In this document: positions 1 to 64,000 of the stretch, piece after piece
Layout: the number at the start of each line of letters is the position of its first letter
Position numbering within the stretch: the stretch's first letter is position 1
NCBI GenBank assembly: GCA_029936675.1
Contig: JAPYSB010000003.1
Location: 217,489-281,488 of the forward strand
Reading direction: 5' to 3'
Source: Dehalococcoidia bacterium
Lineage (GTDB): Bacteria > Chloroflexota > Dehalococcoidia > Lucifugimonadales > UBA826
DNA: 64,000 bases
Notes under the pieces: generated by a model
What the model saw: the letters and a program-made list of their open reading frames with translations, nothing else
What the model was told of the DNA's origin: nothing
Databases searched by the model: none
Position numbers and translations under genes: made by a program

Positions 1-564
1 TTGGTTGTGGTAGTTGATAGCAGAGGTAGTTCAAGAAGGGGGTTAAAGTTTGAATCTCCAATCAAAAACTTGATGGGAAATGTGGAAGTTGAGGATCAAT
101 CCTTTGCACTTAATTATCTAATAGAGAAAGGAATTGCGGATAAAGAAAGGTTAGGAGTCTACGGGTGGAGTTATGGGGGGTATATGTCTTTAATGTGTTT
201 AGCCAAGCGGCCAGATTTGTTTAAAGCTGCAGTCGCAGGGGCGCCGGTGACTAGTTGGGACGGCTATGATACTCATTACACTGAAAGATATATGGGATTG
301 CCTGAAGAGAACATGGCAGGCTATACCAAAAGTAGTGTTATGTCATATGTCTCTGAAATTGAAGGAAAGCTTTTGCTGGTTCATGGTCTCGTGGATGAGA
401 ATGTTCATTTTAGGCATACCGCTCGCCTAATAAATTCTCTTAATGAGGCCGGTAAAGATTATGATCTGCTGGTTTTTCCAGAGGAAAGACATATGCCGCG
501 TCGTCTTGAAGACAGAGCATACATGGAGAGGCGTATTTTGGAGTTTCTACAGGATAACGTCTAA
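1..564 (+). CDS. Prolyl oligopeptidase family (S9) serine peptidase, C-terminal part
   Basis: This is the end of a gene that begins before the window; the reading frame is open from the first base. The visible 187 residues are the alpha/beta-hydrolase catalytic domain of an S9 (dipeptidyl-peptidase IV or acylaminoacyl-peptidase type) enzyme. The nucleophile elbow reads GWSYGGY (about residues 55-61), the Asp region is HGLVDENV (about 129-136), and the catalytic His lies in EERHMPRR (about 162-169). The preceding beta-propeller is not in the window. Enzymes of this family cleave short peptides after proline or other residues. The gene is convergent with the enoyl-CoA hydratase gene, with about 25 bases between the stop codons. 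Family assignment is secure; substrate is unknown. Confidence 0.88.
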
Positions 565-589
565 AACTTATATCAGCCTATAATCTTGT

Positions 590-1369
590 CTATCTACCCT
601 TGAAATTAGGGGGTCTGCGAGATATGAAAGCCTCTTTGCCCTCTTGAAAATCGGCACTATCAAAATTAGTGAATGGGAGCTCTTGATCTAATCCATCTAA
701 CGATTGGTTACTAATCACATTTTGCAAAATGATTTTGTGCCTCTTTTGAGAAAGAGGAGCAAGCGGTGTAATCTCGCTGGCCAAATTTAAGACAGTTTCC
801 TCAAGTTCAGAATCTTCTACTAGCTGTGTTATCAAGCCCATACGGAATGCTTCCACGCTATCAATTAATCTTCCACTCAGAAGAATATATGAGGCATTAC
901 CAGGTCCAACCAGATTCACAAGTCTTTTCATTTCTTTATAGCCAACCAATATACCCAATTTCGCTACAGGGATACCAAACCTGCTTCTATTAGATGCTAT
1001 GCGGATGTCAGTTGCCATAGATAGCTCACAGCCTCCACCGACACATATACCACGAATCATGGAAATAGTAGGCACGGATAGAGTTTCGATAGCATCGAGA
1101 GCTCCATCAAAAGCTGTTGAATAGGTTTTAGCGGTTTTTGAATCCTTCCGATGTGTTTCAAAATCTTTGATATCAGCTCCGGCTGAAAAGGCCTTTTCTC
1201 CCCCACCGGAGAATACTACTGACCGGATTGATGAATCTTCTTCTATTTTGTTAACAATTTCTATTAATTTCAACCAGCCGTCATAGCTGATAGCGTTATG
1301 TTGTTCGGGTCTGTTAAAAGTCACCCGAGCAATTTGATTTTCGACATTAAATTTAATTGGTTCTGACAT
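590..1369 (-). CDS. Enoyl-CoA hydratase/isomerase family protein
   Basis: The 259-residue protein has the crotonase fold: the oxyanion-hole segments FSAGADIKDF (about residues 61-70) and IRGICVGGGCELSMA (about 104-118) are clear, and length is typical. Family members hydrate or isomerise enoyl-CoA thioesters in fatty-acid or aromatic-acid breakdown. The usual second catalytic Glu around residue 140 is not obvious (the stretch reads KLGILVGYKEM), so the reaction may not be plain hydration. It lies 20 bases downstream of an SDR gene on the same strand, so the two are probably co-transcribed and may act on the same CoA ester. Substrate cannot be read from sequence. Confidence 0.85.
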   Translation of the reverse strand: MSEPIKFNVENQIARVTFNRPEQHNAISYDGWLKLIEIVNKIEEDSSIRSVVFSGGGEKAFSAGADIKDFETHRKDSKTAKTYSTAFDGALDAIETLSVPTISMIRGICVGGGCELSMATDIRIASNRSRFGIPVAKLGILVGYKEMKRLVNLVGPGNASYILLSGRLIDSVEAFRMGLITQLVEDSELEETVLNLASEITPLAPLSQKRHKIILQNVISNQSLDGLDQELPFTNFDSADFQEGKEAFISRRPPNFKGR

Positions 1370-1389
1370 TGGTTACCTTTATAAAGGGG

Positions 1390-2157
1390 TTAGAAAGATG
1401 TATATCCACCATCTACTGGGATAGAGACACCTGTTACATAGTTGGAAGCGTCGCTTGCAAGAAAGACTGCTGTACCTGATAAATCATCTGGTTCTCCCCA
1501 ACGACCTTCAGGAATTCGGGACAGTATGTGGTCATATCTATTTTGGAAATTATCCTTGATGCCTTGTGTAAGATCTGTGTGAATCCATCCAGGTAATATA
1601 GAGTTGGCCTGTATCCCATCCTTTGCCCACGATACAGCCAACGTTTTTGTAAGCTGCACGATACCTCCTTTACTAGAGGCGTATGCGACGGCCCAGTCTA
1701 AGCCAAATATCGAGGTCATTGACCCAATATTTATTATTTTCCCTGAACCTCGCATTTTCATATTTGGATAAACTGCTTTCGAGCATAGGAATGCGCCGGT
1801 CAAATTTATATTAATTACCTTGTTCCAATCTTCCAGATTGTACTCGTGAGGTAAATTTCGGATTCCAATTCCAGCATTGTTGACTAAAATGTCGATTTGC
1901 CCGAAAACCTCTAAGGTATTCGCAACCATGTCTTCTACTGATTTTTGGTCGGCTACATCAACTTCTATGCCAATTGCACAGGTATTTCGCTCAATGAAAT
2001 TCGCAAGCACTTTTTCCGTTTTTGTAGTATTTCTTCCTGCTATGGCTATGTTTGCACCTGATTCAGCAAAACCTTGAGCTATTCCTAATCCAATGCCACC
2101 GTTACCACCTGTAATTAAAGCTGTCTTACCATGTAAGTCAAATAAGTTATTCGACAT
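1390..2157 (-). CDS. SDR family oxidoreductase (FabG-like)
   Basis: A classical short-chain dehydrogenase of 255 residues. It has the N-terminal nucleotide motif TGGNGGIGLG, the NNAG motif (LVNNAGIGIRN), the catalytic Ser in NIGSMTS and YASSK with the active-site Tyr and Lys, and ends in the usual PVDGGYTSF. Such enzymes interconvert alcohols and ketones with NAD(P)H. I place the start at the ATG at 2157 rather than the GTG three bases earlier, because GAGGAG is then about 5 bases upstream. It probably forms an operon with the enoyl-CoA hydratase gene that follows. Similarity to FabG is general, and the substrate is unknown. Confidence 0.87.
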   Translation of the reverse strand: MSNNLFDLHGKTALITGGNGGIGLGIAQGFAESGANIAIAGRNTTKTEKVLANFIERNTCAIGIEVDVADQKSVEDMVANTLEVFGQIDILVNNAGIGIRNLPHEYNLEDWNKVININLTGAFLCSKAVYPNMKMRGSGKIINIGSMTSIFGLDWAVAYASSKGGIVQLTKTLAVSWAKDGIQANSILPGWIHTDLTQGIKDNFQNRYDHILSRIPEGRWGEPDDLSGTAVFLASDASNYVTGVSIPVDGGYTSF

Positions 2158-2189
2158 CACTTCTCCTCGCGTTAATATGTATTTGGCGA

Positions 2190-2552
2190 TTATAACCGTT
2201 GTCTTAATGGTCCGGAGGGTCTGTATTGATCAAGTATTGATTTCGTCCGTTCACTAACTTTTCCTCCACTCTGTTCTGTGGCAGATAATAAGTCGAGGGC
2301 AAGTTCAGATAAGGTGCCGAAAGGTTTGGTTTCTTCAGGGAGAAATCTAAGGCATTTCCTTATAGGAACCTTTGAAGACCTTTGAGTTTTGATGCTACAT
2401 TTTCTTGAAAACGGACAATGGTAAGAATAGCAGGTGATAACAGTTTGATGGCGTTTATTGGTGTCACCCCGTGAGTTTAATAGAGGGTTGGAGAGATATT
2501 GATCAAGTCGCCCTTTTAATTCAGTCTCGCGGGTTTTATTATTCAAATGCAA
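2190..2552 (-). CDS. Hypothetical small protein with clustered cysteines
   Basis: A possible 120-residue protein starting at a TTG codon with only a weak ribosome-binding site. The middle carries CYSYHCPFSRKC and a fourth cysteine in IRKCLRF, a spacing that could bind a metal. The C-terminal half is charged and looks helical (a SELALDLL-type stretch, then SERTKSILDQYR). It fills the gap between the SDR gene and the ABC transporter genes on the same strand. I recognise no family. The start codon and weak translation signal make it uncertain; it could be a non-coding gap that happens to be open. Confidence 0.38.
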   Translation of the reverse strand: MHLNNKTRETELKGRLDQYLSNPLLNSRGDTNKRHQTVITCYSYHCPFSRKCSIKTQRSSKVPIRKCLRFLPEETKPFGTLSELALDLLSATEQSGGKVSERTKSILDQYRPSGPLRQRL

Positions 2553-2683
2553 CTCTTATTGGTAACTAATATGTAGAGCAGCAGTTTCAGAAAATCGATT
2601 TAGCGTTTATACAGAGAGGTATATTGATACTACAATAAACAGGTTGCCAAAGATATATTTTTAGATTCGGTTATAGCTGTTAT

Positions 2684-3394
2684 TTAACGATATCTTTGAT
2701 CTGTAGATTGAACTTCATACAAGGCTCCATCTCTTATTTCTTTTACCTCATCCGCCATGGACAGCAATGAAGAATCATGTGTTGCTGCAATGATAGTCAT
2801 TCCCTGCTCAACCACCATGTCTTTAAATAAACCAAATATGGATTTAGCGTTTATTGAGTCAAGTTCTCCAGTCGGTTCATCGGCTAAAATTATGGCTGGT
2901 TTGGTTACGATAGCCCTCGCAATTGATACTCTTTGCTGTTCACCGCCAGAAAGCTCGTAAGGCCTATGGTTAGATCGGGGATTGAGCCCCACTATGCCGA
3001 GGGCTTCTTTTGTTCTTTTGAATCGTTCATTGTGCTCCACTCCAGATATTCTCAATGGGAGCTCCACGTTTTCAAAGGCAGAAAGTAGGGGAAGTAATCC
3101 AAAGGACTGGAATATGAAGCCAATGGTAGTTCTCCTAATTTCAGTTAAGGAATTTTCATCCATTGTAGTTATATTTGATCCTTGAACCAAAATATCTCCA
3201 CTCGTAGGTTTATCTAATCCTGCCATGACATTCAAAAGGGTTGTTTTTCCTGATCCAGACCTCCCCACAACGGCAATGAATTGGCCCTTATAGATCTTTA
3301 AATTAATGTCTCTTAAAGGGTTTATCTCTTCAGATTCCGAAACGTATGATTTGGATAAATTTACTAATTCTAGGAGTGGTTTTTGATAAGTCAT
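2684..3394 (-). CDS. ABC transporter ATP-binding protein (LolD/MacB type)
   Basis: A 236-residue ATPase subunit. It shows Walker A GRSGSGKTT (about residues 43-51), Q-loop FIFQSFGLL, signature LSGGEQQRVSIARA, Walker B IILADEPTGELDS and the H-loop ATHD. The LSGGEQQRV and DEPTGELD wording is typical of the LolD/MacB/FtsE group, which drives lipoprotein or peptide extrusion or mechanotransmission rather than nutrient uptake. It follows the other ATPase gene by 8 bases, so the two are one operon and may form a heterodimer. No FtsX-type permease lies next to them, so the membrane partner must be elsewhere. Confidence 0.9.
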   Translation of the reverse strand: MTYQKPLLELVNLSKSYVSESEEINPLRDINLKIYKGQFIAVVGRSGSGKTTLLNVMAGLDKPTSGDILVQGSNITTMDENSLTEIRRTTIGFIFQSFGLLPLLSAFENVELPLRISGVEHNERFKRTKEALGIVGLNPRSNHRPYELSGGEQQRVSIARAIVTKPAIILADEPTGELDSINAKSIFGLFKDMVVEQGMTIIAATHDSSLLSMADEVKEIRDGALYEVQSTDQRYR

Positions 3395-3402
3395 TGGATA
3401 TT

Positions 3403-4308
3403 CTATTCAGTAGGTAGTTCTTCAGAAGGCTGTATTTTTATCGAGGCATTTTCAGCAATCGCTTTGACCTTATTGGTGATACCGGTAGTCTGTAACAATT
3501 CTCTGGGTAGCTGAACTCTCCCGTTAGAATCTATCAACAAAGACTCTTCAAGGGGCTTTGTTTTGTCCATTTCGCCACTGATTTGGCTATTTAAATCTCG
3601 GCGGCGGATTTCTGATGAAGTTTTGCCATCCTTGATTACAACGACTCTGCCCACCTTATAGGCTATATCTGGGTCATGAGTAACAATGACAATTGTTGCT
3701 TTGCTGTCTTGGTTTACTTTTCCAAATAAATCCAAAATTTCTGATGCGGTCCTGTCATCTAGCTCCCCAGTTGGTTCATCAGCTAGGATCAGAGACGGGT
3801 CATTTGCCATTCCTACAGCTATTGCTACCCTCTGTTGTTCCCCTCCAGAAAGTTGGTCCGGAATGTGATCTGACCTATGTTCCATGCCGACCATGTTTAA
3901 TAGATGTTCAGATCTGTTTTTACGCTCTGAATCAGAGGTTGTTGAAAGCAACATTGGGAGTGCTACATTTTCTAACGACGTTAAATATGGGAATAGATTT
4001 CTTGATGCTTGCTGCCATACAAACCCGACTTCTTCTCTGTGGTATCTCTCAATTTCACTGGATTTCATATTGATAAGATCTCTACCGGCTATGGTAACTT
4101 GACCGGCAGAAGGGGAGTCGTACCCCGCCAGTATATTGAGCAGTGTACTTTTGCCACTACCACTTGCCCCGACTAGCGCCACTACCTCAGATTCGTACAC
4201 CGTAAGATCTAAGCCGCGTAAAGCTACTACTTCAAGGTCTGCGACTTTGAAAATCTTAAATACATCTGTACAAACGACATGCTCATTTTGAGGCTTCATT
4301 GTGGACAT
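3403..4308 (-). CDS. ABC transporter ATP-binding protein with C-terminal AbrB-like tail
   Basis: Residues 1 to about 230 form a LolD/MacB-type ATPase: Walker A GASGSGKST, Q-loop FVWQQAS, signature LSGGEQQRVAIA, Walker B LILADEPTGELDD, H-loop VTHD. About 70 residues follow, and their end (LLIDSNGRVQLPRELLQ, from about residue 257) resembles a SpoVT/AbrB swapped-hairpin motif. This tail is unusual for the family; it could mediate dimerisation or regulation. The gene starts directly after a terminator with no ribosome-binding site. A TATAAT 7 bases before the second ATG (4299) suggests a leaderless mRNA, so the real start may be 4299. Confidence 0.86.
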   Translation of the reverse strand: MSTMKPQNEHVVCTDVFKIFKVADLEVVALRGLDLTVYESEVVALVGASGSGKSTLLNILAGYDSPSAGQVTIAGRDLINMKSSEIERYHREEVGFVWQQASRNLFPYLTSLENVALPMLLSTTSDSERKNRSEHLLNMVGMEHRSDHIPDQLSGGEQQRVAIAVGMANDPSLILADEPTGELDDRTASEILDLFGKVNQDSKATIVIVTHDPDIAYKVGRVVVIKDGKTSSEIRRRDLNSQISGEMDKTKPLEESLLIDSNGRVQLPRELLQTTGITNKVKAIAENASIKIQPSEELPTE

Positions 4309-4336
4309 TATAAATAAAAAAACCCCTGCCGGTCAG
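4307..4336 (-). promoter_or_regulatory. Candidate promoter of a leaderless ABC ATPase mRNA
   Basis: On the minus strand a perfect TATAAT (4312-4307) is preceded by CTGACC (4336-4331, four of six -35 bases) at 18-base spacing. The TATAAT is followed by 7 bases and then an ATG at 4299, so transcription would begin at or next to that codon. The -35 element lies in the loop region of the terminator of the upstream operon. No ribosome-binding site is visible for either ATG, which fits leaderless translation. Confidence 0.4.
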
Positions 4337-4350
4337 GCAAGGGTTTTTTT
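4316..4350 (-). terminator. Rho-independent terminator after the acyl-CoA dehydrogenase operon
   Basis: An inverted repeat (ACCCCTGCC / GGCAAGGGT with one mismatch, about a 5-base loop) is flanked by A and T runs, so it can act in both directions. It lies 22 bases past the stop codon of the minus-strand acyl-CoA dehydrogenase gene ending at 4372 and ends with a run of seven T on the + strand and seven A/T on the other. It separates that operon from the ABC ATPase genes. Confidence 0.8.
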
Positions 4351-4371
4351 AGGGTACTAACAGTAATGTTT

Positions 4372-5496
4372 TTATAAGCCAATTATGTTTGCAACATTTT
4401 CTAAATGGAAGTCTGTGTCCCCAAACATAATTTCAGATGCTTTAGCCCTTCGGGAGTAAAGCTGCATATTATGCTCTTTGGTGAACCCTATAGCCCCATG
4501 GGATTGGTGGCCAAGTGCGCATACTCTCCTGTAGGCATCGCTCACCCAAGCTTTGGCCATAGCAACTTCCCTATCTGCAGGTAATCCTTCTGATAGACGC
4601 CAGGCCGCTTGGTAAGTGATGAATTTAGAACCTTCAACATCCGTGGCCATATTTGCGCAATGATGTTGTATCGCTTGAAAACTTCCTATAGGCCGTCCGA
4701 ATTGGGTTCTTTGTTTGGCATAGTCCACAGTCATGTCTAGTACCTGTTGGCCTCCGCCAGACATCTCAGCACATTTACCGATAGCTCCCCATTGCATGAC
4801 TTTTTGGATTGTTTCCCATCCTTTGTTTTCTACCCCTAACAAGGCAGATGAAGGGACCTGTACATCGCTAAAGACAACCTCAGATTGTCTGTCTGAAGCA
4901 ATAGTCTTGAGAAGGGTCTGGTTTATTCCGTCGGACTGTGTTGGAACTACAAACAGGCTAATGTCTTTCTCTGAGCTTCCTGTTCTGGCTACCACTACCA
5001 TGTAATCCGATACATGGGCGTTTTGTACAAATAATTTTGTTCCGTTGAGCGTGTAGGAGTCACCGTTGGCCGTTGCAGTAAGCTCTACCCCTGGGGCGTC
5101 CCATCTTGCGCTCGGCTCAGTCAATGCCAGTGTCATGATGATCTGACCTTCAGCAATCCTTGGCAAATATTCCTGCTTCTGTTCTTCGTTGCCTGCATCC
5201 ATGATGGACATTCCACCTAGGACTACCGTTGAAAAAAAAGGTCCAGGGAGCATGTAACGGCCCATTTCTTCTAGGAGGACTACTAAATCCTGAAATTCCA
5301 GTTCCACTCCACCGTATTGTTCCGGAATTATAAGACCCAGCCACCCTTGTTCCGCGATTTTGGTCCATAGCTCAGGAGTATAGCCTCGTTCATCCTCTTC
5401 CATTTCCCTCACATATGTGTCAGGACATTCTGCCGAGAGAAAGTCCTGAGCTGATGTTTTAAGCATCTGTTGCGCTTCATTTAATCCTAAATCCAT
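4372..5496 (-). CDS. Acyl-CoA dehydrogenase (short paralogue)
   Basis: A 374-residue acyl-CoA dehydrogenase: N-terminal helical domain with GLIIPEQYGGVELEFQD, central beta domain with ALTEPSARWDAPGV (FAD/substrate region, about residues 126-140), and C-terminal helical domain with RTQFGRPIGSFQAIQHHCANM (about 262-282). It oxidises an acyl-CoA thioester to the enoyl form, passing electrons to ETF. It is the last of three consecutive dehydrogenase genes on this strand (47-base gaps) and is more distant from the other two. Adjacent unequal pairs of this kind in actinobacteria form heterotetramers acting on bulky side chains, which is possible here. AGGAG precedes the ATG. Substrate is unknown. 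Confidence 0.88.
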   Translation of the reverse strand: MDLGLNEAQQMLKTSAQDFLSAECPDTYVREMEEDERGYTPELWTKIAEQGWLGLIIPEQYGGVELEFQDLVVLLEEMGRYMLPGPFFSTVVLGGMSIMDAGNEEQKQEYLPRIAEGQIIMTLALTEPSARWDAPGVELTATANGDSYTLNGTKLFVQNAHVSDYMVVVARTGSSEKDISLFVVPTQSDGINQTLLKTIASDRQSEVVFSDVQVPSSALLGVENKGWETIQKVMQWGAIGKCAEMSGGGQQVLDMTVDYAKQRTQFGRPIGSFQAIQHHCANMATDVEGSKFITYQAAWRLSEGLPADREVAMAKAWVSDAYRRVCALGHQSHGAIGFTKEHNMQLYSRRAKASEIMFGDTDFHLENVANIIGL

Positions 5497-5543
5497 TCCC
5501 TGTCTCCTGTGATATTTAAAGATTTATCAGAATACAAGAGGGT

Positions 5544-6719
5544 TTAACCTCGAGGTAATTCCAATCCCCTCTGTGCAATAACGTTTCTTTGTATTTCTGA
5601 GGTACCAGCAGCTACCATGCCACCGAATGAACGGAGCCAGGCATTTTCGATCCTGCCTTTCAGAGGTGCCCACTTAGAATCTGGGTCAAGCTGGCCGTAT
5701 AACCCCATAATCTTTACCCCAAGTCCGTACAACCTGTTTACCGTTTCCGTTCCATATACTTTTGTTATGGAAGCTTCCTTGTTAGGTATGAGGTCTTGAC
5801 TTTGCATCCAGGCAACGTTGTAGCACATTAAGCGAGTTGTCTCGACTTGGACAGCTAGCTCTGCAAGTTGGTTTCTTATCACTGGATCATCTGCCAACAA
5901 CCTGCCATTCTTTTTATTCTCTTTACAAAATTCGACGAGATCTTCAAGGACTCTTTTTGCCCTTGCTGGCCTGTCAACACCAGATCTTTCAAAATCTAGT
6001 AAGGCTGCTCCTACGTACCAACCCCTGTTTTGTTCGCCGACGAGGTTTTTCTTAGGTACCCTGACATTATCGAAGGTAACTAGTCCACGATATGCATCCC
6101 ACATCATGGGAATTTTCTCTATGGTTACCCCTTCTTGACCTTCCAATTCTGTAAGTACAAAGCTTATTCCTCTGTGTTTTGGGGCATCCGGTTCAGTCCG
6201 AACCAACATGAACATCCAATCAGAATCTGCATGTGCGGAATTCCATATCTTCGACCCGCTGACAACAAAATCGTCTCCATCCTCAACGGCCCTTGTTTGA
6301 AGTGAGGCGAGGTCTGACCCGGAATCAGGTTCTGAATACCCTTGAGACCAGTTGATCTCAGCACTAGCAATTTTTGGCAAAAATTGCTCTTTCTGTTCAT
6401 CGGTTCCATAAAGCATAAGGATAGGTCCCACCATTCTTATACCGGCATCCCCGGCAGATATACCCCTATATGCCATCTCCTCGTTGAATACAACTTGCCT
6501 CATATGGCTGGCAGCTTGTCCTCCGTATTCCTTTGGCCAAGCCATAGTAAGCCAGCCCTGGTCTCCCAATTTCCTTTTGAAGTTCCTTACTAGTACGGAG
6601 TCCTTCTCGTCTTCTGGGTCTAAGTCCTGCTCTCTCCAGTTCCAAGGGAGTTCTTTTTCAACGAAGTCCTTGATCTCTGAACGAAAATCTTCGTCAATGC
6701 CTTCAAATTTAAAATCCAT
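5544..6719 (-). CDS. Acyl-CoA dehydrogenase
   Basis: A 391-residue acyl-CoA dehydrogenase with the family landmarks WPKEYGGQAASHMRQVVFNEEMA (N-terminal helical domain), GYSEPDSGSDLASLQTRA (about residues 134-151) and a C-terminal GTSEIQRNVIAQRGLELPRG ending. It is closely related to the next gene upstream (6767-7939) throughout, sharing long identical blocks such as VRVPKKNLVGEQNRGWYVGA, so the two arose by tandem duplication. An AAGGAG lies about 11 bases before the ATG. Family members oxidise acyl-CoAs with FAD; the LPRG ending and sequence type resemble enzymes for steroid-like or branched acids, but the substrate is not determined. Confidence 0.9.
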   Translation of the reverse strand: MDFKFEGIDEDFRSEIKDFVEKELPWNWREQDLDPEDEKDSVLVRNFKRKLGDQGWLTMAWPKEYGGQAASHMRQVVFNEEMAYRGISAGDAGIRMVGPILMLYGTDEQKEQFLPKIASAEINWSQGYSEPDSGSDLASLQTRAVEDGDDFVVSGSKIWNSAHADSDWMFMLVRTEPDAPKHRGISFVLTELEGQEGVTIEKIPMMWDAYRGLVTFDNVRVPKKNLVGEQNRGWYVGAALLDFERSGVDRPARAKRVLEDLVEFCKENKKNGRLLADDPVIRNQLAELAVQVETTRLMCYNVAWMQSQDLIPNKEASITKVYGTETVNRLYGLGVKIMGLYGQLDPDSKWAPLKGRIENAWLRSFGGMVAAGTSEIQRNVIAQRGLELPRG

Positions 6720-6766
6720 TTTATAGTTTCTCCTTTGACATAAGGTTCCTGATTCTACTACTTTAG

Positions 6767-7939
6767 TTAGCCTCGGGGTAACCCTAATCCCCGGGTGGCT
6801 ATTATATTTCTCTGAATTTCTGAAGTGCCTGCCTGTATTGTTTCAGAAACATTGGTCAAATGCATATGCTCGATTCTTCCCTGCATAGGAGCGTATTTTG
6901 AACCTGGTTCTAATTGACCATGTAATCCTAGCATTTGCATTCCCGTTTCGCTTAAATGCTGTTGTAGCTCCGTGCCGACCACTTTCCCCATTGATGATTC
7001 TTTGTTTGGGACAAGGCCCTCACCTTGCATCCATGCAATGTTGTATGAAATTAACCGGCTAACATCGACTTCAATAGCAAGATTGGCCAACCGGTTACGC
7101 ATTACGGGATTATCGGCTATCAACGAACCATTTTGGTCATTATCTTTCGCATATGCTATTAACTCTTCAAGAATCCTTCTTCCTCCTGCTGAATAATCGA
7201 CTCCCGATCTTTCAAAATCGAGCAAAGTAGCACCAACGTACCATCCCCTGTTTTGTTCACCTACAAGGTTCTTTTTGGGTACTCTGACGTTGTCGAAGGT
7301 GACCATATTGAAGCCATGGTCACCTGCCATATTGATTATCGGATTAACAGTTAGCCCAGGCGTATTCATATCACATAAAAGGAAGCTAATGCCCCTATGT
7401 TTGGGGGCGTCTGGATCTGTTCGTGTAAGGACCATAATATGATCAGCACGATGAGCACTAGAAGTCCATATCTTAGTACCATTAATGATGAAATCATCTC
7501 CGTCTTCTACAGCCCTTGTCTGAAGAGAGGCTAGGTCAGATCCGGATTCTGGTTCAGAATAGCCTTGGCACCACTGAACTTCCCCTTTTGATACCGGTGG
7601 CAGAAACTCTCTCTTTTGTTCTTCTGTTCCATGGATCATCAAGGTAGGTGCCATCATTCGGGTTCCGAAGACATCCCTTCCAGGCGCTCGGTTGTACGAC
7701 ATCTCTTCAGCGAAAACCACCTGCATCATGTGGGAGACTCCTTTCCCACCATACTCTTCCGGCCACGCCATTGTGAGCCATCCTTTGTCCGCAAGTTTCT
7801 TGCGCATTTCTAGACCGAATGCCCATTCGGCATCTGCGTCATTTCCACCTTCTTGAGGCTTATTTGCTAGCTCCTCTTTTAACCATGCCGATAATTCTTT
7901 TCTGAATGAAAGTTCTTCATTTGAAAACTCAAAGTCCAT
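6767..7939 (-). CDS. Acyl-CoA dehydrogenase (tandem paralogue)
   Basis: A 390-residue acyl-CoA dehydrogenase, first gene of the three-dehydrogenase run. Landmarks are WPEEYGGKGVSHMMQVVFAEEMS, GYSEPESGSDLASLQTRA, TKIWTSSAHRADH and the C-terminal QAGTSEIQRNIIATRGLGLPRG. It duplicates the 5544-6719 gene. Compared with that copy, the segment after KHRGISF and the C-terminal helices differ most, which suggests different acyl chains or different subunit roles. AAGGA precedes the ATG. The gene is preceded by a small RAM-domain gene on the same strand, which could be a regulator or simply a neighbour. Confidence 0.9.
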   Translation of the reverse strand: MDFEFSNEELSFRKELSAWLKEELANKPQEGGNDADAEWAFGLEMRKKLADKGWLTMAWPEEYGGKGVSHMMQVVFAEEMSYNRAPGRDVFGTRMMAPTLMIHGTEEQKREFLPPVSKGEVQWCQGYSEPESGSDLASLQTRAVEDGDDFIINGTKIWTSSAHRADHIMVLTRTDPDAPKHRGISFLLCDMNTPGLTVNPIINMAGDHGFNMVTFDNVRVPKKNLVGEQNRGWYVGATLLDFERSGVDYSAGGRRILEELIAYAKDNDQNGSLIADNPVMRNRLANLAIEVDVSRLISYNIAWMQGEGLVPNKESSMGKVVGTELQQHLSETGMQMLGLHGQLEPGSKYAPMQGRIEHMHLTNVSETIQAGTSEIQRNIIATRGLGLPRG

Positions 7940-8004
7940 CTTTTAAGTCCTTAAATTTATGCTTATGGGTTTATATTCAACATGCATGTGGGGTTTATTC
8001 ACTT

Positions 8005-8244
8005 TTAACTAGAGGTCACAGCGAGGCATGTAACAGTCCTTACTATTCCTGGAATCACATGAACTTTTGATATTACCAAATCCCCTACTGTGTTTTGGCC
8101 TTCCGTGTTTGTGACAGCAATGATGTCATAAGGACCAATCACAGCATCCACGGTTACCACCTCGTCGAGTGCTATTAGGGCATTTGATACATCTCCTGCT
8201 TTTCCTGCAGCAGTCTCTATTAAAATGTAAGCTGTTGTGGACAT
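8005..8244 (-). CDS. Stand-alone Lrp/AsnC-type RAM (ligand-binding) domain protein
   Basis: The 79 residues match the C-terminal effector domain of Lrp/AsnC regulators: a beta strand (AYILIETAAG), helix, VVTVDAVIGPYDIIAV and the closing IPGIVRTVTCLAV. No DNA-binding helix-turn-helix is present, and the gap upstream has no room for a missing N-terminus. Such single-domain proteins usually assemble into ring oligomers that bind amino acids or other small molecules. The ATG has no ribosome-binding site but sits 7 bases after a promoter-like TTAAAT, so the mRNA may be leaderless. It lies 65 bases upstream of the acyl-CoA dehydrogenase genes and may be co-transcribed with them. Confidence 0.78.
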   Translation of the reverse strand: MSTTAYILIETAAGKAGDVSNALIALDEVVTVDAVIGPYDIIAVTNTEGQNTVGDLVISKVHVIPGIVRTVTCLAVTSS

Positions 8245-8251
8245 GCCGAGA

Positions 8252-8280
8252 ATTTAACACCTTGAATGATTTCTTTTCAA
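8252..8280 (-). promoter_or_regulatory. Candidate promoter of the RAM-domain gene
   Basis: On the minus strand TTGAAA (8280-8275) and TTAAAT (8257-8252) are 17 bases apart, a standard sigma-70 arrangement. The ATG of the RAM-domain gene follows 7 bases later. Transcription would therefore start at or within a base of the start codon, which agrees with the absence of a ribosome-binding site. Confidence 0.42.
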
Positions 8281-8449
8281 TATGAATATCAATAAGTGAA
8301 TTCTATTTTGCTGGAAGAATCGGTGTCAATTAATAGGTGAATTTGATTTCAATTTTCTACCTTTATGGGAAATTAGTGTTCGGTTTTATATAATCGGTTT
8401 GTTTACCGTAGTTGAGAAGAAAAAATAAGGGTGATTTGGAGGCTTTCTC

Positions 8450-8929
8450 TTGTCCAATTCCGATCTTTTTAGGAAGGCGTGGGGCAGTTTTGCAACAGGG
8501 GTTTCTCTAATAACCACTGTTGAGGAAAATGGATCTGTTCATGGCATGACTGCTAATGGAATCGCTTCGGTTTCTCTTGAACCTATGTTAGCAATGGTAT
8601 GCGTGGGCCATTCTGCGAAAACCTACCCTATACTTGAATCAACCGGCAAATTTGGCATTAATATACTGGCTGAGAGCCAAAAAGCCATAGGCGAATATTA
8701 TGCCAAGTCAGATCCACCAACTGGCGTTATCAGCCCTGCAATATTTAGGTTCACCGAGGCCGGTACTCCTTTTTTGGAAGGATCACTTGCCTCAATGGAT
8801 TGCCAGGTTGTTAGTTCTCATAAGGAAGGAGATCATACGGTTTTCATTGGTGAGGTTTCGGAAATTGAAGTATCTGAAGGATCTCCGCTTTTGTTCTACA
8901 CTGGTAAATGGATGACCCTTACTCAATAG
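8450..8929 (+). CDS. Flavin reductase domain protein (HpaC/HsaB-like)
   Basis: A 159-residue flavin reductase-like protein: FATGVSLITTVEENGSVHGMTANGIASVSLEPMLAMVC is the typical N-terminal FMN-binding segment, and GDHTVFIGEV near residue 130 is the usual late strand. Such proteins reduce free FMN or FAD with NAD(P)H and hand it to a partner monooxygenase. The start is the TTG at 8450, supported by GGAGG seven bases upstream. It stands alone on the + strand; candidate partners in the window are the luciferase-fold monooxygenases and the HsaA-like flavoprotein at 22876. Which one it serves is unknown. Confidence 0.85.
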   Translation: MSNSDLFRKAWGSFATGVSLITTVEENGSVHGMTANGIASVSLEPMLAMVCVGHSAKTYPILESTGKFGINILAESQKAIGEYYAKSDPPTGVISPAIFRFTEAGTPFLEGSLASMDCQVVSSHKEGDHTVFIGEVSEIEVSEGSPLLFYTGKWMTLTQ

Positions 8930-8987
8930 CAGTAGGTATCGTGGTACCGCTAGATTCCTAGCTTATCAGTCTGGGAGCAGGTTGCTG

Positions 8988-9017
8988 TTGACAATGATTT
9001 TGTAGCTGACTTACCAT
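8988..9017 (+). promoter_or_regulatory. Candidate promoter of groES-groEL
   Basis: A perfect TTGACA (8988-8993) is followed after 17-18 bases by TTACCA/TACCAT (9011-9017), four of six -10 bases. This lies about 105 bases upstream of groES. No CIRCE element (TTAGCACTC inverted repeat) is visible in the 190 bases before groES, so HrcA-type control is not supported here. Confidence 0.4.
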
Positions 9018-9120
9018 TAACTGCGCTTTTTTTTTCATGGACTGTCTTAGTGTTGGAATAAGAAGCAGACCGGATTTCATATAAACAGGTTTTAATAAGT
9101 AGACTAGGAGGTTTATTTTC

Positions 9121-9414
9121 ATGACTACTTCTTTCAAACCGCTGGGTAACCGAGTAGTTGTGGAACCCTTGGAAGGCGAGGAGCAAATGAGCTCCGGAGG
9201 GATATACATACCCGATACAGCTAAAGAAAAGCCACAGGAAGGAACAATTGTTGCCGTAGGGCCTGGAAGGCTTACAGACGAAGGGGCTAGAGTGCCAATG
9301 GAATTGGAGGTCGGCGATAATGTCGTTTATTCCAAGTACGCCGGTACAGAGTACAAAGAAGGAGACATAGAATACCTAGTGCTTAGAGAAGACGATATTT
9401 TATTTAAGAAATAA
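9121..9414 (+). CDS. groS: Co-chaperonin GroES
   Basis: A 97-residue GroES: PLGNRVVVEPLEGEEQMSSGGIYIPDTAKEKPQEGTIVAVGPG contains the mobile loop (about residues 17-32), and the YAGTEYKEGDIEYLVLREDDILF ending is standard. It forms the seven-fold lid of the GroEL chamber. AGGAGG lies about ten bases upstream of the ATG. groEL follows after 56 bases in the same operon. Confidence 0.97.
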   Translation: MTTSFKPLGNRVVVEPLEGEEQMSSGGIYIPDTAKEKPQEGTIVAVGPGRLTDEGARVPMELEVGDNVVYSKYAGTEYKEGDIEYLVLREDDILFKK

Positions 9415-9470
9415 TAAGACGAATGATTAATGAAATTAACATTTGTAACTGAAAAAAGTAGGAGGGAGTA

Positions 9471-11081
9471 ATGGCAAAACAGCTGACTTTCAGTGAAGAA
9501 GCCAGAGCTGCGATGAAACGTGGTATCGATACCATGGCGGATACTGTTGGGGTTACTTTGGGCCCAAGGGGTCGTAATGTCGTCTTGGATAAGAAGTTTG
9601 GACCACCACAGGTTTGTAGCGATGGGGTGACCATTGCGAAAGAAATCGAATTAGAAGACGCCTTTGAAAACATGGGCGCACAACTTCTCAAAGAAGCTGC
9701 TAGCAAAACCAATGATGTAGCAGGGGATGGAACTACAACTGCCACAGTATTGGCACAGGCTATCATCCATGAGGGTTTTAAAAACATAGCTGCTGGGGCG
9801 AATCCAATGGCTATTAAAAGAGGAATAGATAAGAGTGTTGAAACGTTGAGGACTGCTGTTCAAGGCATGTCAACCCCAGTTGAAGGAAGAGTACAGATTG
9901 GCCAAGTAGCCTCCTTGTCTGCCCACGACGACGACATGGGAAATCTTATAGCTGACGTGATGGAGAAGGTTGGTAAAGACGGTGTAATCACCGTTGAAGA
10001 ATCGAAGGGCCTTGATTACGAACAGGAATTCGTTGAAGGAATGCAGATTGACCGGGGATATATATCCCCTTACTTCATAACGGATCAAGACCGCATGGAA
10101 TCAGCCATTGAGGACCCTTACATACTCATCACAGATAAGAAGGTTTCGGCTGTATCTGATTTGCTGCCAGCACTAGAAAAAGTTCTACAGATAGGCAAGA
10201 ACGTTATTATCATAGCTGAAGATATTGAAGGTGAGGCATTAGCCACCTTAGTGGTCAATAAATTGCGAGGTACTTTGAACGTACTTGCTGTCAAGGCTCC
10301 TGGTTTTGGCGATCGCAGGAAGGCCATGTTGGAAGATATGGCTATTTTGACGGGAGGGGTTGTAATTAGCGAAGAGATCGGGAGAAAGTTGGATTCAGTG
10401 ACAGTTGAGGACCTTGGACGTGCACGCAGAGTTGTTGCTAGCAAAGAAGACACCACCTTTGTGGAAGGTCATGGTGATGAGAGCCAGATTAAGGGAAGGA
10501 TAAATCAGATTAGAGCCCAGATAGAGGAAACTACTTCTGACTTCGACCAGGAAAAACTTCAAGAAAGGCTTGCTAAGTTGTCAGGTGGTGTCGCCATAAT
10601 AAAGGTTGGCGCTGCTACGGAAGTGGAGCTGAAAGAAAAGAAGAACCGAGTTGAAGATGCCCTGTCAGCAACTAGGGCTGCAGTAGAAGAAGGTATTGTT
10701 CCTGGTGGTGGACTGGCCTTGGTTCGAGCACGTGAGTCTCTAGATAGTGTAGAACTCAATGGAGATGAACAAACCGGAGTCAATATACTGAAAGCGGCTC
10801 TAACAAAACCCCTTATGCTGATTTCTGAGAATACGGGTGTTTCGGGAGAGGTCATTTTGGCCGAAACCCTGAAAGGGGAAGCCGACTATGGATACGATGC
10901 AGAAACGGGGGTATACGGGAACTTATTAGAACTAGGGATCATGGACCCAGCAAAAGTTACTAGAGCTGCTATTGAAAATGCATCTAGCGTTGCTGCGATG
11001 GTTCTGACTACAGAATCCTTGATAAGTGATATTCCGGAAGCATCCCCACCGGCACCAGCAATGCCTCCGATGGATTACTAA
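9471..11081 (+). CDS. groL: Chaperonin GroEL
   Basis: A 536-residue chaperonin with full-length equatorial, intermediate and apical domains. The ATP-binding segments [16 protein letters not shown] (about residues 28-43) and [15 protein letters not shown] (about 84-98) are intact, as are [13 protein letters not shown] and the late [14 protein letters not shown]. The C-terminus ends in a short Pro/Ala/Met-rich stretch ([11 protein letters not shown]) instead of the GGM repeats of many homologues, as in some other Chloroflexi. AGGAGG precedes the ATG. It is the last gene of the groESL operon, with a terminator 22 bases after the stop. Confidence 0.97.
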
Positions 11082-11102
11082 GAGAAAAGACACTTAGAAC
11101 TT

Positions 11103-11137
11103 AAAAAGGTCTCCAGATTGTTCTGGGGGCCTTTTTT
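11103..11137 (+). terminator. Rho-independent terminator of groES-groEL
   Basis: An inverted repeat (AAAAGGTCTCCAGA / TTCTGGGGGCCTTTT, including G-U pairs, three-base loop) is followed by a run of six T ending at 11137. It starts about 22 bases past the groEL stop codon. Confidence 0.85.
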
Positions 11138-11170
11138 CTGCGATTGACCCTGGATTTCTATCCCCATACC

Positions 11171-11201
11171 TTGCGCACCGAGATACATTTGGCACTATAA
11201 T
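11171..11201 (+). promoter_or_regulatory. Candidate promoter of dnaE
   Basis: A perfect TATAAT (11196-11201) lies about 95 bases before the dnaE start, with TTGCGC (11171-11176, three of six -35 bases) upstream at a long 19-base spacing. The -10 is strong and the -35 weak. It lies after the groEL terminator, where a new promoter is needed. Confidence 0.38.
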
Positions 11202-11295
11202 CACTTGGTACTGGCATCGTAAGCCCAAAGTAAATCATCTGATTGGCCTTCTTTCCAGTAACCGGACCTATAAATCACTTCTAAAGGTAGTTCAC

Positions 11296-14200
11296 TTGTT
11301 CACACATCTTCACGTGCATACGGAATACAGCATGTTGGACGGATTGGCAAGATTGGACCCTTTAGTTCATAAGGCTGCGTCCCTAGGCATGAAAAGTTTG
11401 GCCATAACCGATCATGGAGGTCTTTATGGCGCAGTCGATTTTTACCGGAAAGCCAAGAAAAGCGGGGTAAAACCAATAATCGGCTGTGAGATGTATGTTG
11501 CAACGGGAAGCCGCTTTGATCGAAACCCATCCGATAAAATACACCATCTGACAGTTCTCGCAAAAGATGCCACTGGCTATAAAAACCTAGTTAAATTGGT
11601 TACAGCCTCACATTTGGAAGGCTATTACAAGCGGCCTAGAGTGGACAGAGAACTACTTGAAGCTCATTCATCTGGACTAGCAGTATTGTCAGGCTGCCCG
11701 AGTGGAGAGGTTCCCTGGTTGATTGCGCAGGGACGGTACGATGAGGCGAAGGAGGTATCTGGATGGTATAAGGAGGTCTTTGGCGCTTATTTTTTGGAAC
11801 TGATGCAACATGGTGGTGTTCCTGAATTGCCGGAAATAAACAAAGGTTTGTTACGACTAAATACTGAAACACAAATTCCATTGGTCGCCACGAATGATTC
11901 TCATTATGTGGAGAGGCAAAATGCCATTGATCATGAGGTTCTACTATGTATTCAAACAAATACCAACATTCATGATGAGAGGAGGATGAGATTCGAGGAA
12001 GATTCTTATCATCTAAAAACACATGATGAGATGACGTTACTTTTTCCTGACTCTCCTGATGCCATTGCCAATACTGAAATGGTTGCGGAGATGTGTGAAT
12101 TGGAATTGGATTTTTCCCAAGCAAGGCTGCCCGAATTTCCTGTGCCCAGTGGTATGACCGCTGATCAATATTTGGCCGAAATATGCTGGAAAGGATATGA
12201 AGAAAAAGTCCAACATAAAACTCAAGAATATAAAGCGCGACTTGAATACGAATTGAAAGTAATAGAGCAGACAAGCTTTCCGGATTACTTCCTAGTCGTT
12301 TGGGATATCGCTAAATTTGTTAGAGAGAATGAAATATTTTTTACAGTCAGAGGCAGTGCCGCTGCAAGTCTTGTACTTTACTGTTTAGGTGTGACTGATG
12401 TTGATCCAATGCCATTCAAATTAGTCTTCGAAAGATTTTTGAATATCGAGCGGAAGGAAATGCCAGATATCGATATGGATTTCCAGGATGATCGTCGTCA
12501 GGAAGTGATCAATTACTGTTCGAGTCGCTACGGTAGAGAACACGTAGCACATATCATCACGTTTGGCACCTTTGGGGCTCGTCAATCAATTAGGGATGCA
12601 GGCCGGGCTTTGGGTATGTCTTTGGAAAGCGTTGACAGAGTCGCAAAGATGATTCCAGAAAGGCTTAATATAGATTTGGAATCCTCTATAGTTGAGAGCC
12701 AAGAGCTTAACAATGTTTACCAGACGAGTTCCGATGTCAAAAAACTTATGGACACGGCTAGACAACTTGAAGGAGTCACTAGGCACAAAAGCCTTCATGC
12801 CGCTGGGGTGGTTATCTCAAAAGAACCTTTGAATGATGTTGTACCTTTGGAATTCACTTCACGCGGGGACGATGAAGGTGCAGTTATGACTCAGTATTCC
12901 ATGGAACCAGTAGCAGCTTTAGGCCTTCTAAAAATGGATTTTTTAGGTCTTGTAAATTTAACGGTATTGGACGAGACTCTTAAACTTATAAAGCTTAATC
13001 ACGGTATAGATTTAACGCTTCAACTAATACCCTTAGACGATAAGATGACCTTTGATATGTTGTCTAGGGGTGAGACTGTTGGTGTGTTTCAGCTAGAAAG
13101 CTCTGGGATGACTCGCCACATTAAAGAATTGAAACCCTCTACACTTGGCGACGTTGCTGCAATGATTGCTTTGTTCCGGCCGGGTCCGATGGATCATATA
13201 GGTACTTTTATTGATGGAAAACATGGTCGTAAAAAAGTTACTTACATACATCCCGCTATGGAGGAAATACTAGAAGAAACTTATGGGGTTATTGTGTACC
13301 AGGATCAGGTACTTCATATTGCCAGGGAATTTGCAGGTTACTCATTAGGAGAGGCAGACATCGTGAGAAAGGCCATGGGTAAAAAAGACCCAGAAATTAT
13401 GGCCGAAGAGAAGACAAAATTTATAACAGGATCGCTAGATAAGGGCCATCCCGAATCCTTAGCAATTGAAGTGTTTGATTTAATTGAACCTTTTGCAGGA
13501 TATGCTTTTAATAAGGCGCATAGCGTTAGTTATGGGATGGTGTCATATTGGACAGCCTATATGAAAGCCAATTACCCAGCGGAATACATGGCCTCATTTA
13601 TGAATTCATATATGGACAAAAAGGATCGTCTGATCGCGGCTGTAGCAGATTGTCGCAGGATGGGAATTGAAATATTAGCCCCAGATATAAACAGAAGCTA
13701 TTCGAAGTTTACCATTGAAGAGAACTCGGAATCTGGAAAGGCAATAAGATTTGGGTTGGCAGCAATTAAAAATATAGGCTCCGAAGCATTAAGATCATTT
13801 TTGGATTCACGAGATCAAAATGGCCCTTATGAAAGCTTAGAGCAGTTATGTCATGATGGGGATATTGGTTCACTGAATAGGAAAGCCATTGAATGTTTGG
13901 TGATGTCAGGGGCCTTCGATAGTTTCGGGGATCGTACTGGCTTATTAGAAGTAGGCGATCGCATTAGTTCCTTAGCCCAAGATGAGGCTAACATACGGAA
14001 TTCTAATCAGACGACAATGTTTGAAATGTTAGGGGATTCAGTAAATAGTGCCTTGTCGTCGATAGACATACCTTTTACATCTACCTCGGATCACCAGAAA
14101 AGACTTTGGGAGGTCGAATTGATGGGTATTAGCATTTCGGGTGCAGGTAATCTTGGGAAACTACTTGGTGGGTTTGGGAAAGATGTCTCTGTCATGTTGA

Positions 14201-14862
14201 CACAATTGCAGGGTGGAAGCTCCTCAAGATCCACAGTGCTGGCTGGGCAGATTTCCACAGTGGTTGATAGGTTCACGAGGGATAACAGGCCGTTTAAGGT
14301 GGTAAATATTGAAGTTTTAGATGGAAGTTTGGAGGCAGTAGTATGGGAGGATGTCCTTAATAAAACTGCAGAATTATGGGAGCCGGGACGAATAATTAAA
14401 ATGAAAGGAAATCTGAGAGAAAGAGATGGAGAAGTGACAATTAGTGTGACTGAAGCAAATGAGATTAATTTAGATAAAGCTTTTAATAATGTGGATACTA
14501 CGGATGCTAACTCCAATGAGAATGGGTCGATTTTGCACAACAGTGCCCCAATGAAAAATATAAATGGTAGCGGGGATTACCCTAATCAACCAGAGTCGCC
14601 CGCCAATAGAAAAAAACTCATTTTATCTATACGGGAATCTAATAACACAACCAACGATCAAATGCTCCTTGACGATATCAAGAGACTGCTTCTGAGTGCC
14701 TCAGGGAATGATGAGGTTGGCCTCGAGATTGAGACGGAATCTTCTGTGGTAGTGATGGAGTGGCCCCCAGTAAAAATTAATGCAACCCCTGAATTAGAGT
14801 CAAAGCTTTCGGCTTTAGTTGGACCAACAGGTAAGGTGACCATTCAGAGCTTAATGTTTTGA
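11296..14862 (+). CDS. dnaE: DNA polymerase III subunit alpha (DnaE)
   Basis: The replicative polymerase, 1188 residues. The N-terminal PHP domain begins at once (HLHVHTEYSMLDG, ITDHGGLYG). The palm carries PDIDMDFQDDRR (catalytic Asp pair near residues 394-396) and a third Asp in LLKMDFLGL (about 548). The HhH and beta-clamp regions follow, and near residues 980-1060 is the OB-fold (TVLAGQISTVVDRF...). The last ~100 residues are low-complexity, then a terminal domain. Start is a TTG with a weak AAGG. It overlaps ogt, on the other strand, by 12 bases at the 3' end. Standard DnaE1-type length; no intein. Confidence 0.95.
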   Translation: MFTHLHVHTEYSMLDGLARLDPLVHKAASLGMKSLAITDHGGLYGAVDFYRKAKKSGVKPIIGCEMYVATGSRFDRNPSDKIHHLTVLAKDATGYKNLVKLVTASHLEGYYKRPRVDRELLEAHSSGLAVLSGCPSGEVPWLIAQGRYDEAKEVSGWYKEVFGAYFLELMQHGGVPELPEINKGLLRLNTETQIPLVATNDSHYVERQNAIDHEVLLCIQTNTNIHDERRMRFEEDSYHLKTHDEMTLLFPDSPDAIANTEMVAEMCELELDFSQARLPEFPVPSGMTADQYLAEICWKGYEEKVQHKTQEYKARLEYELKVIEQTSFPDYFLVVWDIAKFVRENEIFFTVRGSAAASLVLYCLGVTDVDPMPFKLVFERFLNIERKEMPDIDMDFQDDRRQEVINYCSSRYGREHVAHIITFGTFGARQSIRDAGRALGMSLESVDRVAKMIPERLNIDLESSIVESQELNNVYQTSSDVKKLMDTARQLEGVTRHKSLHAAGVVISKEPLNDVVPLEFTSRGDDEGAVMTQYSMEPVAALGLLKMDFLGLVNLTVLDETLKLIKLNHGIDLTLQLIPLDDKMTFDMLSRGETVGVFQLESSGMTRHIKELKPSTLGDVAAMIALFRPGPMDHIGTFIDGKHGRKKVTYIHPAMEEILEETYGVIVYQDQVLHIAREFAGYSLGEADIVRKAMGKKDPEIMAEEKTKFITGSLDKGHPESLAIEVFDLIEPFAGYAFNKAHSVSYGMVSYWTAYMKANYPAEYMASFMNSYMDKKDRLIAAVADCRRMGIEILAPDINRSYSKFTIEENSESGKAIRFGLAAIKNIGSEALRSFLDSRDQNGPYESLEQLCHDGDIGSLNRKAIECLVMSGAFDSFGDRTGLLEVGDRISSLAQDEANIRNSNQTTMFEMLGDSVNSALSSIDIPFTSTSDHQKRLWEVELMGISISGAGNLGKLLGGFGKDVSVMLTQLQGGSSSRSTVLAGQISTVVDRFTRDNRPFKVVNIEVLDGSLEAVVWEDVLNKTAELWEPGRIIKMKGNLRERDGEVTISVTEANEINLDKAFNNVDTTDANSNENGSILHNSAPMKNINGSGDYPNQPESPANRKKLILSIRESNNTTNDQMLLDDIKRLLLSASGNDEVGLEIETESSVVVMEWPPVKINATPELESKLSALVGPTGKVTIQSLMF

Positions 14863-15381
14863 AATATAGTGTTTTTCTAGTTCCAACAGCTCCAATTTTA
14901 GATCAAGTCTAGTTTTGCCTTTTCCAAAACCGGTCAAATTACCGTTTGCGCCAATCACCCTATGGCAAGGAATTATTAGAGTAATTTTGTTGTTTGCCAT
15001 TGCTTGACCTACCGCCCTTGAGGCTTTTGGACTACCGCCTTTCTCAGCTACCCATTTGTATGATTGAGTACTGCCGACCCCTATGGACCTGCAGATGGAC
15101 CATGCTGTTTTATAAAAACGAGGTGCTGTGGATATATCAAGGGTAATGTCTTGAAGTGAATAATTTTGGCCATCCAAGTACTCGTGGAGCTTTTCTATTT
15201 CTTTAGAAAACAAATTTGTTGTTTCCAGATGCTTTGAGTTCCACCCTTTGATTTCTTGCATACATTTAGATTCTTGTTTTTCTGGCAACGAACATCGGGT
15301 TATCCCTTGTTCGCTTCTCTCTAAAGCTATCCAACCAAAAGAGGTCTTGAATTTCGTGTTATATAGGCTATCTGTTTTCAT
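14851..15381 (-). CDS. ogt: Methylated-DNA--[protein]-cysteine S-methyltransferase
   Basis: A suicide repair protein that removes O6-alkyl groups from guanine. The active-site IIPCHRVIGANGNLTGFGKG is intact, with the acceptor Cys in PCHR and the preceding helix-turn-helix (SPKASRAVGQAMANN). I use the ATG at 15381 (176 residues), which overlaps the end of the upstream transglutaminase gene by 14 bases; a TTG at 15414 would extend it by 11 residues with no better signal. The overlap suggests translational coupling to the MoxR operon. At its 3' end it overlaps the dnaE terminus in convergent orientation. Confidence 0.9.
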   Translation of the reverse strand: MKTDSLYNTKFKTSFGWIALERSEQGITRCSLPEKQESKCMQEIKGWNSKHLETTNLFSKEIEKLHEYLDGQNYSLQDITLDISTAPRFYKTAWSICRSIGVGSTQSYKWVAEKGGSPKASRAVGQAMANNKITLIIPCHRVIGANGNLTGFGKGKTRLDLKLELLELEKHYISKH

Positions 15382-17899
15382 TTTTCTGAGCCCATTTGAA
15401 AAAACGTCCTGCAATTTCCCTCCAAAGGTAATTTCTAATTGTCTTCCAACAGGTATCCAAGTTTTCAGAATACGGAGATTGGGTTGAATACTTTTCCTTC
15501 ATAAGAGCATAAGCGATAGTGTATATTTCTGTGCGGATACGTGGATATCTAGTTGACAGTTTTAAAGAAAACTCACCTATAGTTTGGTACTTATTTTTCG
15601 ATGCTCCAGCCAATGCTCCAATCCTGTACATTTTAATGGTAACCCTTTCTGCTTGGGACAAGCCAGATAGTCCGTATTGCCAGAATGTAATGAGGATAGA
15701 GGACAAAACCACAGTAGAAAATATAATTGATAAAGGTAATAAAATCGATTTTTTAAGTATAAAATATATACTCCCTGTGGTGTTTTCACTAACTTTTCCT
15801 TTCGGACCTAGTTCGTCATAAAAATCATCCGGTAATTTGGGGTAATCCCCATCCTTATAAACACTGCCCGATCGTATGAAGGACGAGGGAGTTTTTTCTC
15901 GATGGAGTCTTGAGTATTTACTCCAATTAGGGGTTGGTTCGAAATCAATCCATCCATAGTCGGGGAAATATACTTGCACCCACCCATGGCTGTCAGAATC
16001 TTTAATGATTGATGAATCTTCATCTGGGAAATACGTTCCTGAAGAATATCCAGTAACTAATCGCGCCGGAATTCCTGCGGTTCTAAGCATTACAGTCATG
16101 GCTGAAGCAAAATAATCGCTGTAACCAGTTTGGCTGGTGAATAGAAAATGTTCTACCCCGTCAGCTCCGGTGGGCGGTGTAGATATTTTATGGGAATATT
16201 GGTAGTCGCCGTTGCGAAGGTGCTCTTCTATTGCCACTGCTTTGTCGTATGGATTTGCTTTCCCCGATGTGATCTGTGTAGTCATGTCATATATTCTTCT
16301 AGGCATACCTTCTGGTAACTGGAGATAATGATCTTGAATAAAGCCGTGGTATATTTGGCCAGCAGTCTTGAGTTCCTCTGGGCTGGATACTGATATAGAT
16401 GAAACCATCATCAATTGCTTGTTAGCGGGGACTTGACGAGCCAATTTCCAATTGACTATATCTAAATTTAGAGGTGCAGTTCGAGTTAAATTTATTTTCT
16501 CGGTACCATTATTGGTTGATGATGTGTTTATATATTTGTATTCGCTAGGAAGTTGTGATAACAGAAATTTCTCAAAGTTATTATTACGAATATCAGTTGT
16601 GTATTTCTGCAAAAAGTTTTCTATATCCAACTCGAACTGCTGCAAGTCAGAAGGTAAATAACCATCGATGTTGTGGTCCCCAACCTCAATTTCGAATGTT
16701 TTGGGTTTGAGGGATTCCAAGGCTATTGATTCACTTACACTGGAAATGTTGCCTCCAGCAAAGAATTGGTCCGACGGAAATGACATCTCTATACGTTGAC
16801 TGACCGACTTTGTTGATTGTAAGCCCGCTGTATTGTCGAATTTAGAATACTTATCTAGATCAATGGTATGAGTTTCGCCAGATATCCAGCCTTCATGCGT
16901 GTATGTATTATACGTGCGTGAAACCCAATAATTAGGATAATCAGATTTGGTCGTTAAAACGGCTTCTTCCCGAAATGAAATAGATCCAATAAAGGGTAAA
17001 AATTTACCAAAAAACCTACCATTTTGCTGTGTTCTAGAAGGTACACTGCCGAGAAGGCGAGCGAATTCATTTTCAATCATTGCTACGGGCTCTCTCGCTG
17101 CTTTCCACGTGTCTGCAATTGGCCTTGAAACATATATTTTTAATGGTATTGCTGTGGAAATAATCAGTATGGCTATGCTATACCAAATTGCAGAGTTTAA
17201 AGTTAGCCACCCGTCCAATTTACTGAAAGACGTTCCATTCTTAGACCACTCACTTCTTTGTTTCACAGTGGTTATATGTGTTATTAGAATCATAGCCGTG
17301 AAAGCATATAGATAGAACCTGGAACTGTACTCCTCAGGCAAGAAACTTAAACAGGTTAATATAGACACTCCATTAAGGACAATCGAGATCCAAATGTTGT
17401 TATGCCTAAAAATAAACCAGGACGAGGCATAGCCCAATAGCCAGGTCAGACTTAGGAGGAAAATGGTGTAAGGAATCAAGTCGGTACTTATCCCATCGGT
17501 GGTCGCTATACCATACCAATAGTCCAGACGTAATTTCAGCTCAGAAATTTTTTCGTCCAGGGGCATATTTTTTATGAGAGTTAGGGTGTTATGCAGTACA
17601 AGTATTGTTCCAATCAAAAATGAAATCAAATGAATCAATATTGAGTGCAGCTTTATTCGATGAAGGAAGAGAGGAAATAGGCTTGAAATTAGTATCATGG
17701 TGTATATACCAGGAGTTTCTACCCAATTCCCTATCACTACTATATCAGCAGTGCAAAGAAGAGAAAGTAAAAGAATTACGTATAATGTTATACCTTGTTC
17801 AGGTATAAGGACTTTCGAATTGGTTACTACATTCGTCCACCTAGTTGGGGTTAATTGTTGAGGTTTTAATAATTCGGAAATACGGACTTCTTTAATCAT
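15368..17899 (-). CDS. Transglutaminase-like membrane protein (TgpA/DUF3488 type), catalytic Cys replaced by Ser
   Basis: An 843-residue membrane protein: several helices in the first ~250 residues, then an extracytoplasmic region with a transglutaminase core, one more helix near residue 735, and a C-terminal DUF4129-like cytoplasmic tail. The core reads GYSDYFASAMTVMLRTAGIPARLVTGY: the position normally held by the catalytic Cys is Ser594 (AGC codon). His638 (DSHGW) is present, and the Asp site is Glu654 (DFEPTP). It overlaps the DUF58 gene by 4 bases (ATGA) in the MoxR-DUF58-transglutaminase operon. Either a serine-based enzyme or a non-catalytic binding protein. Confidence 0.85.
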   Translation of the reverse strand: MIKEVRISELLKPQQLTPTRWTNVVTNSKVLIPEQGITLYVILLLSLLCTADIVVIGNWVETPGIYTMILISSLFPLFLHRIKLHSILIHLISFLIGTILVLHNTLTLIKNMPLDEKISELKLRLDYWYGIATTDGISTDLIPYTIFLLSLTWLLGYASSWFIFRHNNIWISIVLNGVSILTCLSFLPEEYSSRFYLYAFTAMILITHITTVKQRSEWSKNGTSFSKLDGWLTLNSAIWYSIAILIISTAIPLKIYVSRPIADTWKAAREPVAMIENEFARLLGSVPSRTQQNGRFFGKFLPFIGSISFREEAVLTTKSDYPNYWVSRTYNTYTHEGWISGETHTIDLDKYSKFDNTAGLQSTKSVSQRIEMSFPSDQFFAGGNISSVSESIALESLKPKTFEIEVGDHNIDGYLPSDLQQFELDIENFLQKYTTDIRNNNFEKFLLSQLPSEYKYINTSSTNNGTEKINLTRTAPLNLDIVNWKLARQVPANKQLMMVSSISVSSPEELKTAGQIYHGFIQDHYLQLPEGMPRRIYDMTTQITSGKANPYDKAVAIEEHLRNGDYQYSHKISTPPTGADGVEHFLFTSQTGYSDYFASAMTVMLRTAGIPARLVTGYSSGTYFPDEDSSIIKDSDSHGWVQVYFPDYGWIDFEPTPNWSKYSRLHREKTPSSFIRSGSVYKDGDYPKLPDDFYDELGPKGKVSENTTGSIYFILKKSILLPLSIIFSTVVLSSILITFWQYGLSGLSQAERVTIKMYRIGALAGASKNKYQTIGEFSLKLSTRYPRIRTEIYTIAYALMKEKYSTQSPYSENLDTCWKTIRNYLWREIAGRFFKWAQKNENR

Positions 17900-19188
17900 G
17901 GCGACTTTGTCACGGTTAAATTTTGTACCGATCTTCTGAAAAAAGATCGTGACAAAGATTCGTTAATTTCGTCATCCCTATTTATTAGATACGGGGATAT
18001 GCCTATGTTGTTTAAGGCTGATAATGTTGGCCCTAATTCATGTTTATCACCGAATGAATTTGCATTGATCATTATCACGGTGATGCTTGTATTGAATTGA
18101 GACAATTCAGACAAGGCTGCGACCCATTTTGGTTCTGAAGATGGGGTTATGATAATAATGGATGAATGATTGACCCATATGTTTCTTTCTTCAGCTATCA
18201 CCTGGTGGAGCATTTTACTCTTTCCGGGTTTTGCTATGGCTAACGTCTGCATAGTTCGGTCAAAATGAGAGGGCCCTACCCCGGGTGTTATATAGTAACG
18301 GTCATTTCCGTGACTCAGAAACCCGACAGGGATATGTGAGTCAGTGTATTTTTTAGTGAGAGAAGCAGTCACAGAAATTGATAATTCATCGGTACTATCG
18401 TTAAAACTTTCACATTGCACAGATTTATCGAGATCATTTAGGATGATAACTTCATTGGATGAACCAACATCAAATTCCTTGGACATTAGACGATTAGATC
18501 TTGCGGTAGTTTTCCAATGTACCCTGCTCAAACTATCTCCATAAGCGTATTCTCTGACGCTGGAGGCGTGTGGGGAAAGTATGTTGGATTTTTTTCTCGA
18601 CGTTCCTTCATTTGTTATTTGAGAGTTGCCAATTTGAAAATTTTTCAAATCGTAAATTTTCGGATAAACCATTATTTTATCGGGCTCACCATGGCGGGTT
18701 GTAGCTTTATAGATTCCTAGTAAATCGGTTGTTGAGATCTCTATTGGTCCCATTTCAAACACGCCTCTTTGACGTGCAAGATCGGTAGATCTCCAAGATC
18801 TGTAACCTTTGGTGGTTAATCCTAATGCAAAGGAGCTTGTGTACCCAGGAATTGTGGTTATGTCAGTGGCAAGTATCAAGGTTTTTGGTATCACGCTTAG
18901 ATTTCTAATACGTACTCTTTTATCTATCTGTTCTCCTACACTAAGCAAATGATTTCGGCGATCGATACTGACCTCAATTTTTCTTATATTTAAGTACACT
19001 GAAATTAAAGATACTAGGCCCACCATAGTTATGATGTATGCTAGCCGGAAGAAAAGCCCAAATCCCGTAGCCAAAGCGGTGATAATCGTGATAACTAGTA
19101 ATACCATGATTAGGTAAAATCGGGATGTCGGAGTCAATCGAATTTTTGAGATGAGTTTATCTCCTGAACCAACTCTGAGATTTTTCAC
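17896..19188 (-). CDS. DUF58 domain-containing protein
   Basis: A 430-residue protein of the DUF58 family. Two N-terminal membrane helices (about residues 22-64) precede a beta-rich region, and the DUF58 motif [33 protein letters not shown] lies near residues 208-240. A von Willebrand A-like fold follows ([12 protein letters not shown] as the MIDAS-like strand). In other bacteria these proteins work with MoxR ATPases to assemble envelope or metal-protein complexes. The GTG start at 19188 overlaps moxR by 32 bases, and the 3' end overlaps the transglutaminase gene by 4 bases, so the three are tightly coupled. Confidence 0.9.
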
Positions 19189-20143
19189 CAGGTATGGGGG
19201 TGGATTTCATAATATCTTGAATAACCTGTTCGGGTTCCATCCCGTTCATCCTGGCTGAAGGGGAGGGTATAAGTCTATGAGCCAAAATGGATGGTGCTAA
19301 ATGTTTCACGTCATCTGGCAACACGTAATCTCTCTCGCGAACGATGGCCAATGCCTGGCTTGCCCGGTACAACGAAATAGATCCCCTAGGGGAACTCCCT
19401 AGGCTTAGTTCTAGCACATTTCGAGTTTGGCTGACTAGGTTTACGATGTATTTTTTGATTAGATCGTCTACATATACTGATTTGACGGTCTCTTGCATGT
19501 CTGTGATCATTTTTGGTGTTACAACAGAGGAAATACTGTCAATGGGATGGGTTAATGATTGATTATTTAAGATCGCAATTTCATCCAGTTCATTTGGGTA
19601 ACCCAGATTGACTTTTAGTAAAAACCTGTCAAGTTGGGCCTCAGGCAAAGGGAAAGTACCTTCATATTCAATCGGATTTTGGGTGGCGATAACCATAAAT
19701 GGTTTCGGCAGCTCTCTGGTAATACCCTCCATGGTTACTTGATTTTCTTCCATGGCTTCCAACATAGCAGATTGGGTTTTGGGTGTGGCGCGGTTAATTT
19801 CATCCGCCAATACAATTTGTGAAACTATGGGGCCTTCCCTAAATTCAAAATCGCCACTTTTTTGATTGTATATTGATACTCCACTGACGTCTGTTGGTAA
19901 CAAATCGGGGGTGAATTGAATCCTCTTGAAAGTGCATCCACTTGATATAGCTAGGCTTCGGGCTAGAACAGTTTTTCCAACCCCGGGTACGTCCTCTACT
20001 AGAATATGGCCTCCACTCATCAAGGCAATTGTGGCCAACTCTACAGATGTTTGCTTACCGACTATAACGTTGTTGATATTATCAGTGATAAGATTTGCCG
20101 TTTGGGTTGCTTGATTATATGAGTAGTCTGTTTTTTCTGTCAC
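19157..20143 (-). CDS. MoxR family AAA+ ATPase
   Basis: A 328-residue AAA+ chaperone-like ATPase. It has Walker A GVPGVGKT-type [17 protein letters not shown], Walker [23 protein letters not shown], sensor 1 IATQNPIE and sensor 2 [13 protein letters not shown]. It starts at the GTG at 20143, because AAAGGA is six bases upstream; a longer reading frame to 20230 (TTG) lacks a signal. It is first gene of the MoxR-DUF58-transglutaminase set. MoxR proteins remodel partner proteins of the DUF58/VWA type, so partner and operon agree. Confidence 0.92.
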
Positions 20144-20298
20144 AGTTTGTCCTTTCTTAAATATGGGTTCATTCCTAAATAATGATCGCATATTTAGTAT
20201 CTCCAGCATACTGGAGTTAAAATTGGACAATATAAGATTAATGATATTAAATCGGGCTTACATCACGGATGCATTAATGTGCTGAAGGAGTGAACCGA

Positions 20299-20382
20299 AT
20301 GAAAGGATTCTTAAAGGGTCTAGTATTTGGAGGCCTAGCATTGGCTTTGTACTGGCTTGTGTTTAGCGTATGTGAGCCCTAA
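20299..20382 (+). CDS. Tiny hydrophobic protein, single membrane helix
   Basis: A 27-codon ORF (begins MKGFLKGLVFGG, ends VFSVCEP) with an ideal ribosome-binding site GAAGGAG (20284-20290) eight bases upstream of ATG. It has two N-terminal lysines, then about 18 hydrophobic residues, matching an inner-membrane helix with the N-terminus inside. It is divergent from the MoxR operon, in the gap before the convergent cupin gene. No family recognised. The quality of the start signal argues that it is translated. Confidence 0.5.
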   Translation: MKGFLKGLVFGGLALALYWLVFSVCEP

Positions 20383-20391
20383 AAAATTGGA

Positions 20392-20868
20392 TTACCCTAA
20401 TGGCGGGCCGACAAATTTTACTTTGTACTTGTCGGCTAACTGAAGTGCCCGTTCTCCAAAGGTCTGTCCATCGATTTCTTCTTCCCTGACCGCATCAAAG
20501 AAAAAATTTTCGAACTGGGGTGGGGAAATAATTACGAGAATCTTGGTCGATTGCTCACTTGCCCTCCAGAATGTGTGGACAACATTTCGTGGAAGGAAAA
20601 CAAATGACCCAGCTTGAGCTACAAAAATGTCGTCACCTAGTTTGATGTTAAGTTCACCTTCTAGGATATAAAGAGCCTCATCTTCATTCTCATGGATATG
20701 TTGGCCTGGGCCGCCTCCGACTAAGTTGGCTTCGAACAGAGAATATGCCCCATTCGTATCTTCTTTGGTTGCCTTAAAAGTTAAAGGATGGTCAGACACC
20801 TGTAGCAGTTTGCCCTCATTTGGGCCTAACACCACTCGATTGCCGGTAAATGACATGTAATTCTCCAA
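20392..20868 (-). CDS. Cupin domain protein
   Basis: A 158-residue single-cupin protein. Motif 1 reads GQHIHENEDEALYILEGELNIKLGD (about residues 55-79) with the His-His-Glu metal ligands, and motif 2 reads SFVFLPRNVVHTFWRASE with the fourth His. This is a typical quercetinase/oxalate-decarboxylase-like small cupin that binds a metal ion. It lies just downstream of the tRNA-Val gene on the same strand and faces the 27-codon ORF. Reaction unknown. Confidence 0.8.
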   Translation of the reverse strand: MENYMSFTGNRVVLGPNEGKLLQVSDHPLTFKATKEDTNGAYSLFEANLVGGGPGQHIHENEDEALYILEGELNIKLGDDIFVAQAGSFVFLPRNVVHTFWRASEQSTKILVIISPPQFENFFFDAVREEEIDGQTFGERALQLADKYKVKFVGPPLG

Positions 20869-20911
20869 AGTGATTTTTGGTTAAGCTCTTTAGATATACT
20901 ACTTTTACTAG

Positions 20912-20988
20912 TGGTGGGCGATGAGGGACTCGAACCCCCGACTCCCTGCGTGTAAAGCAGGTGCTCTAACCAACTGAGCTAATCGCCC
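20912..20988 (-). tRNA. tRNA-Val (anticodon TAC)
   Basis: Full cloverleaf on the minus strand: acceptor GGGCGAT paired with ATCGCCC, D arm GCTC..GAGC, anticodon stem CCTGC/GCAGG with loop TTTACAC giving anticodon TAC, T arm with GTTCGAGTC. The CCA end is encoded. It reads GTA (Val). It lies 11 bases after the tRNA-Arg gene, so both probably share a transcript. Confidence 0.95.
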
Positions 20989-20999
20989 TTAACCCAGAG

Positions 21000-21073
21000 C
21001 GCGCTTGGCGGGACTTGAACCCACGACCTCAGCCTTCGCAGGGCTGCGCTCTATCCAACTGAGCTACAAGCGC
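21000..21073 (-). tRNA. tRNA-Arg (anticodon GCG)
   Basis: Cloverleaf on the minus strand: acceptor GCGCTTG paired with CAAGCGC, D arm GCTC..GAGC, anticodon stem CAGCC/GGCTG with loop CTGCGAA, giving anticodon GCG, T arm with GTGGG/CCCGC and TTCAAGT. CCA is not encoded. GCG reads CGC (and CGU by wobble). Most bacteria instead use tRNA-Arg(ACG), whose A34 is deaminated to inosine by TadA. Confidence 0.93.
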
Positions 21074-21162
21074 ATTGGGAAATATCACGCTCCAGGGTAC
21101 GAGAATTTTATAAAAACTCCTTTAACCTGTAGGATAAATGTTAATTCCATAAATACTGCTAG

Positions 21163-21600
21163 TCAATCTCGGTTAGGGCTATACTGAAATTTGATCACTG
21201 GTATGATCCTATCAGTTTTGTCCTGATATTTTTGAAAATTGGGATAAATAGCTATTAGCGATTTCCATGCTTTAGCCTTGAGATGATCCTCAAGTACGAC
21301 AGCAGTAACATTCAAAATTTTGCCTTCTGCCAAAATCTCAACATTTGGGTTTGCCAAAATATTTCTGTACCACTGAGGAGCTTTGTGACTCCCACCAAAG
21401 GAGCCAGCACAATAATAATAATCGTCAATTTTTTTGAACAATAATGGTGTGTAACGTTTCTTACCAGTCCTCCTTCCCATCGTTGTAAGTAGGAGCATAT
21501 CCAACCCTACCAGCCTCCCCATAAACTTTCCTCCGGTAAGACGAAGCATTAAGGAATGGAATTTGCTGAATGCGACTATAAGTGCTGATTGAAGGCTCAT
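21163..21600 (-). CDS. Deazaflavin (F420)-dependent nitroreductase family protein
   Basis: A 145-residue DDN/DUF385-type protein: MLLLTTMGRRTGKKRYTPLLF binds the deazaflavin phosphate, and GSFGGSHKAPQWYRNILANPNVEI is the family signature. The C-terminal PNFQKYQDKTDRIIPVIKF motif matches the second copy at 28950. Such enzymes reduce substrates with F420H2. It is 11 bases downstream of the M42 peptidase stop codon, so it is probably translated by coupling. Substrate unknown; use of F420 is inferred from family. Confidence 0.85.
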   Translation of the reverse strand: MSLQSALIVAFSKFHSLMLRLTGGKFMGRLVGLDMLLLTTMGRRTGKKRYTPLLFKKIDDYYYCAGSFGGSHKAPQWYRNILANPNVEILAEGKILNVTAVVLEDHLKAKAWKSLIAIYPNFQKYQDKTDRIIPVIKFQYSPNRD

Positions 21601-21611
21601 CTAAAATAAAC

Positions 21612-22694
21612 TTAATCGAAACTCTTCAAATTCTTTATTTCTACAGGGTCAAGTCGCAAGATACATTGCCCAACAAGTTCAATGGCTTTTTCTACATCGT
21701 TCATACTTATTAAAGAGTTATGACTGTGCAGATACCTTGTTGGTACAGTTATATTTATTGCAGGCGTGCCCTCAAAGGCTTTTTGCATCTCTGCTCCATC
21801 TTGCCCGTATCCACTCAAAACATTGAATTGTAAGGCTATATCGGAATTCTTGGCAGTATCTATCACAAAATCACGAAGTTTCAGGTTAGGAAGCATTGAT
21901 GAATCGTGTAAAAATATTGCTGGCCCACTCCCAAGTTTTTCCTGAGCCTCGTACTGTGAAATACTAGGATAGTCGCCGGCCACTCCGGATTCCAAATTTA
22001 GGCCTATATCAGGCTTTACAGCATAGCTGCTTGTATGCGCCCCACGTAATCCTATTTCTTCTTGCACAGTTGCCACAGCACATACATTGAAAGGTAAATT
22101 CCTACCTTTGACCGACTCCATTACTCCTAATAAAACGGCTAGGCCAGCTCTGTCATCCCATGCTTTTCCTAATATGAATTCACTATCGTTTAATCTTGTG
22201 GCATCGCTAACAGGAGCTATTGGATCTCCAGGTTTTATGCCTAATCTGTTTTCAGCATCAGCTTTATTCTGAGCACCAACATCCAGGAAAAGATTTTTTC
22301 CTATAAAAATTTTCCCCCTTTCATCTGCCGACATCACATGTGGGGTTTTGATTCCCGTTATACCTAAAACGGTCCGTTTTGATGTCATTATTTGCCATCT
22401 CTGACCAATTATTGCTTGATCTAACCATCCTCCCAAATTTTGAAATTTGATAAACCCTTCATCAGTTATATACCTCACAAGTAATCCAACTTCGTCCATA
22501 TGGGCGGAAAGCATTATGTTGGGAGAGTTAGGCGGCCCACTTTTTATACCAATAAGCGAGCCCATCCCATCCGTGTCCAAAGAATCTACGAATGGAGATA
22601 ATTCTCTCTTCATTATCTCTCGCACTGTGTTCTCGAACCCAGAAGGGCCCGGAGCATTTGAGAGTTCTAGCAGTAATGGTTCTAGGTTAATCAT
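21612..22694 (-). CDS. M42 family metallopeptidase (glutamyl aminopeptidase-like)
   Basis: A 360-residue M42 peptidase. Metal-binding and catalytic segments are intact: LSAHMDEVGLLV (about residues 62-73; His ligand and catalytic Asp), AWDDRAGLAVL (bridging Asp), TVQEEIGLRGAHTSSY (catalytic Glu and a metal Glu) and VPTRYLHSHNS (final His). M42 enzymes form large dodecameric shells that trim oligopeptides from the N-terminus. GAGGGG precedes the ATG. Followed directly by the F420-dependent reductase gene. Confidence 0.92.
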   Translation of the reverse strand: MINLEPLLLELSNAPGPSGFENTVREIMKRELSPFVDSLDTDGMGSLIGIKSGPPNSPNIMLSAHMDEVGLLVRYITDEGFIKFQNLGGWLDQAIIGQRWQIMTSKRTVLGITGIKTPHVMSADERGKIFIGKNLFLDVGAQNKADAENRLGIKPGDPIAPVSDATRLNDSEFILGKAWDDRAGLAVLLGVMESVKGRNLPFNVCAVATVQEEIGLRGAHTSSYAVKPDIGLNLESGVAGDYPSISQYEAQEKLGSGPAIFLHDSSMLPNLKLRDFVIDTAKNSDIALQFNVLSGYGQDGAEMQKAFEGTPAINITVPTRYLHSHNSLISMNDVEKAIELVGQCILRLDPVEIKNLKSFD

Positions 22695-22778
22695 AGATTC
22701 CCCTCTGTAAAGTCAGTATGTTGGGCCAGCAGCTTTTTAAGTCATAAGTATAGTTAAATATTCTCCTAAGGTACTACA

Positions 22779-22868
22779 ATGAGAATACGTGGTGGTATCT
22801 TCTCTGCCAAATTGGTTATTATTGGTGGGATTAAGCTCATAATGACTCTACTATTGATGTTATTTTAA
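22779..22868 (+). CDS. Tiny hydrophobic basic protein (possible)
   Basis: A 29-codon ORF (begins MRIRGGIFSAK, ends MTLLLMLF) with two N-terminal arginines and a strongly hydrophobic remainder, consistent with one membrane helix. A weak AAGG lies about eight bases before ATG. Its stop codon is 7 bases before the start of the HsaA-like flavoprotein gene, so it could be a leader ORF or a small partner of that gene. No family recognised. Confidence 0.33.
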   Translation: MRIRGGIFSAKLVIIGGIKLIMTLLLMLF

Positions 22869-22875
22869 AGGTTTT

Positions 22876-24048
22876 ATGGTTGAGATAAACACTGATTCGG
22901 CGCCAAATAGGAGTTTTTCCTTTCTAGATGTTGCTAAAGGGTTTGTTCCTAAAATTCTTGATGCTTCGCGGGTAATTTCTGAAGGTAGAGAAATACCTCC
23001 TTGGCTGGCGTCAGAAATGGCGGCAGAGGGACTTTTTAGGCTTTATATTCCCAAATCTGTTGGGGGACATGAGATAGATTACCTAGAATTTCTAGAGTTG
23101 GTTTCGGTTATTGCGGAGGCCGATGGGAGCGTCGGCTGGTGTTTTAATCAAAATAACGTGCTGTCTACCTTATCCGCCTTTATGCCGAAGGAGTTAGCTC
23201 AGGAAATTTGGTCTGATCCTACGGTTGTTTTATCTAACGGCCCCCCTGTCTCCCCCACGGCGTTTTCGGTTGAAGGTGGATATCGATTGAGTGGTAGATG
23301 GAATTTCAGTTCTGGTTCTCGTCACGCAAAATGGGTGGTGGCTTTGACTCCTATCAAAGGTAGGATGTTGGAGGATGGTGAATCTCCTGAGATGCGCAAT
23401 ATGATGATTCCAAAAGAGGAAGTCGAATTTATCGACACATGGAAAGTTAATGGATTGAGAGGCACCGGGAGTTTTAGTTTCACAGCCAAAGATTTATTTG
23501 TGCCGGAGTCCCATTCATTCATTGAAGGCGGGCCGCCTAGGGAAGAAGGGCCAATATATCTAATTCCTAAAAGCCTTTTGTTTTGTTCGGGATTTGCAAC
23601 CACGGCATTAGGAGTAGCGAGGGGTGCTCTAAATGATGTGATCCAACTATCATCGGCTAAAACCCCTCAAGAGCAAGAACTACTTAGGAAGCAACCTTTT
23701 GTTCAACGGGAAATTGGGCAGGCTGAAGCGATATGGAGATCGGCTAAATTGTATCTTAGAGACAGCGCTGAAGCTGTGTGGGAAAGTGCGGTTAAAGAAA
23801 GAGTAATACCCTTGGAAAGGAGAATAAATTTGAGGCTTTCCAGCACTCATGCAATCAGAGAGGCAGTTAAGGTAGCAGACATGGCTTATTCTCTAAGTGG
23901 AGCGACAGCAATATTTGAGACTAGTCCGATACAAAGGCGTATGCAAGATGTGAAGGTGATTGCCCAACAAATTCAGGGAAGAATGTCACATTACGATACG
24001 GGGGGACAATTTTTTCTCGGTCTGGATCCTCAGAGCAGATTGTTTTAG
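22876..24048 (+). CDS. Acyl-CoA dehydrogenase-fold flavin-dependent monooxygenase (HsaA-like)
   Basis: A 390-residue protein of the acyl-CoA dehydrogenase fold, but with the sequence style of class D flavin monooxygenases such as HsaA/HpaB: RVISEGREIPPWLASEMAAEGLFRLYIPKSVGGHE (N-terminal domain), SGRWNFSSGSRHAKWVV (about residues 138-154), and a C-terminal helical domain. These enzymes use reduced flavin from a reductase and O2 to hydroxylate phenolic or related substrates. A HsaB-like reductase is at 8450, unlinked. It stands alone after two converging genes. The exact reaction is unknown; a dehydrogenase is not excluded. Confidence 0.8.
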   Translation: MVEINTDSAPNRSFSFLDVAKGFVPKILDASRVISEGREIPPWLASEMAAEGLFRLYIPKSVGGHEIDYLEFLELVSVIAEADGSVGWCFNQNNVLSTLSAFMPKELAQEIWSDPTVVLSNGPPVSPTAFSVEGGYRLSGRWNFSSGSRHAKWVVALTPIKGRMLEDGESPEMRNMMIPKEEVEFIDTWKVNGLRGTGSFSFTAKDLFVPESHSFIEGGPPREEGPIYLIPKSLLFCSGFATTALGVARGALNDVIQLSSAKTPQEQELLRKQPFVQREIGQAEAIWRSAKLYLRDSAEAVWESAVKERVIPLERRINLRLSSTHAIREAVKVADMAYSLSGATAIFETSPIQRRMQDVKVIAQQIQGRMSHYDTGGQFFLGLDPQSRLF

Positions 24049-24061
24049 TTGGGATTTATTA

Positions 24062-25243
24062 CTACTTTTTCGGTTTAATTATTCCAAACGAGCTTGTGTA
24101 CCCATGAACGTACGTGGTATCCCCTACAGGGCCAATTTCTCCGTTGCAGAAAAAACCTGTTAGAGGGATTTCCCCTATAAGATCCTTAAACATATTCGTA
24201 TCATGGTTAGCTTTTCCATATAGGTATGAACCCCTTCCCAGACATGAAAATAAGAGGGCTCCATATTGATCATTCTTTTCTTGATCCGATTTATAGTCTT
24301 CTAGCATGATTTTTAGATTTTCTGAGGAAGTATCTGAGTCACGGAGGTGGAATTGGGCTAGTTGACCTTCTTTCAGTATTTCACCGATTGCTATTTTGCC
24401 TTCTTCGGGATTTGCCCCAACGATGTTACGGATTAAAAAATCCCCGTTGTTGTGAACATCAATGAAAGGATCATTCACTATGCCCATAAATAAGGAATGT
24501 TGGAATAATTGCTGATCCGAATCGGAGAGGTTGTTATATATTCCTGACAAAACTTCAAATGGAGGGTTGTTATCAAGGCTTGTAAGGATATTACCCTCAC
24601 ATTCTGTGATGTTCATCAAGGTGCCGATTGGTTTGCAGCCCTGGGCGACAATAGTGTCTATTTCTATATCACCATGCAAGGCTACCCCGACGACACCACC
24701 CGCAAAGGTATCCCTGTTCAAATAAATAGCATTGGTACCCTGTTGGGACCCACCGCTTGCGATCCCACCAATTATTGTGGAGTTAGGAAAAGCATAATCC
24801 ATACCATTGACAAGATTTTGGATCTCTACGCTGAAAGGGTCTGCAAGGATGATGAATTTCGGTTCCGAAATGTTTCTTACCTTGAAAAGGCTTTCCCACT
24901 TTTCTGGTCCCTGGTCGCCATCGGGTAATTCAATATCATTAATGTGGAACGGTGTAATTGACACATCCGGCATTTCGGCACCCGTTAAAGAGATCCCCGC
25001 TCTATGTTCAACCTCCATACCGTTTCCTATGACACCGTTACCTGAACATCCAATCAATATGGTCTCTGGGAAATATTCAGAAATCAAACAAGGCAAATTT
25101 GGATAGGAAGGTTCAAAATCCGGAGATACAAATGCGATCAAAATATCGGGCTGCACGGATAAGTCTGCTTCAATTCCAGTCAAGCATTCTCTTACCGCTG
25201 TTTCAAAATCGGTGGAATCAGATATTTTGGAAGACCATTTCAT
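24062..25243 (-). CDS. FIST domain sensory protein
   Basis: A 393-residue protein made of FIST N (about residues 35-215) and FIST C (about 220-375) domains. Family marks are ETILIGCSGNGVIGNG, STIIGGIASGGSQQG, GGVVGVALHG and the C-terminal LLFSCLGRGSYLYG...PLTGFFCNGEIGPVG. FIST domains are predicted to sense small molecules, often amino acids, and are usually fused to or encoded near signalling proteins. No kinase or methyl-accepting domain is present here. It is convergent with the upstream flavoprotein and is co-directional with the HpcH aldolase gene, though located downstream of nothing obvious in its pathway. Confidence 0.85.
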   Translation of the reverse strand: MKWSSKISDSTDFETAVRECLTGIEADLSVQPDILIAFVSPDFEPSYPNLPCLISEYFPETILIGCSGNGVIGNGMEVEHRAGISLTGAEMPDVSITPFHINDIELPDGDQGPEKWESLFKVRNISEPKFIILADPFSVEIQNLVNGMDYAFPNSTIIGGIASGGSQQGTNAIYLNRDTFAGGVVGVALHGDIEIDTIVAQGCKPIGTLMNITECEGNILTSLDNNPPFEVLSGIYNNLSDSDQQLFQHSLFMGIVNDPFIDVHNNGDFLIRNIVGANPEEGKIAIGEILKEGQLAQFHLRDSDTSSENLKIMLEDYKSDQEKNDQYGALLFSCLGRGSYLYGKANHDTNMFKDLIGEIPLTGFFCNGEIGPVGDTTYVHGYTSSFGIIKPKK

Positions 25244-25252
25244 GATGATTTT

Positions 25253-25978
25253 TTAGTATCCCCTGATACCACTACCACCTTCCATCATTTCTCTAACAGA
25301 GTCACGAACAGCAATGGTGGCATCTACTGACACCATTATGTCTTCATTCCGGAACTTACCTGCAGCATGTATCTTTTCAGTTCCTTCATCGGTGACTTTA
25401 AGGCAGTTAGGATGGTCAGGTTGGCCTGGGAATCCCATGGATTGGGCAAGGTCATTTGGACCGCCGGCAAATACATTTATTTCATTCACCTTCAGTATTT
25501 CATCCAAATTGTTATAGGCCTTAATATCTTCTATTTGTGGCATAAGCAAAAGGTCGTCATTTGTGTCTTGCATCATTTGCTTCAGGTCATCGATCAATCC
25601 AAATCTCTGAACTCTTTTACTGGTGTAACTTCGATGTCCCGTCGGTGCAAAATAGCAGCAATCTACCATCGCTTCCGCTTCCTCACGAGTGTTTACAAAG
25701 GGAATCGTTAAGGCTTTTATTCCGCGGTCAATATAATTCAATATGTTGCTAGGTATCTGGTCCGGGACACGCATCGTGGGGGTTACTCCCCATCCGTCAC
25801 ACATTCTGCAGAACCTGTCTATCGTTTCTGGTGTGACCGGAGCATGTTGCCCATCATAGTTCACAAAGTCCAGACCCATAGCCCCAGCAAGTTCCACCAT
25901 TTCGTCGGCATAAAAACTTAAAGATATGCCATAGGATTTCTTACCTTCTTTCATGTTCGAAATAATTTTGTTGGCCAT
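25253..25978 (-). CDS. HpcH/HpaI aldolase family protein
   Basis: A 241-residue class II metal-dependent aldolase of the HpcH/HpaI family: DFVNYDGQHAPVTPETIDRF (substrate loop), PTMRVPDQIPSNILNYIDRGIKALTIPFVNTREEAEAMV (barrel core), MPQIEDIKAYNNLDEIL with the metal-binding Glu, and FAGGPNDLAQSMGFPGQ with the Asp ligand. Such enzymes split 2-keto-3-deoxy or 4-hydroxy-2-keto acids into pyruvate and an aldehyde. Start is the ATG at 25978 because AAAGGAG lies nine bases upstream. Two further paralogues lie at 34119 and 52299. Confidence 0.88.
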   Translation of the reverse strand: MANKIISNMKEGKKSYGISLSFYADEMVELAGAMGLDFVNYDGQHAPVTPETIDRFCRMCDGWGVTPTMRVPDQIPSNILNYIDRGIKALTIPFVNTREEAEAMVDCCYFAPTGHRSYTSKRVQRFGLIDDLKQMMQDTNDDLLLMPQIEDIKAYNNLDEILKVNEINVFAGGPNDLAQSMGFPGQPDHPNCLKVTDEGTEKIHAAGKFRNEDIMVSVDATIAVRDSVREMMEGGSGIRGY

Positions 25979-26004
25979 TCCTATTTTCTCCTTTATCAAG
26001 TTGG

Positions 26005-26400
26005 TTAATTTGCAGGTTGGACTAATTCAATTAGTACTTTGTCGGGTCCTTCAATATAAGCCAGCTTTGTGCCGCCCTGTATCTCAGTTATATTTAAAAC
26101 AATCGGGACTCCTGATTCCCTAAAATTTTCTATGTCGGATTGAATATCATCAGTTTGGAATCCAAAATGTTCAAGTCCGAGTCGATTTAACGCTGCAGGA
26201 GTGGTTTTTGAGGATGAACCGTCAGGTTGAGAGGATAAATTTAATCTGGCTGAACCTCCGGCATCCATGCTTACAGTAATGGTTCCGGGCATCACCTCTT
26301 TTTCTGAAAGAATTTTGGCATCAAAGAATTTTTCATACCATTCGGCAGAAACCCTGGGATTTTCAGATCTGATATGAACGTGATTTATGAAATAAGACAT
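26005..26400 (-). CDS. VOC superfamily (glyoxalase/dioxygenase-like) protein
   Basis: The core is a single vicinal-oxygen-chelate module of about 131 residues. It opens with INHVHIRSENPRVSAEWYEKFFDAKIL and ends with the second half GLEHFGFQTDDIQSDIENF...TKLAYIEGPDKVLIELVQP. Metal ligands His (HVHI) and Glu (LIELV) are present. The start is placed at the ATG at 26400 (MSYFINHV), with GGGGGAT upstream; a longer frame to 26496 overlaps the upstream MazG-like gene and adds a poor N-terminus. Its neighbours are the HpcH aldolase and MazG-like genes. Function unknown. Confidence 0.8.
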   Translation of the reverse strand: MSYFINHVHIRSENPRVSAEWYEKFFDAKILSEKEVMPGTITVSMDAGGSARLNLSSQPDGSSSKTTPAALNRLGLEHFGFQTDDIQSDIENFRESGVPIVLNITEIQGGTKLAYIEGPDKVLIELVQPAN

Positions 26401-26476
26401 GTATATTCGATCCCCCATATTGTTGCCATATTTGAACAAAAAAACTGTCTTAGTAAATATGCGACCTGTAACCCAA

Positions 26477-26821
26477 TCAGGCTTTTTTGTTACCATGACG
26501 GTAAGGCCTCGATTGGTTATAGGATAACTTTGTGGTTAAGGCATTCTCTAGATCTAAACCAAGCTCCCCACACAAATCGGCTATTCTGATAATCACATCA
26601 GCCAATTCCACAGAAAACCCCTCTGGTTTACCTTTTTCGTCGAACCAATTTTCGTGTAAGGAATCTTTCCCTTTCACTCTATATACTTCAAGAGCTTCAC
26701 TTACTTCACTATGTATAAGTGCAAGTATCTCCCCTATATTTCTATCAGGATCTTCCCACCATCCCTTAGCTTTAGCGGTCTGATTAGACTCCTTTATGAG
26801 AGTTTTAATCGTCATGGACAT
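26477..26821 (-). CDS. MazG-like NTP pyrophosphohydrolase domain protein
   Basis: A 114-residue all-alpha protein of the MazG/dUTPase superfamily: EILALIHSEVSEALEVYR carries the EExxE-type metal-binding helix, and FSVELADVIIRIADL the ExxD helix. The family removes pyrophosphate from non-canonical nucleotides. The single domain and the WWEDPDRNIGE insert are typical of phage- or genome-encoded small MazG-like proteins. AGGAGG-like GGAGGTCCAGGAA lies just before the ATG. It is upstream of the VOC gene on the same strand. Confidence 0.8.
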   Translation of the reverse strand: MSMTIKTLIKESNQTAKAKGWWEDPDRNIGEILALIHSEVSEALEVYRVKGKDSLHENWFDEKGKPEGFSVELADVIIRIADLCGELGLDLENALTTKLSYNQSRPYRHGNKKA

Positions 26822-26841
26822 TTCCTGGACCTCCCATGCAA

Positions 26842-27843
26842 CTAGTTGATGAATGGGGCGAGGTGTCGGATAGTCTCTTCATAACCTTTCTTGGTATCTT
26901 CATTGAGTACCAATCTTATTTCATCGACACCGGCATCAAAAAACTTTTCCATTTGACCTGCGCATTCTTGGGGAGTACCGATTATGGTTGTTGCGTCAAC
27001 CATTTCATCCGTGACAAGGCTGGCGGCTTTGCCCCGTTCCTTATCCATATAGGTCTTTCTCACCATATCTGCTTCTTCCCCAAATCCGATTCGATGCATA
27101 TATTGGTGGTAAAAGACTCCCATACCCCCAATATAGAAGGAGATGTGTGGACGCTCACGATCCCTTGCAGCTTTGGGGTCATCTGTCATATAAACAGAGA
27201 CCTGGGGTGAAATGGTGATGTCATTTAAACTCCTGTTTGCAGACTCAGCTCCTTCCTTTAATTGAGCCACTGCAGCATCCATTCGCGATGGGGCTAGGAA
27301 GATAGGTAGCCAACCATCTGCTATTTCACCTGTCATTCGAAGGCTGGGCGGGCTCAATGATGCTATGTAGATCGGCAAATCAGGTCGGTGAGGAGTGAAC
27401 CTCAACTTGAATCTACTTATTTCAAAGAATTCTCCTGAATGATCTAACCTCTCACCCCTCATAGCTTTTCGAAGGATGTCTACATATTCCCTTATTCTTG
27501 TTATGGGTTTTGAAAACTTCTCACCGTGTAGGTCTTCAATAACCAACTTACCACTCGCACCTAGTCCGAGAAAAAACCTGCCTTTTGACATCACGTCCAT
27601 GTTTAATGCTGTCATTGCAAGGTTCGCAGGCGATCTGGCAAATACTGGAACGATACTTGTACCAACCTTGATACGGGTTGTAACTGCGGCTATTTGGGCG
27701 AGAGAAGTAAATGCGTCTTCACCCCATGATTCACCCGTAGTGATGCAGCTGTATCCTAGGTCGTCAGCCATAATGGCTAATTCCTTGGTTTCGTCCCAGG
27801 ATCCTCCAGGAGCCCTGAGCCCCATTATTCCAACTTTACCCAA
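26842..27843 (-). CDS. LLM class F420-dependent oxidoreductase
   Basis: A 333-residue luciferase-like barrel protein. Its opening GLRAPGGSWDETKELAIMADDLGYSCITTGESWGEDAFTSLAQIAAVTTRIKVGTSIVPVF and MSKGRFFLGLGASGKLVIEDLHG, and the late TTIIGTPQECAGQMEKFFDAGVDEIRLV, match F420-dependent LLM enzymes. Substrate unknown. Start is the TTG at 27843, with AGGAGG five bases upstream. The next gene upstream (27883) is another LLM enzyme, suggesting one catabolic unit with the nitroreductase-like gene beyond. Confidence 0.88.
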   Translation of the reverse strand: MGKVGIMGLRAPGGSWDETKELAIMADDLGYSCITTGESWGEDAFTSLAQIAAVTTRIKVGTSIVPVFARSPANLAMTALNMDVMSKGRFFLGLGASGKLVIEDLHGEKFSKPITRIREYVDILRKAMRGERLDHSGEFFEISRFKLRFTPHRPDLPIYIASLSPPSLRMTGEIADGWLPIFLAPSRMDAAVAQLKEGAESANRSLNDITISPQVSVYMTDDPKAARDRERPHISFYIGGMGVFYHQYMHRIGFGEEADMVRKTYMDKERGKAASLVTDEMVDATTIIGTPQECAGQMEKFFDAGVDEIRLVLNEDTKKGYEETIRHLAPFIN

Positions 27844-27882
27844 AACATCCTCCTTTTTGTTGATGTGAATTTATTCTATCCG

Positions 27883-28929
27883 TTATTGTAATTCTATGAA
27901 TTCATCACCGACTATTTTCATTGTGTTGGTAGCTTCCTCATGGTTTAGGTCTCCCCACTGAAAGGAAAGAAGCAAAAAATTGCACCCACTGTTACTTTTG
28001 TACTTTTCTAAATAATGAAGAACCGATTCAGCCGATCCCGCAATTATTTGTTCTTTTTCAATGGCGGTTTCAAAATTGATTGTCCATGGTAGTATCCTTT
28101 TTCCTATTTCACTTTCTACCATTATCTTAGGTCTGCGACTATTCCCACCAGGGAGCGGTTTACGGAAATTGGAGCGGTATGTGTTAAACGATTCTTTCGC
28201 TCTCAATAAAGCAGATTCATCTGTTTCTCCGATTAAGACCCGTTTGGAAACTCCCAAAAGTGGGTTTTCATCAAAATGAAACACCGTTTCAATAGATTTA
28301 TGGTCAGAGCGCGTTTTCGAATAAAGTTCATTGATTTTTGGGAGATTATCAATTGTCCCTTCCGTTATTAAATTTGCACCTATCGCTCCTGCCTTGACAG
28401 GATTTCCAGCAACCCAAACAGGAGGATGGGGCTGCTGGTAAGGGGTTATTTCCATCCAAAGGTCTTGCAGGTCATAATGTTTTCCGGTGAAGTTGACAAA
28501 TTCGCTAGTCAGACCTTGCATTATGACCTGCAAGGATTCCTGATAGATGCTGTCTGATTCGAGGGGGTTTTGTCCCCACATTGCCAGCTCGTCTCCAACC
28601 GGAGCACCTCTACCAAACCCGATGTCTAATCTTCCCTCCGTGAGGTTGTCCAATGTGCATATTTCTTCAATGACTCGGATAGGGTGATGCAGAGGAAGAA
28701 CGTACACTAACGGGCATAGTCGAATTTTTGATGTGGCCGAGGCCAAGGCACCAAGATATGCTCCTTGCACTGGGGTTGCTGTTAATGGGGAATGATGATG
28801 TTCGGCTACATGGTAGGAGTAGAACCCTAAAGTCTCGGCAGTTTTCACCAACGATATTCGTTGGTGATATTGCTCATGCAAGGGTAGAGATTTGAGGCGT
28901 TCTACGTGGTCAAAAATACCGATTTTCAA
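27883..28929 (-). CDS. LLM class flavin-dependent oxidoreductase
   Basis: A 348-residue bacterial luciferase-fold monooxygenase: FYSYHVAEHHHSPLTATPVQGAYLGALASATSKIRLCPLVYVLPLHHPIRVIEEICTLDNLTEGRLDIGFGRGAPVGDE is the N-terminal flavin and substrate region, and GSAESVLHYLEKYKSNSGCNFLLLSFQWGDL the C-terminal part. Start is the TTG at 28929 (AAGGGT upstream). It lies between an LLM F420 enzyme and the DDN-like reductase. Substrate unknown. Confidence 0.86.
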   Translation of the reverse strand: MKIGIFDHVERLKSLPLHEQYHQRISLVKTAETLGFYSYHVAEHHHSPLTATPVQGAYLGALASATSKIRLCPLVYVLPLHHPIRVIEEICTLDNLTEGRLDIGFGRGAPVGDELAMWGQNPLESDSIYQESLQVIMQGLTSEFVNFTGKHYDLQDLWMEITPYQQPHPPVWVAGNPVKAGAIGANLITEGTIDNLPKINELYSKTRSDHKSIETVFHFDENPLLGVSKRVLIGETDESALLRAKESFNTYRSNFRKPLPGGNSRRPKIMVESEIGKRILPWTINFETAIEKEQIIAGSAESVLHYLEKYKSNSGCNFLLLSFQWGDLNHEEATNTMKIVGDEFIELQ

Positions 28930-28949
28930 GAATTTTACCCTTGAATAGC

Positions 28950-29387
28950 CTAAGAAACAGGCTCAGCCAAAAAAACAGGTATTACACGGTCGGTTCTTTC
29001 TTGGTATTCCTGATATGGGGGAAATGCATCCACGGCTATGTCCCAAAGTCGAATTTTCTCTGCAGGATCAATTATCTCTCTCACCTTCATGTCATAAATA
29101 TTTGGGCCATCCTGGATTTTGACTGAGGTGTTTTCCTTTAAATTAAAGTACCAAACAGGGTGTTTAGGGGCTCCTCCTGTTGATGCGACCAATATGTAAT
29201 TCGGCCCGTCTACAGCTTTCATAAGAGGGGTTTTTCTTACAGAACCTGTTTTATTCCCAATATTTGTTACTATAATGACAGGCAGACCAGTTTCCCTGAG
29301 AGTAGTACCCTCCTTACCTCTACTTGATTCATATAATTCCACCTGTTCTCTCACCCAATCTCTTGGGCTTGGTATGTATTCACTCAT
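28950..29387 (-). CDS. Deazaflavin (F420)-dependent nitroreductase family protein
   Basis: A 145-residue DDN-family protein, paralogue of the 21163 gene. It reads PVIIVTNIGNKTGSVRKTPLMKAVDGPNYILVASTGGAPKHPVWYFNLKENTSVKIQDG, with the usual late segment PPYQEYQERTDRVIPVF. It sits directly upstream of the LLM monooxygenase (28929) and downstream of the internally deleted LLM gene. Family members transfer hydride from F420H2; substrate unknown. Confidence 0.85.
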   Translation of the reverse strand: MSEYIPSPRDWVREQVELYESSRGKEGTTLRETGLPVIIVTNIGNKTGSVRKTPLMKAVDGPNYILVASTGGAPKHPVWYFNLKENTSVKIQDGPNIYDMKVREIIDPAEKIRLWDIAVDAFPPYQEYQERTDRVIPVFLAEPVS

Positions 29388-29425
29388 TCTGTTAATTCCT
29401 TCTAAACAAGTTTTTGTTAGTATAT

Positions 29426-29848
29426 TTACCGGATTGCCAAGGCTGAAACCGCGTTCTCTTTATGATATTTCTTCACTTTATCTCTAAGCAGTGGTATTAG
29501 TTCATTGCCCCAGTATATCGCGTCTTCCACAGGATTAAATCCTCTAATCAGTAGAGTAGTACAACCTATCCTGTAATATTTCAACAAAGATTCGGCTACT
29601 TGTTCCGGAGTGCCGACAAGTGCGGTGCTGTTCCCGGTTCCTCCAGTAGCCGCGTGCATGGCCACTATAAATCCATCTGCTGCACTGGATTTATAACCGA
29701 CCCAAACTTTATCAAAGCCATTGTTTTCATGGGCCTTGGCAAAATGAATTATATGTTTACTGTTTACTCCGTTTCCAATAACACTGACTTGATTTCTACG
29801 GGAATTACCCTTTTCTGCCCCTGCCATTCCAATGATTTCTAAACTCAT
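29426..29848 (-). pseudogene. LLM class (SsuD-like) monooxygenase with large internal deletion
   Basis: The 140 residues consist of the first ~65 and last ~75 residues of an alkanesulfonate-monooxygenase-type LLM protein joined in frame. The front (MSLEIIGMAG... FDKVWVGYKSSAADGFIVAM) corresponds to the barrel start, and the back (GNSTALVGTPEQVAESLLKYY... LIRGFNPVEDAIYWGNELIP) to the family C-terminus. About 230 middle residues, most of the barrel and flavin site, are missing. Junction near 29645-29655. The reading frame and ribosome-binding site (GAGG) are intact, so a short protein may still be made, but it cannot be an active monooxygenase. Confidence 0.7.
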
Positions 29849-29863
29849 CTTTTGATCCTCATA

Positions 29864-30835
29864 TTAATCTTTCCAATCATTTCCTTGGGATATTTCATTT
29901 ACGATTTTTTCTGAGTAAACCCATAATTTTTCTGCCATTACTTGATCTTTTCCGTGTGTCGAAGCTTCCTTTATGTTGCAGTTTGAAAAATATTTTCCGT
30001 TGACCCTTTTGAGATCTGGATGAGCACTGACATATATTTGAGTGGCGGCTCCCTCGTGAACATTTTTGAAAAGCAATTTTTCTATTATGATTGATCCATA
30101 CTTGATGACAGGATTGTAATGTCGTAGCAGATTAGTCCTGATAACGCCTGGGTGGACAGCGTTGGCTGTCTGGTTAGTGGTTTGGAGCCGTTTGGCCAGT
30201 TCAATAGCGAACAAGAGATTCGCTAGTTTGGAGTGACCATAAGCTTTCTGGGGGCTGTAATGTTTGTTGCCAGAAAAATTATCGAACTGAATCCCATCGT
30301 GATAAGAAAATACTTTGTGCGCGGAGCTTGATACAACAGTTACTCGTGCTTTGTTCGTCAGAATCGGACCCAATAGGCTGACTAGCATAAAATGACCAAT
30401 ATGATTGGTCAAAAATTGTAGTTCCACACCATGTTTTTGTTGCAACTTGGGCAGTGCCATGATCCCAGCATTGCAAATTATAGAATCTATCTGAGTGCCT
30501 GATCTAACCAAATCTTCAGCGGATTGGGTAATCGAACTAGGTTCTGAAAGGTCGCACTCTAGAGGGATGAACTGCTCATTTGCGACTGACCTTACTGAGT
30601 TAGCTTTCTCAATTGTTCTAGCCATTCCAATGACGGTAGCTCCCCTGAGAGACAGAACTCTTACTGTTTCCAACCCTAGGCCAGAATTGGCTCCAGTGAC
30701 CACGATTGTTTTGTTTTTGAGGTCGAGTGACTTCGTTGCTTCTTCTCCAGTTGTGTGAAATCCCAAACCGTTGGCTCCAACCTTGCTGAAACGATCCATA
30801 AAGGGAATTCGTGAGCTAGCCAATGTTTCTAACAA
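29864..30835 (-). CDS. SDR family oxidoreductase (retinol dehydrogenase-like)
   Basis: A 323-residue short-chain dehydrogenase of the WWOX/retinol-dehydrogenase type: TGANSGLGLETVRVLSLRGATVIGMAR (cofactor motif), SIICNAGIMALP, catalytic VSSSAHKV and YGHSKLANLLFAIELAKRL (Tyr and Lys) and AVHPGVIRTNLL. NADP(H) is likely because of the Arg after the second strand. About 35 extra N-terminal residues precede the fold; the true start could also be the ATG at residue 13. It precedes the deleted LLM gene by 15 bases. Substrate unknown. Confidence 0.85.
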   Translation of the reverse strand: MLETLASSRIPFMDRFSKVGANGLGFHTTGEEATKSLDLKNKTIVVTGANSGLGLETVRVLSLRGATVIGMARTIEKANSVRSVANEQFIPLECDLSEPSSITQSAEDLVRSGTQIDSIICNAGIMALPKLQQKHGVELQFLTNHIGHFMLVSLLGPILTNKARVTVVSSSAHKVFSYHDGIQFDNFSGNKHYSPQKAYGHSKLANLLFAIELAKRLQTTNQTANAVHPGVIRTNLLRHYNPVIKYGSIIIEKLLFKNVHEGAATQIYVSAHPDLKRVNGKYFSNCNIKEASTHGKDQVMAEKLWVYSEKIVNEISQGNDWKD

Positions 30836-30868
30836 TTATTGGTCTCTGTTGCATGCTCTAATTGAGTT

Positions 30869-31360
30869 TTAATATTCATACACTGCACACTTCTCGCAAA
30901 TTTGTTCCGGAATAAGGCCTACTGAAATTAGAAATTTGAAGACCTTACATCCGAAGCAGTAACCCATTACGGCCTCCAGAAATGCAAATGCACTCAGAAT
31001 GGATAGTAAAACTATACTCATAACGTTTAGACCAATTAGCCATAAGGTTAAAATTGATATGGAAAATACCAACCCAATACTTTGGGCAAAACGCTTGGGT
31101 GGGCCCGGAACTAATTTTTCTTCAAAATTCAATTTGGGAACCAAAATCTTGGTAACGACTAAAGCCAACGGACTTACTTTTGGCCCAAATAAAACTCTGA
31201 CCAAAAATCCATAAACCATTACCGACAAGATTATCAAAACGAAGGTTACTTCCAATCTGATTAATCCAATAGATATAAGTGACATCAATAGCACACCAGA
31301 GGCAACTAGTCGTGCTGCTGGTTCATTGATCAATTCTGGGAACGAAAAAAACTTCTTCAT
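30869..31360 (-). CDS. DUF4395 family membrane protein
   Basis: A 163-residue protein with four predicted membrane helices (about residues 17-35, 38-56, 87-105, 110-128) and the C-terminal cluster YCFGCKVFKFLISVGLIP followed by EQICEKCAVY. Cysteine pairs CFGC and CEKC are typical of the family, which is often encoded with thiol or sulfur redox genes. It is directly downstream (13 bases) of the peroxiredoxin gene, so both are probably co-transcribed under the Cys-codon leader upstream. Role unproven; a membrane thiol-transfer role is a reasonable inference. Confidence 0.85.
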   Translation of the reverse strand: MKKFFSFPELINEPAARLVASGVLLMSLISIGLIRLEVTFVLIILSVMVYGFLVRVLFGPKVSPLALVVTKILVPKLNFEEKLVPGPPKRFAQSIGLVFSISILTLWLIGLNVMSIVLLSILSAFAFLEAVMGYCFGCKVFKFLISVGLIPEQICEKCAVYEY

Positions 31361-31373
31361 ATCTACCCGAGCC

Positions 31374-32027
31374 TTATAAATTAGGCTGAGGGGTGGTTCG
31401 AAGGTATTCTTTTACTATTGTGTGCCCTTTCGGAAATTTGCTAGGAATGTCTTTGGTGGCTACGGCTGGTACAACTATGCAATCTTGTCCATCTTCCCAG
31501 TCAGCAGGCGTAGCGACTTGGTAGTTGGCCGTAAGTTGAAGGGAATCTAAAACTCGCAGAATTTCGCTGAAATTTCTTCCCGTAGATGCAGGGTAGGATA
31601 TGATTAATTTTACCAATTTGTCGGGTCCAATAATGAAAACGGACCTAACTGTTAAAGTATCGTTTGCATTCGGATGGATCATCCCATAGGCATCTGCTAT
31701 CTCTTTCTTGGGATCTTCTACAAGAGGGAAGTCGACATTAGCATTCTGGGTTTCATTTACGTCTTTTATCCATTCAATATGTGATTCCAGGGGAGTCAAA
31801 TTGGCTTTTGTACCAACACTCACTACTAACACCTTCGCGCCCCTTTTAGTGAATTCTGATTTTAGGTTCGCCACCCTTCCTATTTCGGTGGTGCACACTG
31901 GGGTGAAGTCGGCTGGGTGAGACATGAATACACCCCATTGGGTGCCAAGCCACTCATGAAAAGTTATTTGACCCTGGGTTGTATTTGCTGTGAAGTTTGG
32001 GGCTTCGTCTCCAATTCTTAAACTCAT
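31374..32027 (-). CDS. Peroxiredoxin (1-Cys, Prx6 type)
   Basis: A 217-residue Prx6-type thiol peroxidase. The peroxidatic Cys is Cys45 in SHPADFTPVCTTEIG, Thr42 and the Arg in TVRSVFIIGPD complete the site, and the C-terminal arm (WEDGQDCIVVP...IVKEYLRTT) matches the dimerisation and late-Cys region of archaeal-type enzymes. It reduces hydroperoxides with electrons from thiols. The ribosome-binding site TAGGAGG is 6 bases before ATG and immediately follows the terminator stem at 32043-32070. It leads the operon with DUF4395. Confidence 0.93.
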   Translation of the reverse strand: MSLRIGDEAPNFTANTTQGQITFHEWLGTQWGVFMSHPADFTPVCTTEIGRVANLKSEFTKRGAKVLVVSVGTKANLTPLESHIEWIKDVNETQNANVDFPLVEDPKKEIADAYGMIHPNANDTLTVRSVFIIGPDKLVKLIISYPASTGRNFSEILRVLDSLQLTANYQVATPADWEDGQDCIVVPAVATKDIPSKFPKGHTIVKEYLRTTPQPNL

Positions 32028-32101
32028 TTTATCCTCCTAATGAAAAGACCCCGCTTCAGCGGGGTCTTTTACTTGATCAACTAGTCTTAATTAATCAACG
32101 A
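32028..32101 (-). promoter_or_regulatory. Attenuator region between leader ORF and peroxiredoxin
   Basis: In the 302-base gap between the peroxiredoxin start (32027) and the + strand membrane gene (32330), the minus-strand order is promoter, 21-codon leader ORF, this spacer, terminator stem, ribosome-binding site. The leader's final codons (CGGGGT, 32112-32107) can pair perfectly with ACCCCG (32065-32060) in the 5' arm of the terminator. The same codons can instead pair with CCGACC (32127-32122) just upstream. The two structures exclude each other, as in amino-acid attenuators. Nothing else recognisable occupies the gap. Confidence 0.6.
32043..32070 (-). terminator. Perfect terminator stem directly before the peroxiredoxin ribosome-binding site
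   Basis: AAAAGACCCCGC / GCGGGGTCTTTT form a perfect 12-bp stem with a four-base loop, with four T closing the minus-strand transcript. It lies 16 bases upstream of the peroxiredoxin ATG and 31 bases past the leader ORF stop. It cannot terminate a protein-coding operon from upstream, because none reads into it from the minus strand except the short leader, so an attenuator role is more likely than an ordinary operon end. Confidence 0.85.
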
Positions 32102-32167
32102 TCAATACCCCGATCCTCGTGGGTCGGTACAACAAGAACAGTTGCATGTGCATATTAAATCATTCAT
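32102..32167 (-). CDS. Cys-rich leader peptide upstream of peroxiredoxin (21 codons)
   Basis: A 21-codon ORF starting with ATG at 32167. Residues 6-13 read CTCNCSCC, five cysteines in eight codons, followed by TDPRGSGY. The last codons overlap the region that can pair with the terminator arm. No ribosome-binding site is present; the promoter candidate (32178-32207) would start transcription three to four bases before the ATG, so translation may be leaderless. The position before a terminator stem and a thiol-peroxidase operon is that of a cysteine-sensing leader peptide. The peptide may also be a small metal-binding protein. Confidence 0.6.
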   Translation of the reverse strand: MNDLICTCNCSCCTDPRGSGY

Positions 32168-32177
32168 TTCAGTGACA

Positions 32178-32207
32178 ATCGTAAAACACTTGCCAATAAG
32201 TTTTCAA
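32178..32207 (-). promoter_or_regulatory. Candidate promoter of the leader ORF-peroxiredoxin operon
   Basis: On the minus strand TTGAAA (32207-32202) and TACGAT (32183-32178) are 18 bases apart. The leader ORF ATG follows ten bases after the -10, giving a 5' leader of about three or four bases. It matches the layout at 8252-8280. Confidence 0.42.
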
Positions 32208-32329
32208 GGGTTGCAAGTCCAAAAGTTATTGGCATCGTTTATCTTTTCTTATGCTGGATGAGTGAATTAAGATGATTGTGCTTTAGAGTTAGATCTTTGA
32301 TATAGAGTTACTATTCGAGGTTTTGGATA

Positions 32330-32875
32330 ATGACCGTTTCGGCCTTAATAGTACTGGTTTTGAGGATAATTCTCCCGTTAACGATTTTTAAAAAAAGAAT
32401 TACGGGTGCGATATTATCGATGGCGTTGGACATGCTGGACGTTGTGATAGTGGACGCCTTGCAGGCGGGGTTTGGGGAGCCTGCAGTCGGATTTGGCGAA
32501 AATTATCAAATGTTCGACAAATGGCTTGATATGTATTACTTGTCGATTGAAGCCGTGGTTTGTTTGGGCTGGCCCAACCGTCTTGCAAAGGTAGCGGGAA
32601 TTTCGCTCTTTTTATTTAGATTGGCAGGGATTACTGCTTTTGAGATAACAGGCGAAGAATTCCGGAAACTTATTTTCTTCTTTCCAAATCTCTTTGAAAA
32701 CTTTTTCCTGTATTACATAATTTGTGAGCGATTTGCTCCGCGTCTCATACCGACAAAAATTAAATCATTGTTGATCGTTTTGCTAATTCTCTACCTGCCA
32801 AAATTTGCCCAAGAGTATGTTTTGCATTTTGCGGAAATAAAACCCTGGCAATGGATTAGGGCAAATATACTTTAA
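32330..32875 (+). CDS. Multi-pass membrane protein of unknown function
   Basis: A 181-residue hydrophobic protein with about five predicted helices (about residues 3-18, 27-45, 65-85, 90-105, 140-158) and charged loops (EFRKLIFFFPNLFENFF, PKFAQEYVLHFAEIKPW). GAGG lies about ten bases before the ATG. No motif or family that I can name. It is divergent from the leader-peroxiredoxin operon, so both share the 32168-32329 intergenic region, and convergent with the LLM gene ending at 32892. Confidence 0.72.
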   Translation: MTVSALIVLVLRIILPLTIFKKRITGAILSMALDMLDVVIVDALQAGFGEPAVGFGENYQMFDKWLDMYYLSIEAVVCLGWPNRLAKVAGISLFLFRLAGITAFEITGEEFRKLIFFFPNLFENFFLYYIICERFAPRLIPTKIKSLLIVLLILYLPKFAQEYVLHFAEIKPWQWIRANIL

Positions 32876-32891
32876 TATATATCATATGAGA

Positions 32892-34091
32892 CTACGGTTT
32901 AGACTTTTCGCCTTCATAGCCTTGAGTTTCCATTATTTCGGCTGAACGGTTATTAGAATTTATCTTATTCATAACGGCTTCCCGCGCTCGAGTCCAAGTT
33001 TCCCTGTTGGTTGTTACAAATTGATATGAATCTCTGTAATCATCTATCAGCCCGTTGATCTCAGGCACGACGTACCTAGCTACTAAATCCCAGCTTTTAA
33101 GCGTATTTTCCCGGTTTGCCCAGTCATGAACAAATCCTATAACGCAACCAAAACCACCCGTAATAGAAATCATTTCTTTTATTTTGGCAACTAAATCATC
33201 AGGAGTGCCTATAACCGCAGTGCTTCCTTCAGAGAACGCGACTGCGTCAACTGCATCATCTGGTGTTTTATATGTGATCCCTTCATCAGGGTTCAAAGCA
33301 GCCACACTGTATTCATTGTTGTGTTTAAATAAGCCTTCTTTAGCTTGTTCCCTTGCGTCTTCCCGGGTTTCTGCTATGTGCCAATTCATTACAATTCGCC
33401 AATTTTTTCTTTCCACTGTATTTCCATGCTCTTTTGCTGACTCCTCTGCAAAACTCCACTGTGTAGGCAAGGATCTCATGCCTGCTGGCACCATTGCTCC
33501 GATAGATAAAACTCCTGCCTGATGCTTTCCAGCGAGTGTCATACCTGATGGACTAACCATTGAGGCGACAGCAAATTCCATGTCTCTTTGAAGAGGTCGT
33601 AAATGTAGCTTTGCGTCTCTAAGCTTGAACCAATCTGATTCGTAACTGAATCTATCTTCACCGTTCAATAGTTTCCTGATTATTCCCATAGCTTCATCCT
33701 GGCGGTCTCTGAGTAGCATCGGATCCAAACCCAATGTGTGGGCATCAGATGGTAAAGCGCCAGGTCCTGAACCAAAAATCAGCCGGCCTCTGGATTGGTG
33801 ATCTAACTGTACTAATCTTTGTGCAACCATGAATGGGTGATGATACGGCAGCGATATGACTCCAGTGCCTAGTTTAATTCTCTGAGTTCTTTCAGCCGCA
33901 GCCGCGAGAAATAACTCAGGGGATGCTATTATTTCCCATCCGGTGGAGTGATGTTCGCCGCACCAGAATTCGTCATATCCAAGCTCATCTAGATGGCTCA
34001 CGAATTTGAGATCATTTTGGAGTTGTAAAGTAGGATTTTCTCTAATTGGATGATGGGGTGCTAAAAAGGCCCCAAAGCGCATATCTGACAT
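32892..34091 (-). CDS. LLM class flavin-dependent oxidoreductase (limonene-monooxygenase-like)
   Basis: A 399-residue luciferase-fold monooxygenase: RFGAFLAPHHPIRENPTLQLQNDLKFVSHLDELGYDEFWCGEHHSTGWE (N-terminal strand and loop), QRLVQLDHQSRGRLIFGSGPGALPSDAHTLG (flavin-phosphate region), GSTAVIGTPDDLVAKIKEMISITGGFGCVIGFVHDW. Length and sequence style match flavin-dependent terpene or related monooxygenases. Start ATG at 34091 has AAGG upstream. First gene after the aldolase and CoA-transferase genes on the same strand, so part of a catabolic block. Confidence 0.88.
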   Translation of the reverse strand: MSDMRFGAFLAPHHPIRENPTLQLQNDLKFVSHLDELGYDEFWCGEHHSTGWEIIASPELFLAAAAERTQRIKLGTGVISLPYHHPFMVAQRLVQLDHQSRGRLIFGSGPGALPSDAHTLGLDPMLLRDRQDEAMGIIRKLLNGEDRFSYESDWFKLRDAKLHLRPLQRDMEFAVASMVSPSGMTLAGKHQAGVLSIGAMVPAGMRSLPTQWSFAEESAKEHGNTVERKNWRIVMNWHIAETREDAREQAKEGLFKHNNEYSVAALNPDEGITYKTPDDAVDAVAFSEGSTAVIGTPDDLVAKIKEMISITGGFGCVIGFVHDWANRENTLKSWDLVARYVVPEINGLIDDYRDSYQFVTTNRETWTRAREAVMNKINSNNRSAEIMETQGYEGEKSKP

Positions 34092-34118
34092 GTCAAACCT
34101 TTCTTATTTTATGTATTG

Positions 34119-34883
34119 TTAGGACTCTAGCTTCTTTGCTTTCGTTTTTAAGTTATTTAGACCCGATTCTATGTATCCTTGGAAGCTGCATAAAAACATA
34201 CGGCCACCAGCCAATACCCACCTTTCTATGTTGTTGTCTCCAGCAGTTGACCCAGTTGCAAAACCTGCTGCAGAAATTTTCTTCATTGAACTTTCAATTA
34301 CCGCCTCAACGTCAGGATGGCTAGGTTTCCCGAGATAATCAGGACCCATGCTTTGAGAAAGGTCACCGGGTACAACCATGAAACAGTCCACCTCATCTAC
34401 GGTCAGTATTTCGTCAAGATTTTCGACTGCAACAACATCTTCTATTAAGGCTAATAACAATATCTCATCGTTGGCTTTGGCTACATAGTCCGTAACTCCC
34501 AAGCCCTGCCGTGAAGTAAACATACCTCTACTTCCTTCAGGAGTGTATTTTCCTCCTTGAACTAGCCTTTCCGCCTCTTCTTTTGTGTTTACGTGCGGTA
34601 CCACCACGGCCTGTGCGCCTCTATCTAAAGCCCTACCAACAAGCCAAGGGTCATTGTTGTTTACTCTGACGAGCGATGTCATACCCCATAGATCGCAGGC
34701 TCTAGATATATCACTTATTTGTGACCAAGTTGCCTCCCCGTGTTCCATTTCTATCCAGATGATATCCACAGCTTCCGATGATCCTAGAAAATCAACCATA
34801 TCGGTGTCCGTGCACGACACTGCCATGACAGTTTCGCCATTTTTTAACTTTTGCTTTGCTCTATTTTTTCTTATTTCAGGCAT
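34119..34883 (-). CDS. HpcH/HpaI aldolase family protein
   Basis: A 254-residue metal-dependent aldolase: DIIWIEMEHGEATWSQISDISR (N-terminal active site), TSLVRVNNNDPWLVGRALDRGAQAVVVPHVNTKEEAERLV, LALIEDVVAVENLDEILTVDEVDCFMVVPGDLSQSMG with Glu and Asp metal ligands. It probably splits a 4-hydroxy-2-keto acid to give pyruvate. It lies between the LLM monooxygenase and CoA-transferase genes, with short gaps (27 and 40 bases), suggesting one operon. Confidence 0.88.
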   Translation of the reverse strand: MPEIRKNRAKQKLKNGETVMAVSCTDTDMVDFLGSSEAVDIIWIEMEHGEATWSQISDISRACDLWGMTSLVRVNNNDPWLVGRALDRGAQAVVVPHVNTKEEAERLVQGGKYTPEGSRGMFTSRQGLGVTDYVAKANDEILLLALIEDVVAVENLDEILTVDEVDCFMVVPGDLSQSMGPDYLGKPSHPDVEAVIESSMKKISAAGFATGSTAGDNNIERWVLAGGRMFLCSFQGYIESGLNNLKTKAKKLES

Positions 34884-34923
34884 GTTTTCTTATATGCTCC
34901 TTCAAATTAATCCAGCAACTATC

Positions 34924-36135
34924 TTATATAACTTCAATATCACTCAACTTTTTTATTTGGGATTCGCTATAGCCTAAAGAAGATAGAATCTCATTATTGT
35001 GTTCCCCTAATTCCGGAGCAAACCCAGGATTGCTGGGAGTTTCAGAAAAGTTCCAAGGTGATCCGTGGATTTTGATATTCTCCCCAATTTTCGGGTGAAA
35101 AATTTCTTTAACATAGCCATTCGCAACAATGTTTGGGTCGTTAGATGCCTCTAACATTGTGTTTACTGGAGCGGCGACCATGTCTGCCTCCCGCAAAATG
35201 GATACCCAGTGTTCTCGGGTATTGGTTGCGAACATTGATGAGAGAGTATCTAGAATTTCATTTTTCTTGTTTTCGGAATCAAAGGCTAATCCTAAATCGA
35301 GTAAACCTTTTTCCTCCATCGAGTCGTGGAACCCAAGGATTTCAAGAGCTGAGATCCAGTGCCGGGCGTCCAATTGAATTGCTAGAGGGTTACCATTGCT
35401 GTCGTTAAAACATGCAGCGATTCCTGCTCTGTTACGGCTGCCGTTTATTCGAGCCCCAGTAATGGGAGGCTGATTTTTCCACATTGTTGTGGCCATAGTC
35501 CAGCCCATTAACCGAAAGGCGCTGCCTACTAAGGAAGTATCTACCTTTTGGCCTTGCCCTGTTTCCCTCGCATGAATCAAGGCGGCTAAAACCCCTCCAA
35601 AAGTAAGAATTGCTGTAGTTTCATCCGCAACTGAAGCTACTCCAGTTCGCATAGGTTGCCCTGGAATAGAGAAGGCTTCCGTGATCCCCGATAGAGCTTG
35701 CCCTACCGCGTCAGTTCCTGGTAGGTTTGCGTCAGGTCCTTCTAAGCCATAAGCTGACACGGATGCATAAACCAATCGAGGATTAATTTTCCTTAATTCT
35801 TCGTATCCAAATCCGTTTCTCTCCGCAGCCCCGGGCCTAAAATTCTGTCCAAAAACATCCGCTCTCTTCACTAATTCATGTAGAATCTTTTTCCCTTCTT
35901 CTGCTTTAAGATTCAAAGTGAGACTTTTCACACCTCTATTATTGGTTTCAAAAAAGGAACTCACTCCATTCTTGATTTCGCCAGCACGTCTTGAACCATC
36001 GCCTGCTCCTGGAACTTCAATTTTTATAACTTCAGCTCCTAGATCTGCCATCAGCATATAAGGAACCGTCCCAGCCTGTGCTGTAGAACAAGTTACTACC
36101 CGTACTCCTGATAACACTCCGTGTGTGTTAGTCAT
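34924..36135 (-). CDS. CaiB/BaiF family (class III) CoA-transferase
   Basis: A 403-residue class III CoA-transferase: GVRVVTCSTAQAGTVPYMLMADLGAEVIKIEVPGAGDGSR (N-terminal CoA-binding), SLTLNLKAEEGKKIL, AERNGFGYEELRKINPRLVYASVSAYGLEGP, then TDAVGQALSGITEAF with the likely catalytic Asp. It activates an acid by CoA exchange. It lies upstream of the HpcH aldolase gene and downstream of an enolase-family enzyme, consistent with degradation of an acid that becomes a CoA ester. Substrate unknown. Confidence 0.9.
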   Translation of the reverse strand: MTNTHGVLSGVRVVTCSTAQAGTVPYMLMADLGAEVIKIEVPGAGDGSRRAGEIKNGVSSFFETNNRGVKSLTLNLKAEEGKKILHELVKRADVFGQNFRPGAAERNGFGYEELRKINPRLVYASVSAYGLEGPDANLPGTDAVGQALSGITEAFSIPGQPMRTGVASVADETTAILTFGGVLAALIHARETGQGQKVDTSLVGSAFRLMGWTMATTMWKNQPPITGARINGSRNRAGIAACFNDSNGNPLAIQLDARHWISALEILGFHDSMEEKGLLDLGLAFDSENKKNEILDTLSSMFATNTREHWVSILREADMVAAPVNTMLEASNDPNIVANGYVKEIFHPKIGENIKIHGSPWNFSETPSNPGFAPELGEHNNEILSSLGYSESQIKKLSDIEVI

Positions 36136-36173
36136 TTAGATTTCCCACTCCTAAAATCGAATGTCGTATTTTA

Positions 36174-37346
36174 TTATTCAGCTATAGTCTCTTCCCCAGT
36201 TTTGTGGAAATTAATCCAGTCCCAATCCAGACTCACACCAATACCGGGTCCTTGCGGTGCGTAAACATTTCCGTTCTTATCTATAGCGCCAAGGTCATCA
36301 CTGTAATCCAAATATACAGGAGCTTTTGTCGTTGGTAAATTTGGGTGTACCAGGCCAAGTTCGTAAAAATTGGTGTTTCTTATGGAAGACATGATGTGCC
36401 TGTGGACTGGGCCGGGGCCGTGGAGTTCCATATCGAGCCCGAATCCTTCCGCAGCATGAGCTATCTTCATCGCCCCGGTTATGCCCCCATCTTCGTGTGC
36501 TCCGGCTCGGACATAATCGGTGGCATCAGCTACGATGAAATCGACATGCTGTTCGAGGAGCCGAATGTGCTCGGTTTGAAGCAAGGGGGTTTTTACCAAT
36601 TGTCTTAGTTTTCGATGTGCAAATTGAGAAACTCCATTATCTTGGAATGGGTCTTCCCACCAGAAAAATTTGGCCTCGTCACAAGCCCTTCCCAGTTTTA
36701 GGGCATCCCCAAAATTCTTTATTTCACAGGCTGGGTCTATCAGCAGGTCAAGTTTACCTTCGAATTTGTTCCCAAGATTTAAAACATTCTCAACCTCACG
36801 ATTGATATTGTCCCGTGCTAGGCCCCATCCGTGCACCTTGAATGCTTGGTATCCTATTTGTAGACATTCCTGTGCGAAACCTTCGAAATCTTGAGGTGTT
36901 GTGAGGCCACCATTTTCATCGCCATGCAGGGTGGATGCGTAAGCCTTCAGTGGCTTCAGGTCGCCTCCTAGTAAACGGAATAAAGGCTCTCCATAAAATT
37001 TCCCTGCTATGTCCCAGAGGCAAATATCGACAATTCCCATCCCTAGCATCGCAAAATGCCTGGATCCTCTTTTCAGGTCGTTATATATTGGCTCTCGCGC
37101 CAGGGCATTTTTGCCGATGAGGTATGAACCCAACATTTTTATTTCAGCCAGAGCCGGATCTTTAACATCAGGATACTCGCCGGTTATACCTTGATTGGTA
37201 TGTATTCTCACCAAAGATCCCGATTGTTTGGATTTTCCTCCTGGCTCATACACCATGTTAAAGGTGTTGTAATCCCTACCTACTTCCTCCAACGTGTGAG
37301 AATAATGAATAGCTTCTATTTTTGTTATAACAGGTGCTTCTCTCAT
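36174..37346 (-). CDS. Mandelate racemase/muconate lactonizing enzyme family (enolase superfamily) protein
   Basis: A 390-residue enolase-superfamily enzyme. The barrel contains AFKVHGWG (KxHG, a possible Lys-His catalytic pair), metal ligands in LLIDPACEI (Asp), WWEDPFQD (Glu) and LLQTEHIRLLEQHVDF (Glu), and ADATDYVRAGAHEDGGITGAMKIAHAAEGFGLDMELHG near the C-terminus. These enzymes abstract a proton next to a carboxylate, dehydrating sugar acids or cycloisomerising. I choose the ATG at 37346, with GAGGG upstream; the extra 30 residues of a longer frame overlap the amidase gene. A second family member is at 43693. Confidence 0.87.
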   Translation of the reverse strand: MREAPVITKIEAIHYSHTLEEVGRDYNTFNMVYEPGGKSKQSGSLVRIHTNQGITGEYPDVKDPALAEIKMLGSYLIGKNALAREPIYNDLKRGSRHFAMLGMGIVDICLWDIAGKFYGEPLFRLLGGDLKPLKAYASTLHGDENGGLTTPQDFEGFAQECLQIGYQAFKVHGWGLARDNINREVENVLNLGNKFEGKLDLLIDPACEIKNFGDALKLGRACDEAKFFWWEDPFQDNGVSQFAHRKLRQLVKTPLLQTEHIRLLEQHVDFIVADATDYVRAGAHEDGGITGAMKIAHAAEGFGLDMELHGPGPVHRHIMSSIRNTNFYELGLVHPNLPTTKAPVYLDYSDDLGAIDKNGNVYAPQGPGIGVSLDWDWINFHKTGEETIAE

Positions 37347-37414
37347 TATTTCCCTCTTTCTATTTTTGTTTTTTCGCTTTATAAGTAAAGGTTTTTCGGC
37401 GAAGCCGACGGAGC

Positions 37415-38806
37415 TTAGATGTTTGGATTTTTCCATCCTCCTGAATTTTTTTCAAGTTCCAGTGCTATTGCGAGTGAAACATCTTCTCTCCATGGCCGGG
37501 AGACGATTTGTACCCCGATGGGCAAATTCTCCTCGGTGGTTCCATATCTGACCACGGTACCTGGCCATCCAGTCATATTGTAGGCCTGTGTGTATGCAAA
37601 CGCGTTTGTATTTTTGTCGCTGAAGGTCTCGCCGTGATCAATGGCAGCAAAAGGAGCTGTGGGGCTGATTATAGCGTCATAGTCCTTCATGAAAAACAAC
37701 ATGTCACTACGGTATTTATCTAACTTCTCTAGGTTAGCTGTGAATTCAGCTGTGGGTATCAGGTTGGCACTGCTTAAGCGCTTTTGAAGAAATGGAGATA
37801 TTTCTTTCGTATTGGCAGATGCTATCAATCGTTTTACCCATGCTCTTCCGTCACCACCGTTAAGTGAATTACTGATTTCGGGGATCATTTGCAGTGCGTT
37901 TGGACGAGCCTCTTCAACTATGAGGCCTATATTCTCTAGGGATTTAGCAGCATTTCTTACGGTATTTTGGATTTCTTGAGACGGCTGCTGAATACCGTTA
38001 TCCGTATAGAAAGCTACTCTTAGATTTTGAACCCTAACCTTATACGGGTCTCTTAATGGCATTTCAATAATGGCAGGATCTACCCAGTCTGGTCCGCAAA
38101 GGATAGGTAGAGTTAGTACCAAATCTTCCACGTATCGGCCCATAGGCCCATTTTGAGTTAGAGAATCGAGCACTCCCATAGTGTGGTTCACAATGTGACC
38201 AGTTCGGGGTATCCGGCCACTATTGGGTTTGATACCGGCTATCCCACAAAAATGTGAAGGCATTCTTATGCTGCCACCGGTGTCACTCCCTACGTCCAAC
38301 GGTGAACCACCCGCAGCTATGATGGCTGCTGCGCCACCACTTGATCCTCCAGGAATTCTAGTTAGGTTATATGGGTTGTTGGTGCGCCCATAGACTAGAT
38401 TGTCCGTCTCTCCAGCCAGAGTAAACTCAGGGGTATTTGTTTTACCTAATAGGATCGCTCCAGCATTTCTTAATCTGGATGTGACAGTTGAGTCATTATC
38501 TGGGATAAAGTTGAGTCGCCCTTTTGTACCGCCGGTCGATATTACCTCGGCCGTGTCCAACGAATCTTTTAGAGTCATAGGGACTCCATGCAAAGGGCCG
38601 ATTTTTTCCTTTCCTGATATTTTCGCGTCTGCTGCTTTTGCCTCTGTGAGTGCTCTTTCAGAACATAATTGGACCACTGCGTTAAGTGCAGGATTCACGG
38701 CCTCGATGCGTTCTAAATGCATCTCAGTCACTTCTAGGCAGGAAATGTTTTTCTGTCTGATTTCAGACGCTATTTTGGTTGCTGATGCATAAATTAAATC
38801 GTTCAA
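37415..38806 (-). CDS. Amidase (amidase-signature family)
   Basis: A 463-residue amidase-signature enzyme. Catalytic Ser-Ser-Lys triad: Lys in GVPMTLKDSLDT (about residue 77), the Gly/Ser stretch TRIPGGSSGGAAAIIAAGGSPLDVGSDTGGSIRMP with the cis-Ser and nucleophile Ser. These hydrolyse amides such as amino-acid or aryl amides. TTG start at 38806, AAGGAG eight bases upstream. It is directly upstream of the enolase-family gene on the same strand. Substrate unknown. Confidence 0.9.
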   Translation of the reverse strand: MNDLIYASATKIASEIRQKNISCLEVTEMHLERIEAVNPALNAVVQLCSERALTEAKAADAKISGKEKIGPLHGVPMTLKDSLDTAEVISTGGTKGRLNFIPDNDSTVTSRLRNAGAILLGKTNTPEFTLAGETDNLVYGRTNNPYNLTRIPGGSSGGAAAIIAAGGSPLDVGSDTGGSIRMPSHFCGIAGIKPNSGRIPRTGHIVNHTMGVLDSLTQNGPMGRYVEDLVLTLPILCGPDWVDPAIIEMPLRDPYKVRVQNLRVAFYTDNGIQQPSQEIQNTVRNAAKSLENIGLIVEEARPNALQMIPEISNSLNGGDGRAWVKRLIASANTKEISPFLQKRLSSANLIPTAEFTANLEKLDKYRSDMLFFMKDYDAIISPTAPFAAIDHGETFSDKNTNAFAYTQAYNMTGWPGTVVRYGTTEENLPIGVQIVSRPWREDVSLAIALELEKNSGGWKNPNI

Positions 38807-38837
38807 CGTACTGCTCCTTGCTTTGGTAGCCTGAATA

Positions 38838-38906
38838 ATATCACTAGCTTATCTCCAATAAATCATTTCTGGATCCTCCCAAAACAAAAGATCCCACCAG
38901 TGATAT
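38838..38906. repeat. Inverted repeat in divergent amidase-MFS intergenic region
   Basis: The arms ATATCACT (38838-38845) and AGTGATAT (38899-38906) are perfect 8-bp inverted copies, 53 bases apart, in the 132-base gap between the divergent amidase and MFS genes. They could be paired operator half-sites or chance. No regulator gene is adjacent. Confidence 0.25.
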
Positions 38907-38938
38907 ATTTGACGTATTTCTAAACAGGCACCTTTTTA

Positions 38939-40168
38939 ATGCTTCGGGATCAAATTAAATCAACTGTATGGTCGAATCCCAAACTTTGGGCTGTTTCACT
39001 AGGTGAAACCCTCGCATGGGCGGGCCTTTTTTATCTGTTTCCCGCTTCCCTGATACGTTGGAAATTGCATTTTGGGTGGAGCGTATCAGAACTTTCTACG
39101 GGACTCATGATCGCCTTGATGGTCTCTGCGATTACTGGGATAGGTTCTGGGAAACTGATTGACAAAGGATTTGGCCGAGAACTGATGTCGGGAGGGGCGG
39201 TGCTGGGAGGAGTTTGTCTTTTGCTTATTCCTATGGTCGGATCGTTAGATGAATTTTATATTCTGTGGGCTGTGGCCGGCATAGCGATGGGAGCCTGCCT
39301 CTATGATCCTTGTTTTGCTATTCTTACTAGACATTACTCTTCCGAAGCCAAAGAACCTATTGTGATGGTTACCCTTTTTGCAGGCTTTTCAATAAGCTTC
39401 AGTTTCATATTGTCGGCATCGATTTCTAGTGTTTTCAATTGGGAAACCAGTTTTTATGTGTTTAGTTTTCTACTGTGCTTTTTGGCAGCGCCACTCTTTT
39501 GGATTGGAATATCAGTGGATACAAAGCCAAAACGATCGACAACAGAGCTTTTTTCTGAATCAAAGAGCCTTAGTAACTTCTTCAGAGGGTTGATCGTAAA
39601 ACCTATTTTTTGGGGTTTAAGCATCCTTTTCGCAACCTTTGCCCTAAATCACATAATGATAATTAGTCAGATACTCCCTCTGTTTGAAAGCAAGGGAGCT
39701 TCCTCCACGTCGGCTGTTTTGATGGCTTCCGCAATGGGACCAATGCAAGTTGGCGGGCGGATGGCTTTGTTAGGGTTAGAAAAATATCTCAAAAAAGAAT
39801 TCGAGATTACTCGAGTCGCTATATTTAGCTGTGTCGCATTGGTTTGTGCTAGTGGGCTACTGTATTACTCAGAAATGAGCCCTCTCGTTCTCGGACTGTT
39901 CGTAGTATTCCAAGGAGGATCATTCGGGATAATAAATCTTGTGAAGCCAGTCATAACAGCAAGGCTTTTGGGTGAGTCTAACTTTGGATTTATATCAGCA
40001 GTGGTTGGTGTTGGCTACATTTTCGGGTTTGCTATTGCCCCAGGGGTGTCTGGTTTTATTTCAGATGTTTGGGGAAACGATCGTCTTATTGGGACAACTT
40101 TTTTATTGGCCTTGGTAGGATTTGTGATATTTTCAGCGTCAGCAACCAGAAAATTTAAACAGAAATAG
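38939..40168 (+). CDS. MFS transporter
   Basis: A 409-residue major facilitator with about 12 predicted helices (first near residues 15-35, last near 375-395) and a cytoplasmic loop near 190 (KPKRSTTELFSESKSL). GSGKLIDKGFGRELMSGGAVLGG is the family's motif-A-like loop 2-3. It imports or exports a small organic solute, identity unknown. Its transcription diverges from the amidase gene and converges with the haloalkane dehalogenase gene (2-base gap). Confidence 0.88.
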   Translation: MLRDQIKSTVWSNPKLWAVSLGETLAWAGLFYLFPASLIRWKLHFGWSVSELSTGLMIALMVSAITGIGSGKLIDKGFGRELMSGGAVLGGVCLLLIPMVGSLDEFYILWAVAGIAMGACLYDPCFAILTRHYSSEAKEPIVMVTLFAGFSISFSFILSASISSVFNWETSFYVFSFLLCFLAAPLFWIGISVDTKPKRSTTELFSESKSLSNFFRGLIVKPIFWGLSILFATFALNHIMIISQILPLFESKGASSTSAVLMASAMGPMQVGGRMALLGLEKYLKKEFEITRVAIFSCVALVCASGLLYYSEMSPLVLGLFVVFQGGSFGIINLVKPVITARLLGESNFGFISAVVGVGYIFGFAIAPGVSGFISDVWGNDRLIGTTFLLALVGFVIFSASATRKFKQK

Positions 40169-40170
40169 GT

Positions 40171-41055
40171 TTACCTAAAACTTCCTATGAAATTTGCCAG
40201 GTGATGGCCGATATCGTTTGGAGATATTTCCTGTACGAAATGGCCCCCTTTTACAGTCACTTCCCGTTGATTATTCCACAATCGGGCCTTTTCTCTCTGG
40301 TTACCAACCAGTATTGATCCCGGTTCCGCATTTATGAAGAGCTTGGGTATGTCACTTGCACTTAAAAATTCCGCATAAGATCCCGCTATGTCGACCATAT
40401 ATTCAGGTTCTCCAGCAATAGGTATTTCCCGGGGCCAGGTAAGCGTAGGGCGTCTGTCCTCCCCTGGTGTCTTGTAGGGTGCCGAATAAATTGCTAGATC
40501 CTTTTCTGAAAGCCTCCCATCTCCTGCAAGTATCCTTTCAACAAATATGTTTTTCTCCAATATTAGTTCTTCCCCAGCGTCGGACCTGAAAGCTTGGAAA
40601 ATATTTCTTGCTTCCGCAGGCCAATCCTCCCAACTTTCTATAGGGCCAGTTATAGCTTCCATGTAGGTAATGCTTTTAACTTTCTTTGGGTTAAGCTGGG
40701 TCCAGTAAAATCCGAGGGCTGAACCCCAGTCATGGATTACAAAATGAACGTTGCTGAGATCTAAATTCTCGAATAGTTTGTATAGGTATGTGCTGTGCTC
40801 TTCAAATTTGTAATTAGCAGGTCCAGTGCTGTCCAGCTTATCTGAGTCTCCCATTCCAATGAGATCAGGTGCTATAATTCTTCCTAGGTGGCCAACATGT
40901 GGGATTATATTTCTCCAAAGGTATGAAGATGTTGGATTTCCGTGGATAAAAACTATTGGATCTCCTACTCCTTCGTCTATGTAGGCCATAGATTTACCCT
41001 TAATATCCATAAACTTTTTGGGATATGGCTCTCTAGGAAAATTCCCTTTGGTCAT
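40171..41055 (-). CDS. Haloalkane dehalogenase-like alpha/beta hydrolase (HLD-II type)
   Basis: A 294-residue alpha/beta hydrolase with the active-site set of DhaA/LinB-type haloalkane dehalogenases. Asn40 and HGNPTSSYLWRN (halide ligand and oxyanion site), Asp109-Trp110 in VIHDWGSALGF (nucleophile and second halide ligand), the cap helices with YMEAITGP (acid region) and the base His in VKGGHFVQEISP are all present. These enzymes replace a halogen with hydroxyl. It is divergent from a hotdog thioesterase gene and convergent with the MFS gene. Family identity is strong; activity on specific haloalkanes is not shown. Confidence 0.85.
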   Translation of the reverse strand: MTKGNFPREPYPKKFMDIKGKSMAYIDEGVGDPIVFIHGNPTSSYLWRNIIPHVGHLGRIIAPDLIGMGDSDKLDSTGPANYKFEEHSTYLYKLFENLDLSNVHFVIHDWGSALGFYWTQLNPKKVKSITYMEAITGPIESWEDWPAEARNIFQAFRSDAGEELILEKNIFVERILAGDGRLSEKDLAIYSAPYKTPGEDRRPTLTWPREIPIAGEPEYMVDIAGSYAEFLSASDIPKLFINAEPGSILVGNQREKARLWNNQREVTVKGGHFVQEISPNDIGHHLANFIGSFR

Positions 41056-41194
41056 TACTATTCCTCAGTTTCGAGTTTGGGTTCCTGGTAGATAGACATT
41101 GATGTCAGTGGCTCGATCTTATCAAAATACGGCTAAACATTCTTTCTTCCCTCTTAGGTATAATCGTGCTTATATTCACTCACAGGAGAAAATT

Positions 41195-41569
41195 TTGAAT
41201 ACAAGCAAACTTGAAGTTGGCCAGTCAGGCTGTATCGATGTGCAAATCACTACTGAAATGACGACTAACAGAACTGGGAATAAAGGTGATGATGTATTGT
41301 CTACTCCCGCAATGTTGGGTCTGATGGAGGGTGCATGCATCAGGCAATCGGATCATCTCTTGGATGAAAATGCTTCCACTGTGGGTTACGCAGTTGATGG
41401 TCTTCGCCATGTTGCACGGACGGACGTTGGAGAAATTGTAGGAATAAGTACATCTTTGACCGAAATTGATAGGGAAAAGGGTCGCCTTACCTATGAGATT
41501 CAAGTAAGCCACAATGGTAATACGGTAGGCAAAGCGGTGCATAAGAGGGCGATAATTTCTAAAGGTTAA
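41195..41569 (+). CDS. Hotdog thioesterase (FlK-like)
   Basis: A 124-residue hotdog-fold thioesterase. The Thr37-Glu45-His72 set (VLSTPAMLGLMEGAC, DGLRHVARTDVGE) corresponds to the catalytic triad of FlK, the fluoroacetyl-CoA thioesterase family. It hydrolyses an acyl-CoA; the fluoroacetyl specificity cannot be read. Start is the TTG at 41195, with AGGAG six bases upstream; a longer frame from 41099 lacks a ribosome-binding site and reads as an unlikely N-terminus. It is divergent from the haloalkane dehalogenase gene, and a terminator follows the stop codon. Confidence 0.72.
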   Translation: MNTSKLEVGQSGCIDVQITTEMTTNRTGNKGDDVLSTPAMLGLMEGACIRQSDHLLDENASTVGYAVDGLRHVARTDVGEIVGISTSLTEIDREKGRLTYEIQVSHNGNTVGKAVHKRAIISKG

Positions 41570-41570
41570 A

Positions 41571-41618
41571 ATTCTCGAAGGTTTCCAGGGTTGGCAAAAC
41601 GAACCTTCGAATTTTTTT
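41571..41618 (+). terminator. Rho-independent terminator between thioesterase and alcohol dehydrogenase
   Basis: TCGAAGGTT (41575-41583) and AACCTTCGA (41602-41610) form a 9-bp stem with an 18-base loop, followed by a run of seven T (41612-41618). It lies just past the thioesterase stop codon and 16 bases before the alcohol dehydrogenase ATG, so it separates the two or controls the second. Confidence 0.75.
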
Positions 41619-41634
41619 AAAAGGAGAGCTAAGC

Positions 41635-42663
41635 ATGAAAAGGCTGCTTTTTACTGGAGATTCTGTCGTAGAGACTATAAATATCGAAAAACTGGCACCT
41701 CGTGCCGGAGAAATTCTTCTAAAAATGAAAGCCTCAGGTGTGTGTGGCAGTGATTTAAAAAATTTTAGAACTCCCCAATCAGAAAAACCAAAAATATCAG
41801 AATTGAAAGTTCCAGGCCATGAACCAGTCGGTGTAATAGCAGAACTTGGTTCTAATGTAGATGGACTGTCTATTGGAGACAAGGTCATGATGCATCACTA
41901 CACAGGTTGTTTGAAGTGCTCCATGTGCCTTACTGGATATACTCAAATGTGCTTAGCTGGGCATGAAGTTTATGGGTCGACAGCACATGGTGGTCATCAA
42001 GAATATATGGTCGTTCCAGCTTATACGTGCATTCCTATGCCGGAAGGTCTTGATTTTATTTCTGCGGCGGCCTGTTCATGTGGGACTGGTACTGCCTTTC
42101 ATGCGGTCAAAAGGTTGGCCCCAACAGGGCTAGATACTGTCGCTATATTTGGACAAGGACCTGTTGGCCTTTCAGCAACCATGTTCGCAGCTCACCTAGG
42201 TGCGAGGGTAATAGCAGTCGATATATCTTCATACCGGCTGGATCTGGCCAAAGAATTAGGTGCTGACGAGGTAATAGATTCCTCTTCAAGCAATCCGGAA
42301 CAGGTGATTAGAGAACTTACTAACGGTGAAGGGGCCGAATGCACATTGGACGCTACCGGCATACCAGAGGTTCGTATACAAGCCGTGAATAGTGCTAAAT
42401 ACTGGGGGAAAGCGTGTTTTGTAGGAGAAGGGAATAACACTACGTTCGATGTGAGTGCCCAAATAATTCATAAACAATTAACAATATTGGGTTCTTGGAC
42501 GTTTAGCCAAGCCGGTCTGAGCGAGGTGGCAAACTTTGTGGTCCAGAGGAAATCTCCTATGGATAAATTAATTACCCATACCTACGGCCTTGATGAAGCC
42601 CAACAGGCTTACGATACTTTTATTTCTGGTGAAACAGGCAAAGTTATTTTGACAATGGAATAG
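41635..42663 (+). CDS. Zinc-dependent alcohol dehydrogenase (MDR family)
   Basis: A 342-residue medium-chain dehydrogenase. Catalytic zinc ligands are Cys in SGVCGSDLKN, His in VPGHEPVGVI and the acidic residue; the structural-zinc cluster is YTGCLKCSMCLTGYTQMC. The NAD site is AIFGQGPVGLSATMFAAHLGA. Sequence style is threonine/sorbitol dehydrogenase-like. AAAGGAG lies nine bases before the ATG. The gene is preceded by a terminator and convergent with the cyclase gene. Substrate unknown. Confidence 0.9.
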   Translation: MKRLLFTGDSVVETINIEKLAPRAGEILLKMKASGVCGSDLKNFRTPQSEKPKISELKVPGHEPVGVIAELGSNVDGLSIGDKVMMHHYTGCLKCSMCLTGYTQMCLAGHEVYGSTAHGGHQEYMVVPAYTCIPMPEGLDFISAAACSCGTGTAFHAVKRLAPTGLDTVAIFGQGPVGLSATMFAAHLGARVIAVDISSYRLDLAKELGADEVIDSSSSNPEQVIRELTNGEGAECTLDATGIPEVRIQAVNSAKYWGKACFVGEGNNTTFDVSAQIIHKQLTILGSWTFSQAGLSEVANFVVQRKSPMDKLITHTYGLDEAQQAYDTFISGETGKVILTME

Positions 42664-42697
42664 CTTTGCAAAACACTGAATTGCTGATTTCAGTAAT

Positions 42698-43642
42698 TTA
42701 GAATGTAGCTATTGGGTTTATTGGAGACCCTGTACCGCCTTTCACTACAAGCGGAGCTATAGTCAAATGAAATGTGTATCTGTTTAGTTCTTCACAAGTT
42801 TTTGCCAATCGGTCAAAATCTGCATTATCCAGAATCGGCATTCCCATGTGGGGTATGATCACCTCGTGGACAGCTATTCTCGCTGGATATTCGTAGTCTC
42901 GGTGACCTGATTCTTGAAGGTCCCAGCCCAGCAATGAAGCGTCTGTATCATATAGAAATTCAATTATTGAAGGTGCATTACCAGGGGTGTTAGGCGGGAA
43001 CGTCATCTCCAAGTGTGGATGTGCTTCCCAAAATGCCTTATAACCTGATCGTATAAAAACTGCATCTCCTGGTTGCGGTGTTATTCCCTGGTTTTTTGCC
43101 CAATCTTCTAGTTCCCAACCTTCTACCGGACTTTTTAAGTCAACAAAGTCGGTGCCTCTAAATTTTGGCATGTCATATAAAACCCCTCGGGTAACTATCC
43201 CGTCTCTCCAGTTTTCTATGGAATGAGTTGTGGCTCCTGATTCTGTTACCAAAGCTGGATCTTTGTCGTTATAGAGACGTCCACCCTCATTCACGCTTTT
43301 AGTAAAGAAATGGCAAAGTGCATCGATATGTGTGTTTACAAAGCCATGGTAGGAGACACCAATGTAATCTCCTGAACCTCTTTCGTGGACCAACATATTA
43401 TGATCGGCTGGTTTAGGATTTCTATGACGGTCGGGAATGACTGACTGCGTAGCCAAGGGATTCGCGCATGAAACGGTCCGCCCTGTGTTGATAAGACGGG
43501 CTGCCTCTTTCACTAAATCAGGAGTTATATGGTTAAGAGTTCCAAACTGGTCATCATCACCCCATCTTCCCCAGTTACTGAATTTAGTTTTGTAATCGAG
43601 ATATTCCTGTATGGTCGTTGGCGTTCGATCTTTAAGTCCCAT
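42698..43642 (-). CDS. Cyclase family protein (kynurenine formamidase-like)
   Basis: A 314-residue cyclase-family hydrolase. The metal motif reads YHGFVNTHIDALCHF (the family's HxGTHxDxxxH pattern), with further His and Asp in HEVIIPHMGMP and GWDLQESGHRD. Enzymes of this family hydrolyse N-formylkynurenine, isatin or cyclic imides. GTLNHITPDLVKEAARLI near the N-terminus matches the long subfamily. It is downstream (50 bases) of the enolase-family gene on the same strand. Substrate unknown. Confidence 0.87.
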   Translation of the reverse strand: MGLKDRTPTTIQEYLDYKTKFSNWGRWGDDDQFGTLNHITPDLVKEAARLINTGRTVSCANPLATQSVIPDRHRNPKPADHNMLVHERGSGDYIGVSYHGFVNTHIDALCHFFTKSVNEGGRLYNDKDPALVTESGATTHSIENWRDGIVTRGVLYDMPKFRGTDFVDLKSPVEGWELEDWAKNQGITPQPGDAVFIRSGYKAFWEAHPHLEMTFPPNTPGNAPSIIEFLYDTDASLLGWDLQESGHRDYEYPARIAVHEVIIPHMGMPILDNADFDRLAKTCEELNRYTFHLTIAPLVVKGGTGSPINPIATF

Positions 43643-43692
43643 ATTTTCTCACCTTAGTTATTGTATTAATAGCTTCTTCAAATCCACAAACC

Positions 43693-44880
43693 TTATGTAG
43701 CAGATTTCGCTGAATGATCCCAAGGAGCAATCCATTCTTCTTTTATTTCCATACCAAAACCTGGGGCATCTGAAGGTTTCACATAACCATCTTTTGGCAT
43801 CGGCATCCCGGGTATTGGGCAGACCTCTTCAAGTGGTATACCTGGATCTGATCCCATCCAGAATTCAGCCATTGGTGATTCCGGCATGGATATAGCAAAA
43901 TGTTGTCCCCACGGAGAAGCAGCTGCAGCATGTGGGATAGTAATTAACCCTGCCGCTTCTCCAATCGCATATATTTTGAGGGCTTCTGTTAATCCCCCAC
44001 ACCACTTTAAATCTGGTTGAAGTACATCGACCGCCCTGTTTTCTACCAATTGTCTAAACGTCCATCTCCCATGATGGTCTTCTCCTGTCGCTAGCGGAAC
44101 CCAATTGATTGCCTTTCGAAGCTCAATGTGACCTTCTAGATCTGTCGGTATCAGAGGTTCTTCCAGCCATCTCAATCCATATGGTCTGAGGCGCTCAGCC
44201 ATTCTTATAGCAAATTCCACATTAAAAGACATAACAGGGTTATACATTAATTCAGCGCTGTCACCCACAGTTTCTCTGGCAGAGGCGATCTTTTCTTCTA
44301 CTAAATTAAGTCCTTCTATTCCCATGTCGTAGTGGGCGGGATTTGAGACTTTATAATGCTTGAAACCTAGCTCCATTGACCAATCCAGATCGTCTGAAGT
44401 CACATAGCAAAGTGATTTCTCCCGACATGGTCCACCTAGCAGACTGTAGACTGGCTGCTCCATGAGTTTGCCTTTTAAATCCCATAGGGCAAGGTCGATC
44501 CCAGACTGGGCCACAGTTGCTATCCCACCTGCGCCAAACCTCTGAGTAGATCGCCACATCAGGTCATTCAGAAACTCTAGGGCAAAACAATCCCTACCTT
44601 CAAGCAAAGGCGCAAAATGATAATCGACTATTGATGCTGTTATTTCTCCAAAGCTAGTTTGTCCGAGCCCCCAAGTCCCGTCATCAGCGATAACCTGGAT
44701 CCAAATACTTTCGGTGGTATTTGCCCCTGGCATCTTGCCATGCGCGGTTGTAAATTCCGGATATTTATTTATCGGAAGAGCTCTGGAGGATGTATTGTTC
44801 CAATTTGGTCGTCTGGGCTTTGATGTAAGGGGGGCTTTAGGTATATCTACTTGGACGGCTCTAATCTTTTTAATATTCAT
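43693..44880 (-). CDS. Enolase-superfamily dehydratase, L-rhamnonate dehydratase-like
   Basis: A 395-residue enolase-superfamily protein resembling L-rhamnonate dehydratase in RWLEEPLIPTDLEGHIELR, ATGEDHHGRWTFRQLVE, VLQPDLKWCGGLTEALKIY and IPHAAAASPWGQHFA. The first metal ligand is changed: the family's LMxDxxMS-type Asp is Asn214 here (LMYNPVMSFN, codon AAC). The other acidic ligands, Glu in LEEP and Glu in GEDH, remain. Start ATG at 44880 with GGAG upstream. It is upstream of the cyclase gene. Metal binding may be weakened or the reaction different. Confidence 0.85.
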   Translation of the reverse strand: MNIKKIRAVQVDIPKAPLTSKPRRPNWNNTSSRALPINKYPEFTTAHGKMPGANTTESIWIQVIADDGTWGLGQTSFGEITASIVDYHFAPLLEGRDCFALEFLNDLMWRSTQRFGAGGIATVAQSGIDLALWDLKGKLMEQPVYSLLGGPCREKSLCYVTSDDLDWSMELGFKHYKVSNPAHYDMGIEGLNLVEEKIASARETVGDSAELMYNPVMSFNVEFAIRMAERLRPYGLRWLEEPLIPTDLEGHIELRKAINWVPLATGEDHHGRWTFRQLVENRAVDVLQPDLKWCGGLTEALKIYAIGEAAGLITIPHAAAASPWGQHFAISMPESPMAEFWMGSDPGIPLEEVCPIPGMPMPKDGYVKPSDAPGFGMEIKEEWIAPWDHSAKSAT

Positions 44881-44992
44881 CGAATACTCCACGGACACGA
44901 TATAGATTGGGTCCTTTTTGATCCAACACTAGCTTATGTAAGCTTCATTTTCTGAATGATACATGTCTATACCGCGAGATTCATAAAGGGGT

Positions 44993-46201
44993 TTATATCT
45001 TCCGTAAATTTTTAAAGGTCACGAAGGTGACTATGGCCAATAGAATCAAGGCTCCCCCATGCAATGAAATGGCAGTGGTTACGCCTAATATGGAAGCTAG
45101 AGCTCCGATTTCTAAGTTTCCTAAAGGAGCAGTCCCCACTGCCGTTGTCCAAGCCCCCATAGCCCTGCCTCTTAAATCATTAGGAACCAATCTTTGTAGC
45201 AAGGTTTGGGAAAATAAATCGGAGAGGGCCATCATTCCACTCATTACAACAATTGCCAAAATAGCTATATGAACTGAAGGTGCCAGCCCTAGAAGGAGAA
45301 GGGCTATACCAAAAACATGCAAAACAATTATAAATCGAACTCCTTGCCGATCACTCTGCCCCAACATTGAAACGAGGGCGATTGCTATTATGCCTCCGGC
45401 GGAACTGAAGGCGTCCAAAACCCCCAATCCTTCAGGGCCCATACCCCAGATGTCGCGTGCGATGCTGGGCATTAGGGCGTTTGAGGTAAATCCAAGTAAT
45501 TCCACAGACATTACTATCAAGACCAAGGCAGATAAAGTGCGGTTACGTTTTAATTCTCCCCAGAATTCAGAAAAACCATTTGCCAGGCTTCCTTTTCTTG
45601 AAGGGGCTGAATCTCCAGACGATTTGATTAAGGTGAAGAAGAAAAAGGCACACCCACAACCGACAGATATTGCAAAATATCCAGCTTCAGCCCCCCATTT
45701 TCCAAGAGCAAAACCGACCACTAGGGCCCCGACCATTCCCCCACTGCGCATAGCCAGGCCGAGATAAGACATGCCCAATAATCCATTTTCTTGACCTACC
45801 AAGTCAAAAACAAAACTTCGGTTGATGGTATGCAGCATCATATGGATAGTTCCACCAACCGCCGGAATTAACAATAAATGCCATAACTCTGCTTTGCCAG
45901 ATGCCAATAAAAGACCCATCAAAAATGCCACTAGTGCAGCTGTTGCCATGAGTACCCGTATGAGTGTTCTCCTGTCTATGAGGTCTGAAATAGTGCCAGC
46001 TGTTATCCCTAGAAAGAATGCAGGTGCATGTCGGATACCCACGGCTAAACCCACCATGAACGGAGAGTCGGTCAGTTCCAGAATTACCCAACCTAAGACG
46101 ACGTTTTCACCACGGGTAACGTTTTCGAAGAAAGTTGAGAGAGCCAATAGTCTGAAGTCTCGCAACTTCATCACAGGGGACTGTATTATTTTGTTTATCA
46201 A
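44993..46201 (-). CDS. MFS transporter
   Basis: A 402-residue major facilitator with about 12 helices, first near residues 20-45; the loop GTISDLIDRRTLIR is a motif-A-like loop 2-3. Sequence style matches enterobactin-exporter or drug-type permeases rather than sugar symporters. Solute unknown. It is downstream of an SDR gene by 23 bases on the same strand, and upstream of the enolase-family gene by about 110 bases, so it may import the substrate of that block. Confidence 0.86.
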   Translation of the reverse strand: MINKIIQSPVMKLRDFRLLALSTFFENVTRGENVVLGWVILELTDSPFMVGLAVGIRHAPAFFLGITAGTISDLIDRRTLIRVLMATAALVAFLMGLLLASGKAELWHLLLIPAVGGTIHMMLHTINRSFVFDLVGQENGLLGMSYLGLAMRSGGMVGALVVGFALGKWGAEAGYFAISVGCGCAFFFFTLIKSSGDSAPSRKGSLANGFSEFWGELKRNRTLSALVLIVMSVELLGFTSNALMPSIARDIWGMGPEGLGVLDAFSSAGGIIAIALVSMLGQSDRQGVRFIIVLHVFGIALLLLGLAPSVHIAILAIVVMSGMMALSDLFSQTLLQRLVPNDLRGRAMGAWTTAVGTAPLGNLEIGALASILGVTTAISLHGGALILLAIVTFVTFKNLRKI

Positions 46202-46224
46202 ATCAGTTAGGGGCTACGAACAAA

Positions 46225-47028
46225 TTATCTTCCAAATGAGTTTTGTCCGGCCGTTGTACCTCCATCTACCATGTAGACTCCACCATTGCAGAAGCTGCTT
46301 TCATCACTGGCCAGAAACATCATTAGGTTACCGACTTCCTCTGGTTCTCCATATCGCCTCTGTGGATTACCTGCAGCAACAGCTTCCTGCGCTTCTTCGA
46401 CTGTACTGAAGCCTTGTTTTCCTTCAGAAACTCGCTGTTCTTCTATTGATCTCATCATCCGGGTTTGTATCGGGGCCGGATTAACTGTGTTCACCCGAAT
46501 GCCCATAGAGGAGCCTTCCATCGCTGCGGTCCGCATTAGCCCGATTACCGCGTGTTTACTGGTAGAGTAGGGTGCCATCCCTGCTGATCCTCTAACCCCA
46601 GCAGTGGATGATGTAATTACAATACTTCCACCCCCTCTTTCACGCATTACCGGCATAACATACTTTAAACCCAGCCATACCCCTTTAACGTTTACTGACA
46701 TTACCTTGTCAAACATATCAACGGGAGTATCAATGATCGAGTTCACTTCTCCTTCTATTCCAGCGTTTGCGATAAATACGTCGATACCACCGTGGCGTTC
46801 AACAGTAGCATTTACGAACTGTTGTACTTGAACCGGGTCCGTTGTATCACCGACAACATAGCTTACATTTTCATCTCCGATGTCCTGGACCACACTCTTC
46901 AGGGCAGATTCACTTAGGTCGATCAAAACTACATGAGCACCCTCTTTTGCGAAAAGTTTTGCTGCTGCTTGGCCAATACCTCCAGCACCGCCTGTTATTA
47001 CTGCTACTTTACCAGTGAGCCTTGCCAT
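46225..47028 (-). CDS. SDR family oxidoreductase
   Basis: A 267-residue classical short-chain dehydrogenase: TGGAGGIGQAAAKLFAKEGAHVVLIDLS (NAD site with Asp after the second strand, so NAD is likely), IANAGIEGEV, catalytic SSTAGV and YSTSKHAVIGL, and the usual SSFCNGGVYMVDGGTTAG close to the C-terminus. Start is the ATG at 47028; the longer frame to 47046 contains the ribosome-binding site (GAGAGG). It precedes the MFS transporter gene. Substrate unknown. Confidence 0.88.
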   Translation of the reverse strand: MARLTGKVAVITGGAGGIGQAAAKLFAKEGAHVVLIDLSESALKSVVQDIGDENVSYVVGDTTDPVQVQQFVNATVERHGGIDVFIANAGIEGEVNSIIDTPVDMFDKVMSVNVKGVWLGLKYVMPVMRERGGGSIVITSSTAGVRGSAGMAPYSTSKHAVIGLMRTAAMEGSSMGIRVNTVNPAPIQTRMMRSIEEQRVSEGKQGFSTVEEAQEAVAAGNPQRRYGEPEEVGNLMMFLASDESSFCNGGVYMVDGGTTAGQNSFGR

Positions 47029-47074
47029 AGCGTACCTCTCTCGCACTTATTTTTTTAATTAAATCAAAGGATGA

Positions 47075-47692
47075 CTAAATTCTGTGGAGGATTCTATTGT
47101 TAGTCTGGAATCCACTCACTGTGAGATCACTCACCGCATCCCTGTTTTTCTTATGATCAGGATTTGTGTTTATCGTGGAGATAGTGTCCGCGAGTTCTTC
47201 CAGAGTTTCTATAGGAGTGGTGAGCCTTACGATATCTAAGTCAGATGCTAAAGGTCGAGTCACCATTGGTTTTTTTTCAAATTTATCTCTCCATTGCAGC
47301 AATGCTTCTATCAAAAGTTGGGATTGGCCTCTTTTGGCTTTCATATATCTACGGTTGATGTATTGTGCTTTATCTAATGAAGTATTTTCCGGAGCGGCTA
47401 ATATAACCAGTGTCTGGTAGGTGACTTTGCTACACAGCTCCTCAAGGGCCATTAGTCTTGCCTGCCCTTCTGGAGAGTTTGACACAGCCGTTTCGATCTC
47501 AGTTACTTCACTTAGTGTCAGACCTGTAATAGCAGTTGTAACGTCTCGGGTTTGAAGGTGGGAAGATGCACTGGTAGCAGTTACAAGTCCGGATTTGCCG
47601 GTGGCCTCCAAAGACTTTTTGACCCCTTCTGCTAGTATGAATTCCTTTCCAGGTAACGGCACTCTTCTGATTTCTATCAATGCGTTGGTCAT
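47075..47692 (-). CDS. Protein of unknown function (possible dimeric alpha/beta-barrel)
   Basis: A 205-residue protein that I cannot assign. It opens ALIEIRRVPLPGKEFILAEGVKKSLEATGKSGLV, has a duplicated-looking arrangement of short strands and helices (TRDVTTAITGLTLSEVTEIETAV, then LVILAAPENTSLDKAQYINRRYMKAKRGQSQLLIEALLQW), and no membrane segment or signal. The pattern of two similar alpha/beta halves resembles NIPSNAP-type or ABM-type dimeric folds, but this is a guess. Start ATG at 47692 with GGAGG seven bases upstream. It precedes the SDR gene on the same strand. Confidence 0.65.
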   Translation of the reverse strand: MTNALIEIRRVPLPGKEFILAEGVKKSLEATGKSGLVTATSASSHLQTRDVTTAITGLTLSEVTEIETAVSNSPEGQARLMALEELCSKVTYQTLVILAAPENTSLDKAQYINRRYMKAKRGQSQLLIEALLQWRDKFEKKPMVTRPLASDLDIVRLTTPIETLEELADTISTINTNPDHKKNRDAVSDLTVSGFQTNNRILHRI

Positions 47693-47836
47693 GTAAGCCT
47701 CCAAATGGAATCTGTTGTATTAGACTTTGATTGTAATAAATTAGATTCCTCCTTAACAAACTAGGAGCTTAAAATGATTTTGAATTTTGTTTGAGAATCT
47801 GAAAAAAGTTGTTCTGATTGTTTTATTGGATGGAGG

Positions 47837-47870
47837 GGGTTAACCCATAAAATATGCCCGAAGTGGGTTA
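47837..47870. repeat. Repeated GGGTTA/TAACCC half-sites upstream of a monooxygenase gene
   Basis: GGGTTAACCC (47837-47846) is a perfect 10-bp palindrome, and a third GGGTTA follows at 47865-47870 in the 252-base gap before the LLM gene at 47945. Together they give three half-sites over 34 bases, the layout of an operator. No regulator gene is adjacent. Confidence 0.28.
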
Positions 47871-47944
47871 GGATTGGTAAATCTAAGAGGTTATCCCAAT
47901 GTATGTAAGAGAATTATAGAAACATATATATCAAGGAAATTTAA

Positions 47945-48946
47945 ATGGAATTTGGAGTACAAGTTAATTGTTACGAAACTGATTGGGCAGCTATTTCTAA
48001 AACCATTTTAGCTATGGAAAATGGACAATGGAGTAGTTTATGGTTTGCTGACCATTTTTTGCCCCCCCATGCCTTGAGTTCAAAAACCAATCAGTCCGAA
48101 GCAGAAAGTGAATCGGCTTTTGAAGGATTCACTATTTTGGCAGTAGCGGCTGGGATGACTAAAAGATTAAGGTTAGGTCATTTAGTTTTGGGTAACTCCT
48201 ACAGAAACCCTGGGCTTGTGGCCAAAATGGCTACCACGTTGGATCAAGCCTCTGAAGGTAGGTTCACCCTATCCTTAGGGGCCTCTTGGTATGAAAGAGA
48301 ACATTTGGCATATGGTTGGCCGTTTCCTTCTATGAAGGAGCGATCAGATAGGTTCGAGGAAGCCTGCGAATTAATCAGATTATTATTTAAATCGAATGAA
48401 CCGGTTAATTACGAGGGGGAATATTATCAATTGGATCAAGCTCCAATGTCTCCGGGATGCTATCAAATCCCACACATACCAATATTAGTCGGAGGCACCG
48501 GAGAAAAAAGAACCTTGCTGACCCTAGCTAAATATGGAGATGTCTTCAATTTGGATGGATGGTCAGGAAGGGGTATGTCTATGGATTTATATAAACATAA
48601 AATCGAGGTTTTGGAAAAACATTGTGAGAAAGTGGGCCGGAATTTGGATGAGATTAAGAAAACATTACTTATGCCAATAAAAATCACAGATGATGAAAAA
48701 GAAGCAAAAAAATTCATTGTGAAATTGGGTTATCGTTCATCCGACCCCACTCACGGAAATTACGGGGGTGAATTGGTTGGAGCAGAACAAAGTGGGTCTG
48801 TTGCCGGTAATTTGAATTATGTAATTGAGCGGATTGAAGAGTTTGCGAAAGAAGGGGTTGAAGAAATTATGTTTGGAGGGATAGAAACAGGAGATATAGA
48901 CACTCTACAGATGATAGATGAGCAAATAGTAAGTCGGTTCACGTAG
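47945..48946 (+). CDS. LLM class oxidoreductase (F420- or flavin-dependent)
   Basis: A 333-residue luciferase-fold protein: SSLWFADHFLPPHALSSKTN, RLRLGHLVLGNSYRNPGLVAKMATTLDQASEGRFTLSLGASWYEREHLAYG (flavin-phosphate region), IPILVGGTGEKRTLLTLAKYGDVFNL, then a late helix pair. Sequence style is of the F420-dependent TIGR03560-type group. AAGGAA lies about seven bases before the ATG. Followed after 38 bases by an amidohydrolase gene on the same strand. Confidence 0.88.
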   Translation: MEFGVQVNCYETDWAAISKTILAMENGQWSSLWFADHFLPPHALSSKTNQSEAESESAFEGFTILAVAAGMTKRLRLGHLVLGNSYRNPGLVAKMATTLDQASEGRFTLSLGASWYEREHLAYGWPFPSMKERSDRFEEACELIRLLFKSNEPVNYEGEYYQLDQAPMSPGCYQIPHIPILVGGTGEKRTLLTLAKYGDVFNLDGWSGRGMSMDLYKHKIEVLEKHCEKVGRNLDEIKKTLLMPIKITDDEKEAKKFIVKLGYRSSDPTHGNYGGELVGAEQSGSVAGNLNYVIERIEEFAKEGVEEIMFGGIETGDIDTLQMIDEQIVSRFT

Positions 48947-48984
48947 AGTGACTAAATCATTAACACATCAGGTGGAAGGTAGTG

Positions 48985-50355
48985 ATGGCTGATAAACGGA
49001 TTCTCCTTCACAACGCTACATACATTATTACTATGGATGGCGAAAGACGCATAATCAAAGACGGCAGCATATTGGTGGAAAATGATCGTATCGCAGCCGT
49101 AGATAAAACGATTAACACATCACAGTTAGAAATAAACAAAGTGATTAATGCCAAAGATATGGTTGTCACTCCCGGATTTATCAATGGTCATTGCCACATA
49201 AGCTATGCACATGCTACGCGTGGTATATTTCCAGATGATCTGGGAAACGACTATCTTGTTAATGTGTTTCGTCTTCAAGATTCGATGTCGTCAAAGGAGG
49301 AGTTTTTAACCTCTCTCTTAGCTATAACAGAACTTCTGAGTTATGGCACGACTACTATCGTGGACCCTGGCAGTACTAAGCACGTTGATTTATGTATGGA
49401 AGCGTACGAACAAACTGGAGTTAGGCTTATCACTGGGATTCAAGTCACTGATCGGGAAAACCCATATCGAATGAATGTCTACTCCCATGATGAAGCATTA
49501 CAGACCACGGAATCTTTTATCACGCAATATAACGGTGCCTTGGAAGGGAAATTACATGCCTGGGCAATGCCATTTTCACCTGAATATGTTGGTGGGCCCT
49601 TGCTAAAGGATCTAAAGCTTCTGTCAGATCAATTGGAAGTTGGCAGCACTCTCCATATTAACAACGCGGGTAGGTTTAAATCTGATGGGTCGAAGGAATC
49701 TCCCATACTCGCATTGGAGGAATACGGATTCGTTGGTTCAAATGTAACTTTGGCACATTGTGTAGGTTTGTCAGATAAGGAAATCGCTTTGTTAGCTTCG
49801 ACTGGTACGGCGGTGATTACTTGTCCCACCAACGTGGTGAAAAACGGAGGCGGTTACGGTAAAAATTTTCCTCTACCTGACTTATTGGAAGCTAACGTGC
49901 GAGTCGGGCTAGGTACAGATGCTGGAAATAATTCCAATCTTCTAGAGACTAATCGGTCAATGTATTTGGCTGCAGTACTCATAAAGGATGCCACTGGGGA
50001 TACAACCCAAATACCACCTGAAAAAGCTTTGGAATTAGCGACTATAGATGGGGCAAAGGCTTTAGGTTTAGATTCGGAAATAGGGTCCTTGGAAGTTGGG
50101 AAAAAGGCCGATATAGTTATGTATGACACCCTACGTCCCGAGTGGCAGTCTCTTTTTAACCCTGTGAATAGTCTTGTCTATAGTGCGGATGGTAGAAGTG
50201 TGAAAACTGTCATAGTAGATGGGAATGTAGTGATAGAAGATTATGTTCCTAATTTTGTTGACACCGAAAAGCTAATACGAGAGGTGCAGGATATTGGAAC
50301 GGATATGATGAAGCGGAATGAGGTGTCCTTCCCTCAAAAATGGCCGATAGTTTAG
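48985..50355 (+). CDS. Amidohydrolase family protein (AtzA/TrzN/SAH-deaminase-like)
   Basis: A 456-residue metal-dependent amidohydrolase. The first metal motif is TPGFINGHCHISYAHATRG (HxH), further ligands lie in TLHINNAGRF, LAHCVGLSDKE and GLGTDAGNNSN (Asp). The fold and position of motifs match deaminases of guanine, adenosine-homocysteine or triazine. Start is the ATG at 48985, with GGAAGG six bases upstream (the GTG three bases earlier is too close). Its substrate is unknown; neighbouring genes suggest a nitrogen-containing organic compound. Confidence 0.87.
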   Translation: MADKRILLHNATYIITMDGERRIIKDGSILVENDRIAAVDKTINTSQLEINKVINAKDMVVTPGFINGHCHISYAHATRGIFPDDLGNDYLVNVFRLQDSMSSKEEFLTSLLAITELLSYGTTTIVDPGSTKHVDLCMEAYEQTGVRLITGIQVTDRENPYRMNVYSHDEALQTTESFITQYNGALEGKLHAWAMPFSPEYVGGPLLKDLKLLSDQLEVGSTLHINNAGRFKSDGSKESPILALEEYGFVGSNVTLAHCVGLSDKEIALLASTGTAVITCPTNVVKNGGGYGKNFPLPDLLEANVRVGLGTDAGNNSNLLETNRSMYLAAVLIKDATGDTTQIPPEKALELATIDGAKALGLDSEIGSLEVGKKADIVMYDTLRPEWQSLFNPVNSLVYSADGRSVKTVIVDGNVVIEDYVPNFVDTEKLIREVQDIGTDMMKRNEVSFPQKWPIV

Positions 50356-50370
50356 CTGATTTTAGGTCTT

Positions 50371-51327
50371 TTAGTAGGTTCCGAATTTATAGGGTATATC
50401 CTCTGATGTTTGGTCTTTAACCCACTCAGGTCGTAAATTTCCAATGATGGTCTCAACTTCAGACAAATCGCGAGAAGTAAGTTTCCAGGTTGTAGCCTTG
50501 ACTGCATTTTCAACTTGAGCAACTGATTTCATACCCACAATAGCTGAGGTTACCGCAGAGTTGGCCAAGACCCATGCAATTGCCAACTGTATTAGATCCC
50601 TTCCCTGGCTTTTAGCCCATTTTTCTAATTGCTGGGTTACCTCATAAATAGTTTCAAACATAGCTCCCTGGAAGAAATTGAACAATCTTCTTTCATCATC
50701 GTTGGCGAATATATGCCCAGGTTTGTAGCTCCCGCCCAACAGACCTTTGGCTAATACTGAATGAGGAATAATGCCTATTTCATTTTGCCTACAGAATTCC
50801 AAAGTTAGGTCTTCCTGTCGGAAGAGTAAGTTGTAGCGAGGCTGGGAGCTGATAATTGTGCCAAATTCCATAGCTTCCTGCGTTTGGTCGGACGTGAAGT
50901 TCGATAATCCTATATGTCGGATCTTGCCTTGGTCCTTGAGGGCCATAAGGATTTCCATGGTATTTTGTATAGGCCATTTGGGCTGTGGGGTATGAAGCTG
51001 ATATAGATCAATATATTCGACATTCAAAGCTGATAAACTGTTTTCTATCGCTTCATAAATGTGTTTTTCTGAATGATCTGGGCCTGACAGCTTGGAAGCG
51101 AGAATCACTGAATCTCGTCTGCCTTTTAAGGCTTGCCCCAAAACCGATTCACTAGTTTGGTAACCCTCAGCAGTATCGATAAAAGTAATTCCTAGGTCCA
51201 CTGCCGCCTGGATGGTTCCTACAGCTTGTTTTAGGTCGACATTTCCCATACCTCCCCCTATTGGCCAGGCACCAAAGCATACCGTGGAGACTTTTAAATC
51301 AGATTTTCCTAATACTCTTGTTTCCAT
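50371..51327 (-). CDS. Aldo/keto reductase
   Basis: A 318-residue aldo/keto reductase with the tetrad: Asp and Tyr in TFIDTAEGYQTSE, Lys in VILASKLSG, His in LYQLHTPQP. The usual NADP(H) site follows in GIIPHSVLAKGLL and AIVGMKSVAQVENA. It reduces aldehydes or ketones. It starts 5 bases after the stop of the upstream serine hydrolase gene on the same strand, so the two are translationally coupled. Substrate unknown. Confidence 0.88.
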   Translation of the reverse strand: METRVLGKSDLKVSTVCFGAWPIGGGMGNVDLKQAVGTIQAAVDLGITFIDTAEGYQTSESVLGQALKGRRDSVILASKLSGPDHSEKHIYEAIENSLSALNVEYIDLYQLHTPQPKWPIQNTMEILMALKDQGKIRHIGLSNFTSDQTQEAMEFGTIISSQPRYNLLFRQEDLTLEFCRQNEIGIIPHSVLAKGLLGGSYKPGHIFANDDERRLFNFFQGAMFETIYEVTQQLEKWAKSQGRDLIQLAIAWVLANSAVTSAIVGMKSVAQVENAVKATTWKLTSRDLSEVETIIGNLRPEWVKDQTSEDIPYKFGTY

Positions 51328-51332
51328 TTTTT

Positions 51333-52178
51333 CTATAACGGTAGGGTTTTTGGCAACCCTAGTCCAAATTCATTCGTTTCTTCCACAATTGTCATAAACT
51401 TGTGGATGGTTCTAGCAAGATCAATAAGAAAACCTTCCTGGGCTATTGAATCGACCATGGAAAACTTGCTCATAATGGAGACTGCATACGGGTTATTTGG
51501 TAAATAGACGATGCCTGTGTCACCTCGGACCTTGTCCATGCCCCCTGGTTTATTTGCCACCACCACCGTAGATCCAATTGCCTTATTCAGATAAGCTGAT
51601 TTTGGTTTGCTCATAATTCTTAAGACCTGGGCGGATACTTTTGGAGTAGGCTTTCTGTTATGCAATTGGTCCATCATCGTGATTAATTCGTTCGGGGTAG
51701 AAACATTTTCATCGCCTCTGTTTATTGCCTCAGGGTCCATCATCTTGCGTCTGAGTTTGGTCTTCGACAATCCCATGTCTCGAATTAAATCATTAACTCC
51801 TTCCATTCCTGCAATATCTATGCAGGTGTTGGTAGCAGTGTTATCTGATGCAAGCATCATGAGTATAGCAACGTCCAAAACAGTAAATTCGGGATCATTC
51901 TCAAGGAAATGAATTACCCCACTTCCAGCTCCGTACATGTTCCGAGTAAACCGGATTCTTGCTGACAAATCTATTTCGCCTTCTTCTTGCAAGGAAAACA
52001 GCTTTGCCAATACATGTATCTTTATTGTTGATGCTGTGGGGAATACTTCATCTCCATTAATAGAAATGTTTTTTTCACCTGTGAGACTTTTTACCGCTAA
52101 GCCTGCTACTCCGTCAAAACTGGTTATTTTATCTCTTAAAGTGTTTTCTAATTGTTCCCACAGAGAATCCCTGCTCAT
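51333..52178 (-). CDS. Serine hydrolase of the class A beta-lactamase fold
   Basis: A 281-residue protein with the beta-lactamase marks STIK (SxxK, about residues 49-52), SDNTATN (SDN) and NKPGGMDKVRGDTG (KPG near residue 215). No usual ExxxN element is seen: the segment aligned to it reads KMMDPEAINRGDENVS, where the deacylating Glu166 and Asn170 seem to be Lys and Pro. No signal peptide is present. It is thus probably a cytoplasmic hydrolase related to beta-lactamases, not a resistance enzyme. It is the first gene of a two-gene operon with the aldo/keto reductase. Confidence 0.75.
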   Translation of the reverse strand: MSRDSLWEQLENTLRDKITSFDGVAGLAVKSLTGEKNISINGDEVFPTASTIKIHVLAKLFSLQEEGEIDLSARIRFTRNMYGAGSGVIHFLENDPEFTVLDVAILMMLASDNTATNTCIDIAGMEGVNDLIRDMGLSKTKLRRKMMDPEAINRGDENVSTPNELITMMDQLHNRKPTPKVSAQVLRIMSKPKSAYLNKAIGSTVVVANKPGGMDKVRGDTGIVYLPNNPYAVSIMSKFSMVDSIAQEGFLIDLARTIHKFMTIVEETNEFGLGLPKTLPL

Positions 52179-52298
52179 TTAATTCCTCTTTTTAACCTTC
52201 ATGATATATAAAATTCTAAAGGATATGAGCTAATACGTATAATCAGACACGATATGTAATATGAATCTATTCACGAAGTTTGAATCGGGAGGGAAAAA

Positions 52299-53066
52299 AT
52301 GTTTAGAAACGAAATGAAAAGAGATCTGGGAAAAGGTAAAAAGATATATGGCACTATGCTTCAGGAGATGGTGAATCCTACAGCTGCTCAAATTTTTAAA
52401 CGAGCTGGATTCGATTTTTTTATGGTTGATTGTGAACATAGTCCATACGATCAAGGAAGCGTTAGGGAAATTTTAAGAGTTGCTCGACTGGAAGAAATTT
52501 GTCCCTTGGTGCGAATTAGGAACCTTGATTATAGCCTTGCAGCTGGCTATCTAGATGCAGGAGCTATGGGCTTAATGCTGCCAAGGGTAGAGGATGTCAC
52601 TGACACAGAAACTTTAGTTAGTTTTATGAAGTATCCACCCCAAGGGATTAGAGGTCTATCCGGGGATGCTCCGCACTCTGACTACAGGTTTGGAGATCTT
52701 GCTGAATTTATCGAAATTCAGAATCAAGATACAGTGGCTATTGCTCAAATAGAAAGAAAGGCCGCAATCGAAAATTTGGAAGAAATACTTTCGGTGACTG
52801 GGATAGATGTGGCTCTTGTTGGACCTGAGGATTTATCTCTATCGTATGGAGTACCCGGCCAGACCTCTCACCCAACTGTGGTTAATGCCATTCAAAAAGT
52901 TATAGATATTTCAGTAAAACTCGGAGTCGCCCCTGGTATACATATGGGGAATATAGAAAAACTTACCGAATGGAAAGAAAAAGGAATGCAGGTAATTATG
53001 TACAACTCAGACCTTGGATTCCTGATTGAAGGTGCAGAAGAAGGGTTAAAGGCTTTGAAAAATTAA
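52299..53066 (+). CDS. HpcH/HpaI aldolase family protein
   Basis: A 255-residue metal-dependent aldolase of the 4-hydroxy-2-oxoheptanedioate aldolase type: FFMVDCEHSPYDQGSVREILR, PLVRIRNLDYSLAAGYLDAGAMGLMLPRVEDV, AIAQIERKAAIENLEEILSVTGIDVALVGPEDLSLSYGVPGQ. The Glu in QIE and the Asp in GPEDLS bind the metal. AGGGAGGG lies about six bases before the ATG. The third such gene in the window, it is transcribed alone on the + strand between two minus-strand operons. Confidence 0.88.
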   Translation: MFRNEMKRDLGKGKKIYGTMLQEMVNPTAAQIFKRAGFDFFMVDCEHSPYDQGSVREILRVARLEEICPLVRIRNLDYSLAAGYLDAGAMGLMLPRVEDVTDTETLVSFMKYPPQGIRGLSGDAPHSDYRFGDLAEFIEIQNQDTVAIAQIERKAAIENLEEILSVTGIDVALVGPEDLSLSYGVPGQTSHPTVVNAIQKVIDISVKLGVAPGIHMGNIEKLTEWKEKGMQVIMYNSDLGFLIEGAEEGLKALKN

Positions 53067-53239
53067 TATGGTTTATCGTGGGTTTGGTACAAATAGACCA
53101 GTTGAGGAAAGGGTTCTCTCCCTATTGGAATTTACTACTTTTTATTGTTCTGGTTGTCAATTTCCACTTCGATAGGGTGATTGATTATTTTTGTCCTGTG
53201 TTGTGAGGTTGTGGGAGTGATGTAGCTCCCGGATGGAAG

Positions 53240-54400
53240 TTAATCAATCTCACCTAAAAAATCTAAGAGGAGTTTAAGTACACTTTCCGGTTGCTCTTGT
53301 TGTACCCAATGGCCAGCATTATCCACTAATTGAATTTCACCCATATTGGTACAGACTTCATTTCTCATTTTAGCGATTGCACCAGGCCTCTGGAATATTC
53401 CCCAATCTTGCCTACCGGAGACAAACATGGCAGGTTTTTCTATTTTCATCCCTGAAAAAAGTTCTAAGTTCCCTCGATTCCCGCTACTCCCCCCGGATCG
53501 GTACCAGTTTAGACCTCCCTGAAATCCTGTTCGTCCGTACTCTGAGACGTAGACTTTCAGCTCCTCTTCGGTTAACCATTCGCAAGAATTTATTTCCTCA
53601 GAAGTTGGCATATGTTTTCCTACGGCCTCTGGCATCGTGTCTTCTAAATCCATAATGTAATAGGTGGGCATTTTGGCCAACTGTTCCGCGGTCCAAGAAC
53701 TTAGAGGAAAGGGCTTGTTTTCCTTCCAATCGGCACTTTTATGATGATAATAGGCTCTTATAAAATCTGGTAATCCTTTTTCCGAATCCATAATGTCAGA
53801 ATTGGCCTCGGGGGTCCTATAGTAGTCCTGGTAGTGTTTTCTAGGCCTTTCAAGATTAGCTAATTCTGCAGCGATGTCGACTACCGGGTCCTTGGTTGTA
53901 GTCAGGGTTTTCAAGGTGTTCAAAGGTATGCTTGGTGCGCCTGTGAAAGGAGCACTCATCATAACAACAGATTCGTATATATCAGGCCTTATCAGAGCTG
54001 ACCAACCCGCAACACCGGCACCAGAATCGTGGGCTATAACACTTTTGACTTTTTCATAACCTAGTGCAGAAACCAAACCCAACATGTCTCGTACAAGATT
54101 GTTTTGATAATAGGAAGAAAGATCCGAAACGTATGAATTGTTCCATCCAGTTGTTGCCCCAAATCCCCTTTGATCTGGTGCTACTACGTGGTAGCCAGAT
54201 TTTGATAGAGGTAGAATCATTTTTCTCCAGCTATAAGATAATTCCGGAAATCCATGGAGCAATAGTAGAAGTGGATTGTTTTTGTTTTCAAAACCTGCCT
54301 CGAGATAATGGATATCAAGACCATTGATGCCTCGGCAAACCCGTGATCGTATCTGATCAGCCAAGGTACCGGCCCCATAATCTTTTATATTATGTGTCAT
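53240..54400 (-). CDS. Epoxide hydrolase-like alpha/beta hydrolase
   Basis: A 386-residue alpha/beta hydrolase. HGFPELSYSWRKM is the epoxide-hydrolase HGxP motif, VIAHDSGAGVAGWSAL contains the nucleophile Asp, and the base His lies in VDNAGHWVQQEQPE. The cap domain contains two Tyr (YYRTP, FIRAYYHHK) as expected for epoxide hydrolases. It opens epoxides to diols or hydrolyses esters or halides. AGGA precedes the ATG. It is downstream of the asparaginase-like gene on the same strand, 32 bases away. Substrate unknown. Confidence 0.85.
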   Translation of the reverse strand: MTHNIKDYGAGTLADQIRSRVCRGINGLDIHYLEAGFENKNNPLLLLLHGFPELSYSWRKMILPLSKSGYHVVAPDQRGFGATTGWNNSYVSDLSSYYQNNLVRDMLGLVSALGYEKVKSVIAHDSGAGVAGWSALIRPDIYESVVMMSAPFTGAPSIPLNTLKTLTTTKDPVVDIAAELANLERPRKHYQDYYRTPEANSDIMDSEKGLPDFIRAYYHHKSADWKENKPFPLSSWTAEQLAKMPTYYIMDLEDTMPEAVGKHMPTSEEINSCEWLTEEELKVYVSEYGRTGFQGGLNWYRSGGSSGNRGNLELFSGMKIEKPAMFVSGRQDWGIFQRPGAIAKMRNEVCTNMGEIQLVDNAGHWVQQEQPESVLKLLLDFLGEID

Positions 54401-54432
54401 ATTGATTCCTGTTTTGGTTGAAGTTATGACTA

Positions 54433-55437
54433 TTAATAAACCATAAACATTTCTTGCAAAATATCGGGATTCTTGGTTATTGTTAAACCTAACATCAATA
54501 ATATTCTGGCTTTTTGTGGATGAAGGTTATCGGCGACCAGAAACCCTAATTTGGTGATGCGTGGTGTGATGACGATTCTGCCTGCAGTAGACCTTGATGC
54601 CAAAACTACAGGAATCCCTTCTTGTGTGGTTTCAGCTCCAGTTTCCAGCATAATTGGAGGCAAAGTTCCAGACCCAAAACCGGTTAATACCATACCATCC
54701 GATTTATTTTGGCGTACTGCATTAATAAGCAGGTTGTCGGAGCCCGCGTAGGCATAAACTATGTCTACCCGCGGGAGTTCTGAGAGCGTTTCGACGTCAA
54801 AATCAGTTGCGTGAGTATGTTTTCGGAGAGGACTTCTATAGAAGAGTACCTCTCCATCCGAATCAGAGTAACCCAAGAATCCTAGTTCGTTGGCACGGAA
54901 TGTTTCAACACGTAAAGTATTCGCTTTGTAGACGTCTCTAGCGCAGTGGATTTCATTGTTAAGTACGGTTACGACGCCTTTATCTGTTGCATGAGGGCTC
55001 GCAGCAACCCTGACAGCATCTATGAGATTTAGATCTGCATCCGTGCCAAATGCAGTTGGTGGCCGCATTGCCCCGGTAATAACGACGGGTTTTTTGGATT
55101 TTACTGTCAAATGGAGAAAATAGGCTGTCTCCTCTAGTGTGGCAGTCCCGTGTGTTACTACAACCCCATCAACATTTGTCGAGTTTAAAACGGTGTTGAT
55201 CCGTTTACTTAGCTGGAGCCATTCCTTGGGGCCGATTGCTGGGCTACCTACGCTGATCATGTCCTCACTTTGTATATCGGCTAGGGCATTAATTTCGGAT
55301 ATTCGGTCCAATGATTGTTCTATGCTAAATTTCTTACCGAGTTCAGCATACTGAGTGTAATCCAGCCTGTCAGATCCAATTCCAGCGATGGTTCCACCTG
55401 TCCCAATCACGTGGATTAAAGGTTTTCGGTGTGCCAT
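54433..55437 (-). CDS. Asparaginase family protein with altered substrate-binding Asp
   Basis: A 334-residue asparaginase-fold protein. The nucleophile motif GTGGTIAG is intact at residues 12-19. The second motif, normally THGTD, reads THGTATLEETA: Ala99 (GCC) replaces the Asp that holds the alpha-amino group of asparagine in known enzymes. Lys in RDVYKANT and the ITGAMRPP loop remain. Deamidation of asparagine is doubtful; a related amide or a different acid is possible. GAGG precedes the ATG. It is the first gene of a pair with the epoxide hydrolase-like gene. Confidence 0.85.
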   Translation of the reverse strand: MAHRKPLIHVIGTGGTIAGIGSDRLDYTQYAELGKKFSIEQSLDRISEINALADIQSEDMISVGSPAIGPKEWLQLSKRINTVLNSTNVDGVVVTHGTATLEETAYFLHLTVKSKKPVVITGAMRPPTAFGTDADLNLIDAVRVAASPHATDKGVVTVLNNEIHCARDVYKANTLRVETFRANELGFLGYSDSDGEVLFYRSPLRKHTHATDFDVETLSELPRVDIVYAYAGSDNLLINAVRQNKSDGMVLTGFGSGTLPPIMLETGAETTQEGIPVVLASRSTAGRIVITPRITKLGFLVADNLHPQKARILLMLGLTITKNPDILQEMFMVY

Positions 55438-55526
55438 AATTTCGCCTCATTTTACAAAAAGTTTTTAGAACGAAGGGCCTCCGGTCAAAGGCTCTGCGTC
55501 TTTGTAAGAAATTTTGAAAACCAAGA

Positions 55527-55805
55527 TCACTTTATTTCAATTTCCATGAAAGCAACTTCGATTTCAGAATGGTTGATTACATTGTGTTCAGCCCCGGAGT
55601 ACCTGAAATACGGAATTCCGGTTTTTATCTCGTTTAATGACTCTGATCCTGATCGGTCTACAATTGTGAGAGTGCCTGTAAGTAGTGGTACTACTGTGTA
55701 ATCGAGTTCGTGCATGTGCCAGCCTGTTTCCTCACCTGGGCTAAAATGCCATTTTGTTACTCGTACTCTTTCATTGTCTTCAAAAATTGTAGATTTAGCT
55801 GTCAT
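55527..55805 (-). CDS. Small cupin domain protein
   Basis: A 92-residue single cupin: WHFSPGEETGWHMHELDYTVVPLLTGTLTIVD (metal-binding His/His, Glu replaced by Asp-Tyr region) and GAEHNVINHSEIEVAFMEIEI. The second motif is GIPYFRYSGAEHNVINH with a His. The family binds a metal or a small ligand; function unknown. It stands alone upstream of the asparaginase-like gene, 89 bases from it. A 12-bp hairpin lies in its 5' region. Confidence 0.75.
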   Translation of the reverse strand: MTAKSTIFEDNERVRVTKWHFSPGEETGWHMHELDYTVVPLLTGTLTIVDRSGSESLNEIKTGIPYFRYSGAEHNVINHSEIEVAFMEIEIK

Positions 55806-55825
55806 GATTTTTTAATGCCTTTGTG

Positions 55826-55854
55826 CTATTGAATTAGTTCAGCTAATTTAATAG
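55826..55854 (-). repeat. 12-bp hairpin in the 5' region of the cupin gene
   Basis: CTATTGAATTAG (55826-55837) pairs with CTAATTTAATAG (55843-55854) through 11 Watson-Crick pairs and one G-T, with a five-base loop (TTCAG). It is 21 bases upstream of the cupin ATG. No T run follows on either strand, so it is not a terminator. It could be an operator or an mRNA 5' structure. Confidence 0.4.
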
Positions 55855-56002
55855 TGGCTCCGGTACAATTTATAGCACCTTTACTTTAGGTTATGAATAT
55901 TGGAAATTAGAAGCAAATAGTACCATTTCCACTAAAATAGATCGTGATAGGGCAGTATATCTACCTTGGTGTGTAGTTGCCAGGATGGTTAGTAACTCCA
56001 AA

Positions 56003-56419
56003 TCAACAGTTACCCATGTATTTTTCTATTCTTTTGATAATATCTGTTGTAGAAATATCTGAGGTATAGGGCACCAACCGGAAAATCCCCAAGTCGATTG
56101 GAATCTTATAGCACAATTGTTTCATCTCCCCTGAAAAATCGTCACCATGAACAATCAGATCTATACGATGGGCGGTTATCCATTCTTGATCAACTATCAA
56201 TGGTGCATCAGGTATGACTTCATCCACATGGCGGCAGGAAGATACCGTATCTACACGTTCTTTCATGGTCATTATTGGAGATCGTTTATATTCTTTTACA
56301 ACCTTGTCAGAATGAATTCCGACAATTAAATAATCACCGAATTGTCGAGCTTTCTTAAGAAAGTTAGCGTGACCATAATGAAATAGATCGGCTACCATAT
56401 CGACATAAACCCTTGTCAT
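56003..56419 (-). CDS. Phosphocholine/phosphoethanolamine-type cytidylyltransferase
   Basis: A 138-residue cytidylyltransferase. VADLFHYGHANFLKKA contains the HxGH motif, RVDTVSSCRHVDEVI the middle element, and TSDISTTDIIKRI the C-terminal RxSTTxI-type motif (ISTT). Length and motifs match TagD/PCYT-type enzymes, which make CDP-alcohols such as CDP-ethanolamine or CDP-choline. GGGAG lies before ATG. The next gene upstream on the same strand is LicD, a phosphocholine transferase, so both belong to surface-polymer decoration. Confidence 0.87.
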   Translation of the reverse strand: MTRVYVDMVADLFHYGHANFLKKARQFGDYLIVGIHSDKVVKEYKRSPIMTMKERVDTVSSCRHVDEVIPDAPLIVDQEWITAHRIDLIVHGDDFSGEMKQLCYKIPIDLGIFRLVPYTSDISTTDIIKRIEKYMGNC

Positions 56420-56470
56420 TTCTTCTCTCCCGAATATATTAAATGTCTTCTATAATTTCGAAAATTTTAG

Positions 56471-57328
56471 TTAGGGTGTCTCTTTTAATACTCGAATTCT
56501 TCCGTATTTTTCATTCGGGTCTTCAATATAGGAATAGTTTTTCCCGGGTTTTAAAATCTCCTCGTATAGGATTTCTCTTTCATCATCATTACCGACAACA
56601 ACTGCGTAATAGTCTTCATTAAGTAAATTGAAATGTGCAAATCCTTCCTGATCAGTTGTACAACGGCTGACCCCAACAATGGTTACTTCAGTCATTTTGA
56701 TGGGCACCATATCAGGGCCAAAAATCTTGATTTTAGTAGCGTATTTCTTAGGGAACAAAAACTTGAGAATTTTATTAAGAACCCCAGACCTGTCAAGGAC
56801 TGCCGACTCAGGTATCGAATCTATAATATCGCCTTCAAAACCTACCTTTTTGGGTACTCGCCAGTCTGGACCATATTTGAGTGTTAAATATTCTTCTGCA
56901 GGATTGGGCACATAGAAAGATTCCCCTAGCAAACAAGTTTGGCGTAGAGATTCATAAAGTCGAACTGGGATTTTGACTGCAGGATACTGAAAAATATCCC
57001 CTTTAAATGCCTTGTAGCAAGTCCAATCAACAGGAATCCCATATTTTGAAAGCTCTACCCCAATGTGAAAATCAGTTCGCAGAATTTTTACTGTGAAACC
57101 TGCTTCCTTAAACCTATCTGCTGCCTTATAAATGGACCGCTCATCAAGATCATGTAACCCGATGATAGACCCGATATCTATATCGTCATCCCAAGGGATA
57201 AGTTCTCCATCTCGGACTGCTCCTAAACAGGTTCCGTGACGCAGAAAGAAAATTATATTGGTGTCATTCAGCAATTGCCTGATCTCCAACAGAACCTTCT
57301 CTGCATCCCCCATATGCATTGTTCTCAT
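56471..57328 (-). CDS. LicD family protein with C-terminal Ig-like domain
   Basis: A 285-residue LicD/fukutin-family nucleotidyl-type transferase: FFLRHGTCLGAVRDGELIPWDDDIDIGSI (residues about 22-50) holds the DxD active site, and GPDWRVPKKVGFEG closes the domain (about 155-165). Residues from about 200 look like a small beta-sandwich of the carboxypeptidase-regulatory type (VPIKMTEVTIVGVSRCTTDQEGFAHFNLL...), which is unusual for LicD. It transfers phosphocholine or phosphoethanolamine onto glycans. GGGAGGAA precedes the ATG; 51 bases before the cytidylyltransferase gene. Confidence 0.82.
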   Translation of the reverse strand: MRTMHMGDAEKVLLEIRQLLNDTNIIFFLRHGTCLGAVRDGELIPWDDDIDIGSIIGLHDLDERSIYKAADRFKEAGFTVKILRTDFHIGVELSKYGIPVDWTCYKAFKGDIFQYPAVKIPVRLYESLRQTCLLGESFYVPNPAEEYLTLKYGPDWRVPKKVGFEGDIIDSIPESAVLDRSGVLNKILKFLFPKKYATKIKIFGPDMVPIKMTEVTIVGVSRCTTDQEGFAHFNLLNEDYYAVVVGNDDEREILYEEILKPGKNYSYIEDPNEKYGRIRVLKETP

Positions 57329-57497
57329 TTCCTCCCTCCTACCTGGTTGGAAGCGATGCTGTGCGTGACGATATGTACACTGATGTTATGGAATAAATCC
57401 GTTTGTATCATACATAAATTTGAGCTGGTAACAGTTATACCACGCCCATAATGACATTGGCTTCCCTAAAGTGCATAATCAATGAAAGAGAGACTAT

Positions 57498-58376
57498 ATG
57501 GAACAAACATTCTCAGGTTTAATGGCTTTGACCCTTGGAGATATTGGGCTTCCGTCCGATCATCTTGCCTGGAAGGCTCTCTTACTGACGGTCATATCCC
57601 TATTGGTAGGAATACTGGGAGGATTCGTCGGCCTTGCATTGGGGACAATTCGCTTACCGGCACTGCTGCTTTTAGGGACACCGGCTGCTATTGCTGGAGG
57701 AACTAATATTATGGTCAGCAGTCTTAGTTCCCTCACCGGTGCAATAAAGCATTGGCGAGGAGGTAGAGTGGACATGAGGATAGTCATGGTGATGGGTATT
57801 CCTGCCTTTGCAGGAGCTTTTGCCGGGGGATTTCTCAGCGGTGTCATACACGAAGGAATACTTCTATTTCTCGCAGGATTACTTGTGTTGTGGCAGGGAG
57901 TAGAATTCATCATTATCTACCAAAACCGCGTAAAATCCGGGCAATCAACTTCTCCTCTTTTTGGAGCCGGATTAGAGGGATCTTCAGGCCTATTCAGTCC
58001 TGGGCGGGTTTCTGCAGAAGCCGGAATAGGGTTGGGGGTTGGGCTTCTGGGCGGTGCCGTTGGGCTTATCTTGGGTAGCATACGCTTACCAGCCCTTGTC
58101 AGGGTTCTTAAAATCGATCCCCGTATTGCTGCAGGATCTAATCTTTTTATCGGATTTTTTATGGGGGCAGTAGGATGGATAGGGCACGCCAGTCAGGGAA
58201 AGGTCGACTACCCTGTTTTAGTCCTTATGGGAGCGGGTGCTATGGTTGGTAGTTGGTATGGTGCGAAGTTGACCGGGAAAGTGAATCTGAACACTCTTAT
58301 TCTTACGATGGGCTTCGTTCTTCTAGCTGTCGGGTTGTTGTTAGCATATCGAGGGACCTTACCATTGTTTCAATAA
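57498..58376 (+). CDS. TauE/SafE family sulfite/organosulfonate permease
   Basis: A 292-residue membrane protein with eight helices and two similar halves: GGFVGLALGTIRLPALLLLG...AAIAGGTNIMVSSLSSLTGAIKHWRGGRVD and GGAVGLILGSIRLPALVRVL...RIAAGSNLFIGFFMGAVGWIGHASQGKVD. The family moves sulfite, sulfonates or related anions. AGAGA precedes the ATG, a weak site. It is divergent from LicD and convergent with the deoxyribosyltransferase gene. Substrate unknown. Confidence 0.87.
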   Translation: MEQTFSGLMALTLGDIGLPSDHLAWKALLLTVISLLVGILGGFVGLALGTIRLPALLLLGTPAAIAGGTNIMVSSLSSLTGAIKHWRGGRVDMRIVMVMGIPAFAGAFAGGFLSGVIHEGILLFLAGLLVLWQGVEFIIIYQNRVKSGQSTSPLFGAGLEGSSGLFSPGRVSAEAGIGLGVGLLGGAVGLILGSIRLPALVRVLKIDPRIAAGSNLFIGFFMGAVGWIGHASQGKVDYPVLVLMGAGAMVGSWYGAKLTGKVNLNTLILTMGFVLLAVGLLLAYRGTLPLFQ

Positions 58377-58411
58377 TTACTTATCTTAATATTAAGACGT
58401 AGGAATGAAAA

Positions 58412-59092
58412 CTAGGCTATTAACCCTTTGTTCTTCTTGGATATGATTATGTCGTCTATGTTCGGGACAATTTCAGTTAAGCCTCTTCCAGGAAACACTG
58501 AGGCCCACCGATATAGGTTAAAGGCCTGCCCCTGATCAGTAGAAAGTAGAGGGGAGTCCTGTATCACAGTATCTAATTCAGTGATAACTGAATTAGATAT
58601 CCTTCTATATAAGCGATCAACGGTGTCTAAGATTCCTTGGTCATTGGATAAAGAATTTATCTCTCTTTGATACCATTCCATCGCATTAAATTCTAGCTTC
58701 CTGGTCCGAGGGTAAAAAGATGCCATCAGATTCCATTGATCTCCCTCACGACTTTGATCACCGCTCCCTCGAAAATCAGACCTTATAATTACAGCAGGTA
58801 TGTCCAAAGTTTTAGCATACAAGAATTCTACGACGGTCCCTGAGTCCAATTCAGTGCCATCAAAATTAAAAATTGCTAGATCGCATGCCAGCAGACAACT
58901 TAAATCCTGATTTCTTATGTCGACTAATCTGCCGGTAGATTGTTCAAGGTCTTGCGGTAGTATGCATCGATATTTTTCCTTGGACAATGTATTTATATAG
59001 GAGGCTAAAATAGCGTTACCGATGAGTTCCTTGTGATCGAATAGCGCTCCGGCAAAATATATTGTGTATTCGGTATTTATTTCTGCATTCAT
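58412..59092 (-). CDS. Nucleoside 2-deoxyribosyltransferase
   Basis: A 226-residue protein of the nucleoside 2-deoxyribosyltransferase family: YTIYFAGALFDHKELIGN (nucleophile region), LACDLAIFNFDGTELDSGTVVEFLYAKTLDIPAVIIRSDFRG (DGxxxDSGT, substrate-binding). These enzymes transfer deoxyribose between bases for salvage. The C-terminal half is longer than in minimal enzymes and ends in a basic KKNKG tail. GGGGTG lies nine bases before the ATG. It is convergent with the permease gene. The exact base specificity is unknown. Confidence 0.83.
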   Translation of the reverse strand: MNAEINTEYTIYFAGALFDHKELIGNAILASYINTLSKEKYRCILPQDLEQSTGRLVDIRNQDLSCLLACDLAIFNFDGTELDSGTVVEFLYAKTLDIPAVIIRSDFRGSGDQSREGDQWNLMASFYPRTRKLEFNAMEWYQREINSLSNDQGILDTVDRLYRRISNSVITELDTVIQDSPLLSTDQGQAFNLYRWASVFPGRGLTEIVPNIDDIIISKKNKGLIA

Positions 59093-59334
59093 AATCTTTC
59101 ACCCCTTTTTGATTAGAATTGTAAAGCAACCAACATTAAACCCTTTGGTAAAACGGAGACAGAAACTAACCGGCCCCAGTGTATGGGCTATCCTTAAACA
59201 TGTATCGATATACTGCGTCCTGATATAGATTGGGTGTGTGAAGGCTACGTTGGATATTTTTGGTATTTCGAACCACTTTGGGGTATGGAAACCTCTGGAC
59301 CACGTTAGAATAAAATGAATGTATCTTCCTCAAA

Positions 59335-60264
59335 TTAAATTGCTAAACAATGATTCTTAATTCCTTCCTCGGTAATATAAAACCTTAGAGTTTCATCTAA
59401 CTCTTCAGAGGATACAAAACCTTGATACCTATGTGATATCTCACCGATACAATTGATAATGAATGTCCATTGAAAGCTCGGCAAGTCCCATTTTTTGAAA
59501 GCCTCAGAGTATAAGCCAGCCTTAGAATCATTTTGCAGTTCAATGGGGTTATCATAAATTTCAACGTGAATGAAATTTATTGAAAGATTCATGCGGGCAC
59601 TTAATTTTTGTAGTACTTTCACCTGTGGTCCACAAGCCTCATCTCGGCAGAAAGCGGGGCTAGAAAAAGTGATAACAGTGGGCTTACCACTTTTTATAGC
59701 TTCGCTAATTGAGTGGCGATACAATTCAAGGTCGATTATATTTCCTGTTGAAAGTTGTTGAAAACTTACTACGTCATCTAAGGTTTTGTTCTTTTCAGTG
59801 GGAGCTTTGTCACCTTTGTAAGGAGCGACCGTTTTTTTGTTAACAGTGAATCCCCCCTCAATGGAGATGTCCTTTTTGTTGTCCACGAAATCTACCTTGA
59901 AGTTCCAGGTTCCTGGATAAGGAAAAATCGCATTGGCGACAAAAGAACCTCTGTTAAGATCATCCCAATACATGAACTGGGCAGCGGTTTTTGATTCATA
60001 GGGATATTTGGCCGGAGCATAAAAGGTCACCATCGAGTCAGCCCCATTTATAAACCCTTTGTCAGACAGAACTATGAATGCAAATCGATTTTCCCCAACT
60101 CCCAGATCTGTAGTTGCTAAAACTATTTGATAGCCTTCCAGGGTTACTGGGCTTTTGATTGGATATTCATTTGTAAATGGATCCACAACCTCTTTGCAAG
60201 AGATGGTTAAAGTCATTACGACAATACAAAACAAGAAAATAGAAAAAAACCTGTTGTAGGTCAT
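59335..60264 (-). CDS. Lipoprotein with C-terminal thioredoxin-like domain
   Basis: A 309-residue predicted lipoprotein: hydrophobic N-terminus ending in TISC (lipobox at about residue 23), a beta-rich middle domain (about 30-150) and a thioredoxin-like C-terminus (about 170-300). The redox pair is spaced CRDEACGP, unlike the CxxC of thioredoxins, in PTVITFSSPAFCRDEACGPQVKVLQKLS. It is encoded 8 bases after the DipZ-like gene, so both are co-translated. Likely extracytoplasmic thiol oxidoreductase or metal-binding protein; function unproven. Confidence 0.75.
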   Translation of the reverse strand: MTYNRFFSIFLFCIVVMTLTISCKEVVDPFTNEYPIKSPVTLEGYQIVLATTDLGVGENRFAFIVLSDKGFINGADSMVTFYAPAKYPYESKTAAQFMYWDDLNRGSFVANAIFPYPGTWNFKVDFVDNKKDISIEGGFTVNKKTVAPYKGDKAPTEKNKTLDDVVSFQQLSTGNIIDLELYRHSISEAIKSGKPTVITFSSPAFCRDEACGPQVKVLQKLSARMNLSINFIHVEIYDNPIELQNDSKAGLYSEAFKKWDLPSFQWTFIINCIGEISHRYQGFVSSEELDETLRFYITEEGIKNHCLAI

Positions 60265-60272
60265 TTAAATGA

Positions 60273-61415
60273 TTATTCCCTTACATCGGAACCAAAGGTG
60301 AAAGAATAAATAGAGAACCCTGACGATGTAGAGCTTAATATCAGCTCTCGAGTGTCGAATTGTTTCAACTTAACGATGTTATACATCCTTGAATTGTCAA
60401 CTTCAATAAAGCTCTTTCCGTCGGGGTCAAAGTAGACATCCTTACCCGCTTCTGATTCCAGTAAAGGGCTTCCATCTAGGGTGGCTAATACTTTGTACGG
60501 GTTGTTAGTTTTTCCTAACACCACGTTCACTTCAGCCCCTGAAAATTTTAGAGATATGTAATCATTGTAAGTATCAGTATCTCTACCGTGAGAAATATAT
60601 TCTTTTTCTTTACTCCATAACCCCTCAATATAAACTTGGTCTTTTTTTCTACTGGAGGGACTTTCGAAGATATCTTTTTTCTTCCAAGTGTCAGTGCGGA
60701 TATTGTCATAGTATTCCGTATTTCCGATGTATGTAGGTTGAAAAAAATTAAACTTGTAGTTTCTATCAGTACCCATATATAACTCCAGTGTTTGCTCGCT
60801 GTGGGAAATGTTGGGGGAGTCACTACTTTGTTGAAGGTAGACTTCCATAGGGATATCTGACAGATCGAACCCAGCCTCCTCTAATAAAGCTCTTATTGCC
60901 AATTCTGTCTCTTCGTATCCTCCTTCTCCAAAGTGTTTAAATTGGATCACTCCATCTTTATCTAAAAGATATTTCGCAGGCCAGTATCGATTATCAAACG
61001 TGTCCCATATTTTGAAATCGTTATCCAAAACTATTGGATAATCGATACCCAAATTCTCTACAGCAGAAAGGACATTTTCATATATTTTTTCGAATTCAAA
61101 TTCAGGGCTGTGCACTCCCAAAATATTTAACCCCTTTTCGTTGTATTTCCTGTGCCATTCACTCAAGTGTGGAAGAGTCCGTATGCAATTGACGCATGTG
61201 TAGGTCCAAAAATCGATTAGAACGACCTCATTTCTCTTTTCCTTCAAGCCAAATGGTTCACTATTGATCCACGGTCCTTGAGTGCCGAATTCAATAGGGC
61301 TAAGCCTCGGGGCAAGTTGAGAATTTGGTATGGATTGGTCTGCGATATTCTCAGAGCAAGCGAACATCGCCACAACCATGATTATCAAAACTAGATTCCC
61401 AACTATCTGTGTCAT
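60273..61415 (-). CDS. Extracytoplasmic thioredoxin-like lipoprotein (DipZ-like redoxin domain)
   Basis: A 380-residue predicted lipoprotein: the N-terminus ends in VAMFAC (lipobox), followed by a thioredoxin-like domain with VVLIDFWTYTCVNCIRTLPHLSEWHRKYNEKGLNILGVHSPEFEFEK. The WTYTCVNC motif and the later FGEGGYEETE segment match the redoxin domain of DipZ/TlpA-type proteins. The last ~170 residues form a beta-rich domain found in DipZ fusions. Start ATG at 61415 gives a good lipoprotein signal; GGGA precedes. It shares an operon with the lipoprotein gene at 59335. Confidence 0.82.
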   Translation of the reverse strand: MTQIVGNLVLIIMVVAMFACSENIADQSIPNSQLAPRLSPIEFGTQGPWINSEPFGLKEKRNEVVLIDFWTYTCVNCIRTLPHLSEWHRKYNEKGLNILGVHSPEFEFEKIYENVLSAVENLGIDYPIVLDNDFKIWDTFDNRYWPAKYLLDKDGVIQFKHFGEGGYEETELAIRALLEEAGFDLSDIPMEVYLQQSSDSPNISHSEQTLELYMGTDRNYKFNFFQPTYIGNTEYYDNIRTDTWKKKDIFESPSSRKKDQVYIEGLWSKEKEYISHGRDTDTYNDYISLKFSGAEVNVVLGKTNNPYKVLATLDGSPLLESEAGKDVYFDPDGKSFIEVDNSRMYNIVKLKQFDTRELILSSTSSGFSIYSFTFGSDVRE

Positions 61416-61541
61416 ATTAATTCCCATTCTAAAACATACTTGTTAATAGCTATAATGCGCATATGACACAGAACATTGAAAACAGCATTGAAACGGCCAA
61501 GGTTGTGGACAAAACAAGAAAAGCTGGATTTAGGACTTCAT

Positions 61542-62861
61542 ATGTCCGATAAGTTGAGCTCATCCGAATTTGAGAGCACATCGGGAGGGAAAACACAGAA
61601 GCCAATTAACCTTAAGGAAGGCGGTAAGAAATTGGTATCAGCAATAGTATTGGGCCATTCAGTGAGTCACATTTTTAACTCTTCCCTACCATTGCTGCTT
61701 GCAATGATGAAAACTGATCCACGTTTTAATTTAACTGCGACTCAATTTGGTGTAGTGGGAGGGGTTGGGAAAGGAGCCTCCGATGCCACCACGATGGTTG
61801 CGGGTTATCTTGGAGAACGCTTTGCCAATCGTCCCGGGGTCATGTTGTCTATATCGTTGACTATTATGGGAAGTTCCTTCTTTCTCCTGGGGATGGCTCC
61901 TAGTTTCTGGTGGCTTCTTGGAGCTATGTTGCTTGTTGGAATAGGTCCTTCTTTGTATCACCCACCGGCGATTGCAGAGCTCTCTAAAAGATTTCCAGGT
62001 AGGCGAGGATTTGCGGTATCACTTCATGGAACCGGGGGATCGATAGGAGAGATGTTGGGTCCTTTCATTGCAGGCTTGTTGACTACTGAGACATTCAAGG
62101 TCGGTAGCATCATTACAATAACTTATCTTATTGCCTTTGAATGGAATGAACTTTTAAAAATAAGTGTTTTACCAGCCTTGATTTTCGCTGTAATTGTCTA
62201 CTTGATGATGCGGAATGTTTCGAAAGAAACCTCTGAAACAAGCTCCTCCGGAGAATATTTCAAGGGTTTGAGAGAATTACTAAAAGTAAAAGGAATATGG
62301 GGCCTAATTCTTGTCACAGGTTTGAGCGATATGGGGCTGTCCTCGGTCACATATTTTCTGCCTCTTTATCTAATATCCGCTCCAGGAGAGGGAGGCCTTG
62401 GCAAGGATGCACTTACAGTCGGATTTTTCCTGGCAGGGGCACAAGTAGCTGGAATTATTGCTCAACCTGTCATGGGATGGTTGTCTGACATGTACGGAAG
62501 AAAAATAGTGCTATTGCCTGCAATGACCTTTTTAGGTATTTTGTTTATTGGATTGTATTTCGCCGCTGATGGTTATCTACTTGTGTTGAATGTGTTCGCA
62601 ATGGGTGCTTTCCTATACTCACTGCATACCGTCTTTATTGCCGCTGCTATGGACGTATCTGGGGGAAAATCACAGGCGACAGTGGTCTCATTGATTTATA
62701 GTGCAAGTTTATTAGGAACGGCTTCACCAATTTTCACAGGATTACTTATCGATGAATTTGGATTAAAATCGGCCTTTCTATTCAGCGGGATCATTTCGTT
62801 GTTGGCGACTATCCTTCTTTTCTCACTCAAACTTCCAATGAGCGTCGATATAACTGACTAA
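61542..62861 (+). CDS. MFS transporter (fosmidomycin-resistance-like)
   Basis: A 439-residue major facilitator with about 12 helices; the loop GLYHPPAIAELSKRFPGRRGFAVSLHGTGGSIGEMLGP is the family's cytoplasmic motif (typical of the fosmidomycin-resistance-type group). Start placed at the ATG at 61542 because the first ~22 codons of the longer frame are basic and lack a signal, whereas TTAGGA precedes 61542. It is divergent from the redox lipoprotein operon and convergent with malic enzyme. Solute unknown. Confidence 0.82.
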   Translation: MSDKLSSSEFESTSGGKTQKPINLKEGGKKLVSAIVLGHSVSHIFNSSLPLLLAMMKTDPRFNLTATQFGVVGGVGKGASDATTMVAGYLGERFANRPGVMLSISLTIMGSSFFLLGMAPSFWWLLGAMLLVGIGPSLYHPPAIAELSKRFPGRRGFAVSLHGTGGSIGEMLGPFIAGLLTTETFKVGSIITITYLIAFEWNELLKISVLPALIFAVIVYLMMRNVSKETSETSSSGEYFKGLRELLKVKGIWGLILVTGLSDMGLSSVTYFLPLYLISAPGEGGLGKDALTVGFFLAGAQVAGIIAQPVMGWLSDMYGRKIVLLPAMTFLGILFIGLYFAADGYLLVLNVFAMGAFLYSLHTVFIAAAMDVSGGKSQATVVSLIYSASLLGTASPIFTGLLIDEFGLKSAFLFSGIISLLATILLFSLKLPMSVDITD

Positions 62862-62877
62862 AACAAAAGACCGCACC

Positions 62878-64000
62878 TTAATTTTTCAAAGCTACCCCGC
62901 TTTTCATGGCTGCAGCTTTTACACCTTTTGCGACTTGATCAGCCATATCAGTATCAAAAATGCTTGGCATAATATATTCGTTATTAAGATGGCTTTCTGG
63001 GACTCCTTTCGATATAGCAAACGCGGCGGCCATTTTCATTCCATCTGTGACTTTTTGCGCTCGAGCATCTAGGATGCCCCTGAACATGCCAGGGAAACAC
63101 AAAGCATTATTAACTTGGTTAGGGTAATCTGACCGTCCTGTCGCCATAACTTCAACAACTCCTTCAACCTCCTCTGGCCAAATCTCGGGGTCGGGATTTG
63201 CCATAGCAAATATGATTGGTTTTCTGTTCATCAAACTCACTTCCTCAAGCCCAAGGACTCCTGGACCCGATAGCCCTATGAATACATCTGCGCCCTTCAT
63301 AGCTTCTTGGATGTGGCCAGAAATATTATCTGGATTTGTTATCTCGGAATATTCTTTCCAGACTTTGTTATTTCCGTAATCCTTTTGTCTGTCTAATATT
63401 CCTTCCCTATCTACTCCAACGATATTTTTTACGCCGGCTTTGATCAAAAGTTTGGTAGTGGCGACCCCAGCTGCTCCTACCCCGACCAATACCACCTTTA
63501 GGTCAGGTAATTTTTTGTTGACTACTTTGACCGCATTGTATAGTGCGGCCAGAACCACGATTGCGGTTCCGTGTTGATCGTCGTGAAATACCGGTATGCT
63601 CAATTCCTTGTGAAGACGGTGTTCTATTTCAAAACATCTCGGTGCTGAAATGTCTTCCAGGTTTATTGCCCCGAACCCATGGGATAGCAATTTTATTGTG
63701 TCGACGATTTTGGCGGTGTCATGAGTATCTAGAACTATCGGCCAGGCATCTACTCCGACTAGCTCTTTCAATAATTGAGCCTTACCTTCCATTACTGGTA
63801 AGGCTGCAGCAGGACCAATATCTCCTAATCCAAGTACTGCGGACCCATCGGTCACAATAGCGACCGTATTTCCCTTACTTGTGAGATTCCATACAGATTC
63901 TGGTTGGTCATAGATGGCTTTGCTAACTCTCGCAACACCGGGAGTGTAAATTAATGACATGTCATTTCTGGTTTTAATGGGTGTTTTACTCTGCATTTCA
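62878..64000 (-). CDS. NAD(P)-dependent malic enzyme, 5' end cut by window
   Basis: The visible ~374 residues are most of a short malic enzyme: [15 protein letters not shown] (substrate loop with Tyr), [63 protein letters not shown] (metal-binding Asp pair) and [20 protein letters not shown] (nucleotide site). It decarboxylates malate to pyruvate. The start is outside the window: the frame is open to 64000 and homologues have about 10-25 more residues before this point ([10 protein letters not shown] fits an internal stretch). Convergent with the MFS gene. Confidence 0.92.

Follow-up and report, generated by a model that had tools for sequence, protein, structure and literature searches.

The SAR202 group is known for its many paralogues of FMN-dependent monooxygenases (FMNOs), an expansion that passages of two studies (PMC5395668, PMC6946804) treat in terms of copy number and diversity. 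The word 'pseudogene' has no occurrence in the main text of either study or of PMC10444878, and among the listed titles and abstract openings on SAR202 pseudogenes or in-frame-deleted luciferase-like monooxygenases none concerns the gene described here. This gene lies in a stretch of 64 000 nucleotides (the window, meaning the whole of the DNA that was analysed) on a 291 kb contig of a 2.19 Mb draft genome of 53 contigs (G000). The relatives of this genome are SAR202/Dehalococcoidia, its genus sits with the SAR202 group and the host is a marine SAR202-type bacterium. In likeness to the published expansion, a profile search of the genome listed 43 places matching the luciferase-like monooxygenase family PF00296 besides our locus, none of them in a frame shorter than 278 residues. 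Since the same search left this locus unlisted, other short relics would also be missed by it.

The nearest named relatives are the FMNH2-dependent alkanesulfonate monooxygenases SsuD/MsuD. Their model TIGR03565 is the top-scoring NCBIfam family for the intact orthologue of our gene (221.8 bits), and SsuD/MsuD structures are among its PDB matches (7jv3, E = 1.5e-49; 1m41, E = 5.4e-45). The intact orthologue nevertheless falls far below the equivalog cut-off of 518.2 bits and the remnant itself scores 33.0 bits, so that the term 'SsuD-like' used in the first-pass annotation is apt for the nearest named family but only in a loose sense. The features of the locus are as follows.

29426..29848, minus strand: in-frame remnant of a luciferase-fold FMN-dependent monooxygenase gene, 140 aa (from the open reading frame, Pfam and orthologue alignment)
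29651..29848, minus strand: 5' piece with barrel strands 1 and 2; its codons 1–66 correspond to residues 1–66 of the full-length 366-aa orthologue
29426..29650, minus strand: 3' piece, codons 67–140 and the stop codon; codons 67–138 correspond to orthologue residues 295–366 (barrel strand 8 and the C-terminal helices)
29647..29658, minus strand: deletion-junction stretch of Ala codons, with an ambiguous exact breakpoint (from codon and nucleotide alignments)
28950..29387, minus strand: F420H2-dependent quinone reductase gene (PF04075), the downstream neighbour and one edge of a conserved slot
29864..30835, minus strand: short-chain dehydrogenase (SDR) gene, the upstream neighbour and the other edge of the slot

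The open reading frame starts with ATG at 29848, ends at 29426 and contains no internal stop. A GAGGA motif, read directly from the sequence, stands 7 nt upstream of the ATG as a plausible ribosome-binding site, in agreement with the intact one previously reported. Residues 1–66 align with residues 1–66, and residues 67–138 with residues 295–366, of a 366-aa orthologue in a neighbouring genome of the genus (G006), both without gaps. Relative to this orthologue and that of a second genome (G001), the remnant lacks 228 codons (684 nt, or 62%) from the middle of the gene, and because the missing length is a whole number of codons the reading frame survives. The first-pass annotation, which had described a monooxygenase without its central two thirds, with about 65 N-terminal and 75 C-terminal residues joined in frame, was therefore accurate. 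Identity to the G006 protein is 80% for the 5' piece (53 of 66 residues; search E = 4e-30) and 85% for the 3' piece (61 of 72; E = 2e-38); the corresponding values for the G001 protein are 76 and 82%. The lower N-terminal value for G001 in blastp and in the genome search (62%) arises because those alignments extend beyond the junction. The codon alignment places the junction between 29651 and 29650 and the nucleotide alignment lets it slide over about 29647–29658, a range that overlaps the earlier estimate of 29645–29655. In nucleotide scoring against G001 a loss of 683 nt comes out slightly ahead of 684 nt (297.9 versus 297.4), whereas the gapless codon alignment gives 684.

The sole Pfam match of the remnant up to E = 1 is PF00296, which it hits in two stretches at 35.3 bits (E = 1.1e-8), above the curated cut-off of 27.9. 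The better stretch pairs remnant residues 64–97 with profile positions 280–313 of 314. An unrelated family of about 140 residues that resembles only the two ends of a monooxygenase, which the first-pass annotation had named as counting against its reading, was thus not found; since both pieces align gaplessly to a single orthologue of 366 aa at a syntenic position, synteny and identity refute this explanation, to which we assign a negligible probability.

The slot is legible in five of the eight genomes of the genus (G000, G001, G003, G004 and G006), where two copies are intact and three are broken. In G006 (contig C85) and G001 (C34) the 366-aa gene stands between the same SDR and F420H2-dependent quinone reductase genes and differs from the remnant in carrying the central 228 codons. 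The comparison with intact homologues in neighbouring genomes that had earlier been proposed thus yields orthologues from the same position. Gene order is closely kept around it, with 12 of the 12 window genes compared found in G003 and 11 of 12 in both G006 and G001. The G003 (C111) and G004 (C1) copies are relics of the same gene that have also lost its middle, but their frames, unlike that of the remnant, are not open. The former lacks about 817 nt and is frameshifted, reading 44 residues to a stop with its C-terminal piece in a different frame. The latter is badly worn (tblastn E = 3e-10), with no frame longer than 41 residues on the strand of the gene within the relic. An early impression from a multiple alignment that these two relics share a breakpoint was dropped, since alternative G004 breakpoints score nearly equally and two references disagree. 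The matching G002 contigs stop short of the slot from both sides, leaving about 28363–32940 uncovered, and the flanking DNA of the slot gave no match in G005 and G007.

Two observations concern FMNO genes near the slot. The product of 32892–34091 is 91% identical in amino-acid sequence to its G004 counterpart and 72.6–73.6% identical to those of G003, G001 and G006; unlike this gene, its neighbours (34119–34883 and 34924–36135) are closer to G003, a pattern that looks like allele replacement by recombination. The neighbouring FMNO gene at 27883–28929 was not found at the matching place in G004, where a 428 bp gap (L133:6835-7262) yields nothing better than a non-significant match to it (E = 0.054); the species represented by G004 may have lost a further gene of the block in this way.

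An assembly artefact, in which a full-length gene was collapsed or two paralogues were joined, would be conceivable in a draft of 53 contigs, as assemblers can be misled by short repeats. The two halves, however, are nearest to the same orthologue and not to the close paralogue of the genome itself, an intact 378-aa open frame on contig C4 that is 58% identical to the N-terminal piece and 65% to the C-terminal piece; a chimera of two paralogues is thereby ruled out. The contig is moreover collinear with those of relatives around the junction, and decayed copies of the gene occupy the same slot in the separate assemblies of G003 and G004, which counts against an artefact. We regard this explanation as very unlikely.

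What the 140-aa product could still do was considered from its predicted structure. In L044, an intact homologue modelled with AlphaFold2 (pLDDT 85.3), strands 3–7 of the barrel lie, by our own strand assignment, in the stretch that is absent from the remnant, while strands 1, 2 and 8 are kept, so that the remnant is predicted to fall short of a complete (β/α)8 barrel. The deleted part also holds 41 of the 62 residues that are invariant among 16 aligned homologues (drawn from the best 80 of 175 confirmed relatives, after open reading frames had been listed for 24). With five of eight strands and most of the invariant residues gone, the product would be unable to work as an enzyme of its family, and monooxygenase activity of the family type is not expected. 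A reduced protein with a new role, in which selection maintains a chain of β8–β1–β2 and helices, for instance to pair with a related barrel enzyme or serve as its decoy, would fit the open frame and start site, and AlphaFold2 returns a model of the 140-aa chain with a pLDDT of 76.2 and a pTM of 0.71; these same features are what speaks against a pseudogene. The model is weak evidence of folding, as the rows of its alignment are full-length barrels, and a PDB fold search with it returned nothing at E <= 0.001, the top matches being partial and to full SfnG barrels. Promoter and terminator scans (nine versus 5.8 in shuffled sequences and four versus 2.5, respectively) were set aside as evidence.

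The distribution of short forms also bears on such a role. Searched against 197 genomes of the order (G000 included), the 140-aa protein has matches at E <= 1e-8 in 47 of them. The only short frames among the places listed are that of G000 (145 residues) and two pieces in G003 (55 and 49 residues), the remainder being 296–454 residues long; the G004 relic falls short of this threshold. Other internally deleted in-frame copies, which the first-pass annotation had thought worth seeking, did not materialize in the other 196 genomes at E <= 1e-8. As far as these searches show, the open short form appears to be private to G000, which tells against an established small protein, as does the frameshifted copy in G003, the nearest relative with a legible slot. 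A looser search (60 genomes, E <= 1e-5) picked up short frames of distant homologues in G007 (C69:2620-2781, 165 aa) and G057 (C7:8295-8456, 115 aa); with C-terminal similarity to the superfamily, these may be relics or contig-edge fragments.

We compared substitution rates in the 93 codons common to the G000 and G003 copies, using Nei–Gojobori counts and a bootstrap. The pair gives a dS of 0.60, a dN of 0.061 and a dN/dS of 0.10 (0.04–0.21), which excludes neutrality across the whole divergence and indicates a mostly constrained history with mild relaxation. In the same codons the intact pair G001–G006 has a dN/dS of about 0.02, although its dS of 1.84 is near saturation and left 257 of 1000 bootstraps undefined. 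Eight flanking genes span 0.03–0.13 for the G000–G003 pair, and as the value for the remnant is inside this range, selection on the short form may still be in play. The low ratio is, on the other hand, no proof of present function, because one member of the pair is the frameshifted copy of G003. Parsed by lineage, 24 of the 37 differences could be placed, and these few sites give eight nonsynonymous and six synonymous changes on the G000 tip, which does not favour a constrained short protein, and four and six on the G003 tip. A branch-wise codon likelihood fit to six taxa was discarded: one ω and some of the branch lengths stuck at their limits, a tip came out at zero, and the estimates for individual tips compensated for one another. 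Depending on the model, that fit put ω for the G000 tip at 0.35 or at 0.06, and setting it to 1 cost only about one log unit, too little to discriminate (−1728.03 versus −1726.99). On these grounds taken with the structural and distributional data, a new role for the reduced protein seems to us quite unlikely.

The order of events may be read against a tree of gyrB and partial rpoB, which groups G000 with G005, then with G002, G007 and G003, pairs G001 with G006 and places G004 weakly (51). The G000 copy keeps codons that are absent from G003, and this rules out its descent from the G003 deletion; the reverse, descent of the G003 copy from the G000 type, could in principle have happened. Were the 684 nt deletion older than the split of the two lineages, the short form would have been constrained for some time, and one may then picture a selected, non-catalytic β8–β1–β2 fragment of a TIM-barrel oxygenase that was later lost in G003. 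We consider this sequence of events highly improbable. That most of the divergence accrued under constraint suggests that both lineages inactivated the gene recently and makes separate losses the favoured reading; the genus has probably lost this gene on two or three separate occasions.

The route of the deletion can be approached through the intact orthologues, in which each boundary lies within a row of Ala codons (HAAAH and IAAAT). The G001 gene has an exact 9 bp repeat, TGCAGCTGC, at both breakpoints, 681 nt apart, and no exact 9 bp match is present at the breakpoints in G006. Exact 9 bp direct repeats spaced by more than 300 nt number three in the G001 gene against a mean of 2.1 after codon shuffling and are unremarkable in themselves, though one of them coincides with the breakpoints. 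Exchange between the G001 repeats predicts a loss of 681 nt, whereas G000 has lost 684 nt; the difference of one codon implies that the ancestral register differed or that the event included a one-codon slip. Despite this discrepancy, the deletion by short homology in Ala codons proposed by the first-pass annotation is supported. Replication slippage between short direct repeats is an established deletion route in bacteria. The ancestor would have been an intact, co-directional gene for a 366-aa FMN-dependent monooxygenase of the luciferase fold, with alkanesulfonate monooxygenase as the nearest named family, and its middle 684 nt would have been lost by recombination or slippage between short direct repeats built of Ala-codon runs. 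Both runs being in the same phase, the loss would be a multiple of three and the frame would stay open.

Of the three options originally left standing, the recent pseudogene is best supported by the intact gene in G001 and G006 and its differently decayed copies in G003 and G004, the artefact is unlikely and the reduced protein is without positive support. We therefore read the locus, with a probability of roughly 0.87, as a recent in-frame pseudogene that arose by a short-repeat deletion and represents one of several separate losses in the genus; a commonplace, recent loss of the gene is the most likely account, ahead of a novel small protein. Homology, synteny, the extent and position of the deletion and the existence of intact and broken orthologues are direct observations; how the deletion arose, the loss of function, its recency and the separateness of the losses are inferred from them. 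As a pseudogene by internal deletion the remnant is a good specimen of an already known kind and is otherwise ordinary. Because it passes the Pfam gathering cut-off, an automatic annotator would score this relic as a luciferase-like monooxygenase, and dead copies can in this way enter automated FMNO tallies for SAR202 genomes. A single genus here displays the loss of a gene at several stages (intact, gutted in frame, frameshifted and worn away), which suggests that the FMNO expansion of SAR202 is also shrinking, copy by copy.

Follow-up and report, generated by a model that had tools for sequence, protein, structure and literature searches.

A putative cysteine-codon transcription attenuator upstream of a Prx6-type peroxiredoxin operon in Dehalococcoidia

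Within the window, the whole 64,000-nucleotide stretch of Dehalococcoidia DNA analyzed here, a short open reading frame (ORF) dense in cysteine codons is followed by an intrinsic terminator and then by a peroxiredoxin gene. This arrangement raises the question of whether an antioxidant enzyme is placed under the control of ribosomes that stall at Cys codons, as proposed in an earlier note that described the locus as trp-type attenuation sensing cysteine. The proposal was largely supported, with the qualifications that the protector helix is weak, an untranslated leader favors the antiterminator, and sensing of Cys-tRNA is inferred. It is very likely that the locus is a ribosome-mediated transcription attenuator sensing charged Cys-tRNA, a conclusion in which leader translation, stalling by uncharged Cys-tRNA, and termination or read-through are all inferred, as there are no expression data.

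The leader and its operon

Read along the minus strand, the locus consists of promoter-like boxes, the leader ORF, a terminator stem, an AGGAGG sequence, and genes for a Prx6-type peroxiredoxin, a DUF4395 protein, and a short-chain dehydrogenase (SDR) (Table 1). Cysteine is specified by codons 6, 8, 10, 12, and 13 of the leader ORF (five of the eight codons from 6 to 13), and 31 nt separate the end of the ORF from the terminator stem. The positions that the earlier note had assigned to the leader ORF, its Cys codons, CGGGGT, the terminator stem, and the ribosome-binding site of the peroxiredoxin gene were all confirmed. The RNA folding it had suggested as a check gave a z score of -4.66 for the leader RNA relative to shuffled sequences, with 0 of 200 shuffles as good, and the alternative fold states fit the proposed logic. 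The peroxiredoxin is close to solved Prx6-type enzymes. The claimed peroxiredoxin-DUF4395 operon probably extends further, to the SDR gene, which holds third place in each of the five genus members.

A detector that required a Cys-dense ORF of no more than 45 codons with an intrinsic terminator within 110 nt downstream matched three places on both strands of the 64 kb, including the leader locus. The others were a 6-codon chance match and an antisense ORF within the 5' end of the peroxiredoxin gene that shares the palindrome; this ORF (MKSYLTLGCICCEVWGFVSNS, window positions 31956-32021, plus strand) faces the palindromic terminator and is probably due to chance. An Rfam search of the window returned only two tRNAs above the gathering score, located elsewhere in the window, with no riboswitch or T-box match, and an NCBIfam search with the leader peptides gave no meaningful match. 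A DNA pattern of five consecutive Cys codons was tried as a search key and dropped, as CTG repeats overwhelmed the matches.

The promoter proposed at 32207-32178 held only in part. By itself the pattern is no better than chance (2 found versus 1.4 expected), and it gains weight only from its conservation in the genus: all five members retain the boxes, as TTGA[AT]A and TA[CG]GAT, with a gap of 10 nt between the -10 box and the leader ATG. A -10-like hexamer at the same spacing was present in 5 of 10 independent leaders, compared with 1.8 expected (P about 0.017). Transcription is predicted to start approximately 3 nt before the leader ATG, which would likely yield a near-leaderless transcript; this is inferred from sequence alone, without a measured start site.

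Table 1. Features of the attenuator locus, in window coordinates
Feature	Position	Strand	Description
Sigma-70-like promoter	32178..32207	-	TTGAAA-18-TACGAT; boxes and spacing to ATG kept in genus
Leader ORF	32102..32167	-	MNDLICTCNCSCCTDPRGSGY, then stop; 21 codons; read from sequence, kept in genus
Proposed protector strand	32122..32127	-	CCGACC; weakly supported
Antiterminator strand	32107..32112	-	CGGGGU, last leader codons; invariant in genus; pairs with 32065-32060
11-bp hairpin	32073..32098	-	Draws antiterminator strand and terminator 5' arm together; fold model
Intrinsic terminator	32043..32070	-	Perfect 12-bp stem AAAAGACCCCGC-TGAA-GCGGGGTCTTTT, UGAA loop
Shine-Dalgarno of peroxiredoxin	32033..32038	-	AGGAGG; 3' of terminator stem
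Prx6-type 1-Cys peroxiredoxin	31374..32027	-	PVCTTE, Cys45; Pfam AhpC-TSA and 1-cysPrx_C; ATG at 32027
DUF4395 protein, second gene	30869..31360	-	PF14340, E 1.4e-30
SDR, probable third gene	29864..30835	-	Pfam; genus conservation

Distribution of Cys leaders in the order

Sampling of 60 relatives and then of 250 genomes of the order provided 69 loci encoding a peroxiredoxin of this type, 16 of which were positive with the detector. Two more were added by eye, one in G012 (GCC; the terminator contains an N) and one in G085 (of the DDLFHLC type described below), giving 18 peroxiredoxin loci with a leader and terminator in 11 genera and 9 families. No phylogenetic correction was applied to the conservation counts, apart from the thinning of loci, in some comparisons, to roughly one per genus. 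Among 80 similar peroxiredoxin loci from outside the order, mostly Bacteroidota, Nitrospinota, and Nitrospirota loci from a contig scan, two matched the detector and one looks real. A Chitinophagales (Bacteroidota) MAG (L061) carries MSNSLKISMYNCCCCMKIYRKE and a terminator 5' of a peroxiredoxin gene at 2501; this leader may possibly have arisen independently or been transferred. A scan of viral contigs for the peroxiredoxin identified no relatives.

Within the genus, the 21-codon ORF is present in five of five members without indels, flanking DNA does contain indels, and the 3' part of the peptide (CSCCTxxxGSGY) is conserved. Across all leaders only close-set Cys codons recur, up to six in a row, in peptides that are otherwise very different: CCCCCC in G115 and G117, CCCNCC in G111, SCCTCC in G030, CCC in G123 and G124, and CRC in G026. 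Nonconservation in relatives, which according to the earlier note would have spoken against attenuation, is refuted: relatives share the ORF with its Cys codons, the terminator, and the pairing of leader with terminator, either by conservation or by covariation.

This variety bears on a rival explanation in which the nascent Cys-rich peptide binds metal or is oxidized and thereby alters ribosome progress, so that copper or thiol oxidation would be sensed as in CutF/CruR-type copper-responsive leaders, which have a Cys-rich upstream ORF in cis, CXXXCXC, and a proline-rich C-terminal arrest motif (PMC9973294). In its favor, CTCNCSCC resembles a metal-binding peptide and literally contains CXXXCXC, and a redox or metal signal would fit a peroxiredoxin. 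However, CXXXCXC is not found in G001, G006, G004, or most other leaders; the peptides range from CCCCCC to KGCCR to LCSC, with Cys codons alone in common; the poly-Cys leaders lack a proline-rich arrest motif; and the neighboring genes belong to sulfur metabolism, not copper. We regard this explanation as unlikely and retain Cys-codon attenuation as the preferred reading.

All nine DUF4395-coupled peroxiredoxin loci of the order have a leader. DUF4395 was ruled out as the cause of the leader association by nine leader-bearing peroxiredoxin loci without it. At one locus of G040 (L015), the peroxiredoxin gene is followed not by DUF4395 but by a gene resembling a YeeE/YedE sulfur transporter, and in G011 (L293) a peroxiredoxin gene without its own leader lies just 3' of a ThiF/MoeB-type gene (ThiF at 2684).

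Cys leaders with terminators were also found 5' of cysH/sulfite reductase genes in G022, G016, G021, G019, and G064, the last with a VCCCCC leader (L275). In the class beyond this order, such leaders are uncommon at cysH, preceding it at 3 of 29 loci. One locus of G022 (L235) has two tandem Cys leaders (at 139 and 292; CACTCC and CSCMCCCTC), each with a terminator, before a cysH-type gene. No PF01507 (PAPS-reductase) or PF01077 (NIR_SIR) match was found in the genome from which the window derives, and seven genus mates had no NIR_SIR match and only weak, partial PF01507 matches in three; control genomes were positive in both searches. From these results we infer that the genus probably depends on reduced sulfur. 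The cysK (PALP)/ThiF-type loci fetched from the genus showed no convincing second Cys leader.

A second type of leader, M(R)[FY]xDDLFHLC, was located by pattern in the 250 genomes of the order; elsewhere in the class it is rare, the sample including a single genome from another order that carries it. With a terminator, it precedes sulfite reductase, cysH, and ThiF genes as well as cysteine-dioxygenase-like, rhodanese-YedE, and lipoprotein-DUF4395 genes, and in G023 and G085 it precedes the same peroxiredoxin. The fuller peptide is M(R)[FY]xDDLFHLC[ST]xPP, with the leader starting at about 1480 in most loci (loci of this type are L164, L166-L169, L171, L174-L177, L193, L225, L226, and L228-L230). 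Upstream of the peroxiredoxin gene of G042 (L012) there is an apparently decayed leader, MKTRYKDDLFHL followed by a stop, in which DDLFHL is followed directly by the stop; no terminator is present, as if the two had been lost together. The argument that both report cysteine or sulfur status rests on either leader type being found in front of one and the same gene. A bolder reading is that two leader types are interchangeable across a single sulfur/thiol regulon in the order, with the same terminator/antiterminator logic. DDLFHLC, which is kept by peptide sequence and not by a codon run, would then be an arrest peptide responding in the ribosome to cysteine or to a sulfur metabolite, and the operon in the window would be a poly-Cys member. 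Taken jointly, these propositions are tentative, and the balance tips slightly against them.

Pairing, predicted folds and proposed mechanism

The earlier note had proposed that CGGGGT (32112-32107) pairs with ACCCCG of the terminator 5' arm, and this held, the pairing covarying across genera. Leader segments paired with the terminator arms of their own loci had a mean of -11.3 kcal/mol, compared with -8.6 kcal/mol for permuted arms, and 0 of 20,000 permutations reached the own-arm value; about one locus per genus was used, with both members of the same-genus pairs L113 and L115 and L160 and L157 included. Against dinucleotide-shuffled leader segments, the pairing at 17 peroxiredoxin loci (five of them from one genus, and one the Chitinophagales control) gave a combined Fisher P of 1.5e-8. 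Such pairings include GUGGGGG/CCCCCAC in G012 and a long one, AGAGGUUUCUUU/AAAGAGACCUC, in G030. No significant leader:terminator pairing was found for the peroxiredoxin leader of G026 (L011), and across the nine cysH/sulfite reductase leaders taken together it did not reach significance (P about 0.1).

A hairpin that merely ends an upstream transcript, or an ORF that is an independent small-protein gene, would leave the peroxiredoxin unregulated. The stem is nearly palindromic and could terminate in both directions, as this alternative would have it. However, it is all but excluded by the covariation of the ORF end, pairing strand, and terminator arm across genera and by the leaders at every DUF4395-coupled peroxiredoxin locus. 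An attenuator thus remains the favored interpretation.

Folds were computed for each ribosome position, with and without the terminator 3' arm. With a ribosome at any Cys codon and the 3' arm not yet made, the antiterminator has a predicted probability of 0.92 to 0.98, the terminator 5' arm ACCCCG being shared between the two structures. A ribosome at the stop codon masks the antiterminator strand and the 5' arm of the 11-bp hairpin, leaving the terminator as the sole possible fold. The claim that stalling at Cys codons gives the antiterminator, and a ribosome at the stop codon the terminator, therefore held in the predicted folds. Once the full stem is available the terminator is favored in every state (probability > 0.999), and thus the switch must be kinetic. 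In an untranslated leader the antiterminator is predicted to form first, giving read-through, unlike in trp.

The protector fared less well. The claimed pairing of CCGACC with CGGGGT was corrected to CCGA/UCGG plus CC/GG, which forms only weakly when the terminator arm is present: in the nascent state, the fold model gives the protector-antiterminator strand pairing a probability of 0.03 to 0.18 while the terminator 5' arm is free. A stronger version of the helix was seen in G040, judged by inspection only. That a stalled ribosome must cover CCGACC to free CGGGGT is consequently not well supported; the model predicts that the protector helix is unnecessary, occupancy of the antiterminator strand by the ribosome likely being enough.

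The same folds allow for translation-coupled antitermination without Cys specificity, in which read-through would follow whenever the leader ribosome is slowed or translation is under general stress, as the antiterminator is predicted in every state except that with a ribosome at the stop codon. However, without Cys specificity one would not expect Cys codons to be enriched repeatedly, both at these leaders and at sulfur genes, in peptides that otherwise differ, and this alternative is very unlikely.

For the Cys-specific attenuator, sequence and comparison show the component parts and how they are conserved, the covariation in pairing, and, as predictions, the alternative folds; that Cys-tRNA is the signal was not measured and is inferred from the codons. 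In the proposed mechanism, translation of the 21-codon ORF by a ribosome would accompany transcription of the leader by RNA polymerase. With ample Cys-tRNA, the ribosome would run to the stop codon and cover CGGGGU and the adjoining hairpin; ACCCCG would then be free for the CGGGGU of the terminator 3' arm, and transcription would end before the peroxiredoxin gene. When Cys-tRNA is scarce, the ribosome would stall at the Cys codons, and the leader CGGGGU would pair with ACCCCG before the terminator 3' arm is made, allowing read-through into the peroxiredoxin, DUF4395, and SDR genes. The physiological reason, again inferred, is likely a need for peroxide defense and sulfur scavenging when cysteine or thiols are depleted, in an organism whose genome yielded no sulfate-assimilation genes. 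If this is true, an uncultured bacterium would switch on a peroxide-detoxifying enzyme when cysteine is short, and ribosome stalling at Cys codons may serve as a thiol-stress sensor. With the covarying arms known, small reporter constructs could be used to test each step.

Comparison with known systems

The literature searched contained no description of a Cys transcription attenuator that places an intrinsic terminator upstream of a peroxiredoxin gene, and a search joining Chloroflexota, transcription attenuation, and leader peptide found no paper. This agrees with the earlier statement that poly-Cys attenuation is known in mycobacteria and none is known at a peroxiredoxin in this group. As in CutF/CruR leaders, a Cys-rich ORF lies upstream in cis. 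Unlike in those, there is no conserved CXXXCXC, proline-rich arrest motif, or downstream copper gene, and covariation with a terminator is found instead.

With trp and his attenuators the locus shares a leader peptide containing control codons, an intrinsic terminator before the first gene, and mutually exclusive antiterminator and terminator structures, the antiterminator using the terminator 5' arm; the downstream gene is likewise predicted, without expression data, to be read only on stalling. It differs in that the control codons are for Cys, the target is antioxidant rather than biosynthetic, and the protector (1:2) helix is weak, so that an untranslated leader is predicted not to super-terminate.

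In mycobacteria, ribosome-occupied Cys ORFs have been identified upstream of cysA2 (Shell et al. 2015, PMC4633059), poly-Cys leaderless ORFs act by translation attenuation (Canestrari et al. 2020, as cited in PMC13236596), and candidate Cys leaders have no conserved terminator (Seliverstov et al. 2005, PMC1262725). The leaders described here resemble the mycobacterial poly-Cys ORFs in being short, clustered in Cys, and 5' of sulfur or thiol genes, at several operons in one group of organisms. A near-leaderless start, predicted here as probable from sequence alone, would be a further similarity. They differ in that no structure hides the downstream Shine-Dalgarno sequence, AGGAGG lying outside the terminator stem, and in having an intrinsic terminator and antiterminator between the ORF and its gene, with a Prx6-type peroxiredoxin as the target. 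What is new here is a clear transcription-attenuation form of the known regulation by Cys leaders; it occurs across many families within a single order and is linked both to sulfur assimilation and to a peroxiredoxin.
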